This document shows positions 1 to 64,000 of a stretch of DNA of 64,000 bases, in pieces. How positions within the stretch are numbered: the first letter of the stretch is position 1; every line of letters starts with the position of its first letter. The DNA is from Branchiostoma floridae. Taxonomy: Eukaryota; Chordata; Leptocardii; Amphioxiformes; Branchiostomatidae. The notes beneath the pieces were generated by a model. That model was not told the DNA's origin. It saw nothing but the letters and a program-made list of their open reading frames with translations, and searched no databases. A program made the translations under genes and the position numbers. The stretch covers positions 15,650,915 to 15,714,914 of the forward strand of contig NC_049980.1 of NCBI RefSeq assembly GCF_000003815.2, written 5' to 3'.

Positions 1-72
1 GACTGAGTAGTCCCCAAACATCAGGGTGTTGTGGAGCCCCTCGTCCAGAGGGAAGTACTGGGCACACTTTGG
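1..72 (-). CDS. RPTP exon 9 (cut by window edge)
   Basis: 24 codons (760-783), starting [12 protein letters not shown] and ending FGDYSV, after a CTGTTCCAG acceptor. The exon is open at position 1. Confidence 0.82.
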
Positions 73-3000
73 CTGGAACAGATATGAAACATTCACCTTA
101 CAAAAGGTTCCTGTAGTGTGCTAGAAGTGTAGCTGACATACACGTGAATTGCTTCCAAATCAGCGTTAACAGACTACAATGTATATATAATGACCTGCAG
201 CAATTCTTAGGCAATCAGTTTGTGTGATGATGATTAATATTCATGTGTTATATATTAGAAGGCAAAGATTTGCTGGATGTTTTTTTTCATAGTGCCACTA
301 ATTTCTTTCACTACTTTGACACCCCAGTTCTAAAACTTGTTGCAATGGTACTGTCCTGCAGCTCCACTTAGCATTAGTAGTTGGTACTGCAGTCTGGTTG
401 GACAGATGGTTGATTGCATGCAAATGTGAAACAATTCAATATCACCAAGCAGCAGTTGGCTGTCGAGTTTTGTTTAATTTTGTTACCTTTATTTGTAATT
501 GACAAGCTTCAAATCTTTGCACAATTTGGCCATCAATGTGTTCATTTTACAATTTTTCTCATTTGGTCATGATTTGTGCTAATCATTTCACTACATCTCT
601 ATGTTTTACCTTCTTTTCATCTCCCATCTGAAGACACCAGGAATACATGCAGAAGGTAGACAGAGAGAGAACATTGTTGGGTTAGTGATGGAAGAAACTT
701 GTAGCTTGATGTTAGTAAGGTCTCTTAGAAAACTAAGTCTTCTCATTAGGCCATGTTGATTTGATTATATGGATGACATCCTCCGGGAACTCCAAAACTG
801 ATGCAAGCGAGCGAATAAAAAAAAAAGTTTGGCCAAAAAAAAAAGCTGCCTTCAGTATGAAATCAAAGTGGCCAGGAAGGTTGAACATAGGACTAAACAC
901 ACATAGTATGGTATACCAACAGCTAGGTGTACATGATATGGGTGCAAAACATTTTTTTTCTTCCTGGACCAATCCCCCCCCAAAAAAAAACAGACCTGAA
1001 AAAAATCAGAGGAACAGGTTTCGCCAATTACAAAATGGACACACTATGTCGGCAGGCATTTGGGGTCTTACCAGGGGCCAAGAAGACAACAAGAACGAAA
1101 TCAAGTAGAGTTTATAGTCAATTATGGTCTCATTGATGTATTACTCCGCTAGTGGGGACCCTAAAAGAGATCCGAGCCAAAAACTGAACGGCTGTATAGA
1201 CGCATGTTTTTAGCGGTGAGAAATTCCCTTTTAGCCAGCGGAACTGATATCAAAAGTTAGATTGGTGAAATTTTGTTTCTAACTGAAGAAATAAGCAGGT
1301 AAAGTTTGGCAGCCGCGCGCTAGATCGGAGGTACACAGTCGTGGGTTCTGAGTGGTGCGGTTGTACAATAGCAGCGAAAAAGTGCCTTTTGTGGGGATTG
1401 ACTAATCGTAGTTTGTAATTGCTATAAAAAAAGTTTCTATCTATAGTTTACATTGGCAATTTTTTCCCACGATATAGGGTAAATGTGCTCGACAAAGAAT
1501 GAAAAATCTGCTGAAATTTCACGTAGCTTCATTATGAACGCGCCCATTTAAACCACGAATTATAACATAGAAGTCTATGGGAAGAAGAAACTCATCAATG
1601 AGACCTTAAATAAAAATGAAAAATATTCATAAAAAATCAAGGAATAGCACTGGAGCAAAAATTTGAAAAGGGTTTATAACCGGGCGCCACCCTGCATTTT
1701 TTGGCTGCAGATTACGCCGTGTACCTATTTCCGTTACCATGGTAACGGACGGGTCTACATTTCCAAGGGGCGTTACTATTGTTATTTTTCTTGTATCACA
1801 CTCTACTGGATATAGAAGCCATTTGAAAGAGGAGTAAGGTTCTAAAGCTATCTTTCTTGAGGCAAACTACATCCAAGCTATTTTTTGCAATCGCCGCCTT
1901 CTCTCGAACGCCCCTCCAACACCCCCCCCCCCCAAACCCCGGGCTATGCGACACCTATAAAAGGCCAATCAGAAAGGCTCAGTTCGGCTTGCCCGCCTCT
2001 GGTATAAGGGAGCTTGAAACGCAGCTAACATTAATTTCTAGTCGTTAAGCTCTGTTTTGACTTTATGAGCTATAGTACCTTCACCCGATCCTCTATAGAA
2101 CCGTTTATTTTACGTAGAAAGATCCGGATGAATCTCTTCGTGCCTGTCGTGCCGATATCCCTTACACGACTATTCTTTGAGATATATTCCAATTAAACAA
2201 AGACAAAGTCACAAAGAGAACACTACTCAGTCAAACTCATACACAGACTGATCTAATGAGTCTTTGCGACACGTCAAAAGCGTCAGTCTCGACGCCTTTG
2301 CACTTTGGCCTTTGTCCGCCGCTAGGTGGCGCTTTCATGCCTATCATGATCTCGTACTTAATTACCTCCCAGAGGCTAATTCATTAACGTAAGACACCCA
2401 AACTTTCAGAGATGATGAAGAAAACGACATTCTTTCTTTTGATAGATTTTTTTAATAATACATTAAACTTAAGGTCTCATTGATGTATTACTCCGCTAGT
2501 GGGGACCCTAAAAGAGATCCGAGCCAAAAACTGAACGGCTGTATAGACGCATGTTTTTAGCGGTGAGAAATTCCCTTTTAGCCAGCGGAACTGATATCAA
2601 AAGTTAGATTGGTGAAATTTTGTTTCTAACTGAAGAAATAAGCAGGTAAAGTTTGGCAGCCGCGCGCTAGATCGGAGGTACACAGTCGTGGGTTCTGAGT
2701 GGTGCGGTTGTACAATAGCAGCGAAAAAGTGCCTTTTGTGGGGATTGACTAATCGTAGTTTGTAATTGCTATAAAAAAAGTTTCTATGTATAGTTTACAT
2801 TGGCAATTTTTTCCCACGATATAGGGTAAATGTGCTCGACAAAGAATGAAAAATCTGCTGAAATTTCACGTAGCTTCATTATGAACGCGCCCATTTAAAC
2901 CACGAATTATAACATAGAAGTCTATGGGAAGAAGAAACTCATCAATGAGACCTTATACCAAGTTTCTACAGTCAAAGGTACAGAGACAGTTAGCCTTTAT

Positions 3001-6000
3001 TACACGGAGATGGGACTTTCAAATGCCAGTGGGAGTCCAATAATCCACCAAACAGATTCCTTTGTAGAAAAATTGACCAATTACCATTGTTTTGAGTATT
3101 GCCAGTTTTCAAGTTTCCACATACAATCAGGTCCAGGTCCAGGTCCGGACCTGGAAATGATCCTCTGGACCTGAACGGGACCTATACCTGAATTTTCTGT
3201 ACTGGTACCTCCCCCTACCAACTAGATTTTTTTCTTTCTGTCCTTTCACATCTTACTCTTTGACTTTAGATTCATTTTGGCATTCTATGGCATTAGTTAT
3301 CTGTTTTCTGATCCTTTTTTTTCAATCTACAGAATATTTCTGCTCATTTTACAGCTGCTTTGCACAATTTATTGTGTGGTCGAAAATTTTTTTTTTTTTG
3401 GAAACGGCCGAAAATTGGTGCGAGCGCGGATGTCATCCATATAATCAAATCAACATGGCCTTATGTAAAAAAAAAGTTACTTTGTCTAGAAACAAGGGGA
3501 AAGTAGGACAAGCGATAGTTAGCATTTAAGACCATCCTGCCAGGGCTTCAAGAGAGCACAAGGGCATGATGATTGGTTAAAGGAATGTGTTAAGGAGACA
3601 TGACAAAGAAACCAGGAATGTCATTGAGGTGGCCACATCAACAATGGCAGTCAGCTGTTATTACAAGCACAACATGATAGATATGATGTCTGCCTTTACA
3701 AAAAGATAACATTTTCCCATTTTCTCTCTATACATGTTAAAAATAAGTTCACAGAAACAAGTTCTTTCCACTGTGAAATTATCCAACCCTCTCCTAGACA
3801 AGTGATTCCCCCCATAAAATAACCCACAAGCCTTCAAAATGAACGTTTATTGCCATCTTCTAGCATAGCCACCTATATCTCCCACCAACTTATGCGGTGT
3901 CTTGACTTTGCATTGAGTAAACTCGTTACGAAAAGTCCATCCCACCGATTCTGTTTAACCAAAGCCAGTTTTATGAAACAAGGCTGGCAAATGTGCCACA
4001 CTGACCACTTCCTGCTCCTCAAAGTCTGTCAGCATGATGATGGCTGGAGACTGCTGTTCCCACACCATCCGCCAGAAGTCCTCGCAGGTCTGCTCCAGGG
4101 GTGCCTGGGTGGCAATGTAGGCCCTGGTCTGGAACTTATAACCCTGAAAAAAGTTTGTACTATAATCAGCACTTTGCTTTCAAATGCATAAATAATGTTA
4201 CAATATTACAGTCATACAGGCTAATCTATGTATGTTTCCTGTTAATAATTATGTGATAATTTTCATATGTTGTCTGGGCCTCCTTGCAAATAAACTATTG
4301 TTGAAGGGGCTAACAAAATGTTTTGAAGACTGAAATATAAATCCTCATAAATCTGATATAGCAACAACTATGTATGAAAAGTAACTTCAGTCCACTTCTA
4401 CCTGTTTTAGTTTTTCTTTTCTAATCTTGAACACATAGTTCATATCTTTGTTGGTCCCATCCTTTTACAGTTGAACATGTATTCGAAGAAGCCTTAAGTG
4501 ATAGTTTTTTGAGAGCTTGTGCAACTTACTGTAACAAAGTTGGCATTGATGTAGTCAGAGTGAGGAAAGCCTGGTCTTTTCAGTAAGGGAACTCTGGTCT
4601 GAACAACTGCAGAAAAACAACACACATTTATATTAAAGGATCAAAGTTGACCTGCAATTCAAGTAAACACATCCTTCTATAGAACTATATGCTGCAACAT
4701 TTTCACAAAGCTCTTAAGAAATCCTACAAGAGAGAATGTTGCAAAACACATAATTGAGTCATATTTACTTTAATAGAGTGTGACTGTCTAAGTATCTTGA
4801 AATGTTCCCATTGGCGAGTTCATGACACTTCAGATGTGGGTTTTCAATGCATTACTGATGTATCAATGTTCAACACTGTGATTGAACTTAAGACATTACA
4901 AAACCTTTTCTCCTTCTACTGTGAAATGAAGTCCTCAACAGAATAGATGACTTAATACATATTACAGTAGTCAACAGAAAAGTACAGAGAGAAACATAGC
5001 AGTGTTAACATGATCCAAACTATTATACCACCAGGGCGAGTATGAGATATAATGCACAAAAGAAGTAATCAGATTTATTTGATTTTTCTGGAACTTTGAA
5101 CTATGTTTCAATTTCTTCTATTCTTGCTGGACTTTGACTGTGCCCACATTTTGGATGCCAAGCTGTGCCTTTGAGGCAATCAATCTGACATTCTTGCTTT
5201 TACCATTGGTTTCCCTTGAATGAATTCAGTTTAGAATTACAGTGATTCAAACACTTTTGAATGTTAACCATATAAAACTCTTGTGCCTGAGGTATGTTGC
5301 CTTTGAGCGAATAAGAAGTATGACAAAGGTTTCTTTCATCTCAACCCATGCCCATGTAACAGTATTGGCGACTGTCCAGAGAAGGCTAAAACTGAGCTTT
5401 TAGGTATTGGACAGCAGCGATTTCTGACTTTAGCTGTGCCATGCCAAGTCTCCTCATTACTTTTGTAACATTGCTTTGAACTTGCTTTAAAAGGCTATTC
5501 CAGGCTTAATCATTCTGTTCTTTCTGGGACAAAGGGAAGGAATAACAATAAGTAGATTCTAAATGTTGCAAAGTATTCTAAATGTTTTATCTAGCTTTCA
5601 GCTATTTATGCACATGCAAACTTTCACCTTTTGCAATAAGGCCCAGGGGCATAATTTGTGCAGCTTCAGTCCAACAAGTTCTATTAAATGCCTTTTTTTA
5701 ATATAAAAAATGTTTAAGTCACCCGCAAACACTGTTCTTCCTAAAGACCCTAATTCTAACAATTGCAAAATATATATCACTTGAGTACTTCTGCACACCT
5801 ACCTGGCAGCACATTCATGTATCTGTTCTTGTCCTCAGTACCTGGAGGGATGTCAGAAGACTTTGGCATCGGCATTGGGAGTGACTGCAGAATAAAGGGT
5901 ACAAACAGTTCATCACTCCTGTCCAGATATAGCTGTTGGTCCAATTATTCTAGATGGCAACAGTACAAGGTTGATTTCTGAAGCGATCATGTTGTTGAAT

Positions 6001-9000
6001 GTACTCAACCATATCTTTAATGCAAAACATCTTCCATCTTCTCAGGATCATGCTGCTTTCAGATTCTTGTTGCACTTTTAGTTTAATATTGAACAATTTT
6101 TGTGCAAATCTTGAAGAGCCTGATAAATTTTATTTTGTATCATGTAGGTATGAAACTCTGCTTTTTTTTTCTTATTGTATCTCACTAGAATATAGTTCCT
6201 TGAAGGAAGGAAAGGTGCAGTGTTCCCCAAGATTACAGGTCATCAGAATCATCGCATTAGATTTTACTACAACATCTATCCTCTATGGAAAACGCATATC
6301 ATTCTTACCTCAAATTCTTCCACAATGGTCCTGATATTGGAGTAGAACTTCACAATGCCGCTCAAACTGAGGAGGTTACAAGGTCCATCCTATAAAAAAA
6401 TAACATCCCGATTAGGTTGACACAACCATTCAAGGAGACAAAAATATGATCATTGGCAATAAATATCAGCGGAGAAGGCAAATCAGTAATTTTCCTTTTT
6501 CATCTAACTAACCAACATATTTGCTCCACAGACTTCCTAAGTTAATCAGGTTTAAATGAGAACAGTTCACAATGTTTGCACTTAAATACCCTGAGTGCAG
6601 ACCGACCTGGTCATCTGATACTGTATGGGTCAGAGAGTTGTAGTAAGAGAAACAAAAGAAGTCAGTTTGAGGTCTTGTTGCACTGGTATATCTACTCTCT
6701 ACATGTCCATAGCTTTAATTGATGAATTTGATTCACATCATCAATAAACATTGCTACAAATGCACTAAGTCCAAACTCTGCATGCTTTCTTCTACATATC
6801 AGGGCTGCTAACCACCTGAAAAAGTACACTTTCATGTACAGGTTATTCACATAGAACAGAGATGCCAAGCAAAACAGCTACATGCTTAAGTGTCACACTA
6901 TGACTCATAGCCAAAGACATACCATCCTACAGGGACAACAGGAAAGGGATGGTAAGACCATACAAGAGAGAAGGAAGACCGGTTTAGGCTGCAACCAACA
7001 ATTGGACTTTTAACTCTGTCAATAAATTCCAGGGGACCTTTAGTCTGTCCAATGTTTAAATGTACACTCAGATTTCACTCACTTTCAAAGAGTCCATTAG
7101 CTCATTAGATAGTGAGTTGGAACAAAAAAACTGATTGTAAAATTATCATTATGCTATCTTTAATCAGCTAATAATCAGAACTGAGGACCCTGGTGGTATG
7201 TAACCAGATACAATGCACTCTTGGTAACTGAATATTTGGGACTTGCAGACTAATATCCTTACTGTAATACTTGGTCATCATCAAGAACAATCAACAAAAG
7301 AATGCTTGGAGAGGACAAAAGTGACAATGCATACTTATGGAGTATTGTGAATTGTCTACATGTATACCAACTTATTAAAAAAAGAAATAACTAATTAATA
7401 TTCTACAAACATTACCTTTTCAATCATTTTTCAGGTCAGGTCAGGAAAGTTAAGAAAACTTAGTGGGAACAGTCAGGCTTTATCATAAGACAAACATGAG
7501 ACAAAATGTGCACAAAATGGCTTCCAATGTTGGCAGAATGTAAAAACCAACAAGAGACTGTAGGTCTAGAGTCCCCTCTGAAATGGACTCCATCCTATAT
7601 TTACCTGTTGATAAGTTATCTCCAGCTGGTTAATGTGTTACATATTACATGATAGTTCAGCTGGTTACATGACAAGTCAGAAATGACTAAGAGTTCTATT
7701 ATTAGCAAACTGGCACTGCCTTGAAAAAATGGCAATGGAGAGATGATAATGTAGTTGTATTCAATCAAACTGTTTTGGTTGAATGAACATGGAGCATGTA
7801 CAATTGATGAATGTGGAGAAAACAAATTCAAAGTACTGTATATAAGGCATTCAAAATCATGCCACATATTCTAAGACAGCACAACAAAGAGGATGATAAA
7901 ACATAATTATACAGCTTTGAAGGGTAAACTGTCAATATCAGCATTAGATGTAGCAATTGGCTCTTACAACTAGCTACAGCACTGTTTACTTCAGTTCAGT
8001 ATGTGTTGGTTGTGCATGGTCATCATTATGAGAGTAGCATATCAATGATACTAGCGTTTCTTTCTAGAGCTAAGAAATGCAAGGTTATATTGTGGCTACT
8101 GGGCTATAGCCGGACAACCTCGATTTGTGTTACCTTGATTTTATACTGTAGAAGTATGATTTAAAAGAAAACAACACACATAATGTAATAACATTTCCTC
8201 ATGTATGAATTTGGTTGAGCTGTCAGATTTTCGGTTGCTCAGCAGTCTCTCAGTAGTCACAGCCTCTTTTCTTCCTTCTGGTACTGAATATGCACTATTA
8301 GGCAGTATGGAAGTCCCTGTACGGGAGCCCTAAACTAACAAGGCTAATACTCAGGCTTTCACCAAGAAACAAGAATCAAAGGAATACACAGCTAACATGA
8401 TAAAACACCCCCTACACCATTAAGTATGGGAGCTCCCATAGCCTAATGAGAATGGCACCCTACCAAACATCTAGCCTGCTCTCCACCTTACTCACCCTCT
8501 CCAAAGCCTCATTCACGAATGCCAGCTCTGACTTGGATGGTTCTGAGGACAGTGTACTGGACTTCTCCGGAGAACAGTACTCCAGAGGGAAGGAGTCAGT
8601 TGTGTCCAGGCCTTGAGTAGACTTGTTGCCATAGTACTGCCTCTTGAAGGCAATGTTCTGCTGTTTTCTGATGACCTATGTAAGGAAGAGTAAGCAAGAT
8701 ATAGCTGTGGGGGGAAAAATGACCCATTTGTTTCTGATAAGAATCAAGACAGTCTGGGTGCCATCCTAGTTAGCACTTTGCAGCCGCTCCCCTACTGTCA
8801 AAATTGTTGGTTAGCAGGGAGTACAGGAGTTGTGGAAAGCTAATTTAAGATGGCATGGGGCTGATTCAATAATGATTCGAAAAAAGTCTAACACATACAT
8901 TTATGCATCAACAATATGTATCAACAATGATTAACAAGATCATGTGTTATTGTTATCCTTCTTAATCAATTTTTATCAAGTCAACAAATCTGCACATACA

Positions 9001-12000
9001 TGCATAACTTGGAACCTATCAGAGAGGCACCTTCATTTGTCAGCAGTATTGAATGGAGGCAGAATGGAGGCCAACTACCAACATGTAGGCCAGCTCCCTG
9101 GTCTTATAAAATGAGCCATCAACTGATGCCAGATGCCATGTCACATGGAAGGACAGTAAACAGGAAATTGCAATCTACTTTTCTACAAATTCAGTATATT
9201 CCTGCCAAGAATATACATATTTCTCTGTACCCAAACTGCTCCCAAGTGGAACATTGAGTGCAGTAAGAAGCACTGTCTCAGAACATACGTCAACATACTT
9301 ACATGGGACACAGGGTGATCAGCATAGCTGGTGAATTATTTATACTTCTATGAACAATCAGTGGCAAATTCAACTGTCAACAATAACTAGACACCTTTTA
9401 ACCCTTGACCAGCATGGTACCTCAGTTGCAACAATGTTGTCTTGCAGATACAGTAGAATATATCACTGTATCTGTTGGATGTTTGGTCAACATTCCATTT
9501 AATTTCATCCATTGCATTTGATTTATGTTAACAGTGTTGCAACCGACAAAAGGGATATCATCATTATAGTTATATACGCAAACGCCATGAAACATTTTGT
9601 GGAAGTGCTGATGCATTCTGTAGGTAAGTGTAAACCTTTACCTGTATGGCTATGAAGAGCACGAGGCTGATACAGAAGATGACTGCAATGGTAACAGCAG
9701 CTGTCACACCTATGGACATGGAGCCCTGTGTCCCCTCCCTGCCAGCTACATCTGTTTCAGGTGGACCCAGGTACACCTTTTGGACCTGGGGGGCAGGTGG
9801 AAAGGTTGTGATCAACCAATAAATATAAACATGAAATTTGTACAATCTAATATGGACTGGGAAGTAGGTCAGTAGATATTTTACTACAAAGGTAAAGCTG
9901 CTATAACAATGCCTGATTATCAAATGTCAGTAGCTTCAGTACTAACAGGGAGCCCCTTTTGAGCTGTCTACCTGCAAGATACCAAGATTGGTGCTCAGGT
10001 GAGGTATACATTTGCAATAGTGCTATCTTAATTTCTACGGTTGATTTTTGTAATTTGTTTGTCTACATTTTGGTGTAACTATTACTGATACCCAGATTTA
10101 AGATACATGTACAGTCAAACCTGTCTATAGCAGCCACTCAAGGGACTGGAGAAATATGGCCACTATAGACAGGTGGCCACTGTAGAGAAAATGTTGATCA
10201 ATTGACCATGAGCAAGCTACACATGATTTCAGTTCCCAGTAATCCTTCTCACCAAGTAACATTGTCTCGATCGGTAAATTCACCGACAAAGACTTGCACT
10301 TTAATGCTCAAGGCATGCATACCTTCTGCTACCGCCAAAATGACCCCGTCAGGAACTCCAAATCCTCGCAAACTACAATTTCAAACTCGGTGCAGGGTGA
10401 CATAAGGCTTTAGTATGGTTGCAATAGGCAGTGTTTTTGTATCAACGGGACCGGAAATCGTGTGGCCGTGGCCGCGTTGGACAGGTGGCCGCTAAGCCTA
10501 TTTCTTAATTATTACGAATCCAGGGGACCGACAAAAAGTGGCCACTATGGCCAGGCGGCTGCTATGCAAAGGTGGCCGCTAATACAGGTTTGACTGTATA
10601 TAGATATCAAGAAGTGCATCTGGTGCACAAGAGGAATACTGTCATCAGTGAACTATTCAGAAACAATAAACAATGTGCAGGTACTTGTCTTACCTTCCCA
10701 ATAAAAATGCCTCCAAGGACATCACGATCCTTGCTCAACAGGAAATAGATGTCCTCTGTCATTTTAGGATCCGTCCCATCCCTCCCAGTTATGAAGAAAG
10801 AAACTGTAATAGAGCTTTCCCTGGTTTTCCTGGACCGAATGGGCAGACATATTCTGGTGATGTTGATTAACACAACGTCTGAGTAAGTCACATCATTAAC
10901 TGTCTTCCCTCTTAACACAGATATCACAGCATTTTTGAACTCCTTCTGAGCTTTACAAAACTGAGGCCATGACATCTTCATCTCGATCATAATGTAGGAA
11001 TCAGGATCTGGAATCTGTGTGATACTTCTGGAGGTAGGATGTCTGGACGTCACAGCTGAGGTGCTTACTGTGGTGCTTGGTGCCATGGTGGTGGGGGGAC
11101 GTATTGTTGAGGTTTCAACTGTTGAAGGTGGCATGGAAGAAGGTTTCACTGTGGCAAGAGGAGTTACAGGTTTGGTTTGTCTGGTGGTTGAACTTTGTGT
11201 TGTGATATGAGAAACAGTAGTCACTAACATAGTGCTTGACATGGGTATTGTATTGGGAGGGGAGCTTCTTTCAGCTTCTACAGTAGGTGCCAATGTGGTA
11301 ACGGAAGACGTAATGACACTTGACAAAGATGGCCTTGAAGTTAACTTCTCTGTTGGCTTCTCTGGCTTCACAGTGGGAACAAGTGAAATCTGAGGCAGTG
11401 TTGGCACCCAAGCAGAAGTCTTAGATGAGCTTGGTGCCACTTGCACTGTTGGAGATTGATAACTTGGCTCTGTAACAGGTCTCACAGTGGGGGTTCTGTC
11501 ACTTGATTGCACAGGTAGGTAGGCTGTTGATGGAGGTTCCTCTGTGCTTGTTTGTTGATAAGTGGTATATCTTGCTGTGGATGTGGTCTGCACCTGTTGG
11601 AAACTAGTTGTTGTCCGCACATCATCCACATGGCTCTCGGTGGGTTCAGGTTCTGTGGGTCTTATCAAAGGAGGTTCTTCAGTTTCTGCCCCAATATTAG
11701 GGTGTTGTGTCCTTGGCAGCTCAGTGCCTGGCACAAGGATAGGTCTTTCAGTGACTTGGGGGATTAGAGGCCTCTCCGTTTCCACACGTTCTGTAGGAGG
11801 CTGCGATGGTTCTCTAGGAGGACCTGTAGGCTCTCCAGGTTCCTCTCCAGGTTCAGTGGGAGGGCGGACAGTTGGCTCCCTCCCAGACTCCTCTGTAGGT
11901 ACTGGCACAGTCCTGGCACGTGTCACATGACCAGGTTCATTCCCATCCACCCCCTCCACCACTCCCTCCCCTGGGTTGTTGCTGCCCTGCCCCTGTTGGG

Positions 12001-15000
12001 AGCTGGAACTGGCAGGTAACTGCGGCCCCTGTGTCGGTGACCCCCCTCCAGGGTTAATGTTCACAGGTCGTCCTCCATCTGTTAGTGGATCACCTTCCTC
12101 TCCGGTCCTGGTTTTTGACTTCTGTCTTGGAGCAGGGTTCAAGGACAAGCGGCTGTGCCCTCTGCCCACAGCAAACAGGGGAGACTGTACAGCAGCCCAG
12201 GTACCCAACAGGTCATGTGCCCCTGAAACATGAATCATACCACAGTCAATAACAGTTTATTTCTCTGTCTAAAACCATTTCAAGGTTGGCGACAGAAATG
12301 TTCCATGCACATGCCTTTCTTCACGTTAATCTGGGGTAAGAGCCAAGTAGTTGCTGGTATCAGGACCATTCAAGACATGAAATCAAAGTTAAATTTAATT
12401 TATCACTATAAACTTCACTTGTAAGCAATTATGTTAATCCTTAATAATCTTGAAGACAGTTGAAGCAGACAACATTTTTATACAGGGATAGTCTTAATTG
12501 CCCAAGGAGACCACTCAGGTGACCAAGCAAATCTGGCCTATGTGGACAGTTGGTCACAATAGACAGGATTCTTAATGCTTAGATATACCTAGGAGTCTCT
12601 AAAAGTGGTCACATTGGTCAGGTGGTCCTTATGTAGAAGTGGTCACTTGTACAGGACTGACTGGAATAAATGTAAAAGTAATATCTGACAAAATCAAAGT
12701 CCCTGAAGCGAGGCATTATGATAAACAAGACCTAACAACAAACTGGACAGACAAGCCTCAAATCTTGACCCTATTCAGTCAAATATATCAACTTTACGTG
12801 GCCATATGGATTCCCTTTGATGATAAGAGAAAACTCTGATGGAAGTGGGTTAATCCTCAAAACAGGTCCTCAAGAACTCCTGCACTTCACTAGAAAATAA
12901 CTATTTTCAGATTTGTCATGATGAAAACCTGACTCAAACTACTTTATATTTCTCTGGCCTTTCTAAACATTTCCAATGACTAACATCTGAGCAGAATATA
13001 TTTCTATAAAAAAGGTGAAATATTAGACAGAATCATCAGCTGGTTTGAGTTGCACAGGAATCTATGAACCAAATGCTGCTGTTGGCAGCCTGCAAAATGA
13101 CCTCAGTTGGAGATCCAAGCCTCAATCAGTGTACTATTACTGAATGAACGACAAACTGACTGTTGTTTGCCTTTATGCAGAACACTGTTGTGGAGAAGCA
13201 ATCACCGTCTGTGACAAAACCACCTGGATATGATTCTGAAAGTTGTGACTAATCAAGTTTTCCACTAGTCATCATGAGTGCTCTGTCATCAGTTTCGTCC
13301 TCCTATTTACCTGCATGTATGCAGGTATGGTTTTCAGGGGCGTGGGAACTTTTGGAAGCTGGGGCTTTAGGGCGCTGTATCTCGAGAACGAATGGTGCGA
13401 GCACGACGATTTTTGGTACGTGGGTTGGGGGTGGTAGCCTGACACTCAGGTTTGATTTTTGGCCTCCTGGTGCTTGAACTTGACATTGAAGGTGGCATTT
13501 TTTGTGTTTTGGGGGCACTTTTGGCACTGTGTGTCCGGAACGATACGCGCGATTGCAACGATTTTTGGTGCATGGGTGGGGGGTTGTTGCCTGTTGCCTA
13601 GGATAGACTTTGGGCCTTGTCGCGTTTGAACTTGACACGGCAGGTCAAATTTTGTGTCCGGGAGGGGTATTTCCGGAGTTATATCTTCCGAACGGATGGT
13701 GCGGGCGCAATGATATTTGGCACATGTGTTGGCGGTGGCTGAATAATTCTCAATTTTGATTTTGGTGCCCTTGGTGCTTGAACTTGACATTCCAGGTTAC
13801 CTTTTGTGCGGGCACGGTGCGTGCGCTGTATCTCCGGAACGCAAGGTGCCACCGTGTTGCTATTTGTTATGTGGATTGTTGCTGGTGTCCTGGTGGTCAG
13901 GTTTGATTTTGGGCCTCCTAGTGCTTGAACTTGATACTGTAGGTTGACCCTGTTTTTGTGTGGTTGGGGCATCCCCCAATATCTGCTTGGTTGTAAAAAC
14001 AGGTTACGGTTGGGTTTGGGTTGATTGATAGGTCTTTAAGCTTACGTAGAAGTGTTTTTGCACTGGCTTCTGCCACCTTCAATGTATCAGGTTACTTTGT
14101 ATCAATAGTGTTTCCAGCCAGATGATGTACTAGTTCAGTTCAGTTTGTACTAGTATCTGTTGCTGTTAGGTACAATTTGAGTTTGCTTCTTAGTCTTTGT
14201 GGTTTTTTGAAAGCTGTGTAGTACTGAGTTTAAAGTTCTGGTACAAGTTCCTTTACCCTGTTTGGCAATCAGAAGAAGATACAACTTTCTAAAGTGGAGG
14301 AGAAATGTATAGAGCTTGCGTGTAAGAGAAAGGTATGTATATTATCTTTCTGTGTTTCTTGTTGTTTCTTTGGGGATGCCATTTCCATATTGTATGCAGG
14401 CAATTTGTAGTTTGGGGCTAGTCATGTTCGCTTGATTTTTGGGCCTGCTTAATCTATAGTACATACAGGGTCAAGTGGTAGAAGCTTTGTTCTGTTTTAA
14501 ATTTGGTATCGTTTGTTGCATATTGTCACTGCAAAAATATGATGAAATTGTTTTCCCCCTCTAAGCAACTGCTCATTGATTTTGGGGGTTATTTGCTGGG
14601 TGTTTACTCTGACTACAACAGCTTTCTGAACTTTTTAAAGTTGCCAGCAGCTTGCCATCTACGAATGAAAATGACAAGGACATTTTGAATAGTAAATTTT
14701 GCTGTTAAATTTGGCTTAGGTACTTCAAGAAATTTAGGTTTAAGTTGGATGGATTGAATAAAAATATCATACCACCCTGGGGACTAACTGTTGCTGCTGG
14801 ATGGGGGCTACCACTATTCATGTTGTCTATGGAACTACTGTAAAAACTTAATTGGTCAAATTATGCAAATAACCTTCCAGTGTCAAGTGTTATAGCACTC
14901 CAGAAATAAATCTTTACTGAATATCATTGCCACACTAAGGAGATTTAGCAGCTGCATTAGGTCAGTACATTGAAATAGGAAGATATCAGTACTGAATATA

Positions 15001-16822
15001 TCATATGTGACAGAATAACTACAAGGGCCATCTGAGACAAAAAAAAGTAGGAAAAGTCGTCTCAACAACTTCAAGGTACTGTGGTTGGTTACATGCTTAA
15101 GAAATCCAAAATAAGTAATGTTCATCCATGCCCAAACTTACACATTCCGAAAATAGAATTTCAGACTTTTGCATGGTGCACAACCAACACGGTAAAAATC
15201 TCACTTTTCCAACCACGCAACCATGGACAAAAAGGAAAAAAAATACACAATAGGTCTACAGACACCCATACATTTCATGCAGGCCTGAGGTCTATGAACT
15301 CTTGTTCATTTGGAATTCATAATACCCATGCATGATACACTTGTGAAAATCTAAATTGACTACTAAATGAACCAAGGCATGATTCGGAAAGGTGCAACTA
15401 ATCAAATTTTGTTGTTTGTTAACCCCCTGTAAATTGCCTTTGGCACAACACACCAGTTTTGTATAGCTGCGCAGGATTGGGTTTGATTCACTCATACTGA
15501 TGACCCTTAGTCTTTTGATAAGTGTGTGGAGTTATTCAAAACATGTTTGAGGTGTTGGTTCTCCTCAAAACACAGCCATTCATCCTTTATCTAAAAGGAT
15601 AATTCTAACTGGAAACATTTTCAGCTGAGTCAAGTGAAGAGATAGATTTAACATGTAACTCATCCTACTCCCAATGTCCACATAAGCACTGTCAATAATT
15701 CGGAATCCAAGCAAGTTATCCCATGTCAACAACCCTCCCACTAGGAAAACAACCACACAGCACTTTCATGGGCAGCCAATCACTAAACAATCTGTAGGGG
15801 GCGGATCAAGGCCAGTCACAAAGTCCATTAAACTACATCTTACACAGGAAATGAACCATAAAATGGATCAAGAAACACAATCAGCAACTTTACACAGCAG
15901 TGACATGTTGTTGAACACCAGACCTTCTCTGTTCATGAGTGGAATGAAAATCAAAGACTACCAACACAATCGAAGCAACAAATATGGCAGCCAAATGATA
16001 GTCTCCAAGCAGACCCATCGGTGCCTTAGAGATAATATATTAAAGCTGGCAAAGGAATATAGCCGGCCAAAGGGAGATAGCCGGCTAAGGGAGTCAAACG
16101 GGCACTACCTCCCTGGCCAGCTTTGATACTATCTCTAAGGCACAGTTGGGTCTGCTTGGAGACTAGCCAAATGAAGTTTGCTAACTACTGTTGATGGCTA
16201 TCAATGAATACAGACACAGTGGGGTGTCAGCACTTTCACTGCTCTGCCTCTGATTAAAGCCTGCACTATTAAATTGTCAAATAAATCTACCTAACAGTAA
16301 CTATTAGAGCTCAGTCTGTCCCAAAACATGTTGACGTTCACCATGTTTCTATACAAATGTACATAGTTGAACCAGAAATACTTGGCGTCTTATAATAAAG
16401 TGACAATTAACCAAGATTGGCAAAGAACCAAAATTGATTCATAGCACAAAACCATGGATTTTCAACGAGCAAAATCAAAATCAGACTTACCCTGGTTATC
16501 ATAGTACAACGCTAGCTGGCTAAGGGAATTATGCCGCCTACGCAGTACTGCGCAGCGGCGTAACTCCCCCGGTCAGCTAATTTGATTTACGGAGCATGTT
16601 TCTAGGGGCTCGGGAAAGAACCGTAGCAGTGAGCGCTGTTCTCTGGTGACCAGGGTAAATTAGACTGTACTTAGTTACTATTAAAGTTTTGGCATGTAAA
16701 CAGTACAGCCTGCTATAAGACACCTCTAGAATCACATCACAATGTCAGTAAGAATTGACAAATCTTCTCTTACCTATTGTCACGGTTATCAAGAACACAG
16801 CAGCTCTCTGAGAAAACATCAT
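1..16822 (-). CDS. Receptor-type protein tyrosine phosphatase with mucin-like and SEA-like ectodomain (3' end off window)
   Basis: Nine coding exons join in frame: 16774-16822, 10694-12222, 9642-9785, 8496-8675, 6309-6389, 5803-5884, 4530-4606, 4009-4143 and 1-72, giving 783 residues up to the window edge. Order: signal peptide (1-~20), Thr/Ser/Pro-rich mucin-like stretch (~20-420), SEA-like module (~426-526), membrane helix (~550-573), cytoplasmic linker, then the first half of a PTP domain. PTP hallmarks seen are KNRYMNVLP (680-688), SDYINANF (705-712), [18 protein letters not shown] and KCAQYF. The WPD loop and HCX5R catalytic signature must lie left of position 1. By family knowledge it removes phosphate from tyrosines at the plasma membrane. 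The short spacing between MLTDFEE and KCAQYF recalls the PTPRR/PTPN5/PTPN7 group, but that is an impression only. The donor at 4009 (GTGGTC) is weak, so that boundary is least certain. Confidence 0.88.
144..748. other. RPTP intron, no feature seen
   Basis: Part of the intron between 73 and 4008. AT-rich with no supported gene or recognisable repeat before the element that starts at 749. Confidence 0.5.
1125..1606. mobile_element. GGTCTCATTGATG-ended MITE, copy 1
   Basis: About 482 bp with short inverted ends GGTCTCATTGATG / CATCAATGAGACC flanked by TTA/TAA. Almost identical to the copy at 2472-2953 (one substitution noticed, CTATCTATAG versus CTATGTATAG). A more diverged third copy lies at 38250-38733. 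Confidence 0.8.
1607..2471. other. Spacer between the two MITE copies
   Basis: 865 bp with a poly-C run near 1920, an 18-bp palindrome CCGTTACCATGGTAACGG near 1733 and a TATAAAAG next to a CCAATCAG near 1955. The last two resemble core promoter boxes but lead into no supported frame. Confidence 0.4.
2472..2953. mobile_element. GGTCTCATTGATG-ended MITE, copy 2
   Basis: Direct-orientation near-duplicate of 1125-1606, in the same larger element, with TTA and TTATA at the flanks. Confidence 0.8.
3128..3215. repeat. Fragment with GTCCAGGTCC / GGACCTGAA motifs
   Basis: Repeated AGGTCCAGGTCC, TCCGGACCTGG and GGACCTGAAC words, also found in the element at 33454-33832. Probably a remnant of that family. 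Confidence 0.45.
4009..4143 (-). CDS. RPTP exon 8: PTP core
   Basis: 45 codons (715-759) with [20 protein letters not shown] and IIMLTDFEE, all standard PTP core motifs. The 3' donor could be at GAA|GTGG or three bases later; both keep the frame. Confidence 0.82.
4530..4606 (-). CDS. RPTP exon 7: substrate-recognition segment
   Basis: 77 bp, residues 689-714, with RVPLL and [10 protein letters not shown]; the DYINAN motif is the PTP phosphotyrosine-recognition segment. TTTCTGCAG acceptor, ACA|GTAAGT donor. Confidence 0.88.
5803..5884 (-). CDS. RPTP exon 6: KNRY motif
   Basis: 82 bp, residues 662-688 plus one base. It ends [12 protein letters not shown], the conserved start of the PTP core. 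TTCTGCAG acceptor, G|GTAGGT donor. Confidence 0.88.
6309..6389 (-). CDS. RPTP exon 5: N-terminal helix of PTP domain
   Basis: 27 codons (635-661), phase 0/0, containing [13 protein letters not shown], the usual amphipathic helix just before the KNRY motif. Confidence 0.82.
6390..8495. other. RPTP intron, no feature seen
   Basis: AT-rich intron of 2.1 kb. Open frames inside are short and lack family signatures. Confidence 0.5.
8496..8675 (-). CDS. RPTP exon 4: cytoplasmic linker
   Basis: 60 codons (575-634), phase 0/0, starting with the basic stop-transfer stretch [15 protein letters not shown] and continuing into a Ser/Glu-rich linker ahead of the phosphatase domain. Confidence 0.85.
9642..9785 (-). 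CDS. RPTP exon 3: juxtamembrane and transmembrane helix
   Basis: 48 codons (527-574), phase 0 at both ends. The stretch from about [19 protein letters not shown] to IAIQ is a single hydrophobic helix. CCCCCCAG acceptor and CAG|GTAAAG donor. Confidence 0.85.
10112..10596. mobile_element. pogo/mariner-like non-autonomous element A
   Basis: Ends CAGTCAAACCTG / CAGGTTTGACTG directly inside a TA duplication (10110-10111 and 10597-10598). Subterminal words of the type GGCCACTATAGACAGG recur at both ends. No transposase. Sits in the intron between the SEA-like exon and the membrane-helix exon of the phosphatase. Confidence 0.75.
10694..12222 (-). CDS. RPTP exon 2: mucin-like region and SEA-like module
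   Basis: A 1,529-bp exon encodes residues 17-526. About 400 residues are dominated by Thr, Ser and Pro (many TTS, PTT and EPT clusters), expected to be densely O-glycosylated and extended. The last ~100 residues are of ordinary composition, from [18 protein letters not shown] to IFIGK, and look like a SEA fold. The segment [10 protein letters not shown] sits where SEA domains carry the GSVVV-type self-cleavage motif, but lacks the glycine. The acceptor is TGTTTCAG and the donor AAG|GTAAGA. Confidence 0.85.
12488..12660. mobile_element. Decayed pogo-like element C
   Basis: Degenerate ends (ATAGTCTTAA, CAGGACTGACTG) and the same internal words (GGTCACATTGGTCAGGTGG) as the intact copies at 10112 and 19814. 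Confidence 0.5.
13330..13960. repeat. ~150-bp satellite, about four units
   Basis: The marker GCTTGAACTTGAC recurs near 13472, 13624, 13778 and 13922 (spacing about 144-154 bp). Each unit also has a core like TCTCCGGAACGNATGGTGCG followed by ATTTTTGGTRCRTGGGT. The open frames here are all repeat-derived. Lies in intron 1 of the phosphatase. Confidence 0.8.
13961..15998. other. RPTP intron 1, remainder
   Basis: No gene or confident repeat recognised in these 2 kb; the open frames are short and of low-complexity AT-rich composition. Confidence 0.45.
15999..16165. mobile_element. MITE with 9-bp target duplication (TAGTCTCCAAGCAGACC ends)
   Basis: 167 bp with ~55-bp inverted ends. The direct repeat GCCAAATGA (15990-15998 and 16166-16174) flanks it exactly. 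The TIR resembles the TACTCTCCAAGCAGAGGTTA family at 22644, 26880, 37399 and 44531. Confidence 0.85.
16488..16657. mobile_element. MITE with TACCCTGGT ends
   Basis: 170 bp, ends TACCCTGGT / ACCAGGGTA, flanked by AATCAGACT and AATTAGACT (8 of 9 match). An inner inverted arm reads GCTGGCTAAGGGAATTATGCC and the centre is the palindrome TGCGCAGTACTGCGCA-like. It lies just inside intron 1 next to the signal-peptide exon. Confidence 0.7.
16774..16822 (-). CDS. RPTP exon 1 coding part: signal peptide
   Basis: Starts [16 protein letters not shown], a basic residue followed by a hydrophobic run, i.e. a signal peptide. It ends in phase 1 at a GTAAGAG donor and joins the GG of the next exon to make Gly17. 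This phase match over a 4.5 kb intron is the main support. A TTTTCTCAG acceptor-like site lies just upstream near 16861, so non-coding 5' exons may exist further right. Confidence 0.72.
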
Positions 16823-16829
16823 CTACTTC

Positions 16830-16856
16830 TTAGGGATCTGCAGTCTTCAACGCCAT
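16830..16856 (-). other. Upstream ORF in the RPTP leader (8 codons)
   Basis: An ATG in good Kozak context (AAGATGG) opens an eight-residue frame, MALKTADP, closed by TAA seven bases before the presumed start of the main protein. It could lower translation of the phosphatase. Its effect is inference. Confidence 0.45.
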
Positions 16857-16869
16857 CTTGCTGAGAAAA

Positions 16870-19813
16870 TGCTGAGAAAAGAAAAATAACGATCAAAATG
16901 TTAAACACAGTCAGGCATCAACTGTTACCTGTTGACTAGATGCAATATTGTTATGCATTGGACCAGCCAAGTAACTGCAGAGCTCAACTGCACTTGAGCC
17001 AGCCAACTCAAGTTGCCAGTGCCACCAAAGTGGACAGACCCGATGAGATGACATCGAAAAAGGCTTCCAACCAGCCAAACAACTGAGCTGCCAACTTTAC
17101 CTACCACCAATTAAGGTAGAACAGATGGAATGGGGGAAATGGGGAGATATACCTGGTGACACCCAGATTTTTCTGACAAAAACTTCAAAACTGGGTAATT
17201 AACACTAAATTATGTGTTTGTCTGTTAAAAAAAAAACATCTGTACTAATATCAATGAGCAGAATCAATGATTTTCAACTGATGATCAATAGTGAGAAGTC
17301 CTCAAACTTTGCAACAATTGTTCCAGCTGTCCTACATCACATACACTATGCATCTTGAGATGTTTGTCATGATTCTCCTTTGTAAACTCAATGTGCCATG
17401 CACATAACCATAATACCTTTCCATTGTATTATTCTTTTCTTTTACTTCTTTTTAAAACTTTCAGTCTTGACATGTAACAGAAGACATGTTGAAAAGCTGG
17501 GCAGTTTTCTTCATGTACAAAGAAACCTAAAAGAAAAGTAACAGTGAGAGAAAGGCAGGGAGGATCCCAACATTCAGTGTCAGTGAAAGGTTTAAGGCAT
17601 TAGTGGAAAAGACAGCAAAGATCAATCTCTGATAATCTCCATTCACATAACCTTGATTATTTCATACCCCACCTAAGATAGTATGAAGGTGTGCTATCTG
17701 GCATATTAGATACACCATGTTAATGTTTAGCTCCAGGCCATGATTAGCTGCTAACACACCATGAGATTTAACAGAACTGTATGCCCCAGTCTACCAAATT
17801 AAGAATGTATCACTTATGCCAGGCATGCACACCGGGAATTTCTGACATTCAGGTATGGCAACCTTCCCACAATCATTAGTTACATACAAATGTAACACAA
17901 TGCCTACACATAGCAGTTAAGGGCTGATGAGTAACAAAAGGACTTCAGTTCAAGATTTATAAAAATCAGAAAAGACTCTGAAATTTGTGACAACTTGATA
18001 AGGATGTGTAAATTAGGCCAGTTTCAAACCTAACCTTTATGTCAATATGTGACACTGTTTTAATGTCAGATCCGGCATAGGATAAATCCAGGACAGAGGA
18101 ATAGGATCACAACTACAACTTGTACAAGCTTACAAAATGACAAATGTTCTCTGATCATTTACAAATGTACATAAAGCTTCCTTTGATACATAAATTCTTG
18201 ATCAGTTTATCTACTGGCCTTATGAGGCATTATCATTTATCAATTTCCCAGTCAGGACATCAAAGTGCTTTCAACTGAGTGATGAAAGCTGATCACAGCA
18301 ATACCCCTACTTTCTCAGTTACTGTTCCCATGTGACATTCTGATCTAAACAAGACTGGCTGGCCTCATCAGGTCTGCTTGGCCCCTGCTACAATCCAAAC
18401 ACAAACACATGGAAATTGGCAAAGTGAACAGCTAGTGCAAACTGAACCAAAGAAGCATTGTTTGCAACTTTTACATACATTTCTAGTAATCTGCAATTTG
18501 AACTTGAATGTATACACAGAAATGATGAAAAACAACGTTTAGTTTTTTCTGTTCAAGAACGGTATAAACTACAAACTACAATGTATTCAGGTATTAATAA
18601 ATCATTATGACAAACAAGCTAGTTGATATTCATTGCATAACTTATTTGGTAGAAGTTAAAACTAGATAGTTCTTTATTTTACAAAGGCTTTGTGTATTTT
18701 GTTTATTTTGTAATTGTCATACCTTTCCACACTGCATTCAAATTAAGGGTCACACAAATCTTATTTTGGCATTTGTACGGTGGAAAGGGGCCTTCGATCT
18801 ACCCTAGGCTCTAACCCAATATCAATTGAAACCATCTCTACCAATCTCCTCCATATCTTGATCCCTGTTCCCTTTCACTCCTAGCTACTGAACTTGAGTC
18901 CTGTTGGAAGATAAGCACCATCCTGCCTGGTTCTGTAGTATGCCCCAGGGTACAGCTAGCAGGCTACAGGCACCAGGGGCAGGCCTGTGATTCATCACAT
19001 CCTACTGGTGTACAATTTCATAACACTGGGGCACAAATCCAGCTCAGACTGCAGGCCACTCTTCCCTCTGTCAGTTCAGGGCAGGGTAGGCATCTCTAGT
19101 CTCTACCCACTCAAACATACCAATAAACAAAAAGGGACAAGGCACAGCTTGGCATAGTTTCAGCATGCTCTTCATTCTACGATGGAGATATAACACTGGT
19201 TGCTGTAGATTTGGAAAGGCAATGGGAATTTGGAAAATTTGGTAATAACTGATAATGGTTTTGATATATGGCAACTCAACAGGCATACATCCCTTGTGGT
19301 ATGTTGATACCTTTTACAACTTTCATAAATATTGAGACATTCAATATTTGAATCAATCCCCAGTAACAATACATGTCAACATTATAATGTTACGACGTAC
19401 ATCAAAATGGAATACCAAAAACCATTACATTTCATCACTTTCAAAAGAACTAATGGGATCGGATGATAAGTTCTGTGTTATATGAGGAACTACATTTACC
19501 TGCACATGACCTTGGACCCTCCATCATGTCACAGTAACCATACCAGGGCTCTAGCTGGCTGGAATTATTTTTCCATAATTCCCAAGTTTCATCAACTCAA
19601 CAGAGAAGACAACAGAGTGATGCTACAAACTACTACAGAATCATACTTAAGTCGTCCAACCCCTTTATATATGAAAATGTTGGACAATTCATCTTCTACT
19701 GCATACGGAAAAGAAGTCAAACCCATCAATCAGCTTAAGTAGAAATTGATTTAGTTTAGACGTTATTCCCTTTTTAGTTATCTATGATTATCATTTCCCT
19801 TCTTTGTTAAGTA
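16870..19813. other. Intergenic, no gene seen
   Basis: About 2.9 kb upstream of the phosphatase. It may hold its untranslated exons or promoter, but nothing can be assigned. Confidence 0.45.
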
Positions 19814-20672
19814 CAGTCAAACCTGCTCAAGACGACCACCCGGGAGACAGGGAAAAAGAGGTCGATTTGGACAGGTGGTCGCTGAGAAGAGTATCGACTC
19901 AAAACAAACCTGATGCAAAGTATAAATGGTTTCCGTTGTGTTTTTTTTATTAATGGCAAATAGCAAGCGCACTGCACGCACGCAAAGTAGCGAGGTCTTT
20001 AATGTCAAATACAACACGCACACTGTAAATTGTAAATTTAACCCCAAGCTTTTATCGAGCTTTTATACGATACAGTGTTTTAAAGCTCAAGTATTTGTAC
20101 ACTAACATTTTAGACAGTAAGGGAACTTTGATGCTGTCAGTTACCATTCAAGCCTTTATGCGTTGATATGTTCTTTTTTTTTTATCTGAAATAACTACGG
20201 TGCACCTTTCGAATTCGATGCCAGGTACGTCCCAATAGCGTACTTACCCACGGGTGAATGTACAGTACAGTTGGACAAAAGCACTCACACGTACAGATCT
20301 TTCTTAAAAAGGTATGAGCTGCACAGATCTTTCTTTAAAAAAGTTTGAGGCTATATACGTTTCAGCATTCATTCACTTAATGATATAGATTTAAAAAGAA
20401 AACTTCTGTAACAACTAAATTTGGATTTTCTTACAGCGATTTCAGCACAAAATCGCGCTAGTTATCATAAAAAAAATCGATGAAAACCTCAATTTTGAAA
20501 ATGATGCGGTCGTTATGGGTCCCAATTTGGGCCGGTCGCGTTGACCAGGTGGTCATTTAGAAAAGGTCGCTTTATGCTTACGTCAATGGAAAAAAAATCG
20601 GGACCGAGAAAAAGCGGTCGAAATGGCCAGGTGGTCGCTGAGAAGAGGTGGTCGCTCGGGCAGGTTTGACTG
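19814..20672. mobile_element. pogo/mariner-like non-autonomous element B
   Basis: 859 bp. Ends CAGTCAAACCTG / CAGGTTTGACTG inside a TA duplication (19812-19813, 20673-20674). Subterminal repeats GGTCGATTTGGACAGGTGGT and GGTCGAAATGGCCAGGTGGT mirror each other. No transposase frame. Confidence 0.78.
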
Positions 20673-20674
20673 TA

Positions 20675-22643
20675 TGTTTATGTATACCACTACTACCTTA
20701 CCATGTATGCAATTAGCCCTCGGGCATGAATTTGCAATAAAGATTTATTTATTATTTTTCATATCAGTTATATCATTCAAATTTGCATACACTTTTATCT
20801 ATCGATTTTTCCCCATCAAGGTGGATGGAATGGTCTAAAAGTTTTTCTGTCATACACAGCAACATTCTCTCAAATGATCCATACTATCAGCGCCAATATG
20901 ATTGTTTTTTTAACAATATGCTGTTTACAAATGTAACCACATTTCCTAAGGTTCTTGTGCAATTGTTATAGCCTGGGCGGCGAGTGTACCAACACCAACA
21001 TTTCCCTTTCAACATAGTATCACACATTAGCTCAGCATTTTAATATCATCCAAACAAACACTTCAGCAGGGAGACCCAGTAACTCACTCCTCCCATGGGG
21101 CCATGATCCTGTGATAGATCTACTGGGATAAATGATGTTAATTTCAATATTTCTGGAAAAAGAGCTTTTCAGGGGTATTGAAATCAACCAGACATTCCTG
21201 CTTGCTCAGTTCCTTTGAAAGTCAAAGCCCCTTTTTGAGCATCATTGGTTTCTGAGGATGCAGATTCCTATATAAGTGTGACTAACCTTTACATACTTTA
21301 GATCCCGATCATACCAGGATTCTTAGATCTGGATTCAGCCTTGACAAGGGATCTATGGATTCAGTGGATCAGCATTAACCCCTTGGAGCTGGATTCGGAC
21401 CGTTCATATGAGAATCTTTAATTTAAAATGGGAGCAATCCCAACTCCTGGGTGAATCCTACCTTGCAAGTCCTGGTAATGGTATGATCACGGTTTTATTC
21501 TGAATAATTATTCTACATGAGAAAGTTCTGCATCAGCAGCAGCAGCTATATGGTAACCAATGGATAATGAACATATGATCATATACACTTGTGGAACCTC
21601 TGAGCTTTATCCTGACAGGGGTTGACACCCCATTCCACAAGCCATATGGAACAGTCTGCTTCTCATATGCCATCAAAGACTTTCCCGCCAAAAGTATGTA
21701 CACCCAAACATGGAGTAGTCACCAGTTTGGCACTAATCCCCTTTCCACTACACACCATACACAAACACATACAAATATTGCAGTTGCAAGTACGTAATCA
21801 ATTTTACAAGAAACAAACAAACACACTGGCAAGATGTTGGTTTGCGGTTAGAGGGTCTTTCATTGCTAAAAACGTCTGCATGACTTGACATATTCAACCT
21901 CAGTTCTGGGGAATTATTCAGCCAATGCATGGTTCCTATCAGTAAGCGCTTAACAGATTATGGTTGAGTATTATCTTTCGTATTCAACTATTTCCTTGCC
22001 TTAGACTTTACGGTCACAGCACATTATTATACTGTCATAGATAGTGTAGAACATCAGCATGAATCATGCACACAGACAAATTGGAGCAAACAATTGGATT
22101 TAAAATTGTTTGGCTGTTTTCTTTGTTTATTTTCATTTATCCAGGGGTACTTTTCGCCTGGCTGGCGATTTTGAAATAAAGATCCCTGGGGGAAAACCCA
22201 GTACATACATGCAACATAACAGTTATCGATAACGATATCAAATAAATAAAATGGTAATATAGCAAAAATCAGCAAATATCAACGCAAGTTAACTTACTAA
22301 TGACAAAATAAGGCAAATAAATTGCACAACGTTAATCCTAAAATTCAATTCTGTTGTTGAAAGTTACAAAAAACTTTGTACACACATAAATTCTACAATG
22401 ATGATGAAATTTGAACAGTATGGCATTGGATGTGTTGTGAATTTGTGAAACATTCACATGTTTAGAAGTAGCCTTTTTAGATGTGGGTCTTTTTACAACT
22501 ACAGTATTTTTTTCCATTTATGCTGCAGTTACTTCCAAAAATTATCATATAACTACACAATAAATAATCTGTCGATTTCACTTGTGTCTGTTGAATGATT
22601 GTGATCATGAATTGATGATAGGTGCTAATTTATTAGAAATGGT
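20675..22643. other. Intergenic, no gene seen
   Basis: AT-rich; short open frames only, none with a family signature. Confidence 0.45.
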
Positions 22644-22818
22644 TACTCTCCAAGCAGAGGTTAGGCTTTTTCAATGTTTTTTTTAGGCATTTTTATTTTT
22701 TATCAGGCTTACAATTTTGTATTTTATCTTGCTGTTTGATACAAATTAGAAAGCCCGATAAAAACGACTAAAAAGACGTTGAAAAAACAGCTGGAGCCTA
22801 ACCTCTGCTTGGAGAGTA
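22644..22818. mobile_element. TACTCTCC MITE, copy 1
   Basis: 175 bp hairpin. Ends TACTCTCCAAGCAGAGGTTA and its reverse complement; inner arms share TTTTATCGGGCTTTCTA-like words. Flanks AGAAATGGT (22635-22643) and AGAAATGGC (22819-22827) match at 8 of 9. Confidence 0.85.
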
Positions 22819-22827
22819 AGAAATGGC

Positions 22828-25547
22828 AACAAACAGATCTTCTGGTGGCAAAAATCGTCAAGACAGCATGCATCAGCCAAGACCATGTGCCACCATTTAA
22901 AGGCCCAGTGCTCAGTGAACCAATAGCTTGCGCAACATTGCGATTTTGCCTTTGTACATCTACTCGGAGATGAGCGACAAAATCCCATTCATGTTCAGTT
23001 GCAACAACTTCGCACACAGATGGTAAACTACTTCTGAGCCGGTCCCCACATGCTGCCCCAGAGATGGACTCCCCGCAACGTGAGCTGCCATGACAGTTGT
23101 GAGATCTTCCCTGAATCACAAACACTATCTTTGCAGATTCTACACTACAGGCGCAGACACAAACCATGCATACTGTGCCTCCCGGTCACTGGGAACAACC
23201 AATAATCATTTTTCGGATAATTCCAAGAAACGCTTTCAGCGCCTTTTGTGAGGAACAACAAGGCGTACAGTAACATGCCCACACACAAGTAATCAGCTCA
23301 AGGAGAGCATGACAACCCTGTAGAGCCGGACAAAGTGCCCAGGATGGAAGTTCTAACGCGAATCTAGGATTATATTGTGTAAAACGTGTCTAGAATTTGA
23401 ATTAGAGACCATGAATAAAAAGCCCTTGGGCCTGAATATTATGTTGTCATCCGTGAGTTTTATGTCAACACTACGCCCCCAAACTGCATCCGCTAGATTT
23501 TCAGTGTCGCCTGAAATTCCTCCACACACAACGAAGCATTTGAAATTTTCCATCATTTCCGTCAACGGTAAGAATATGCTGGCGTAATGATAATCTATAA
23601 GGGATGTGATGTAAGATCATCCACTATAACTAGGAGACTTAAGTTTGTCACGAATATACAAACCCAGAAGTCAAACATTTGCTTACCAACTACGTTTGTG
23701 TGGAGCCGGTGCGAGGTCCATTCCGATTCAAACAAAAAACGATGAGCGACCTTGTCCTCGTCTTTCACACAGCACGTTTCTCTGGGACGTCCTTGCCTCT
23801 TCGTCCAGAATACGAACCTCGAAATAACTTAAGATATTCCCCAGTTGGGTGGAATATTTGGTAAATTGTGTTTGAATCGGCCACGTCCCAAAACTTTCCA
23901 GTGTGTACTCGCGGCTGGCAACAGTTTGCTTTGCGGCGCGCTGGCGGGAGTTGGCGGACAAAGGTCAACTGGCATCACGTGAGAGGGAGGAAATAAGTTA
24001 TCCTCCATCGTCCTCTGATTGGCCAATAGTTTAATTACTTGGCCGATTGCGTCAGAAAATGTTTGACATGCATTGGGCTATAATTTTAGTTTGTTGGTAA
24101 AGAAATTCAAACGTGCGTCTAACGTTACGAATTTGGAATACAAATATCGTATCGGGGGAACATAGACAAAGTCAATACACTTTTTGCGTCATTCGCAAAT
24201 GATACAAATCTAGCTCGCGCGCATCAAGATTTTGGCTTGCCGACTACCAAGGAGCTTTTTTGTACAATGAAAAATATGATAAAATACTCAGAATTTTAAA
24301 TTATACAAATGCATTACCGATCAGAAACGCAAATAACGTTAGCATAGATTATTGATTATCATTTGCGTCATTGTCTAATAGCTGGTGGTAGGAATTTGGG
24401 TAACTTTTCCACGACTTCACTATGATGATTTTCATTTGCAAGCATATGTTCTTGTCCACATGGGCTAAATGCAGTTATACCATTACCTGAAAAACTACTG
24501 TAAAATACTATCACTTGCAGTGTTGACAGTGAACAATTGGAGAAACAAAACTACTAAAGCTATGCTACTTCTGATCTATCGTTTACGCTGAACATAACGT
24601 TATATAAAGCTATGCTAACACAGTGGGCGTCTTAGGTGATGGCAAGATAAAGCAATTAGCGATGCAACAAAAGTAGTATTGGCATAGTTTCTATTTCGTA
24701 GATATATTGCAATGGCGCAACCGAGGAGGTTGAGCTCCTTGGTGCAACTGACGATGATAATGATGATGTCACACCGATGAAAGCTGGGGGTAATGTGCGC
24801 CAGATGGTAACGACAAGAGAATTGACAGAAATGAACGTGTTAGTGACATTACGGAACACATTGTTAGCCTGGTGTCGGAAAAGAAATGTGATAGCTGCGT
24901 ATGCGGAGTCTCTTCGTCCTCGCACGTAAATACAAGACCAATTGACGGACGAAGAGAATCTGCACCTATAAAAGGTGTGGATAACAGGATAAGAAGTATC
25001 AGCCTCATATACCTATATGATAAGAAAATTTTAAACCACATCACATACCACCATGTGTGTGTAAAATTACTTTCGCTAAATCGGCAAATGACATGTAACG
25101 GTATAAAAGCTCAAGTACGCTGGTATTTTCATAACAGATGATGTTGTGAAGGCGTGGCGAAGACTTGATCCAATAATATGTGTATTCGAGCCATTTCATA
25201 TTACTTAAGAAAGATAAAGTCTGAGTCAGAGTAAAAGATTTGCTGACAAAACAACGAAAGGACAACGAAATCAGTACGTGTGAACACAGCGTGTTTAACG
25301 TTAGTGCTAACTGTTCTCCAATCAAACAGTGACAACGTAACTGATACAGGCTACAGCCCACACTTTCTGTACTTTGTACAACCACCGCAGCGTCATCTAT
25401 CAATAACTTGCAGAAATGCAGATGCCAGACAGTATATAAGCCGACGATCGAGGCTGAGTTCGTGTATTCCACCACAGTTCAAATCAAGAACCTATCGATG
25501 GCGAGGTCACGTAACCCGAGAGCATGCCTGGAGAACATAAGCAACTG
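22828..25547. other. Intergenic, no confident gene
   Basis: 2.7 kb with several overlapping open frames of 60-147 codons but no domain or splice support. The longest (22724-23167, minus) runs into the MITE. Confidence 0.4.
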
Positions 25548-25578
25548 GGTTGCCATAATATTATTATGGCAACCCAGA
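25546..25578. repeat. 33-bp near-perfect palindrome
   Basis: CTGGGTTGCCATAAT and its reverse complement around a 3-bp centre. Unlike the CAAGG palindromes it has no flanking 7-bp direct repeat. Confidence 0.65.
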
Positions 25579-25892
25579 CTGATAGCAATTCCACGATATC
25601 CGTTCACTGTTCACAATGTCAACAGGCTCAGTCGGGTCATTACAGCATACTGCCGCTAGATCTAAAATGTGGACATATGTGCTCAGTACTACATCAGCTT
25701 TGTACTGTGATGGATCTAACTCTCCCGGAGTCCGACCTTCAACGGTACCGGTACAGCAATGGCAATTTGGGGACATCCGTACTTGTCCACCACAGCCTGA
25801 GAGTGGTTCCACGTACTATTATCTTCTCTTCAACTGTCTTCAATCCTACGATCCTCTCAAGTGTATGGTTTGTTGTCCATCGACCGTACTGA
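25566..25892 (+). pseudogene. Degraded RING-like open frame (doubtful)
   Basis: From the ATG at 25566 the frame reads CSQCQQAQSGHY, then PLDLKCGHMC, resembling the C-x2-C ... P-L-x-L-x-CGH-x-C half of a RING finger as in TRIM-type proteins. The remaining zinc ligands are not visible. Adjacent frames stay open and look as though they could continue the protein after frameshifts. It starts inside the palindrome at 25546-25578. It may be chance. Confidence 0.2.
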
Positions 25893-26080
25893 CACTACTG
25901 TCCAAGCGCTCCTGGAGCTCTTCGCCGGCGATCTGTCGCCGTAGACAACATCCGGCGGACGTCTGTGAACGCCACTGGTGTAGTCGGGTCCATGACATCA
26001 GTACCAGTGTGGAACATTTCTACGCCATCTTTCCGAAAGATGGTTGAAGTGGCGATTCCTGTTCTGCAGGCCCCCTGATA

Positions 26081-26440
26081 CTATTCTGTCAGGTCACCAT
26101 CATACCCACCCCTACTGAGGAAGCTGCGGAAGTTCTTCAGTCGTTGTTTCTTCTTTTCCCCCATCACGTCTGCCTCGTGTTCGAGTCGGAGAGTGACATA
26201 AGTGAGCCGTTTCTCCCTCTCGTATTCACACGCTCCTCTTCTTTCCCAACTCTCCATCGCGCTCAGGGGCCTCAAGATGATTCTCCTGCTCCTTCGGACG
26301 CGGTTCAGCATCTTCATGACAGGCTTGGCTCTCATCATCCTCGCGGTTAGCCGGTAGTCGAGCGTCTTGAAGATAGCGCGTACCCTCTCTTTTAAATCTG
26401 TCTCACTGGTGGTCAAGTCTGGGATGTGGTTAATTGAGCA
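26081..26440 (-). other. Basic open frame, possibly an exon (unrecognised)
   Basis: An open frame rich in Arg and Lys follows an acceptor-like CCACATCCCAG near 26441 and ends with stop at 26081. It contains RVRAIFKTLDYRLTARMMRA and MLNRVRRSRR. A stop lies just upstream in the same frame, so it needs splicing to a preceding exon, perhaps the frame at 27015-27569 on the same strand, but no phase-matched junction is clear. Could be chance. Confidence 0.22.
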
Positions 26441-26879
26441 GAAGCCCGTTTTCCTCTTGGCGAGACCACGGCGTGCCTTCTCCGTAATAGGAGTGCGCAA
26501 TCAGTTTCCAGAACCTGAACAACAGCTTCCTGTAGGGAGAGAAACATTTATGGTTGACCATACAACAATCACTATACTTTTTGTCATGTCAATAAAGCTT
26601 TTATCTTGCATGAAGAAATGCCATTAAAGAAACAAACCGTTAAAATGTGTTAATCATGTCAACTGATATGAATCCACTAAGATGCAACTAAGAACATTCA
26701 ACGACGTTTCTTAGACAAAAAGCGTGCATGATATTGAGCACATATTGACAGGATTGAGAAACCGGCAAGACCAGTTAAGACTGTACATGTCGTCTACTCG
26801 TAAATGTAGCGTTCGGAACTTTAGATAGTATTATAAGTCTTCATACGTTTGTGCCGTAGTCATCACAATACAGTCTAAC

Positions 26880-27010
26880 TACTCTCCAGGAAGAGGTTGA
26901 GTGGCGTAGATATAGTAGTAGTCGGGAAATTTACCGAGAAATTTAAGAGGTAAATTTCCCGACTGCTAACGTTATATCTCCGCGACTTAACCTCGGAGGT
27001 GTGGAGGGTA
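26880..27010. mobile_element. TACTCTCC-related MITE, copy 2
   Basis: 131 bp, ends TACTCTCCAGGAAGAGGTTG / reverse complement with a few mismatches, central palindrome GTCGGGAAATTTACC. Flanks CAGTCTAAC (26871-26879) and GAGTCTAAC (27011-27019) match at 8 of 9. The stop codon of the neighbouring minus-strand frame lies in the right flank. Confidence 0.72.
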
Positions 27011-27014
27011 GAGT

Positions 27015-27569
27015 CTAACCTAGAAGTTCCGTTTCTTGGAATCCAATAACTTTGCTCACTTGCTGTTCTTTGATGGGGATGCTTGATATCTCGTTTGACT
27101 TAGCAGTCTCCTGCCTATATGTTGCATCGTCCTGCTCTGCAGCGTCCGAGGGCCCAGCATTTGCGTCTAGTTGTCCGTCCAAGCTGTCCTGTGGAAGTTC
27201 AGGCCTAACAGCCACAGTGCACGGGGGTCTAGCGGCTGCCGACAATGTCGCCAGGTGCGCTTTCATATTGTCAACGGCGCAGGCATCTTCCCACAAGGCC
27301 AGGTGAGACACCTCTGCGGTGCCAGTTGTGATGAAGGGCAAGATTGAGCTCGGGTGACCATTCACGTCCTTCCATCTGTGGCGCCTGCTCACTGTGTTGA
27401 CCAACGGCGCTGACTGAGCCGACACCTGGCGATTCTTGAAAAAAGAGCAATTTTGGCTGCTCGACGGAATGCTGCTGGAAAGGACTTGGCAGGTCACTAG
27501 CGACCGTTTTGAGGCACTAGCAAGGGAAGAACAAAGACGGCCAGCCAGAGATTGTCCTAATGGCAACAT
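27015..27569 (-). CDS. Putative protein with mitochondrial-presequence-like N-terminus
   Basis: 184 codons from the first true ATG. The start MLPLGQSLAGRLCSSLASAS continues KRSLVTCQ: rich in Ser, Leu, Arg and Lys and free of acidic residues, as in mitochondrial targeting peptides. The rest is ordinary soluble composition with an acidic tail. Third codon positions are GC-rich, unlike the flanks, which supports coding. No family is recognised. A donor-like CAA|GTGAGC near the end would allow splicing before the stop. Could be a single-exon gene, a first exon, or a retrocopy. Confidence 0.35.
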   Translation of the reverse strand: MLPLGQSLAGRLCSSLASASKRSLVTCQVLSSSIPSSSQNCSFFKNRQVSAQSAPLVNTVSRRHRWKDVNGHPSSILPFITTGTAEVSHLALWEDACAVDNMKAHLATLSAAARPPCTVAVRPELPQDSLDGQLDANAGPSDAAEQDDATYRQETAKSNEISSIPIKEQQVSKVIGFQETELLG

Positions 27570-28019
27570 TTTTGTCCTCAGATATAAATTATCTATGACC
27601 AATTAAGGATGACTCGAGGATACAGTGCGATCAGTCGCTTTTGTTTGTAAGACGTATCTAGGTACCTTGTTCTAGAATCCTTGGCATTGTTACGTGATGA
27701 AGTAAGTAGCCATGGACAAGCTGTTCTAGAGCTGCTAGCTTTGAATACAATAAAATCAGAAGTCTTTATATGCCATCTACCACCATCTTTATTTGTCTAT
27801 TCATTTGGATTCGCCACATTTTGTGGAAGCATCAGGTGACTTTCACCTTTCTCGAAATGCCAACACGGAGACCTGACTGTAAGGTTTGATTTTTGTCTAC
27901 CGAGAAAAGCCCCTTCATGTTCTTTGATGTGCTTCAATCCTACACGGGCCTCAGTCTAATGTTCTATCCCAGGAACTTCACCTGCCGAAGCTACGTACTC
28001 ATTTTCACCTGATTGACGT

Positions 28020-28110
28020 AAGGTAATTCGCCTTTCCCACAAATACACGACTATGGATCGAACCCAGGACCCTTGATCCTGGACTCGAGTTGTTGACTCG
28101 GAAACTGAAG
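28020..28110 (-). repeat. tRNA-derived SINE fragment
   Basis: On the minus strand a B-box-like GGGTTCGATCC is followed by GTGGGAAAGGCG, the pairing seen in deuterostome tRNA-SINEs. Confidence 0.45.
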
Positions 28111-28815
28111 AGTTCTGAAATCCCTGATAGGTCCCGATGTTGTTGAAACGTACTTTACACCAATTTCCTACTTTATCCGACTCTTTTTATTTCAGAACAT
28201 ATTAGACAGTGGATAGTACACTGATGTGTTACGACGTAACTGTACAACTGATATGCAATGCAACAAAACAGTGTTTGTTCAACATCACGTACGGTGTGAG
28301 AGGGACCGGAGTAACCCCGCATATCCTGAAGCAGAGAGATTTTGGCATTTCCGCACGAGTTGAGCTAGTCCCTACCAAACTCCCGCATGGCCGAATAGTA
28401 ATGGGGGCTTTGGCGAAGTTAGGAATAAAAGCCTAGCAGCAGTTGCCTAGGACTGCATTGTCCGGCCGGCGGGAAAGACTTAAAGGCTGACCGAAATCCC
28501 ATGGCAACTTATTTGTCCCTATTTGGCCAAATTCTTCTCTTTTTTCATCCAGCTGACACGTCTGCTTGAAGACTAGAGTTGTGCACTGTTCTCCAAAACA
28601 CGCATCAATTTTCAGGGTTCTGATAACCTAGCGGTCGCGACGCTGATCACGACGTGACTTGGAGTCAAGAGGTGTACAGACATTTGTTTGCTCAGGACAG
28701 AAACAGGCACGTTTCGTGTTCACAGAAAACCCGTTCACAGTGGAACGTCAATCAAACAAAGTCGTAAAATCAGAGGCTTCCTTCCCTTCATATCATAAGA
28801 GGTTTGGCCCACAAC

Positions 28816-28956
28816 ATGGACGGACATCAAGACGTACAGATGCGCCCTTCAACTGCGCCAACTTTCGTCACCGGGTTTCGACAAATCTTCTACCTCGTTA
28901 CTCCATCTGAGACTACATTTGAGGCTCTAGAGGAAGTTCCGAACTATGTGAAGCAG
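28816..28956 (+). CDS. AGMO: AGMO exon 1
   Basis: 47 codons, ATG in ACAACATGG context; FVTGFRQIFYLVTPSETTFE is the conserved AGMO N-terminus. Ends phase 0 at CAG|GTAACA. Confidence 0.85.
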
Positions 28957-31900
28957 GTAACATCTCAGTTATGCTGTCTTTGCAACTTCATTCAATGTGA
29001 TCATTTGAGCCCCCTCTAGTTCCACAAGACGGTGATGGCTGAGCGACCATCTACTATCATTATTGAACGACCAAGTTAGGTTTGTGTGACTCATGATTTG
29101 TAATTGAAATATAATGCGTAAAAGTACACACAAAATCTACCAAAAAAAAGATTTAGTTATGAAATTCGCTGAGCGAACTGTCAAATGCTTGGTCGCTTGG
29201 AGTCGCAGCCTCTAGCCGTGATAAGGAGGTTAAGTGCTTGACATTGACATTGTCGTCGACTGCATACATTTTGCAATGACGTATTTCATTGATGTTGATT
29301 CAATCAGAACCGGTGAAAGAATTTGTAGTTGTAATGTAGGTAGTCTTCATTTTTCTCTGTGGCAAGTGGCAACTCCTGTGTCAGTCAACAGTCATTCCAA
29401 AGTCTCTTTCTTCAACCGACCATCCCGATATTCACGTGCTCAGTACGTGATCAACCCAGTAGACTTGTCACACATACGAGTAATCTATGAGTGGTTGCCC
29501 TCCACGTGATCATATTGCGTCACGTGAAAAGAAGTGATACTCGGACACAGATAGATACACAGTTGCACACCGCATCCAGTAATTAGTTTATTCATCACGA
29601 TCCAAATGTCTTGGTCGTGTTTCCCACTGCCTCATATCTCTGGTACAACGATTTTCTCTCATAAGATCAAGACCTGTATCAAGATAAGATTTAACTCATA
29701 TGGCAGAAAGCATCCAGTTAAGAAAACTAGAAGTTCCCGTATTGCACACACAAAAAATCCGGAAACGACACATATGAAGAAAAAATATACCGTAAGAGGT
29801 AAGATATCTGATTTGTAAAGATATTCTGATAAATTTTATTGTAAATCTCAGAATAACGGATATCCCAACGCGAGTCGAATTTCGAAAGCCCATATCGCTA
29901 TCAGCGACGCCAGCAACCAACTTGCGCCGCTCGGGAGCGAAGATTCGCCGACAAAACATCTTACTAAAACTTAAAGCTGAATCCGCCACTCCGCACACGA
30001 AGCAACTGGACACAGAACGTCCACTAACTTGAAGCCTCTTTCTCCAAACGAGACTGGTACTACATCGGAATTTGGTGTGCTCCGACCACCCAAGATTCAC
30101 GTGCTACGCATGTCTGAACGAGATAAGATGTGAAAACTAGAAGTTTCCAGGCTGAGTACGTGAAAATCCATATGTTCACGCACCTAATATGCCATGAACT
30201 TGTAAGGTGCATGTGGACATATTGAGATTTTAACTTCTCCGTTGCTTTACAATATTGTAGAAAAAAGAAAGATGACACGAATCTGTTCCGTGCAAAGTGT
30301 TATAGAAGAAAGACTTCCAAAGTATGAACATCATTGCTAAACACGATTCACGTGTAGATCTGACGTGACGTTATTGCTAAGCGCATTCCCAAGTGTTAAG
30401 TTGTACCAAAGAAAACGTGTTGAATGATGCTAAACTGTTTATGAAGTAAATACATGCCGCATAACATTACGATAAGTTGCTCCCGTGCTTGGGCAAGGTA
30501 CGTGTACGTGGTTGGTACTGAAACAAAGAACGTGTTGAACAATGCTGAATTGTTTGTTAAGTAAATATATGATATCATGGGGCTCTCGTCCTTGGGCAGG
30601 GTACAAAGTCTTCGACTTGAGTGACCCTTAAGATAAGTCTACATACTGTATAATACAGGGAAGAAAAATGTTCGGAATATAAACGATCATACATGTACAT
30701 TAGATGAAACATGTGCTTATCATCCATGCATGTTTGTGCAGGGCTGATACAGCACAAACATACAGTAACGCTAGCAATTCAATTAGTCTAAATAAAAGCA
30801 ACATTAGAGCATTTAAATAGGACAATTCTGCACCCCTTTATATACTGGTGCCGGAAATAAATCAGCAAAGGATCGAGCTAGTTAATCATAACGGTTTCCC
30901 GAATCGACCGATGTGGTTGGAGGTTTTCGAACGTTCTCGGGGAACAAAATTCACCGCAAACTACAGTCACTACACTCATTAACGATTCAAGCTTACCACC
31001 GAACGTGTCCGATCGAGTTCTATCGAGTATGTTGGATGGACGCAAAGACAGTGGAAAGTGTGCATATTTTAAGACGGTCTCACGGCACAACTTATGGCGC
31101 ATTCATACGTTGTGAATATTGTTACGCAGTGTAATAAGATAGATTTAACTTGTGGTATAAAAAGAAATGACCAAAACAGTGACTTTGTTTTTATGCTTTG
31201 ATCGCTCTGATTCTACATTGGGTGCCTTTAAAACATTTTTGTTGCAATACCACACGTGAGGTAGATAATCACACTCTTCCTCTCATTCCAGGCAATGCCC
31301 TTTGTAGTTATCTTGTTCCTGGTTGAGACGTTGGTTGCCTGGATACAGAACAGGACCACGCCCAGGTTCAGTAATGTCGTCGCCTCAGGGGGTGTTGCAC
31401 TTGTCACACAAACCGTCAGGTCAGTAAAAATACCCAAAAAAAAAACGGGAAAAACAAGGAGGTAGTAGCAGCAGAGCCTCTTTGCTCTTCCTATAGTTAC
31501 TGACAGTAAAGTGATGTCATGATATTGTGGGAACAGATTTAACGTTTTGTGCAGTTTGGACCGGTACAGACGGGATGGACGAAATTTGGTTTATGTGAAC
31601 AGGTTGTCAGTCACTATAGATATGATTGTTACTGCATTTGTCAATGGGGAAAATGTCAAAGGGACCACTAAAAAATGTTCACATTGGCCAGGTGGTTTTC
31701 ATACGGAGGAAGTCACTTGTACAGGTTTGGCTGTGTTCCTTTTGTACAGGCTCCTGACTGTAGGTGTTGAAATGATGGCGTACGTCTGGCTGTATCGTCA
31801 CATGCGATTGGTAGATATGTTGTGGGACTCATCTTTGACCTGGTGGGCAGCATTCTTTGGGGTGGAATTTGGCTACTACTGGAGCCATAGACTGCACCAT

Positions 31901-34900
31901 GGTAAGCGTCATGCATACTCGTAGGTAGAAACAGGTAAAGGTGGTCCCATCGCATTTTTGAGGCCTTAGGGGCAGTGGGTTGTTAACCACAACAAGGAGG
32001 TAAAAATTTTAACCTCCTTGACCACAATATCTAGAGCACATAAAATGAACACCAGCAAGGCTACCATTCGTGTATGTCTGCATGATGACACGGATAAAGA
32101 ATCTAATTGAATTGTCATTCCTATTTATTTCTGATTTAACACTACATATCATTATTCAATTACTGCATACTTGTGCGGATCTTATCAGAAGAATGGCAAA
32201 AGTTCAGTAGAGCGAATGTGTTGCCTTTTGCTGTTTATTCCTCTTTGATTGTGATCTGTTTACTTTAGAGGTGAACATACTATGGGCCGCACATCAGGTC
32301 CATCACAGCTCCGATGATTACAACATTCTGTCATCACTACGGACATCAGCATTCCAACGCTGTACCTCTTTTGTAAGTAATGTTGAAACAACAAGCAAAG
32401 CATCAGAATCGCAACATTGGTAAAAACAGCCTCGGTGGTGGAGGTACTATCAGCACCACGGACAGGGGCCGACAGCTAGCAAAGCCAGTGTATGAAGAAA
32501 GCTTTAAACCTCACGTATAGGATATAATTTCAGTTCTAATGGCGTTAACAACGATTGAATTTATCATTGACATTGTAGATATGCGATTTTTAGCGTTAGT
32601 GGTACACAACACTTCAAGAGATGCACTAGTCTCAAGTTCTAGGTTTATTCCAGGAAAAGGATATTGCTGTTTTTCAATGTGTCCTGAAGGAAAACGCCGT
32701 ACACTCTCTATGTTTCCACAGCTCCTGTACTTACCCCTGGCCTTAGCAGTGCCCCCTGCTGCTTTTCTGGTTCATTACCAATTGAATCTTCTATATCAGG
32801 CTTGGCTACACACAGAGGTTAGTGGTGAAATTATATATAACATAAACGGTTTATAACATAAACATCATTGCTGATGTGACTCATGAGCATTCAATACACT
32901 CCCACCATTGGCTGGAATTACAGTAGTTCACAGAATGCTTACTCCAGTGGTTAGCGACCCTGCCTCTGGACGAAGAGGATAGGAGTTCAAATTGCATACT
33001 ACTAGAAAGGGCTAAGGTCCCCAGGACAGGACATCTTATTCTCCAAGCAGAGGTTGGGTCGCGGGGATGGTAATGGCCGGGAGCACAGAGAGCTGGTAAA
33101 ATTCTCCGGCACTAGTATACCCGCGATCCAACCTCTGCCTAGATTTCAAAATTTCCTAGTATAATGTACCCGTAGATAATGAACATATCGCCTGTCTTCT
33201 CTGTCTCAACCAGTGGAAGACCCGCTTGTCCAAATTTGCTTTCGCTCTGGCGCTCTGGTGTTCTTTTGTAAAATGCAGTAGTTAGTTTTTAGTCTTACCT
33301 TCGATGATGCTCATGTGTTGACAGCTGCCCTGAACAGTGCTTCCATCCCTTGTGCAGGTGGTTGGTTCCCTGGGTCCCCTGGAGTACATCCTGAACACAC
33401 CGACTCACCACAGGGTTCACCACGGTAAGCTCAGATACAATTATTTCCAATTAGTGGTGCGTACCTAAAGCCCTGACTTGGTCCGGAGCCAAGTCCGGAC
33501 TTGCAAAAAGCAATCTGTCACTTATATTCCCTTTTTTTGTTCTAAACCGTCTGAAACCTTCCATAGACATATTTCCATAGAAATTTGAACTGGGAAAAGA
33601 CAAACAAAAAACAGTTCGTGTTTACACTGGCTGTCTATCATTTTCATGTATTTTTCACATTGCATTTCAATTCATGCTAACATGCAATTTTATATGCACC
33701 CCCTACCCCCCCCCCCCCCCACCCCCCACCCCCCCAAAAAAATGCTCATAATATGACTTTACGTCCGGACCTGAACCTGAACTGCTGGACCTGAATCCGG
33801 ACCTGAAATTGAGTTTAGGTACTCACCACTATTTCCAATTGTGAAGTTGTTGTGTTTGGATATCACTTATGTATTAAAATGAAACGTTACCTGTGATTGT
33901 ACATCTGCTTGGTATTTTTGATAATCTTTTGCGCTATTTCCGTACACAAAGTGAAGACCAGAAAGATAAGAGAGGACTGATCAAGAGCCTGTTGGTAAGC
34001 TCTTTGGTAAACGTTGTGTATAGAATTAGCATATTAAGTATTCACAATTTCATTTCTATTGTCATGGCTTAGAAGCACACTTGAAAACCAATGCACGCAG
34101 TACGAGGGTTAGTGCGAGGGTTAGTATGTTCACAAAGTATTATTATCACTATCTGTTCTATGATGGTTAAACTAACGTGCCCCCTCCTGATTACACCTGA
34201 CTGTCCCAACAGGCAGGAATCAGATGGGAAAGAACTTTGGCGGAACACTCATCATTTGGGATCGAATATTTGGTGAGAAAACTTTGGCATTTTATTTTTC
34301 TGCGAGCCTTGTGAATCAGGGGTGGTATTTTGCGAATAGTGTAATCCATTCTATCTGTTTGAAACTAGGATGGGTCACTCATGAGGTGGTGGGAGGGTGT
34401 CACATGACGAATTCAGGTTGCTATTATTTACCAGTGTCCCTTCAATTGCATCATCAATACTTCCAAATTGTAAAGCTGGGAGTTCAAAGTTTGAGCAGAT
34501 GTAAAATGTTACAACTGTGTGATGATGAAACTCCCAAAACGCTTTTCCTACACGCTCTCTGTCAGAAAGTAGTCTGGATGCCACGTGGGCCTGTTGCCCT
34601 ACATACAAGCCTCTGCATTCAAATCTAAACAACATTATAAAACTCGCAAGGGCTTTATAATGAGTTGCATTATTTACCACAGGCACTTTTCACCAGCAGA
34701 GTGGACCACTGATGTATGGTTTAAGAACTGCTGTCAACACGTGGGACCCAGTCTGGATACAGGTGAAGATACAGATAGTAAGATTCCTTGATGTGAATGA
34801 ACGATTCTGCAGTATATCTGCACGAACATTGAATTTTGTTGTCACAAATCACACTTGTCTGGTTCCTAGGTCCTCCACACAAAAATAGCTCAATACAAAG

Positions 34901-36299
34901 ATACAGGCATGCCATCATAACCCAGCAAAAAAAAACTGAACAAATTTCGAGCTTGAAGAAACTGGGAAATCCTTAATGTTGATTCCAAACAAATGGGTTG
35001 AATAATTATTTTTGCACCATGCAGTTTCATCACTTTGTGTGTATCTGGAATACATTCTGGAAAACCCCTGGGCTGTGGAACAAGTTGCGTGTGCTGTTTG
35101 CCAAGCCGGGCCAGGCAGCCGGCAAACCTCAACTGGGATCTATCCAGGGGCTTCATAAGGTTGGGTCATCACAGCTCAAATGGCTTCATTTCGTCATCTT
35201 GAAAACTGTTTAATGTTAGATCAAAAGATATCCATACTGCATTTTATACAAAAGCACATCATCATTATATTGGGTGAGTTGCCTGCGCCAAGTCACCCTC
35301 TCTGTCCTGCCGTCCCTGTTCCCACCTGAAAAGGAATTCAGTAAACATACAGTGTATATGTGTGACGACTAACGTTACCGTAAGTTAGTCATTTGTGTAC
35401 TGAGGTTTCTTCCACAATAAGTTAAAAGAGACATATTTTTAAAACAGGAGAATCCGTGATGTTTTTCTTTATTCTCTAGATACAGCAAGCACCAAAATAC
35501 GACAGTAAGGTATCCACGGGTTGGGTGTTCTACGTACTGATGCACTTTCTACTCGCTTTGCTGACTTCCAGGACAATTCCCAAGGTAGCTTCATTTTACT
35601 TTGGCTTAATTAGATAACTTGATAATCTCCATATCTGCTCCTATGTGATACATGCTGTGCTTAGTCGTACCAGTAACACCTTAATCTTGTATCGTACTTG
35701 AAACACCCTTACTTGTACCACCAAATCTTACCCTTGTTCCATCATTGCAAACTCTCTCAGTTTCATACATGATCATTACAGTTTAATATTTCACTCTCTT
35801 TTTCATAGGATATGAGTATTTTGGCAACCGTCGGTAAACTGGCAACTATGATGTGGACACTGTCTTGCATGGCAGCAATTCTGGACTGCAGGTAATATAA
35901 CTACCTGATAAGCTTGGAGGCAAGTTCTATTTTCCTGAAACTGAATACAGTGTACTTAAGGCTGGATGCCATCCTATTACAGGGCTCGCCCTAATTTTTT
36001 AGAGCGGGCCTGGTAGTAGTCGGATGGCACCCAGGCTAATTTGCAAACAATGTCAGGTAACATTTGCACAAATCTGCATTTATTTCCATTTCAGGCCAAC
36101 TGCTCCGCTCATGGAACTGTCCCGTTGTGTGTCCGTGTTGGGAACAGGTTTCCTACTGTGCCTCTCTGGTGGCCTGCTGACGTCACAGCCTCTCCTGACA
36201 GCTGTCACTCTGGCCTGTCACGCAGGGTCTGCAGTCCTCTGGAGTGTGGATCTGATGGGGACGGGTTTTCTGCGCGTTAAAAATCTGCGCGCGCGTTAA
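28816..36299 (+). CDS. AGMO: Alkylglycerol monooxygenase
   Basis: Twelve exons join in frame: 28816-28956, 31292-31419, 31750-31901, 32269-32372, 32722-32817, 33358-33424, 34213-34272, 34683-34762, 35025-35159, 35480-35584, 35809-35891 and 36095-36299, giving 451 residues, close to vertebrate AGMO. The N-terminus has the PSETTFEALEEVPNYVK motif. The fatty-acid-hydroxylase histidine motifs are HRLHH (136-140), HQVHH (149-153) and HHRVHH (224-229), and several membrane segments are present. By family knowledge it is a tetrahydrobiopterin-dependent, di-iron ER membrane enzyme that oxidises the O-alkyl bond of ether glycerolipids. Oddities: two residues are missing from a loop in exon 7, and residues ~439-451 plus the stop are transposon-derived. 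A more upstream TTG in the same frame is not a credible start. Confidence 0.93.
30400..30625. repeat. Diverged tandem duplication, ~110-bp unit
   Basis: AACGTGTTGAATGATGCTAA... at 30414 and AACGTGTTGAACAATGCTGA... at 30530 are followed by matching GTAAATA and CTTGGGCA-GGTAC segments. Lies in AGMO intron 1. Confidence 0.6.
31292..31419 (+). CDS. AGMO: AGMO exon 2: membrane segment
   Basis: 128 bp (48-89 plus two bases). AMPFVVILFLVETLVAWI is a membrane helix. CTCATTCCAG acceptor, CAG|GTCAGT donor. Confidence 0.85.
31553..31733. mobile_element. Decayed pogo-like element D in AGMO intron 2
   Basis: The right end reads CAGGTTTGGCTGTG with the family's ACATTGGCCAGGTGGT inner word; the left end is poorly preserved near 31550. 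It stops about 16 bp before the exon 3 acceptor. Confidence 0.5.
31750..31901 (+). CDS. AGMO: AGMO exon 3: first His motif
   Basis: 152 bp (90-140). LWDSSLTWWAAFFGVEFGYY leads into HRLHH, the HX3H iron ligand motif. Its acceptor TTTGTACAG lies about 16 bp after the end of a pogo-like element. Confidence 0.92.
31993..32020. mobile_element. Ultrashort palindromic insertion, copy 1 (28 bp)
   Basis: CAAGGAGGTAAAA and TTTTAACCTCCTTG form an inverted repeat with one mismatched pair. The 7-bp direct repeat ACCACAA flanks it exactly (31986-31992, 32021-32027). In AGMO intron 3. Confidence 0.8.
32269..32372 (+). CDS. AGMO: AGMO exon 4: second His motif
   Basis: 104 bp (141-175), EVNILWAAHQVHHSSDDYN: HXXHH motif. 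TACTTTAG acceptor, TTT|GTAAGT donor. Confidence 0.93.
32722..32817 (+). CDS. AGMO: AGMO exon 5
   Basis: 32 codons (176-207), a hydrophobic PLALAVPPAAFLV stretch and the conserved NLLYQAWLHTE. Confidence 0.92.
32938..33035 (+). repeat. tRNA-derived SINE fragment
   Basis: An A-box-like AGTGGTTAGCGACCCTGCC is followed by a B-box-like GGAGTTCAAATTGC, the layout of a tRNA-SINE head. In AGMO intron 5. Confidence 0.55.
33042..33146. mobile_element. Relative of the TACTCTCC MITE family
   Basis: TTCTCCAAGCAGAGGTTGGG with CGCGGG is mirrored by CCCGCG with ATCCAACCTCTGCCTAGA. About 105 bp, flanks without clear duplication. In AGMO intron 5. Confidence 0.6.
33358..33424 (+). CDS. AGMO: AGMO exon 6: third His motif
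   Basis: 67 bp (208-229 plus one base), LGPLEYILNTPTHHRVHH: third HXXHH motif. G|GTAAGC donor. Confidence 0.93.
33454..33832. mobile_element. AGTGGTGCGTACCTAAA-ended MITE with 10-bp duplication
   Basis: Ends AGTGGTGCGTACCTAAA / TTTAGGTACTCACCACT, flanked on both sides by ATTTCCAATT. Inside are GTCCGGAC words and a poly-C/poly-A tract at 33708-33742. In AGMO intron 6. Confidence 0.8.
34213..34272 (+). CDS. AGMO: AGMO exon 7
   Basis: 60 bp (230-249 plus one base), RNQMGKNFGGTLIIWDRIF. The family usually reads RN-x4-DKNY here; two residues are lacking and the Asp is Gly. Confidence 0.88.
34683..34762 (+). CDS. AGMO: AGMO exon 8
   Basis: 80 bp (250-276), GTFHQQSGPLMYGLRTAVNT then WDPVWIQ, matching the YGLTHPINTFEP region of AGMO in this frame only. 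Confidence 0.88.
35025..35159 (+). CDS. AGMO: AGMO exon 9
   Basis: 45 codons (277-321), FHHFVCIWNTFWKTPGLWNK then a GKPQLG turn. The donor AAG|GTTGGG is weak but keeps phase 0. Confidence 0.88.
35480..35584 (+). CDS. AGMO: AGMO exon 10
   Basis: 35 codons (322-356), ending in a membrane segment VFYVLMHFLLALL. CTCTAG acceptor, AAG|GTAGCT donor. Confidence 0.82.
35809..35891 (+). CDS. AGMO: AGMO exon 11
   Basis: 83 bp (357-383 plus two bases), hydrophobic, phase matches both neighbours. Confidence 0.82.
36095..36299 (+). CDS. AGMO: AGMO exon 12: transposon-capped C-terminus
   Basis: 205 bp (384-451 and stop). R-P-x-A-P-L-M-E-L-x-R-C matches the AGMO C-terminal helix. From GGG at 36258 the frame enters the inverted-repeat element; GTGFLRVKNLRAR and the TAA at 36297 are element sequence. 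Confidence 0.88.
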
Positions 36300-36964
36300 A
36301 AATCTGCGCGCGCGTTAAAAATCTGCGCGCGCGTTAAAAATCTGCGCGCGCGTTAAAAATCTGCGCGCGCGTTAAAAATCTGCGCGCGCGTTAAAAATCT
36401 GCGCGCGCGTTAAAAATCTGCGCGCGCGTTAAAAATCTGCGCGTTAAAAATCAAGTTGTTTTTTTCAGAAAATGCGCAGGGAGAAATTCTTGAAAATGTG
36501 ACCCCATTATATGATTTTCAATCCGTTACCTGATTTTTTGGTTTGAAAACTTAAAAATGAAAAGCCCCTGATTTTAGGTCCCTTGAGAATAGGTTACTTT
36601 GCATCTCCTGAATATTTCAAAATCACTTAAATTTGACACAAATACATGGGAAAATTACTAATATGAGGCTTGGTATTGTAAAATATAACAGCTTGAGGCT
36701 TTTCTCCATTCTGCAAGCTTCATTCCATCTTTTCTCAAGCAGATTGTTCGCATGCAAATTGGACTACAGAAGGGGATATTGTACTCAAGAATTATACATT
36801 ATGATACTTAATTTTAACTTGTGTTCACTTTTTTAAGCTTTTAAGTTTAAAGCTGCAAAAAAAGTTTTTAAATCCCCAGGGAATCAGCTAATTTCCATAT
36901 TTTAACGCGCAGATTTTTAACGCACAAGTTTTAACGCGTAAATTTTTAACGCGCACAAAACCCC
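36258..36964. mobile_element. AGMO: Inverted-repeat element at the AGMO 3' end
   Basis: The left end reads GGGTTTTCTGCGCGTTAAAA; the right end, reversed, reads GGGGTTTTGTGCGCGTTAAAA. Both are followed by further TTAAAAATC-type repeats, in opposite orientation at the two ends. About 707 bp, no transposase, no obvious target duplication. Confidence 0.7.
36271..36452. repeat. 19-bp minisatellite with alternating GC core
   Basis: Eight full units TGCGCGCGCGTTAAAAATC start at 36286, 36305, 36324, 36343, 36362, 36381, 36400 and 36419. They are bounded by 15-bp short units at 36271 and 36438 that lack GCGC. Units look identical. The stop of AGMO falls in the first full unit. Confidence 0.97.
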
Positions 36965-37160
36965 AACCTTATAAGATGAAGTCACCATGTCATGTGTTGG
37001 AAAGTCCTACTACACCCTACTAGTCTCACATCTCTGAAATCAGCAGATAGTAATACTGTGTGTTCAGATTACGGTTCTGAAAAAAATAGGTCGGTTGGTA
37101 GTATAGCTATGGATGATGTTTTTTTTTTCTTTATGATTTCAGCCAGTTTAGCAATGTGAA

Positions 37161-37166
37161 AATAAA
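37161..37166 (+). promoter_or_regulatory. AGMO: Possible AGMO polyadenylation signal
   Basis: First AATAAA after the AGMO stop, beyond the element. Use is inference. Confidence 0.3.
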
Positions 37167-37210
37167 TGCACCAGAGTGCTAGTATTTTCAACATCGTATT
37201 TTGATAGCAT

Positions 37211-37398
37211 TTGACATCACAGCAAAACTGGACTGGTGAGAGATGTTGGAAAACGTCACTCTACGAGGCTCTCAGATCGAAACTCCTTGTCAGAGGTCGA
37301 CCCCCCAAACGGCAGCAGGTTTTTGCCATGGTCAGTCGGGTGACCAGAAACCGACATTTTTCTAGGCCTGATCGTCCTCACCGTGCAGCACCAAGAAT
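37211..37398 (+). pseudogene. Open-frame fragment interrupted by a MITE (unrecognised)
   Basis: The frame reads through KLLVRGRPPKRQQVFAMVSR and reaches the MITE at 37399. Without the insertion it would run on for about ten residues past the duplicated ACCAAGAAT. No family recognised; may be a transposon scrap or chance. Confidence 0.2.
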
Positions 37399-37597
37399 TG
37401 CTCTCCAAGCAGAGGTTAGGCTCCGGCTGTTTTTTGACGTTTTTCTTAGTCGTTTTTACCGGGCTTTCTATTTTGTATTGAATCTTGTATGTTATGTTTT
37501 GACAATATAAGATACAATACAAAATGCAAAGCCCGATAAAAACGACTAAAGAAAACGTTAAAAAAACAGTTGGAACCTAACCTCTGCTTGGAGAGTA
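37399..37597. mobile_element. TACTCTCC MITE, copy 3
   Basis: 199-bp hairpin with CTCTCCAAGCAGAGGTTAGG ends. Perfect 9-bp direct repeat ACCAAGAAT at 37390-37398 and 37598-37606. It interrupts an open frame beginning near 37211. Confidence 0.9.
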
Positions 37598-37606
37598 ACC
37601 AAGAAT

Positions 37607-38249
37607 AGCTGACATCGGTATCGGCTCCATTTACGTAACATGAAATAAAGTTGACATTACTACCGGGCCTACTGTTAAGCTGCTAGCTCATTTACAACCT
37701 TACATAACTCACCTAGTCGACCTTCCTGCTGGTTTGGTACTTTCAATGGCATATTTTTACGTGTTCAATCGTATAGAAAGGTAATACCCTTTGGAACCCT
37801 GTGGAAACCACTTTGCGTGCTGAGCTCATCTGAACATGACGGTAAAGTGATTCAATTCATGGCGACACCAGTAGCCAAAATACCGAACTAGTAATACTAG
37901 GTCTAAAATCGGACACGTCAATCTGTCCATCCTGTGTATATATTACGTCACATACAAAAATATTATAACACTCCAACAATATATTGAGATACTTTAATGT
38001 GTTTGTTGGGTTTGTCTACAGCAATACTAGGATGCATAGACAGAATTAGTGAGAAAGTTGCAATAACGAATAAAACAAGAAATTTAAAAAAAAATCTCAA
38101 ATATGCCACAGAGTCATGAGATCGTTGGTTTCTTGTTGCATTTTTAAAAATCTTTCTTGCTGTTTTTCTTTGAGGAGAAAGGCCCGGGCTGTGTGTCTGG
38201 AACATTACCCACTACGGTTCGATCCGTCTTCCTGTCGTCTACTATATTA
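37607..38249. other. Intergenic, no feature seen
   Basis: 640 bp without a supported gene or repeat. Confidence 0.45.
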
Positions 38250-38733
38250 AGGTCTCATTGATGTATTACTCCGCGAGTGGGTAATTAAAGAGATCCGAGC
38301 CAAAAATGAACGGCTGCACGGACGCATGTTTTGAGCGGTGAGAAATTTCCTTTTAGCCAGCGGAACTGACGTCAAAAGTTAGATTGGTGAAAGCTTATTT
38401 GTAACTGAAGAAATTAGCAGGTAAAGTTTTGCAGCCGCGCGCTAGGTCGGAGGTACACAGTCGTGGGTTCTGAGTGGTGCGGTTGTACACTAGCAGCAAA
38501 AAAGTGCCTTTTGTGGGGATTGACTAATCGTAGTTTGTAATTGCTATAAAAAAAGTTCCTATGTATAGTTTACGTTGGCAATTTTTTCCCACGATATAGA
38601 GTAAATGTGCTCGACATAGAATGAAAAATCTGCTGAAATTTCACGTAGCTTCATTATAAACGCGCCCATTTTAACCACGAATTATAACTATGGAATTAAG
38701 TCTATGGGAAGAAGAAACTCATCAATGAGACCT
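38250..38733. mobile_element. GGTCTCATTGATG-ended MITE, copy 3
   Basis: Same ends and interior as 1125-1606 with small deletions and substitutions; flanked by TTA/TAA. Confidence 0.85.
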
Positions 38734-39724
38734 TAACGTCATCCACCCTTCGCAGCATTACCGGGCAACTGTCTGACCACGCGAGCTTGAACGAGTATCC
38801 CACATCTGTGCCTCTTTCTATCAGACTCGCTGAGCGACTGCACAACAATCAAATTGAAGTTGTATCTAAAAGGAACGAAGCGCACAAAACGTATTAAGTT
38901 AGTTTTTGTAAATCTTAATCTACGAAACCCGTTGTGCGATCTACCAAACCTTTTCCGCAGCGCCGCGGCCCCAGCCTCTGGAGAAGTTGGGTTGATTATG
39001 TAACTACGCTGGAAGCTGGCTACCATACATATAAGGCACACAACACGTTATGTAAGTAAGTACAGGAAATCGATGATTTCCCACTGGTCTCTCCAAGATC
39101 CAAGATCATAGTCGTGCAGCGTGTGCAGGCCGCGTTCTCCCCGCGACAGAGCCGATCAATGGTTTGCATACTAGTACGTAAACGCAAGGGCATTTATTCA
39201 TTTCTGATTATATAATGTCCATTTTGTTTATCTCTGAGTTTTTTCGGCCGAGTGTTTTTTTCTGTCGAGTTGTGGCCCCGGTTTCTTTCACTCACATCTC
39301 CAGAGCAATCTGAATTCAGTGTCCAAGTCTCAGCGCCATACAAGAATATCAACAAGACGGGAGATCAAAAGGAGAATTTTGGTCGCCATATCATTGTTAC
39401 AACAGATGTGTTTGAGTTTCGAGGTCGACAATGCAAGAGTAGACTTTGCACTGCTTCCAAAAAAAGAAGTCAAACCCAACCTGTTAGAAATAGCCAACAC
39501 TAGTATTAGAGTAGAATATTGTTCATGACTGTCCATTGTCACTATGTATATACCGTGTAGATTTGTACAGTCTGACTGCACACACAGACACACACACAAA
39601 CACACCGACCCTCGTGAAAACATAACCCACATGAAATGGATAAAAACAGAGGCACCTGACTTCAGGATGTTTTTAATTCCTCTCGAAAGTACGTTCGCTG
39701 GACACATGTAATGCTACGTGCGTG

Positions 39725-39756
39725 CAAGGACGTTACATCAGGATGTAACGTCCTTG
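39725..39756. mobile_element. Ultrashort palindromic insertion, copy 2 (32 bp)
   Basis: Perfect 15-bp arms CAAGGACGTTACATC / GATGTAACGTCCTTG around AG. Exact 7-bp direct repeat GTGCGTG at 39718-39724 and 39757-39763. Confidence 0.88.
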
Positions 39757-39791
39757 GTGCGTGTGAGGAATGTTGCAACAGATATTGTGAT

Positions 39792-40114
39792 GGGTGTTCG
39801 GAATTACCGGTCCGGGCCGGACCGCGGAATTACCGGTCCGGTCTGTTTAGGGGGCGGAAAAACCGGTCCGGTCTGTTCTGCGTTTATCTACGCCCCCTGG
39901 CAGGAAATAGCAGAATTGCAATTGGTATGCTGTGTTCCCGTATATCACAACATGAAGCGCATTGATTGGATGCATGGGGTCCGCATGCTAATGTCACTGT
40001 TTACGTCAGATCGATCGGCGACGGTTAACATAAACATTGCACTGGTGGAAAGTTTGCCATGCCCGATACGCTGAACGGAACCTACTGCCAACAACACTCA
40101 AAGCAGTAAAACCG
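39792..40114. repeat. Long inverted repeat, left arm
   Basis: Begins GGGTGTTCGGAATTACCGG with several ACCGGTCCGG words. Reverse complement of 43941-44264 with a modest number of differences. No matching target duplication at the two outer ends. Confidence 0.85.
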
Positions 40115-42321
40115 ACACTAGCTTGAGACAAATAATAGGTCGACAATGATCAGAGTATGATCAGAGTGAGATTTTCTTGTTGGGCCGGCTTTCATTTCAT
40201 ATATGGAATCGTGAAAATAGGATCGTGATCAAAGAACTGAAGTCTGGGAAATCTTCAGACACTTGCAATCGCAATCGTCATTTTGCATTTCATCATGCAA
40301 AAATTCAATATACCTATCAAGAAAAGCCAGCTTGACAAACCATATCACATTCTCTATATAAATGACAGATTTTACCGTGATCGATATTGATTGTTGTCTT
40401 ACACTTGTCGCTAAAGACGAATATTTTTGTTTTGAAGACAACAATCCCATGTAATCACCTGCAAAAGCTCGCACGCCGATCGGAAAGACGCCCGTGTAGT
40501 TTTCAGAGCCGAAACCGTGAGTCGTGGGTTACCCTAATATATTCGAATTAAACCAAGGCAAAGTGCCAAATAGTCATCTTAATTTGTATGTTGGAAATAG
40601 ATTTGACAGGAATTGACCAAAGGTGGGCTTTCAATGTTTCGGCAGTCTCGTGTCGGCCAGCTGAACGCGTGGGAAAAAGTTGAAACAAGAGTGACAGTCC
40701 GGGGGTGCCTGGCGTCTTACACGGAGCGCCGCGAGTCTGTGACTGTCGCAGACTCGTGCTGATTTCGTTACACATCGAGTGCGTAGAATTAGATAATGAT
40801 AATAATACCACAGAGAACCTAAAATACAGTGGTTTGTTCTTTGGAGCTCTTGGCTTGATTCATTTCCAAAAGTAAACAACACTTGTATTTTAATTCAAAT
40901 CCCACAGACCGACAATGCCACAGCCTGGCTGTTACTATGGTTGTGATTGTGATTGGCAGTCGTGCGGCTTCCTCTGTAATGATATCCCTAACCTACTTAG
41001 CATATCGGTACCCTTTGATCAGGTCGACAGAAGTCCACAAACTGCCGAACGATAGCTTTTCAGGATCGTGTAGAACTTCCTACATTACGTTAGAAATCGG
41101 AGACAATTTCTAATATTCCCATTACAAATGTCTCACTGAGTATAACCTTTTTTTCTTTGCAAGTGGAAATATAAGGTTTGCCTGAGTTGGTTATTTACCA
41201 TATACATGTACAAGGTGAAATTGTAGAACCATATTATGCCCGGTCATAACTTTCTATAGATCATTTCCGGTCATTTCTATAGATAAGCTGATGCTCATTT
41301 GTTAGGAATTGATTGATATCATAGCTACTTTTCTAGAGGCGGACTTTTCGGATATTTTTTTCTTCTTAGAAAGCCGGAATATATTTAATATACATTGTGT
41401 AATACAATATACAATTTACAATATACATTGTATAATGTAACCATATGCCCGGATATACTATGTATTTCTAGATAAGCTGATGGTCCTTGTTTAATTAGTT
41501 ATTGATATCACAACTACTTTACTAGACGATAACTATGTTTTCATCCGACGACTTTGCTTGAAATAATGCTGCTGGTCGTCGAGGGTGCCGAGGGGCCCAA
41601 CAAGACCTACCTGTTCCTGACGGAGCTTCCTGACGGAACATCGCTGACTGCCGCTCCTGATCGTCGCACCGACGAAATCAATACAAGGCATTCTTTCAAC
41701 TTTATGTGCTTTAATGTATTTGTTGATCGTATATGTCTGTTCAATGTTGTGTTGTTTGGCGTAACTAATTAACCGTATCTGTTGAAACTTGTGAAGTCGC
41801 AACTAATATTACACTTACTTCTATGTATATACTACATACACTACATACAAAATGTACTATTATTAGGTAGCTACATTTCTAAGTCAGAATAAAGGGATTC
41901 GGGGTTCCATCCGTTGCACACTGCTGATCGTCGGGGGTGCAGCTCCACCAAGAAGCCCTAGCCTCTACCAGGCTTCGCGGATCGGTGGTTTAATTGTAGA
42001 AAATGGACAAATAGAGTCAATGGTACGCTAGGGGAGTCAGCCGGCTAGAGGAGTTGTTTTCCTCGCCGACGGCCTGGAGTACATTCAACCTTGCAGCGAT
42101 CCTAGATTCTGATGTCCTGGTTTAACAACTGACACTAACATGAGGCAATAACTGTCATGAGCTCTTGATTTCAAAATCTTGATATAAAAAAATAGCATTA
42201 TAGAAGTCCATCGTCCATATATTAAAAAAATTGCATTTCCGATTCATACTGCAAGAAATGTCGAGAGGGGGTTGTATGAATGAGCCCCAAAACAAAAGAA
42301 CATATAATCTTCTGCTTGTAC

Positions 42322-42352
42322 CAAGGACGTTACATCAGATGTAACGTCCTTG
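42322..42352. mobile_element. Ultrashort palindromic insertion, copy 3 (31 bp)
   Basis: Same 15-bp arms as copy 2 around a single A. Exact 7-bp direct repeat CTTGTAC at 42315-42321 and 42353-42359. Confidence 0.88.
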
Positions 42353-42916
42353 CTTGTACAAAAATATCGCTGTTAACAGTGGTGACGATGTACCCCCATT
42401 TTAAACCTTGTTTATTGATTCTATAATCTACAACTACAGTGTAGCTGCTGAAAATTATAGGTGAGAAACTGTTCCAGCTCCTTTAATTTGGAGAATACAC
42501 ATGTACACATCATAAAACGTTTAAAACCTGGAAGGTAAGTTCATACGAGAGCTTTCCATCATCATTGTGCAGCTACCAGATCGACCATCATCTATTCCAA
42601 ATGTGGAAATACGGTAGGTACATCGCTAAATGTAAGATGAACTTCCATGCCTTTGTCATCTTAAGTCGCGGTGGCACCATATATCAGTATAAATCACAAC
42701 TGAATCTGTCTAACAATTTGTGCACGCCTGTTGAACTTTACGATGTGGGTTTACGATACATGCTATTCCAAAATACCTAAAATATATTAATCGGTACTAA
42801 ATATCGCTATGAAATAAAGTAAACCAAGAAACATAATCAAACACTGTGGAAAAACAAGCCCCGTGCTGATAGTTGTATATAGCACAGGCCCATTCTTTGA
42901 AAACATGCCGTCAAAC

Positions 42917-42936
42917 CAATGCGATTAACCTCCTTG
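42917..42936. mobile_element. Ultrashort insertion, copy 4, one arm decayed (20 bp)
   Basis: CAATGCGATTAACCTCCTTG keeps the TTAACCTCCTTG arm of copy 1 and a CAA start. Exact 7-bp direct repeat GTCAAAC at 42910-42916 and 42937-42943. Confidence 0.7.
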
Positions 42937-43789
42937 GTCAAACTCAAAGAAGCCGCGCCCCGCCCGCATATGTGTCAATCAAATTGAGCGGCGCGGCAAG
43001 AGGGCCCGGGTCAGACCCATTTTTGCTACAATGCTACCGGTATCTGAACATCTATTAAACACATTCACCCGCAGAAAACATCTATTGGTTTCTATTTCAA
43101 TAATGTAGGTCCCATACATCCGCTCAAAACCACAAAGTTTGACAACATTCCTCACTTTCTGAACCCCACACAAAACCACGCCGACTGCGTGTGTCATACC
43201 AAGGAGAAAAGTGCCTTTAAACTCTATAGTGTATATAACATCTTTGGTCATATCTAATAGAAAGCGAGTAAGTAGTAGCTCTAAAATACATAGTTGCACC
43301 ATTCCAGATATGTATTTGCTGTGCACAGATATTCCTATCAAAATTCAAAGGTGGCTTTCAAACTGCGCACTGGTGCATGTTCCCGATCTTGATCACGCCC
43401 GGCGGCAATATCAAAGTTGCCGGTGACTTGTGTTGTCCGGTTATGTTTGGTTTTCTGGGAACATGTACAGGCGCTTTATATTGACGTTGCAATGGTTGCA
43501 TTTATCTCAGCATTGTTTGAATACACATATTTTTGAATGAAGAATTATTTCAAAGAAAATATGGTTATGAGAATTGTTCTTTCGTGTTAGGAAAATAGCA
43601 AAAGTTTAAGATCGGCTAGCCATTTTACTTAAACACAGTCTAATTACGTTGCATACGCGGTAGAACCCCGCCCTTCCGACCAGACGCTGTTAAATTTCTG
43701 CCGTAAATCAGGCTGTTTGATTAATAATAATGCTCATGAATATTCCGTGTACACGGTATTCAATGAATATTCTGAATACAACCGACCGG

Positions 43790-43807
43790 TGAGGTGAGGT
43801 GAGGTGA
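43790..43807. repeat. GGTGA microsatellite
   Basis: GGTGA repeated four times in tandem. Confidence 0.8.
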
Positions 43808-43940
43808 GAATCGACCGCTCTTCACGTGATACCGTCCCGTAAATACGGCCGTATTACGATCGGATTTACGGCGTGTACACGATTATGCTAATCGTAATCG
43901 CCCCATCGTAATCTACGATAACGTTAGTGTTCAAAAGTGA

Positions 43941-44264
43941 CTGTTTTACTACAGTGAGTGTTGTTGGCAGTAGGTTCCGTTCAGTGCTTCGGTCATGGCA
44001 AACTTTCCACCAGTGCAATGTATATGTTAACCGTCGCCGATCGATCTGACGTAAACAGTGACATTAGCATGCAGACCCCCATACATCCAATCAGTGCGCT
44101 CCATGTTGTGATATACAGGAACACACCATACAACATGCAATTCTGTTCAATTCTGCCAGGGGGCGTAGCTACACGCAGAACAGGTCGGACCGGTTTTTCC
44201 GCCCCCAAACCAGACCGGACCGGTAATTCCGCGGTCCGGACCGGACCGGTAATTCCGAACACCC
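43941..44264. repeat. Long inverted repeat, right arm
   Basis: Reverse complement of 39792-40114, including the GGAATTACCGGTCCGG cluster at its outer end. Confidence 0.85.
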
Positions 44265-44530
44265 GTTTGACTGATTTATGTTACAATTTTTAAGACCATA
44301 TATCCGAAATAAAGCGCTTTAATACCAACAAGCTTTCGATCAGTCCTCTGATCCTTCTCAAGTTGAAATGACCCAGAGCCTTTGATCATGTATGATCTTG
44401 AGGTCAACAAGCCCGCACGCGACTTCATCATGTGTCCGACAATCTGTGTCAAAGGTCAACATACGCTCTTACGTTCGAGCGTACGACGGCCTGTGTGATG
44501 TGTGTAATAGTGCAAGGAGGTTTATAAAAC

Positions 44531-44749
44531 TACTCTCCAAGCAGAGGTTAGGCTCTGGCTGTTTTTTAAAACGTTTTTTTAGTCGTTTTTATCGGGCTAT
44601 CTATTTTGTAATTTTTCTTGAAGTATGCCAGCCAAACTTGAGTCAAACTTCAGTTAGGTTTTGACACAGCAAGATAAAATACAAAATAGAAAGCCCGATG
44701 AAAACGACTAAAAAAACAGAGCCAGAGCCTAACCTCTGCTTGGAGAGTA
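44531..44749. mobile_element. TACTCTCC MITE, copy 4
   Basis: 219-bp near-complete hairpin with TACTCTCCAAGCAGAGGTTA ends. Flanks TTATAAAAC and GTTAAAGCT do not match, so the duplication has decayed or the site was rearranged. A CAAGGAGGTT half-site lies 8 bp to the left. Confidence 0.85.
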
Positions 44750-45455
44750 GTTAAAGCTTCAACGGTAAGTGCAAGTAACGTTACGTACTAAACGTTAGCA
44801 TCTTCCAGTAGATGTGTTGTCACGCAACAGTCGGTTTCCTGGCCACAAGGAAAAGATGGATGACGATGTGATATCTTGATGAAGCTAGAGGGACGTAAAA
44901 CGGAGGTCCCGTGCTCGAGGAGGTGCCTCGACCACGTTAATCAGCCCCATTACTCATAATTTGGGTAACGTTACCTTAGTACTGGCTGGCAAAATACACC
45001 TGGTGATTACGATTATTATTATAACCACTCGCGTATACTGTGTCCAGCGAGTGTGTCAAAGGTCAACGAACGTTCGAGCGTAAAAACAGCCTCGAGTCAT
45101 GTGTCTGTTTCACTGAAGGCGAGCTCAATAAAAACATATCGCCCTGACTGATGACAGATTCTGATCATAATATTTGCTGAACGGACTACAAAACTCACAC
45201 ATGGCATATGTACTGTATAGAGCTCCCACATGCGTATTATGTCAGGGATTGCCTTCATATCATAGTAGTATAAAATGTTCAGAATCAGATATCTTAAAAA
45301 TCTCATTGATATTTAACACTAGTAGACAGTACAACATGAGGACTATTGGTATATCCTATTTTTATATTTCAGCCATACATAGTATGGTGAAATATATTGT
45401 ATTCGTAATGTTTCTTTCTTTCTTTCTTTCTCCTGTCAAATTTTCAAAGTGATTC
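44750..45455. other. Intergenic, no gene seen
   Basis: 700 bp; a short TTCTTT-type run at 45411-45431 precedes the satellite. Confidence 0.45.
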
Positions 45456-45459
45456 ATCT

Positions 45460-46540
45460 CCGTCGTTCGTAAACCGAATGACCTGAAATTTGGCACAATG
45501 GTAGAGTGGGCTAATACCCTCGGGTGTTTTTTCCAATTTTTTCATATCTGTCTCTTAAGAGGTTTTATTAAGGTTTTTTGGTCAATTTTAGACCAAAACT
45601 GTATATTTTGGCCCCTGTACCCTGGTATTACAACCAAATGAGTTGAAATTCGACACAGATGTGCCTTGATAATGCCCCCATATAAATTCAATAACACTTT
45701 TGGTGTACAGTACAACAGAATGCTTATTTTTGCGATTTTTTGGCCAATTTTTGACCAAAAAAGGACACTTTTGGCTCCTGTACCTTGGTATTACAACCGA
45801 ATGAGCTGAAATTTGACACAGATGTGCCTTGATAATCCCCCCATATAAAGTCAATAACACTTTTGGTGTACAGTACAACAAAATGCTATTTTTTGGTCAT
45901 TTTTTTACCAAAAAAGGACACTTTTGGCTCCTGTACCTTGGTATTACAACTGAATGAGCTGAAATTTGACACAGATGTGCCTTGATAATCCCCCCATATA
46001 AATTCAATAACACTTTTGGTGTACAGTACAACAAAATGCTATTTTTTGGTCATTTTTTGACCAAAAAAGGACACCTTTGACTCCTGTACCTTGGTATTAC
46101 AACCGAATGAGCTGAAATTTGACACAGATGTGCCTTGATAATCCCCCCATATAAATTCAATAACACTTTTGGTGTACAGTGCAACAAAATGCTTATTTTT
46201 TCGATTTTTTGTTCATTTTTTGACCAAAAAAGGACACTTTTGGCTCCTGTACCCTGGTTTTAAAACCAAATGATCTGAAATTTAGTATAGGAGTGTTATA
46301 CACATATGCGCACATGGATGCATCAACACTTTAGGCATACAGTACAACAAAATGCTTTATTTTGCGACTATTTGGCCATTTTATTACCAAAAACGTACAC
46401 CTTTGGCTCCTGTACCCTGGTTTTAAAACCAAATGACCTAAATTTGGGTAAAAGGGTGCACTAGATACTTATTCAAATGACGGATGTATAATTTTTGGCA
46501 TAAACCTCTTCAAAATGATATATTTGGGGATTTTTTGTCA
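45460..46540. repeat. 153-164-bp satellite, about six units
   Basis: The marker CCTGTACC recurs near 45613, 45776, 45929, 46082, 46246 and 46408. Each unit also carries ATGAGCTGAAATTTGACACA and GGTGTACAGTACAAC. The central units are most alike and the edges more diverged, as in a locally homogenised array. Confidence 0.92.
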
Positions 46541-46677
46541 TTCTCCAATTTACTTGACTTGTTTTGGCCATTCTCGGCGTTCAGTGTGTTCCATATATGG
46601 CAAACAAAGCAATAACCCCCGCCCTGGGCGACAGGTGGCAGGTGTCGGTCTGCTAATTAATTGAATTGCGCCGCCAG

Positions 46678-46764
46678 CCAATCAGCGAAGAGGAAGGAAC
46701 AATTGGTATTAAAACAAAGCGCGAATTTCCAAAACTGAAGCTGATTGGCTAACATTGTCACGTG
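46678..46764. promoter_or_regulatory. Opposed CCAAT boxes and an E-box
   Basis: CCAAT at 46678-46682 and ATTGG at 46744-46748 face each other, followed by CACGTG at 46759-46764, about 1.1-1.3 kb upstream of the PAR-bZIP start region. CACGTG is the CLOCK/BMAL-type E-box that drives vertebrate PAR-bZIP genes; a role here is inference. Confidence 0.3.
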
Positions 46765-47332
46765 TGTATGTAGACGCAACCATGCATATTTGGGAGGATT
46801 TTGAAATTTATGTTACTCAATAAAAGGTACTGCAAAGAATATGGGAAGATAATATGTGCATTATTTATATGTTAGCAATACTTTGCATGATGAAATATAT
46901 TGTGTTCGTAATGTATCTTCTTTCTCCTGTCAAATTTTCAAAGTGATGTGTCACCCTGTGCCCGGTTTAAAATTGTAGTTTGCGAGGATTTGGAGTTCAG
47001 ACAGGGTCATTTGAGCGGTAGCGGACGGTACGCGTGCATTGAACGTTAGAATACAAGTCTTTGTTATTGAATTTACCAACACTCCGCATGGCAATTGAAT
47101 ATGAATCATCAGAAAATGTTATTTGGCGGAAAACGCGGGGAAATTGGCCACTTTGCGTTTAGTTTTGATACGTAAGTTTGACAGTGGCGAGTATAACTTA
47201 CTGTTAAAATGTTCCATTTTTGCGCAGGGGTGACTTAGAACAGTCCAATGTTGCGTGGGAATGGGTATGGCTGAAATATGCTGTATTTGCACCCAAGCAA
47301 ATGTCGGCCTTTCTAGTTTTATACATTGCATT

Positions 47333-47342
47333 CTTACATAAG
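47333..47342. promoter_or_regulatory. PAR-bZIP (D-box) site 1
   Basis: CTTACATAAG; on the other strand the core is TTATGTAA, the TEF/HLF/DBP/E4BP4 binding core. Confidence 0.45.
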
Positions 47343-47352
47343 GCATAGCTTC

Positions 47353-47362
47353 GTTACATAAC
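47353..47362. promoter_or_regulatory. PAR-bZIP (D-box) site 2
   Basis: GTTACATAAC; reverse GTTATGTAAC fits RTTAYGTAAY at all ten positions. Ten bases from site 1. Confidence 0.5.
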
Positions 47363-47691
47363 CGAATTTATAAGACGCCATCGCAAATGTAATGTGCTTT
47401 GTCGGCCATATTCAGACATCCCAGAGGGAACAGAAGTATCCGCCTAACAGTGAATACAATTAGAAGTGCCCTGTTACCTAAGATTCAAGCAGATGTATGA
47501 TTGCTTGGCTGAATTTCTAGTGTTTTCGGTCAACTTGTACATTTTTGGGGTAGCTTTGGTTTTCCATGGGGATCTTACTAAAGTCATTAACGTGCTTACA
47601 ATGTGTTACCTAAGATAAGGCCATATCACTACGAAACGAGCAAAGAGACATAGACAACAACCAAACATCGCACATCTGTTTGAATCTAGGC

Positions 47692-47701
47692 CTTACATAA
47701 C
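47692..47701. promoter_or_regulatory. PAR-bZIP (D-box) site 3
   Basis: CTTACATAAC; reverse GTTATGTAAG fits RTTAYGTAAY at nine of ten. Confidence 0.45.
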
Positions 47702-47858
47702 AGAAAAATCGTCATGTGTCACAGGAGGTCAGGAAACGTGACAACAGCGGCTTGATCACGAGTTGTCTTTATGTGGGACCGCCCTGTTCGACTGTTTACC
47801 ATTCTGTGACACAATGACGACGAATCAGCTGACAGGAGTACCCATACTGAACATAATT

Positions 47859-47874
47859 TATTTAAGCCCCGCCC
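47859..47874 (+). promoter_or_regulatory. Possible core promoter of the PAR-bZIP gene
   Basis: TATTTAAG followed at once by a GC box (CCCCGCCC), about 155 bp before the start codon. This would place transcription start near 47890. Confidence 0.35.
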
Positions 47875-48019
47875 TATAACCCAGATAAACAGGGATCCTC
47901 ACATGTATCGCCATCTTACTTGAGTTCAGACCGGCGGAGTTCTGCAACGGGAAGGTACTATCGCGCCCGACTGAGGTGTATAGAGTATTTTCTGTAGTTA
48001 AAACACTACGAACTACAAA

Positions 48020-48113
48020 ATGTCTCACAGTACGGAGAACACAGACAAGCAGAGCACCCTACAGGCGCTGCTACAGAATGCGATGTTGGCTCCTCCAGAG
48101 CCAGGCAAAACCG
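48020..48113 (+). CDS. PAR-bZIP exon 1
   Basis: 31 codons plus one base, ATG in AAAATGT context, [18 protein letters not shown]; donor G|GTAAGT. Confidence 0.82.
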
Positions 48114-51100
48114 GTAAGTAAACGTGATGCGTGAGCCGAGCTCGCGAGCGGGCGTGGGGAACTGGGTGTTTTTAGGGGGGCAGAGCGGTTTTAGTCTTGT
48201 AGACGCGATAGTGGGTCCCCTATACTACTAGCTTTGTAGTCTTCTTGACCTGCCCTGGGTGTATTTCCCTGGTGTTGACCAGGCCCCAACAATGTACATA
48301 AGTCATAGACGTCGCACAAACGAGTGGGATATAAGCTAGTTTGTAGACGAAATTATGTTTTTACCGGGATAATGTCAATTTGCCACGGGGCCTCGAAGGA
48401 TGACCCGTTCCCTTGGTGTCCCATGCTGCCAAGACTTGAGCTCTCGACCGAAGACCGAACGTCCCCCAAGCCTTCCCAGCACTTCCCAGCTAGTTAGTCG
48501 ATAAAATTGTTTAGGCGATTATCGCTGACCAGGTCGCGCCACCGCCGGTTTACACTGACAAAAGGCGGCTGGCCCTGACATTTTCCTACGATCTATTTTT
48601 ACCTTTGCCAGAATGGCTAAGGTTATGTTTTCGGTTTGGTGGTGTGGCTCTCCCCGTTTGTGAGCAGCATAACTCGAGAGGACTTCGATGGATGCAGCTG
48701 ATATTTGGTGGGTGGGTAGGGGTGTGGAAGACGAAGGTCGAGTTCGATAATGGGCCTCCTAGCGGCTTGCTAAGGTACTGCAGCAGGACCTGCATGCTTG
48801 ATATCTCGCGTTCCGGACATGCTGCGGTCGTGATTTTTGAGCGTTAGGGAGCCCTTAAAGCAGGGAGTGATTGCTGCGAGTTTGGGCCCCCTAGTGGCTT
48901 TCATGGAAGCGCAGGCGCCGGTTTAATTGCAAACTTTTGTCTGCGGACAGCATAACTCGAGAAGACTTCGACGGATGCAGCTGGTATTTGGTGGGTGGGT
49001 AGGGGTCTGGGAAACGAAGGGGGAGTTCGATAATGGGCCCCCTAGCGGCTTCCCTTGGTACTGCAGCGCAACTTCCGGGTGTGTTTTTCCATCTTCTGAA
49101 CATGGTATGGCCACGAGTTTTGGGTGTTAGATAGCTGTTGTGCTCAGGAGTTAGTGACATAAGTTTGGGCCCCCTAGCGGCTAGTGTAGGGATAGCAGGG
49201 GCATTCTTGTCGAAAACTTCTGAAGCAGTACAACCCCACTCCACCTTAGCAGCTGTCAGCACAGTTGAGGGGTTCCTGGTCCATGACTATGATCAGTCAG
49301 TACTGTGAGCAACCTGATATTTCAGAGGTGTAAAGGTCAGACCTTGCAAATGTGTTAGTTGACCCTTAGGCCACATGATCAACTTGGCAAGCCAGAATGA
49401 TGGGCTTATGTACATAACAACGGTCTTAGTCTGTATTCTTCTCCTTCCTTTGAGTTTGAGAGGTAGGTACACTGTCATCTCTCTTTTCACTACATGGTCT
49501 CAATTTGAGCTGTCCTTGCAGTAGTCTTTTAAAAGCCATTTTCAGTCTCAAAGCCTTCATGCATTCAAGTCTGTCTCCAAAGAGTCAGCTTGAACTATGT
49601 AGAACATGTATCTTACCTTTTATATCATATGGTTGTGAGATTTGGGGCAGAGCTAATTCAGAAGACAATTGCCCAGCAGAAATTACACGGAGGTGATTTT
49701 GTGGAAAATCTTTTGGGTGTACATAGAGATACAAGGAACATGAGGTAGTAGAGCAGAGCTTGGGACATTGTTCCCAATTGACTTACATATATTTAATGTA
49801 CAGTCAAGTTGTGGCTACACTTCAAACATTCGGACTTTTTAACACATCCCCTATTGTGAGTAGGCGTGTTATCACTCTGTCATCAAATTGAATATGAACT
49901 GATGAACAGCTGTAAGGAATTCAGGTTACAAGGCGTAAGGGAAATTTGAAACGATATCGGTTACTTTTTTGTATGGATGTCTGAATTCACAGTTAGACAA
50001 TAAGTACATAATGTACATTGTTAAAAATGTGGTTGAAAGATATATATATCCAGACATGTTTTCATTGACTGTCTACAAAAAAGTAAAGAAGGGATTCTCC
50101 AGGGAATATTATATAAAATTTTCTAGATAAATATGTGGTATGGTGGGCTTTGTGCAAATTTAGAAGTAGTGCCTACCCCCTTGCAATTGTGACAGGGTGG
50201 TGGAAATGGTACTTGTTTCTCGATGCTTTAAGCTTGAGGGTGACTTCTGAACAGTTTCATACAACTAAAATGCACATTTGTGGAGTTATGGTTTTGGAGC
50301 TGAGGGGTTGCCGCACAAACCTGGACAATAGACTAAAACCACTGCGACAATTTTACCTTTGCCAGAATGGCTAAGGTTAGGTTTTGGATGTGTTTGTGTG
50401 TCTGTGTGTGTGTTAACAGCATAACTCGAGAAACCTGGGATGGATCCTGATGATATTTGGTAGGTGGGTAGGGATCGGGAAATGAAGGTCAAGTTTGATA
50501 ATGGACCCCCTAGCGGCTTGCTAAGGTACTGCAGCAGAAACTCAACTTTGGACGAAATAACTCTACAACATGTTGACGGATCGTCATGATTTTTCTATGT
50601 AGATAGAATGAGTGATGACTTACATAATGAGATACTAATTATGCACATCAACAGCTCATTTGCATAATTAATTAGGAAAATTTATAAATCCACAGCATTC
50701 CATGATAGGACTTTCAAACTTGTCACATATGTAGCTGGGAAGGAGAGAAATGGCTATAGATATCAATTATGCAAATGATGACCTCAGTTGCATTATTAAT
50801 GAGAAAATATGAACATGTTGACGGATCATCATGTTTTTTGGTATTTAGGTAGCGTAAGTGAAGACCTACATAATGAGATACCAATTATGCAAATCAACAG
50901 CTAATTTGCATAATCAATTAGGAAAAGTACAAAAACCCACTGCATTTCATTATAGTACTTTCATCAAAGTTGTCACATATGTAACTGAGAAAGAGGGAAG
51001 AGAGTAAGGGGTGTATTTTATTAAAGACTGAAAGAGAATAAGTCAAGAATGGATCAAAGGATCATCATGATTTTTGGTATGCTGATAGCTTAAGTAATAC

Positions 51101-53552
51101 TTGATACAATTTGATATCGATGAATGGTAACCTGGGATCTAATTTGCATAATCAATGTTGAAATTTTATAAACCAACTCCAAGCATATGATTATAAAGAA
51201 AATGAAATGAGTAACACATTTGTCTACAGACATCATTCTACATATTAACAAACCTTGTTATTTGGCAAAGGTATGTGTTCGTGGAACTCTAGTTGTTTAT
51301 CCCCTGTGGCTGTCGCCAAGTTAGAGTGATAAACGGTGTAAATAACGTTCTTGATGTTTGGGTGGCTAACAGCTTTTGACTAGCCTGCATTGATGAGGTT
51401 CTGTTGTATCTGACTTAACTTGTAGACAATGGCGACAAGAAGAAGCTTGAGGATGCTGATGAGATGGACCCCAATGTCATGGCATCTGCCTTCTTGGGAC
51501 CCAACTTATGGGATAATGTGGATGACTTCAAGGTAAGTTCAGTCTTTGATGTGTGTGTCTCAGTGGAGGGTTGACATGTATTTAATATCAATGAACAGTG
51601 GGACTGCAGCACGCTTGACTCAGGTCCAGAAGGTCCTCAGTTCGAACCCCGCCTGTCACCGATCTTGTGCCCTTAGGAAAGGCACTTAGTCCACAGCAAG
51701 TAAATTTTATGGATGACATCCACGCGCTCATTAATTTTCGCCTGATTTCAGAAAAAAGCAAGATTTTTTTTCTTCTTCAGGGAAGGCCGGATAGACGAAA
51801 ATGGGTAACGGTTGTGTTGTAACCTAATCATTGAATGTAGAATTGACACTGGAGACTCTGTAGCATTGACTGACATTGCAGAGGTGCAACTTGATAGATA
51901 GTTGTAAAAGTGGCACAACTATGAAGCTATGAGTGTAGTTGCCAACATGGTGAGTGATACCAGTCTACCACACTAGTGTCACTTTAACTACACTGGTGCA
52001 CTTCTTAAATACAGGAATGAATGCCTTGTTGGCTGTGATGCCAAATTTTGTCTCTTCAAGTCTTGTTACAACGTCTATTTTGAAAATTTGCCATCTTGTT
52101 TTTTTTTACCCATCTTGTTTTTTTTTTGCCCTATCTCATTATTTTTGCAGTCTGCAGAGGATGTCATCCATAAAATTTACTTGCTGTTGGTAGCCTCAAA
52201 ACGAAAGAAGAACTGATCTGATTCCTACAAGTACCTCAATGGAGGAAATTAAAAAGAGTAGCTCAAGATTTCCTTGCATTTTGAGCTTGTATACTGACCA
52301 TGTTGTCTGTCCTTTTCCAATCTATCAGAAAAGTGCCTTTTTCAACTTAAACGTTCAGCTGAGCATAATGCAGCATTTTCGAGCAGTAAATAACTTGCCA
52401 CAAAGAAACACAATAGAGTTGATATCACAAAGGTAGCACAAGTATATTGTAAAAGATGTGACGCTAAGGTCTCTTTTCATTCTCAGGACTTCAAGCTGGA
52501 GGCTATCGACCTGGATGACTTCTTCGCAGAAGCTGGGATCCTTGTTCCACAGGACGTCCCGGTGGGCGACCCCAGTACTGCAGGGTTACCGCAGATCCCT
52601 GACCCTAAATCTCCAGAACCTGCAGCTTCAACATCATTCTCCCCGTCTCCACTGGAGGCTACAACAAGTACATGTAAGTGTTGATCATTTTATTTTACAT
52701 TTCTGTTGGAGAGATTGTCAGAAAGCAAGTACTGCTTATTTAATGCCCTCTCCTCTTACAAACTTGGGACAGTAAAATAATTTCAGCGAAATCCACAAAT
52801 TAACTTGTCAAACTTTGATTCTGATCTGAACAAATAATAGATTTACCAGCTACAGGTACAGCTTAAGAAAGCAAATATCCCTGTACAAGAAGAGAACCAT
52901 GTCAAAAATGAAATAGTTGACAGCATTCTAGAATCTAGAGGGTTACTTTGCAACTCTTTTGTAATTTCTCAATTGATAAACTTGTTGTTATACTATATGT
53001 AGTTTGGAAGTCAAAGTTTTCATTTGTCTGTAAGTAAACTGTTTTAGAAGATGGTGATGGTTGTGAATTGTCAACAATCACATTATTATATTCCTATCTT
53101 CTGCAGCCATCAGCAGCCCCGAGCCAGTATTGTCTCCGGGTGTCTCCCCTCCCCACATCAGTATGGAGGAGGTGATTCCAGAGGTGGAGTACGACGTCTC
53201 GCCAACTGATGTGGCCCTTGCCTCCATCCCAGGAAAGGAAGAGTTCAATCCTCGCAAACGAGCCTTCAGTGAGGAGGAACTCAGGCCACAGCCCATGATC
53301 AAAAAGTCACGCAAGATATTTGTTCCTGAGGACTTGAAGGACGACAAGTACTGGGAGCGCCGCAAGAAGAACAACGTGGCGGCCAAGAGATCACGGGATG
53401 CAAGGCGGATCAAGGAGAACCAAGTGGCACTGCGAGCATCTTTCCTGGAGAAAGAGAATGCTACCTTGAAGGAGGAGTTGCTGAAGGCTAAGGAGGAAAA
53501 TGTGATCCTGTCCAAGAAACTTTTGAAGTATGAACAACAGAACAGAGTCTGA
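48020..53552 (+). CDS. PAR-bZIP transcription factor (TEF/HLF/DBP/Pdp1 group)
   Basis: Four exons join in frame: 48020-48113, 51426-51532, 52487-52673 and 53107-53552, giving 277 residues. An N-terminal activation part holds [13 protein letters not shown] and [15 protein letters not shown], both typical of HLF/TEF. The proline-acid-rich PAR region ([17 protein letters not shown] to LKDDKYW, ~177-212) leads to the basic region [13 protein letters not shown] (218-230) and a leucine zipper to about 270. By family knowledge it binds RTTAYGTAAY as a dimer in the nucleus and takes part in circadian and metabolic gene control. It is equally close to TEF, HLF and DBP by eye, as expected of a single ancestral-type gene, so no one symbol is given. 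Confidence 0.93.
48597..49262 (+). repeat. ACCTTTGCCAGAATGGCTAAGG-family repeat, copy A
   Basis: Opens TTTACCTTTGCCAGAATGGC and holds two cores of the form GCATAACTCGAGARGACTTC followed by GATGCAGCTG and ATTTGGTGGGTGGGTAGGGG. Each core is followed by GGGCCYCCTAGCGGCTT. In intron 1 of the PAR-bZIP gene. Confidence 0.75.
49530..49735 (+). pseudogene. Non-LTR retrotransposon scrap (reverse transcriptase C-terminal part)
   Basis: [20 protein letters not shown] followed after a frameshift by [12 protein letters not shown] is the typical stretch downstream of a LINE reverse transcriptase. Frameshifted and short; inactive. Confidence 0.7.
50352..51290 (+). repeat. ACCTTTGCCAGAATGGCTAAGG-family repeat, copy B
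   Basis: Opens ACCTTTGCCAGAATGGCTAA and closes TATTTGGCAAAGGTATGTG, so the ends are inverted (ACCTTTGCCA / TGGCAAAGGT). Inside are one TAACTCGAGAA core, then three diverged subunits beginning GACGGATCRTCATGATTTTT near 50578, 50820 and 51057. Confidence 0.75.
51426..51532 (+). CDS. PAR-bZIP exon 2
   Basis: 107 bp (32-67), [17 protein letters not shown], acceptor CTTGTAG and donor AAG|GTAAGT. Confidence 0.92.
51598..51692 (+). repeat. tRNA-derived SINE fragment
   Basis: B-box-like CAGTTCGAACCCC, then CCCTTAGGAAAGGCACTTAG, the usual body of deuterostome tRNA-SINEs. In PAR-bZIP intron 2. Confidence 0.6.
51693..52187. mobile_element. ACAGCAAGTAAATTTTATGG-ended MITE
   Basis: ~30-bp inverted ends: ACAGCAAGTAAATTTTATGG continuing GATGACATCC, and its reverse complement. 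The inner GGATGACATCC is shared with the elements at 749 and 57390. In PAR-bZIP intron 2, directly after the SINE. Confidence 0.75.
52487..52673 (+). CDS. PAR-bZIP exon 3
   Basis: 187 bp (68-129 plus one base), [18 protein letters not shown] then a Pro/Ser-rich stretch; CATTCTCAG acceptor, T|GTAAGT donor. Confidence 0.92.
53107..53552 (+). CDS. PAR-bZIP exon 4: PAR, basic region and zipper
   Basis: 446 bp (130-277 and TGA). Carries the whole DNA-binding and dimerisation unit. CTTCTGCAG acceptor. Confidence 0.95.
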
Positions 53553-55035
53553 GAAACATGATGATGATGGTGGAGCCAGGGAAATCAAACAGCTTAGCAA
53601 AGTAACTGTACTGTACATACTGTGTTTTTGTTTGCAGGCAATTAAATTCAGTTATCTGTTTTAGGTTTGTTATTGTTTGCAATTGTTATTTGCTCAAAAG
53701 TCGATGGGAGATGGTTAAGAGTAGTATCAAAACCCACTAGCACTGCTTACATCCTGTATTGTTTTTCTTCGTCCTCTTTTTAATGTAGACCATACCTTTT
53801 AACTCCACGTGGCTATTTTTGGTCAGGGATGTCAAAAACGCACAAACTCAACTGATACAGAGTTACAAAGAGTTGATTAGGGTGAGACTTGAGAGAATCT
53901 ATATATGGTACATTCTTGTTTAAAGTTGGTCCTGCCATGAAGTATTGTGGCTCAGGTGTAGATAAGGAGATCTAGTGAAGTTAAAATTGAATGGGTGCAC
54001 ATTTTTAGTAGGATACATCAGATAGTACTCAGCACCTAGAAATTTATTAAAATGATAAGTTACCTAGAAAAGGCTAGAGGTAGATGACATGAGTTTGGGG
54101 TTTCTATGCATGGAATACTAGTGTGGAAAAATAGTGTGATCATATGCAAATTAGATTATTGCAAGGTATCTTCTGATGTTCTGATCTATCGTGGCTGGTG
54201 TGTGTGTGAAAACTTGTACATTACATTTGTTATTACTCCGTCAAGTTTTCTTGTTACAGGTTTAAAGAAAAAGTTGTAACCGTTAGCCACATTAGCAGAA
54301 AAGATGCTTTGCTCTCTCCCCTTCAACCTTTTATAGGTAAAAATTGGTACATTTTGTAATTTCACATTTATTTCTATCAAATTGAACTTCATCAGGTATT
54401 GTTAAGAAATCGATACTTCAGCATCTATGTTGGTTGTTGCTGTATGTTTTCACATTCATCTTTTTAAAGTACACTGTACACCCCATTCCAGATGTTATAT
54501 GTAACGTTATAGGGTGGTCTACTGCAACAAAAGTAATGTTAGGCATTTAGGTTATGTTTAAGTTTCCACTATTTTACTTTTTCTAGTTTTAGACATTTAC
54601 TTTATAGGATAGCTTTCAATTTTGTGTATTCAATTGTTTGTAAAAGTGGGTGTGAATTCCTCTGGTGGTATTGGAAAGGGTTGGTCTGAGAGTTGGTATA
54701 GTTCCATGACCACTATTATCCCCGTTTATTTCCTTCTCCATCACATGTCATAATCAAGCTTCATACTGTCCCTTTAATGTCTATGTGACTAGAGAAATGT
54801 CACTTCTGTTTTATTAAATGCCCTTAGCAAGCACACTCATGTAATTAATGGCAAAGGGTACGCTGTAGCTAAAATGTTCTGTAAAAGATGGTCATGATGT
54901 TAGAGGGCTATCCATAATTTAGGATACGGAATTCACCCAGTCACCAGTTATTTACAGCGCTCGTGTTGTACAACTGCTGGTGTTATATTGCGTCATCCTT
55001 CTGTGGAGGATATGGATCAAATGAAGTCCTCTTTT
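53553..55035. other. PAR-bZIP 3' flank
   Basis: Probably includes the 3' untranslated region. An ATTAAA at 53641 is the nearest polyadenylation-like signal; no AATAAA is seen before the gap. No gene. Confidence 0.4.
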
Positions 55036-55135
55036 NNNNNNNNNNNNNNNNNNNNNNNNNNNNNNNNNNNNNNNNNNNNNNNNNNNNNNNNNNNNNNNNN
55101 NNNNNNNNNNNNNNNNNNNNNNNNNNNNNNNNNNN
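55036..55135. other. Assembly gap (100 N)
   Basis: Exactly 100 N, the usual placeholder for a gap of unknown size; frames crossing it are artefacts. Confidence 0.99.
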
Positions 55136-55484
55136 GATGCCAAGAGAGCTATCCTGACTTGAGGATATATATAAGGTGTTTTCCACCCGGATGCCCTGTT
55201 ATCAGTTGTTCAGTGTGCTCTTCATATAATAGGGCCATCCTCTATGTCATGGATATGGTGATATTCCACCCTAAGTTTCTCTGCCTTCCGCTGTCTTACA
55301 ATGTTGTGTTGTATTACTGGTGGACAATGCTTGGAAGATCATTTTTATGTATGATGAACATGACCTTAGAAAACTGGACATTCAGCAAGTTGTTGTCTTC
55401 TCTGTGTACAAATAGCAAATATGAAAATCTATCCAGTTATGCTGTTGACCTACATCTACACCCACACCACAGATGCTCCATCAT

Positions 55485-55860
55485 GGCACAGCTGAAAACC
55501 TTGGCAAAGGCAATAATTTACCAGAGAGCCAATCCCCCAAACTTAAAATTTCATCTTATTTTGGCCAATTCCCCTGGCAAGTATTCTCCCCTTACCCAGT
55601 AGTCTACCTCAGTGATGAAGTGTTGGGACAGGTGCGAGAAATTACTAACTCCCAAAAATCGTGACCATAGCTTGTTCAGAACATGATAGCAAATCCGGAA
55701 GTTACTCTGCAGTACCAAGGGAAGCCACGAGGGGAATCAAAATCTAATCATTTCCAGCTTTCAACACACCCTACCAACGCACCAAGTATGAAACCAATCC
55801 ACCCAGCCGTTCTGGAGTTATCTTGTTCCCACTGGCACACACACCAATGCTACTGGCTCG
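55485..55860 (-). repeat. TAACTCGAGAA-core family repeat, minus-strand copy
   Basis: Read on the minus strand it has ATAACTCCAGAACGGCTGGG, then CTTGGTGCGTTGGTAGGG, GGCTTCCCTTGGTACTGCAG and a TTCTGAAC word, in the same order as copy A. Confidence 0.65.
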
Positions 55861-56133
55861 TTCTCATTTAAATGTCGAAATGCTGTCGCAAATTATAGAC
55901 AACATCACTGGTTCCTTCCTTTTTCCACAACCCCTGTAATGTTTTACAAAAAATGTGCAACAACATTCGTATCGGTAGCCAACTATAGTAGCCAAAAATG
56001 TAACAATACAGTTCCCAGAATGATTGTTCGGCAGGTAAAACCTGCTACCCAGGCCCTTTGCCGATCACGACAGATCGCTACTGTCACTGATCTTGAAGGC
56101 TGTGAGGTGGTTTATGCCTGTCGCCAGATTCTG

Positions 56134-56503
56134 TAACAAACGTTACCACCACGAGGACGATGGTTGCCATGGTTATATCATCCACGCATAAGACTAGAAA
56201 TGACCGTTTTTGTGACGCTGTAGTTTTTCTGGCTTTCTAAAGGAACAATAAATGTTTGTCGACTCATTTATATCCCATCTTGCTTAACAAAATGTTGTAC
56301 AGAAATGACTGTAACAAACGTTACCATTGTTCGATGCTCTCTAAGCTTTCTACTTAACCTGGTGTAAAAAAGCTGCCCACTTTTCAAATGCCCCTAGGGA
56401 TGTCCACTTATACCTAAATGATGTCGTCAATAAGGTGCTTCCTTTCGAAGAAAACAGGGTAAAGTCTACTGTTGTAACAAACGTTACCGGTAACGTTTGT
56501 TAC
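56134..56503. repeat. TAACAAACGTTACC repeats with a 30-bp perfect palindrome
   Basis: GTAACAAACGTTACC occurs near 56134 and 56310. At 56474-56503 it meets its own reverse complement head to head, making a perfect 30-bp palindrome. Looks like transposon end sequence, family unknown. Confidence 0.75.
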
Positions 56504-57389
56504 CTGCCCTGTAATGCATTACCAATAGGACCGAAAATAATAAGTTGCCATTTTCTGGCTATGGTTAAAAGAGGATTTTTCCTAAGCAACCACGTAGTTT
56601 TCACTAAAAATAAAGCCAATTTATTTTTCGACCAAAAAAAATGCCATTTTCGACATTTCAATGAGAACGAGTGTACTGAAAGTCTAATACCACATAGACC
56701 TTGTACGTGCCTAATGCACTGCTTGTGCTCTCACGAGAGAATATTTGGCAATGACAGTTTGAAAAGGGTCTACTGACTGAAGCATTGAATGATATAAGAT
56801 CAAGTGGTTCAAATTACACTAAATTTGCAATATAAAACTCAACAAATTAACCATGGACTAGTATCCACCTGAATACTTTAATCCCATCTGAATTATATGT
56901 GTGTATAAACTGAAGCACCACCTCACATGCACAAATGTGTCATGTGATCATCCTATCACCTTACAGCTTTCTTCCTTTCCACTGAAAGAATTCCATGACA
57001 AAAAGGAGCAGCTTTTGAACTGTAGCTAGCATTTCTACTGGATGTACAGGATGAGGTGCACAATCACTACTTACTACAGTACGTTTCAAAGGTACTACAT
57101 AAGACACTACCTGAACCAACATTGCAAGTTATATTGAAGAGATTCTTGGCCTGATATGACCTACACAGTCACAACACACTGTTAGTTGTAAATGTACTTC
57201 TGTTAAAGAAACAGTTCAACACAGTATACATCCCCCACACTAGGTAAACTACTGCAGGATCAGCAAACAGCGATGTGACATTGATTGACTGAAAACTACA
57301 AGCTACGTACTTTCTTATCACATGTACTGATACAAACAACCCTAGTTTACAATATGTCATTTCTGTAGCCAATCATCAAGACTAGATTA
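56504..57389. other. Intergenic, no feature seen
   Basis: No gene or repeat recognised. Confidence 0.45.
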
Positions 57390-57737
57390 GGCCACATTGA
57401 TGTGATTATATGGATGATAACTCCCCTGGGAATCCCAATACTGAAGTGTGTGAATTAAAAAAAAGTTCGGCCCCAAAAAATTATGAAATTGAAGTATTCA
57501 TGTCCGTTGAACAAATGCCCAAACACACAGAATATGGAATATCAAAAAGAGTAATTTTTGTTTTTTTACATCTTATTTGAACTTGGAATTGACATTTTCA
57601 TCATATGGCATATATTTGCTTCTTTGGAAGCTGCTTTGTATGATTTACCGATTTAGAGCATGGTTGAAAACGTTTTGGAAATGGCCGAAACTTGATGTGT
57701 TCGTGGATGTCATCTATATAGTCAAATCAACATGGCC
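57390..57737. mobile_element. GGCCACATTGATGTGATTAT-ended MITE
   Basis: 348 bp; the ends are inverted and closely related to those of the element at 749-3460 (GGCC-TGTTGATTTGATTATATGG type). Flanks TTA and GTA. Confidence 0.72.
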
Positions 57738-58929
57738 GTACTACATTGACAAAGGGTATATTTACTATACATTGTTACATGCCTGTTGGTGTTGGTTGTA
57801 AGTGGAACTGCATACAAATATCTGATGTCAAATTTTGCAAGTAAATGAGAACATACAGTTAAATATCATGGTTAAACATTTGCCTTTACAAATTGCATCT
57901 AGTAAGCACATGTACATATAAAGATTATATACACATCTGAAGTCCCAGGGCACCATAGAACTATCATACAACAGAAACATTTGTTCAGTCACATTTTCAC
58001 TGTCAAAAGACACGCAAACAACACATCTCACACAACAGGTAGATACAATACGATGAGAATATTTTTCTACAAGCTTCGGTCTGAGCCAGTGAATACAACA
58101 CTATATCCTAAAACATTTTGTTTCTCAGTATGCTCATTAACCTATGAACATCTTTCAGTAGCATGTGGAGTAAAATACAGTGTAGTCCTGCACTTTGACA
58201 TACATGTCACCATTGAAAGCTTCCGTGTCTGCTGGAGGCAAGAATGTGCCACTTAAATTTTCTGCAGCAGAGCCACCTCTTGCAAATGGCTGAATCAACC
58301 TTCACACCAATATGTGGAACATTTTACAACATCACATTCCTGTGCCTCCTAGAGGAAGGGCACAAGATGTATATTTGCATTCAACTTGAAGATTGTGGTT
58401 CTGTTTCATCAAAATACACATGTTGAAAAGCAAGGACCAGCAAATGTACCTTATTTCTCAGAATTTTACACGAACACAAAAATATATAGCAATGGGGTGA
58501 AAACATAAAAACTTATCTTAAAACACCTCTTTTGGGGAAATGACTGTACCCTGTGGTCAAACTGTTCTGTAGGTTACTTACAGTACTGGCCTTGTTTTGC
58601 AGTTAAATTTCTAGGACCCTATTGCCCTTTTCATCCACTCCCATGCATATCCAGGTGTACATTTCTCTCTAGCCAAAATTTGGAATGAGGGGAAATCACT
58701 AAAATGTTTGATTTGTGTGGCCTAAAATCTACAAAAAAAAAACTTTCATCGCTTCAAAATTCATTACTTGACCTGTAAGCGTCTTATTGCTCATCAAGAA
58801 GACCAATTTTAGCAAAAAGAAAGTCTAAAAAAATCAGCTTGGAACTTTAATGTTCGACTGCCACATAATTCTAGCAACATTGTTGAGGACCTTATTCCAC
58901 CCACTACTAAGGAGTGCAAAGAGAGCCCA
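57738..58929. other. 3' flank of the basigin-like gene
   Basis: Likely contains its 3' untranslated region. No plain AATAAA on the minus strand was noticed close to the stop. Confidence 0.4.
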
Positions 58930-59014
58930 CTATGCATTAACGTTACGTAGTCGCACATCACTCTCATCCTTCTCCACGCCCTTCTCATTGGTAGCACTGT
59001 TGGACTTCTTCTTA
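58930..59014 (-). CDS. BSG: BSG-like terminal exon
   Basis: Encodes KKKSNSATNEKGVEKDESDV, then RLRNVNA and TAG, comparable to the basic-polar end of basigin. CTTCCTTACAG acceptor. Confidence 0.9.
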
Positions 59015-62000
59015 CTGTAAGGAAGAAAAAACTGTGAGTCTCATCTGATTAAATCATTTAAAACATCTACATAGAAACTTGATGCAAATTATAACTGGAA
59101 AAACATACAACATCCTCACTCATAACCATCATATTGTTTCAGCTATTGTAGGTCCAAGTCTTGAGCTATACTTCCTTCAGTTAAACACTGCTCTCTTTCT
59201 GGAATACCTTGTACCCATGAAAGACAAGGCAAATGAGATTTTTCAAGGTTGAATAAAGGTTGGAAAAAAATTATTGATGTTTTCCTCAATATTGAACATA
59301 GTCCTTCATATCAAGTGTGTGCAAATGAAAGAAACAAACATGAGATGTACTTACACAGGAGCATCATCATCATCATCTGTAAATGAAAAAGACAAATAGA
59401 AAATCAGGATTGCTCAATGCTGCATTTGTCTCTATAGCAACCAACAGTACATTTAAACCGTGGCATGCATCACTAATTTGAAAATACATTAGAAAACTAC
59501 TAGTATGTTAAAAATCATCAGTTTCATTTCAACTATGTACATCAACATCTGCAGCACACATTATCTACTAGGCTACTGATGTGTACCTCATAACATGTAT
59601 GTACATTACATTCAAATCATACACATGCAATTCATAAGTCTGTTCATACAAATGTAGGTAGTGAGAATAGACAGAAGCCGACAACTAGAAATGCATACAG
59701 AAGATGAACATGAACAGTGGATGGTTTTTGCTGTTGCTTGCACAGAAAAACATCAATAGTGGATCAGTTGAAGAAGATATAAGTACCAAGCTACCTTTGT
59801 GCCTCTTTCCTACCAGTCTATGGTGATATCAAAAACCTTGTACTTTTTTTCCCTACCAGTCTATGGTAAAATCAAAAAGAATTGTACTTCTTTCCTACCA
59901 GTGTATGGTAACATAAAAAAACTGACTTCTGGCTGTATTGGTAAGTGTTAAAGCAAACCAGTAATATGTCATATTTCCTTAGTCAAATAGTCAATACACA
60001 ACTTAGGCAGCAGAACATTAGTAAAACTGCTTAATCAACTAGTATTTGAGAGCAATTACTATTCAAAATTTAAGTAAACTTAAAACAATGCAAAGAAAAG
60101 TGGAGCCAGTTTACAGATTAGGACATTTAGGGAATGTATATGCTATTCTAATAAGAGATGGTGTATGTATGTATGAGAACTGCAATCAGTCCATCTCCAG
60201 CAGGCAGAAATGTGTATGTGACAGCATGCTGAAAGAAGACATCACCTTGACCAAGGAAAACGAGATGTGAGACCAGTGCTTTCCTTATTTTCTGGTCTAT
60301 CTCTACTACTGCGGGACGCAGGGGCACCCAGGGGAGCTGACCATGTAGAAAACGATAATAGAACAGAATAGTTGTATATGAAATGTTCCAAGTCAAAGCA
60401 AACCCCACGGTAGACAGTACAAATATAGACTCAAACTTTTTAACATCCCAAAGCCACAATGTTTTGGCACATTTAACATATGCACATATGCCAGGTGTTT
60501 GTATCATGTCACCTTGTGCCATATATCCTTCTGTACTCCCTGTCACCTTTGGGGTTCACTTGGAGAAGCATAACAATAAATAAGGAAAAAGACAAAGAAA
60601 CACTACTGTACACAAAAGAAACAAGAGAAAAGAACATGATATATGACAAGAGAGGCAGTATCTTTAAGCCAAGAAAGTAATTGTGGAGGAGTAAAGAACA
60701 AGAATCTTATGTAAATAGTATCTAGGTCTTATAAACCAAGTCTTCTCCTTACCATCGTCAGCTGTGTCATCTGAGTCAGACTTCCTTTTCTCGAAGTAGA
60801 AGATAATGGCCACCAGGATGACAACCTCAGCCAGAATGCCTAGGAAGGGCCACAAAGCTGCCAGGCGGTCTGTAACACAAACACAAAATGCTACATTTGA
60901 CTTCAGTCAAATTCCCCACACTTTCAACATACACAATCTGGCAATAAAGCAGTTTGCCACTATATGCTACAAAATACACAATACAAAAGGAATAAGAGTG
61001 ATTGACATACCTTTTACCCTCAGCAGAACATCCAAGGTAGTAGCACCAATGCTGTTTTCAGCACTGCAAGTGTAGGTTGCCCTGTCCCCCATCTCTAAGT
61101 TGGTGATTACAAGGTTTGCTGCACCATCATCATCCATGAAATAGCTCATTCTGCAGGCATGATGAACAAAGATGTACATTGTAAAATGATAACATAATGA
61201 AGACTAAGCAGCTGTGTATTGAATAGATGAATGACGGGACTTTGGGTAGAATCTCAGGGCAACTGCACTCGACACCACATGCATCTTCAACCAAGCACAC
61301 TTGGTCATCACAACACAGTCTTTATGATAAGTATACATGTAATGGGTTTGTTACTTTGTTTAACCTCCTCATGGTATACAACACCAGCTTTGTGTAAACC
61401 TGATACAGCTTTGAATAAGAATGGAGGGTTCTTTAACATGCTTCTTGTGTGGCTCTCCTCCAACATGGGACCTCCATTTACAGCCCTTAGCCAAAGCTAG
61501 GTGCTAGGTACTAGGCCTTTCCCAAGCTAGGGTTTAACATCAAGACCTACCAGGGATTCAAACTCAGCACCTCCCTGTTCTGAGACAACAACCCTAACCA
61601 CAGTGCCACCGTGACCCCATTGGGACACTACAATTATAACTGCAGCACACATGTACAGCACATCATCATCATCATCATCATTGTGCATGCATATTGGCCT
61701 GAATGACATATCTAAAACATCAAGTTGTCACGTACAGGTTTTTGAGTAACATTGTCTTGGAACATTTTGATTCACTAGGAAGACAGCAATGGATTATGCT
61801 GCATAGCTTTACTGTTCCTGGACCCCTTTCCAATGAGTATGCACTAAGACCAGGAGCATGGTCAATAAACACTTGACCATGCACATAGAGCAAGTACCGG
61901 GACAAACTACATGATTTTTATGCCTCCCATGAGACCTAACCTGGAGCTCATGTTGGCCAGTTCTTCGTCATCCTTGATCCACTTGACAGTTGGAGTGGGG

Positions 62001-64000
62001 TAGCCTTCAGCAGTGCACTTCAGAGTCACTGTTTCACCTTCCTGGTACTTCACGGACTTCCTGAAATGGGAGGTGATCCTTGGGGCCGCTATGGACACAG
62101 GAAGAGTTATATTAGCATAGGGACATCACATTTCACCAGGAGTTTCGCAACCCCAGACCCTACTGAAGACATGGAAACACCAAATCATGAAAGAATGAAA
62201 GAAAAAAGACAGTAGCAAAGCCTGAGGCTCTGGACTGTGCATGGAAGAATCTAACACAGAGGAGAAGGGACCAGCTGCTGGCCTAGGCACTGAAGCAAGT
62301 ATGCAGGAAAAGTTATAGTCAAGTATAGCCTATGTACAGTCTGGCTTCTGGTAAGCTGAGATAGTGCACTCAACTCAGAAAACCATGATCACTAACCCTG
62401 TTTTTTTATACTCAAGCAAATCATTACCACCTCAGCAAGGAGGGGCTTCATGCAATCACTCAACATGGTTGTAACATCAGTAACATCAGTTACAATGGAC
62501 ATAAATGTGCTTTGAATTCATGATTGTCTACAATCAGCATTTTCAGAGATGCATGCATTCATTTTTTTCATTGAATCCATTTTTCCACATGGGTGAAGAG
62601 AGTCATACATGTAAGACACGCTTGGGAATAAAGGAATTGGTTTGGGCCACACGGTGTCAATAGCTTACCATACACGGTGATGTCTCTGCTGTCGGTGACA
62701 GTGGCTCCGGTACTGGTCACAGTGAAGGTCACAGTGCAGGTGTACACTCCACCATCGGTCCCACTCGCTAACCTGATCTTGAGATAGTAGTTGGGCTGTG
62801 CAGTGCCTATGAAGGCAAAACAAAAGAAATTTACCACTGTCACAGAGACATACATACATTATCTAACAGTTTAATCTCATTGGACATTCTGGTGACATCT
62901 GTCACTTTTCTTCAGAGTCACTGGAATGAACTGGAAGAAGCAGTGAACATCATGTAAAAGTTAAACGTAATTGCTGTATATAAATGTCACTATGTCAATC
63001 ATGTTTAATACATGCAGTATTATCACAAACACCGACACATCTTCTGAACCAATTTTATAGGACACAAATTGTCTATTACAGCAGTTACACACATCTTATG
63101 TTTGAGATATAGTCATTGTTCTTTTCTGCTATATCTTTGTGACACCATAAATTATTCAAACATTTTCACAGCACAGCTGCAACCACCTCAGACTCAGTGA
63201 CTGGTGTGAATATCAACATGTCATCTTCAGGTAAATGCATAACGTTGGGTAAAGACCTCCAGGTATGATGCTGTTGTGTCATGCCATGGGGCGGTTATAC
63301 CACCAAATACAAATACAGATTCATAACTCTTGGACATCTTATCAGAACCACTTACTGCCATCATCCTTCACAGCAACTCCATTCCTTGTCCAAGCAACGC
63401 TGGTCACTGTCAAGTCGCTCCCGGGGTTGCTGACCTCACAGCCCAGCTCCAGGGGTCCTATCTTTGTCAGGTTTGTATCAGCTGTCTGGTTGATGAGGAC
63501 CTCTGGGGAAGCAGATGAAGTAATGCATGAAGCTGTCTATACCAAAAAAGTACATTAACTAACACTTCATGGGCCTTGATGATAGTGTTTGATACAGGTG
63601 ATTTTGACCGATTCACAACTGGGAGAGACATCTCAAGAAAAATGAAGGTAATCGTGCTTGTGAAGACTTACTTGCCAGGATATTGAGATTTGCTTGTGCT
63701 GAAATCCATTTTGTAGGCTCTGTCGTTGGGTTACTGCCACGGGTGGGGTCATTTGATGCATAACACTTGTACTGGCCAGTGTCACCAACCACCAAGTCAT
63801 CAATGCTGCAGGAGAGGATGGACATGTCATGAATACCAATATGATATATATCTTTCACTTCAGGTGTTAAATTTTGCATTTGGCAAAACAAACCAGTATA
63901 AGTTTAACACCATCTTTAGGCGCAGTTGGAATTACAAATTATCTAACATAACAACTATAAGAGGTTGCAGTTATAAGCCTAGCTTTAAACAAAAACTTGC
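58930..64000 (-). CDS. BSG: Basigin/neuroplastin/embigin-type immunoglobulin membrane protein (5' end off window)
   Basis: Eight exons join in frame: 63672-63805, 63356-63502, 62669-62806, 61941-62088, 61011-61150, 60753-60869, 59355-59376 and 58930-59014, giving 309 residues plus a missing N-terminus. Three Ig units: the end of the first (DDLVVGDTGQYKCYASND), a second split over two exons (ELGCEV, VAWTRNG, GVYTCTV) and a third (VTLKCTAEGYPTPTVKWIKD, DRATYTCSAEN). The membrane helix LWPFLGILAEVVILVAIIFY with its buried Glu, then EKRK, an acidic tail and an RLRN-type end, is the family signature. By family knowledge it is a cell-surface chaperone for monocarboxylate transporters. The three-Ig layout matches neuroplastin and long basigin; a single pre-vertebrate gene is likely. 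Confidence 0.9.
59355..59376 (-). CDS. BSG: BSG-like 22-bp microexon
   Basis: Encodes DDDDDAP plus part of Val, with phases matching both neighbours; bracketed by TTTACAG and GT|GTAAGT. The acidic run corresponds to the DDDDA stretch of basigin. Confidence 0.8.
60753..60869 (-). CDS. BSG: BSG-like exon: transmembrane helix
   Basis: 117 bp. The helix keeps the conserved ALWPFLG start and membrane Glu used to bind transporter partners, then FEKRK. Confidence 0.95.
61011..61150 (-). CDS. BSG: BSG-like exon: Ig domain 3, second half
   Basis: 140 bp, NLVITNLEMGDRATYTCSAE then LDVLLRVK before the membrane. Confidence 0.92.
61340..61625 (-). repeat. tRNA-derived SINE
   Basis: On the minus strand: GGTGGCACTGTGGTTAGGGT (A-box area), GAGTTTGAATCCC (B-box), then TAGCTTGGGAAAGGCC and the tail words TGTTAAAGAACCC and GTTGTATACC. 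In an intron of the basigin-like gene. Confidence 0.75.
61662..61681. repeat. CAT trinucleotide microsatellite
   Basis: Tandem CAT/ATC run in the intron before the third Ig unit's second half. Confidence 0.85.
61941..62088 (-). CDS. BSG: BSG-like exon: Ig domain 3, first half
   Basis: 148 bp, starts APRITSHF and includes EGETVTLKCTAEGYPTPTVK with the core Trp after it. Confidence 0.92.
62669..62806 (-). CDS. BSG: BSG-like exon: Ig domain 2, second half
   Basis: 138 bp, YYLKIRLASGTDGGVYTCTV; CTTCATAG acceptor, G|GTAAGC donor. Confidence 0.88.
63356..63502 (-). CDS. BSG: BSG-like exon: Ig domain 2, first half
   Basis: 147 bp, GPLELGCEVSN and SVAWTRNGV give the B-strand Cys and core Trp. Candidate N-glycosylation sites NQT and NLT. 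Confidence 0.88.
63672..63805 (-). CDS. BSG: BSG-like exon: end of Ig domain 1
   Basis: 134 bp, entered at the last base of a codon after CTCTCCTGCAG. DTGQYKCYA is the F-strand cysteine motif; ends A|GTAAGT. Confidence 0.8.

Follow-up and report, generated by a model that had tools for sequence, protein, structure and literature searches.

The window, the whole 64,000-nucleotide stretch of Branchiostoma floridae DNA analysed here, contains four short insertions that an earlier, sequence-only reading had picked out. All four were recovered where that reading placed them, and each is surrounded by an exact 7-bp repeat. We call these insertions scars, after the origin proposed below. Scars 3 and 4 lie within a larger repeat, the carrier. 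The features are as follows.

31986–31992, no strand assigned: left target site duplication of scar 1, ACCACAA
31993–32020, no strand assigned: scar 1, 28 bp, CAAGGAGGTTAA end type (right arm only), arms of 14 with one mismatch
32021–32027, no strand assigned: right target site duplication of scar 1, ACCACAA
39718–39724, no strand assigned: left target site duplication of scar 2, GTGCGTG
39725–39756, no strand assigned: scar 2, 32 bp, CAAGGACGTTACATC end type, centre AG (L025 in the genome scan)
39757–39763, no strand assigned: right target site duplication of scar 2, GTGCGTG
39792–44264, no strand assigned: 4.47-kb carrier element holding scars 3 and 4
42315–42321, no strand assigned: left target site duplication of scar 3, CTTGTAC
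42322–42352, no strand assigned: scar 3, 31 bp, CAAGGACGTTACATC end type, centre A; also in three other carrier copies
42353–42359, no strand assigned: right target site duplication of scar 3, CTTGTAC
42910–42916, no strand assigned: left target site duplication of scar 4, GTCAAAC
42917–42936, no strand assigned: scar 4, 20 bp, lopsided, one end CAA, then filler, other end ATTAACCTCCTTG
42937–42943, no strand assigned: right target site duplication of scar 4, GTCAAAC

The sequence-only reading described one fully palindromic family with CAA(GG) and CCTTG ends. Full palindromy applies to scars 2 and 3, which have perfect 15-bp arms. In scar 1, 13 of 14 arm bases are paired, and scar 4 (CAATGCGATTAACCTCCTTG) is not a palindrome, its left end being reduced to CAA. 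Three units do run from CAAGG to CCTTG. Two end types are represented: CAAGGACGTTAC in scars 2 and 3, CAAGGAGGTTAA in scars 1 and 4 (in scar 1 on the right arm only). Chance had been judged a very unlikely origin, and simulation bears this out. The window has three CAAGG..CCTTG units bounded by exact 7-bp repeats, to which scar 4 with CAA alone at its left is additional; its 30 third-order Markov simulations produced no such unit. When near-palindromes of any kind were counted, provided that they had an exact 7-bp repeat, the simulations gave a mean of 0.07 and a maximum of 1; the observed total for this measure is inflated by 100 N in the window and was left unused.

Elsewhere in the window, a 19-bp unit (GCGCGTTAAAAATCTGCGC) is repeated in tandem in about ten copies (36234–36481). 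An exon of a bZIP transcription factor (PF07716) lies at 53067–53552. Perfect palindromes at 25545–25577 and 56474–56503, with arms of 16 and 15 bp, were considered as kin of the scars and set aside; they have no CAAGG ends and, by eye, no matching flanks. Long CANRG..CYNTG pairs with matching 7-mers were also discarded. Their ends are dissimilar and the pairs look like chance.

The carrier is bounded by inverted repeats of about 328 bp (39792–40119 and 43936–44264). These are ~90% alike and start GGGTGTTCGGAATTACCGGTCC. A complete copy in L062 is 98.8% identical and has CAGTCAGCAC on both sides. We take this 10-bp duplication to be suggestive of Mutator-like elements. The copy in the window has no matching flanks, and L061 and L063 contain parts of the carrier. 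Scars 3 and 4 are present in L061, L062 and L063, scar 4 of L061 being without its left flank. The scars were copied along with the carrier. They are older than that spread.

A genome-wide scan had been proposed by the sequence-only reading. We searched 513 Mb in 431 contigs, the window included, using three scar patterns. The pattern CAAGGACGTTACATC-N0..8-GATGTAACGTCCTTG occurs at 42 places. A second, CAAGGACGT-N0..8-ACGTCCTTG, occurs at 222 places; these units are 18–26 bp long and hence do not overlap the 42. The third, CAAGGAGGTTAA-N0..14-TTAACCTCCTTG, occurs at 296 places. Read backwards, the three patterns occur nowhere in the 513-Mb genome. The 15-mer was also present at 18 places in viral contigs, which may be chance matches and are excluded from every count.

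Flanks were read at 82 of the 560 pattern places. Both target duplications were retained around remnants of both ends at 71 of these, as exact 7-bp repeats at 68 and as exact 8-bp repeats at three; the other 11 had no exact repeat of either length. All 42 places of the CAAGGACGTTACATC set are included: 35 have exact 7-bp duplications, two have exact 8-bp duplications, two match at 6/7 and the remaining three at 5/7, 1/7 and 0/7. From the CAAGGACGT set we took the first 20 listed among places whose flanks had not already been read (16 exact 7-bp, one exact 8-bp, three with 6, 5 and 2 of 7). The CAAGGAGGTTAA set, for which the 20 places at the head of the list were read, gave 17 exact 7-bp duplications, two of 6/7 and one of 5/7. 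Places exceed events because some scars ride as passengers in repeats. For instance, four of the 42 places are a single scar that was copied with its carrier. L146, L161 and L165 share the same 7-mer, L161 on the other strand, and may be copies of one another.

A longer element with scar ends and the same duplication length was found for the CAAGGACGTTACATC end type. The 15-base end alone matches 118 + 126 places genome-wide, compared with 1 + 0 for the control. The matches listed are the C1–C7 portion of these. Among the matches listed, end pairs 1573 and 1570 bp apart mark two copies of one element, 96.8% identical and in opposite orientation, flanked on both sides by ATATCTG and GAACTAC, respectively. 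A DNA search with this parent identified seven full-length copies at 95–100% identity, the query counted in, together with internally deleted, interrupted and partial copies. Flanks of nine copies (the seven full-length and two interrupted) comprise eight exact 7-bp duplications and one of 6/7. The ends of all seven full-length copies read CAAGGACGTTACATCAG[A/G/C]AGGACTG, and the inverted repeats are ~28 bp. One interrupted copy, on C10, diverges from position 12 or 13 onward. Inside both fully printed copies lies, by eye, a 24-bp unit whose ends are of a related type; the repeats around it are imperfect (5 and 6 of 7). In the 1.57-kb parent, no open frame exceeds 96 aa. Two further spans were rejected as elements: a 73-bp span on C1 consists of neighbouring scars, and C2:556668–558030, a candidate of 1.36 kb, is by eye two separate scars, both in the final count. 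For this one end type, scars are several times as numerous as the full-length copies found. The sequence-only reading took the 7-bp repeats for true target site duplications and the ends for sequences recognised by a transposase; both views stand. It had also suggested looking for full-length elements with a transposase. The element is there, and no transposase was found between its ends.

Compared with one another, the scars of this end type differ in how their two ends meet. We pooled the 42 places with single 15-base ends among the matches listed, merging entries with the same 20-base flank. Among the single ends listed (54 rows), a repeat matching at 6/7 or more accompanies 29; for the other 25 none that good lies within reach, and two of these are the parent's own ends. 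The pool comprises 63 entries with a duplication of 6/7 or better, 58 of them exact, and represents at least 62 distinct scars. When right flanks were shuffled among 64 entries (one more than the final 63, L099, whose strand was misread), 1.06 exact matches arose on average. For 33 further entries, a search over 60 bp turned up no repeat. These include entries that read one scar from its two strands and two places with 8-bp duplications; in the remainder, the second end has been lost, has changed or lies somewhere else.

The 62 distinct scars display 27 join types between 19 and 48 bp in length. Common joins are 31 bp (13) and 34 bp with the centre AGCT (5). A 25-bp join, CAAGGACGTTACATCAACGTCCTTG, occurs at seven sites, six with exact repeats, and a 19-bp join, CAAGGACGTTACATCCTTG, at five sites, all with exact repeats. 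Some joins, of 38, 47 and 48 bp, contain extra bases. By eye, L102 and L112 suggest that one end has gone right up to the repeat. A 26-bp join via a shared AT was predicted from the end sequence. C1:10453650 has such a join, flanked by an exact 7-bp duplication, and is the one such place among the matches listed for the CAAGGACGT pattern.

The length of end retained is mostly 15–18 nt. The minimum is in part set by the search, in which one side or both had to show 15 bases; the maximum is free of this constraint. In the pool from the matches listed, 39 of 124 scar ends match the sequenced parent through nt 17. Four of these 39 match at nt 19, where chance predicts ~10, and none at nt 20; nt 18, variable among parents, was not scored. 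Joins with CAAC look like 18 nt retained rather than 17. In the CAAGGAGG type, 14 of the first 20 listed are 35–37 bp, with a peak at 36–37 (~18 per side), under a pattern that admits up to 38 bp. L097 and L098 are 42-bp scars on different contigs. They share the same perfect 21 + 21 arms, and each is flanked by an exact 7-bp repeat of its own. These arms exceed the length that a 17-nt tail predicts. The data suggest that the sharp 17-nt limit holds only for the end type of the sequenced parent and that other types retain about 18.

We consider it very probable that the small units are end-joining excision scars of P-type transposons with CAAGG ends. A P-element-type transposon would insert, duplicating 7 bp of target on entry. 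Later, its transposase would excise it, cutting one strand at the element edge and the other about 17–18 nt inside. Each side of the gap would be left with the duplication and a single-stranded tail, ~17 nt of transposon end. The cell would join these tails in one of several ways: directly, at a short match, once trimmed back or by copying in filler. An untrimmed join would be a palindrome of ~2 x 17 bp between the 7-mer copies, because the tails are two inverted ends. Trimmed joins would come out lopsided. The scars, their duplications, a parent of one end type and the range of joins are observed; from them we infer a P-type transposase, a staggered cut, an end-joining pathway and the part played by any particular repair enzyme. 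In studies of the Drosophila P element, its transposase cleaves the 3' end of the element and the other strand 17 bp inside (PMC7776569), and the broken donor keeps 17-nt 3' tails (PMC7776569, PMC2895639, PMC5466332).

The transposons that left the scars most likely belong to the P superfamily. This assignment is made because of the cut, the duplication and the target, and not from a gene. Over 90 exact sites, a set that may still include the L099 strand misreading, the favoured bases are TNN-GTNNNAC-NNA. T at position 2 and A at position 6 occur together at 48 of the 90, and the whole GT...AC at 12. For the sequenced parent type, the end of the parent match at nt 17 suggests a second-strand cut 17 nt inside. 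The P-type RNase H domain PF21787 has three matches in the genome. One is a 767-aa open frame at L145:492–2792, which also matches the RAG1 importin-binding domain PF12560 above the cut-off, a pairing that struck us as unusual. No CAAGGACG end pair lies within 5 kb of this locus. No transposase was found between scar-type ends, and none was among the 10 of 39 open frames in the window that were run against Pfam.

Two variants of this assignment were weighed. There is some chance, though a modest one, that these transposons form a lineage with an enzyme of its own, perhaps related to that at L145, which cuts 17 to 21 nt inside according to family; the scars would then be a datable record, spanning the genome, of breaks in the germline repaired by microhomology joining. 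It is less likely still that the scars stem from excision by a transposase outside the P superfamily, in which a similar long stagger evolved. The ends without any linked transposase, and classes that point to 18 or even 21 nt instead of 17, would suit such an enzyme. Against it, the 7-bp duplication, the GTNNNAC target and the ~17-nt tail jointly match P-superfamily members, as these are described in the literature consulted, and P-type transposase domains are present in this genome.

The sequence-only reading offered a different interpretation, in which a transposase moves the bare ~30-bp palindromes themselves. Intact 15-bp ends on both sides, exact duplications and the 31-bp form at 18 of the 42 places (four of the 18 being one carrier-copied scar) are what such movement would give. 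However, the ends are fixed while the centres differ between sites, scars with one end down to CCTTG or CAA have equally exact duplications, and long parents carry the same ends. Centres vary and many scars are lopsided; hence, a bare unit is hardly what moves. With most of one end missing, the 19-mer is unlikely to be recognised, and still its duplications are as exact as those of other scars. We therefore regard movement of bare palindromes as very improbable. Two further ideas were rejected as unsupported: a family of ~30-bp elements and the collapse of a larger element on insertion. Full-length elements of 1.57 kb share these ends and the 7-bp duplications, the joins of the small units vary between sites, and many units have one end reduced to a few bases. 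The earlier reading is partly supported: its observation is real and its interpretation is wrong in the important part. Extreme internal deletion by interrupted gap repair, leaving the ends alone as in MITEs, can claim the internally deleted and partial parent copies but is scarcely credible, since it gives no reason for a repeated stop at nt 17 of each end and, among the matches listed, perfect 15-base end pairs include no single unit between ~50 bp and 1.57 kb.

If the excision-scar reading is true, the hundreds of matching places document, in nature, how broken chromosomes were put back together. "Hundreds" refers to the 560 pattern places, of which 82 were checked, and the starting ends are known for one type. 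P-element excision joins are familiar from laboratory crosses; the same kind is seemingly kept here naturally. For natural scars with known starting ends, the choices of join (direct, shared bases, trimmed, filler) can be counted without experiment. Repeat annotation that depends on long copies may overlook a good deal of what such elements did in the past, and scanning for short palindromes between 7-bp repeats could detect departed transposons. We found no description of a genome-wide set of such scars in the titles and abstract openings searched, which leave out most subscription journals and are no evidence of priority.

MITEs also have inverted repeats, target duplications and no coding capacity, but are 80–500 bp long and move as units (PMC2874221). 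Scar units are shorter and most likely immobile; a MITE moves as a short unit with both ends intact, whereas lopsided units here carry exact duplications. In zebrafish, Pdre2 is a P-like vertebrate element that can be excised by THAP9; unlike the parent here, it has 13-bp ends, CATACCTGTCAAC, and an 8-bp duplication (PMC10983969). Two other members of the P superfamily are closer in target. Galileo uses GTANTAC with a duplication of 7, rarely 8 bp (PMC4168063), and 1360 (Hoppel) has the 7-bp target GTTNAAC (PMC3276498). Both share the 7-bp duplication and a palindromic GT...AC target with the scars, but their end sequences, judged without an alignment tool, are other than those here (PMC4168063, PMC3276498). 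Galileo also has very long inverted repeats (PMC4168063), in contrast to the ~28 bp of the parent. The base three before the duplication is mostly T here and A in the motif of the Drosophila P group.

The anatomy of the window scars resembles that of laboratory excision junctions of the Drosophila P element. There too, the two copies of the duplication enclose at most 17 nt from either inverted end, and the ends meet bluntly, at short shared bases or across filler (PMC2895639, PMC5466332). Full 17 + 17 joins of P{wa} were recovered in a polymerase-theta mutant; other P{wa} joins are lopsided, contain filler or are 30-bp palindromes via a shared AT, a frequent form (PMC2895639, PMC5466332). The P element differs in its 8-bp duplication and its end, CATGATGAAATAACATA, compared with 7 bp and other ends here. 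The P{wa} junctions were induced in the laboratory, partly in repair mutants (PMC2895639, PMC5466332), whereas the amphioxus scars are natural and come from another animal.
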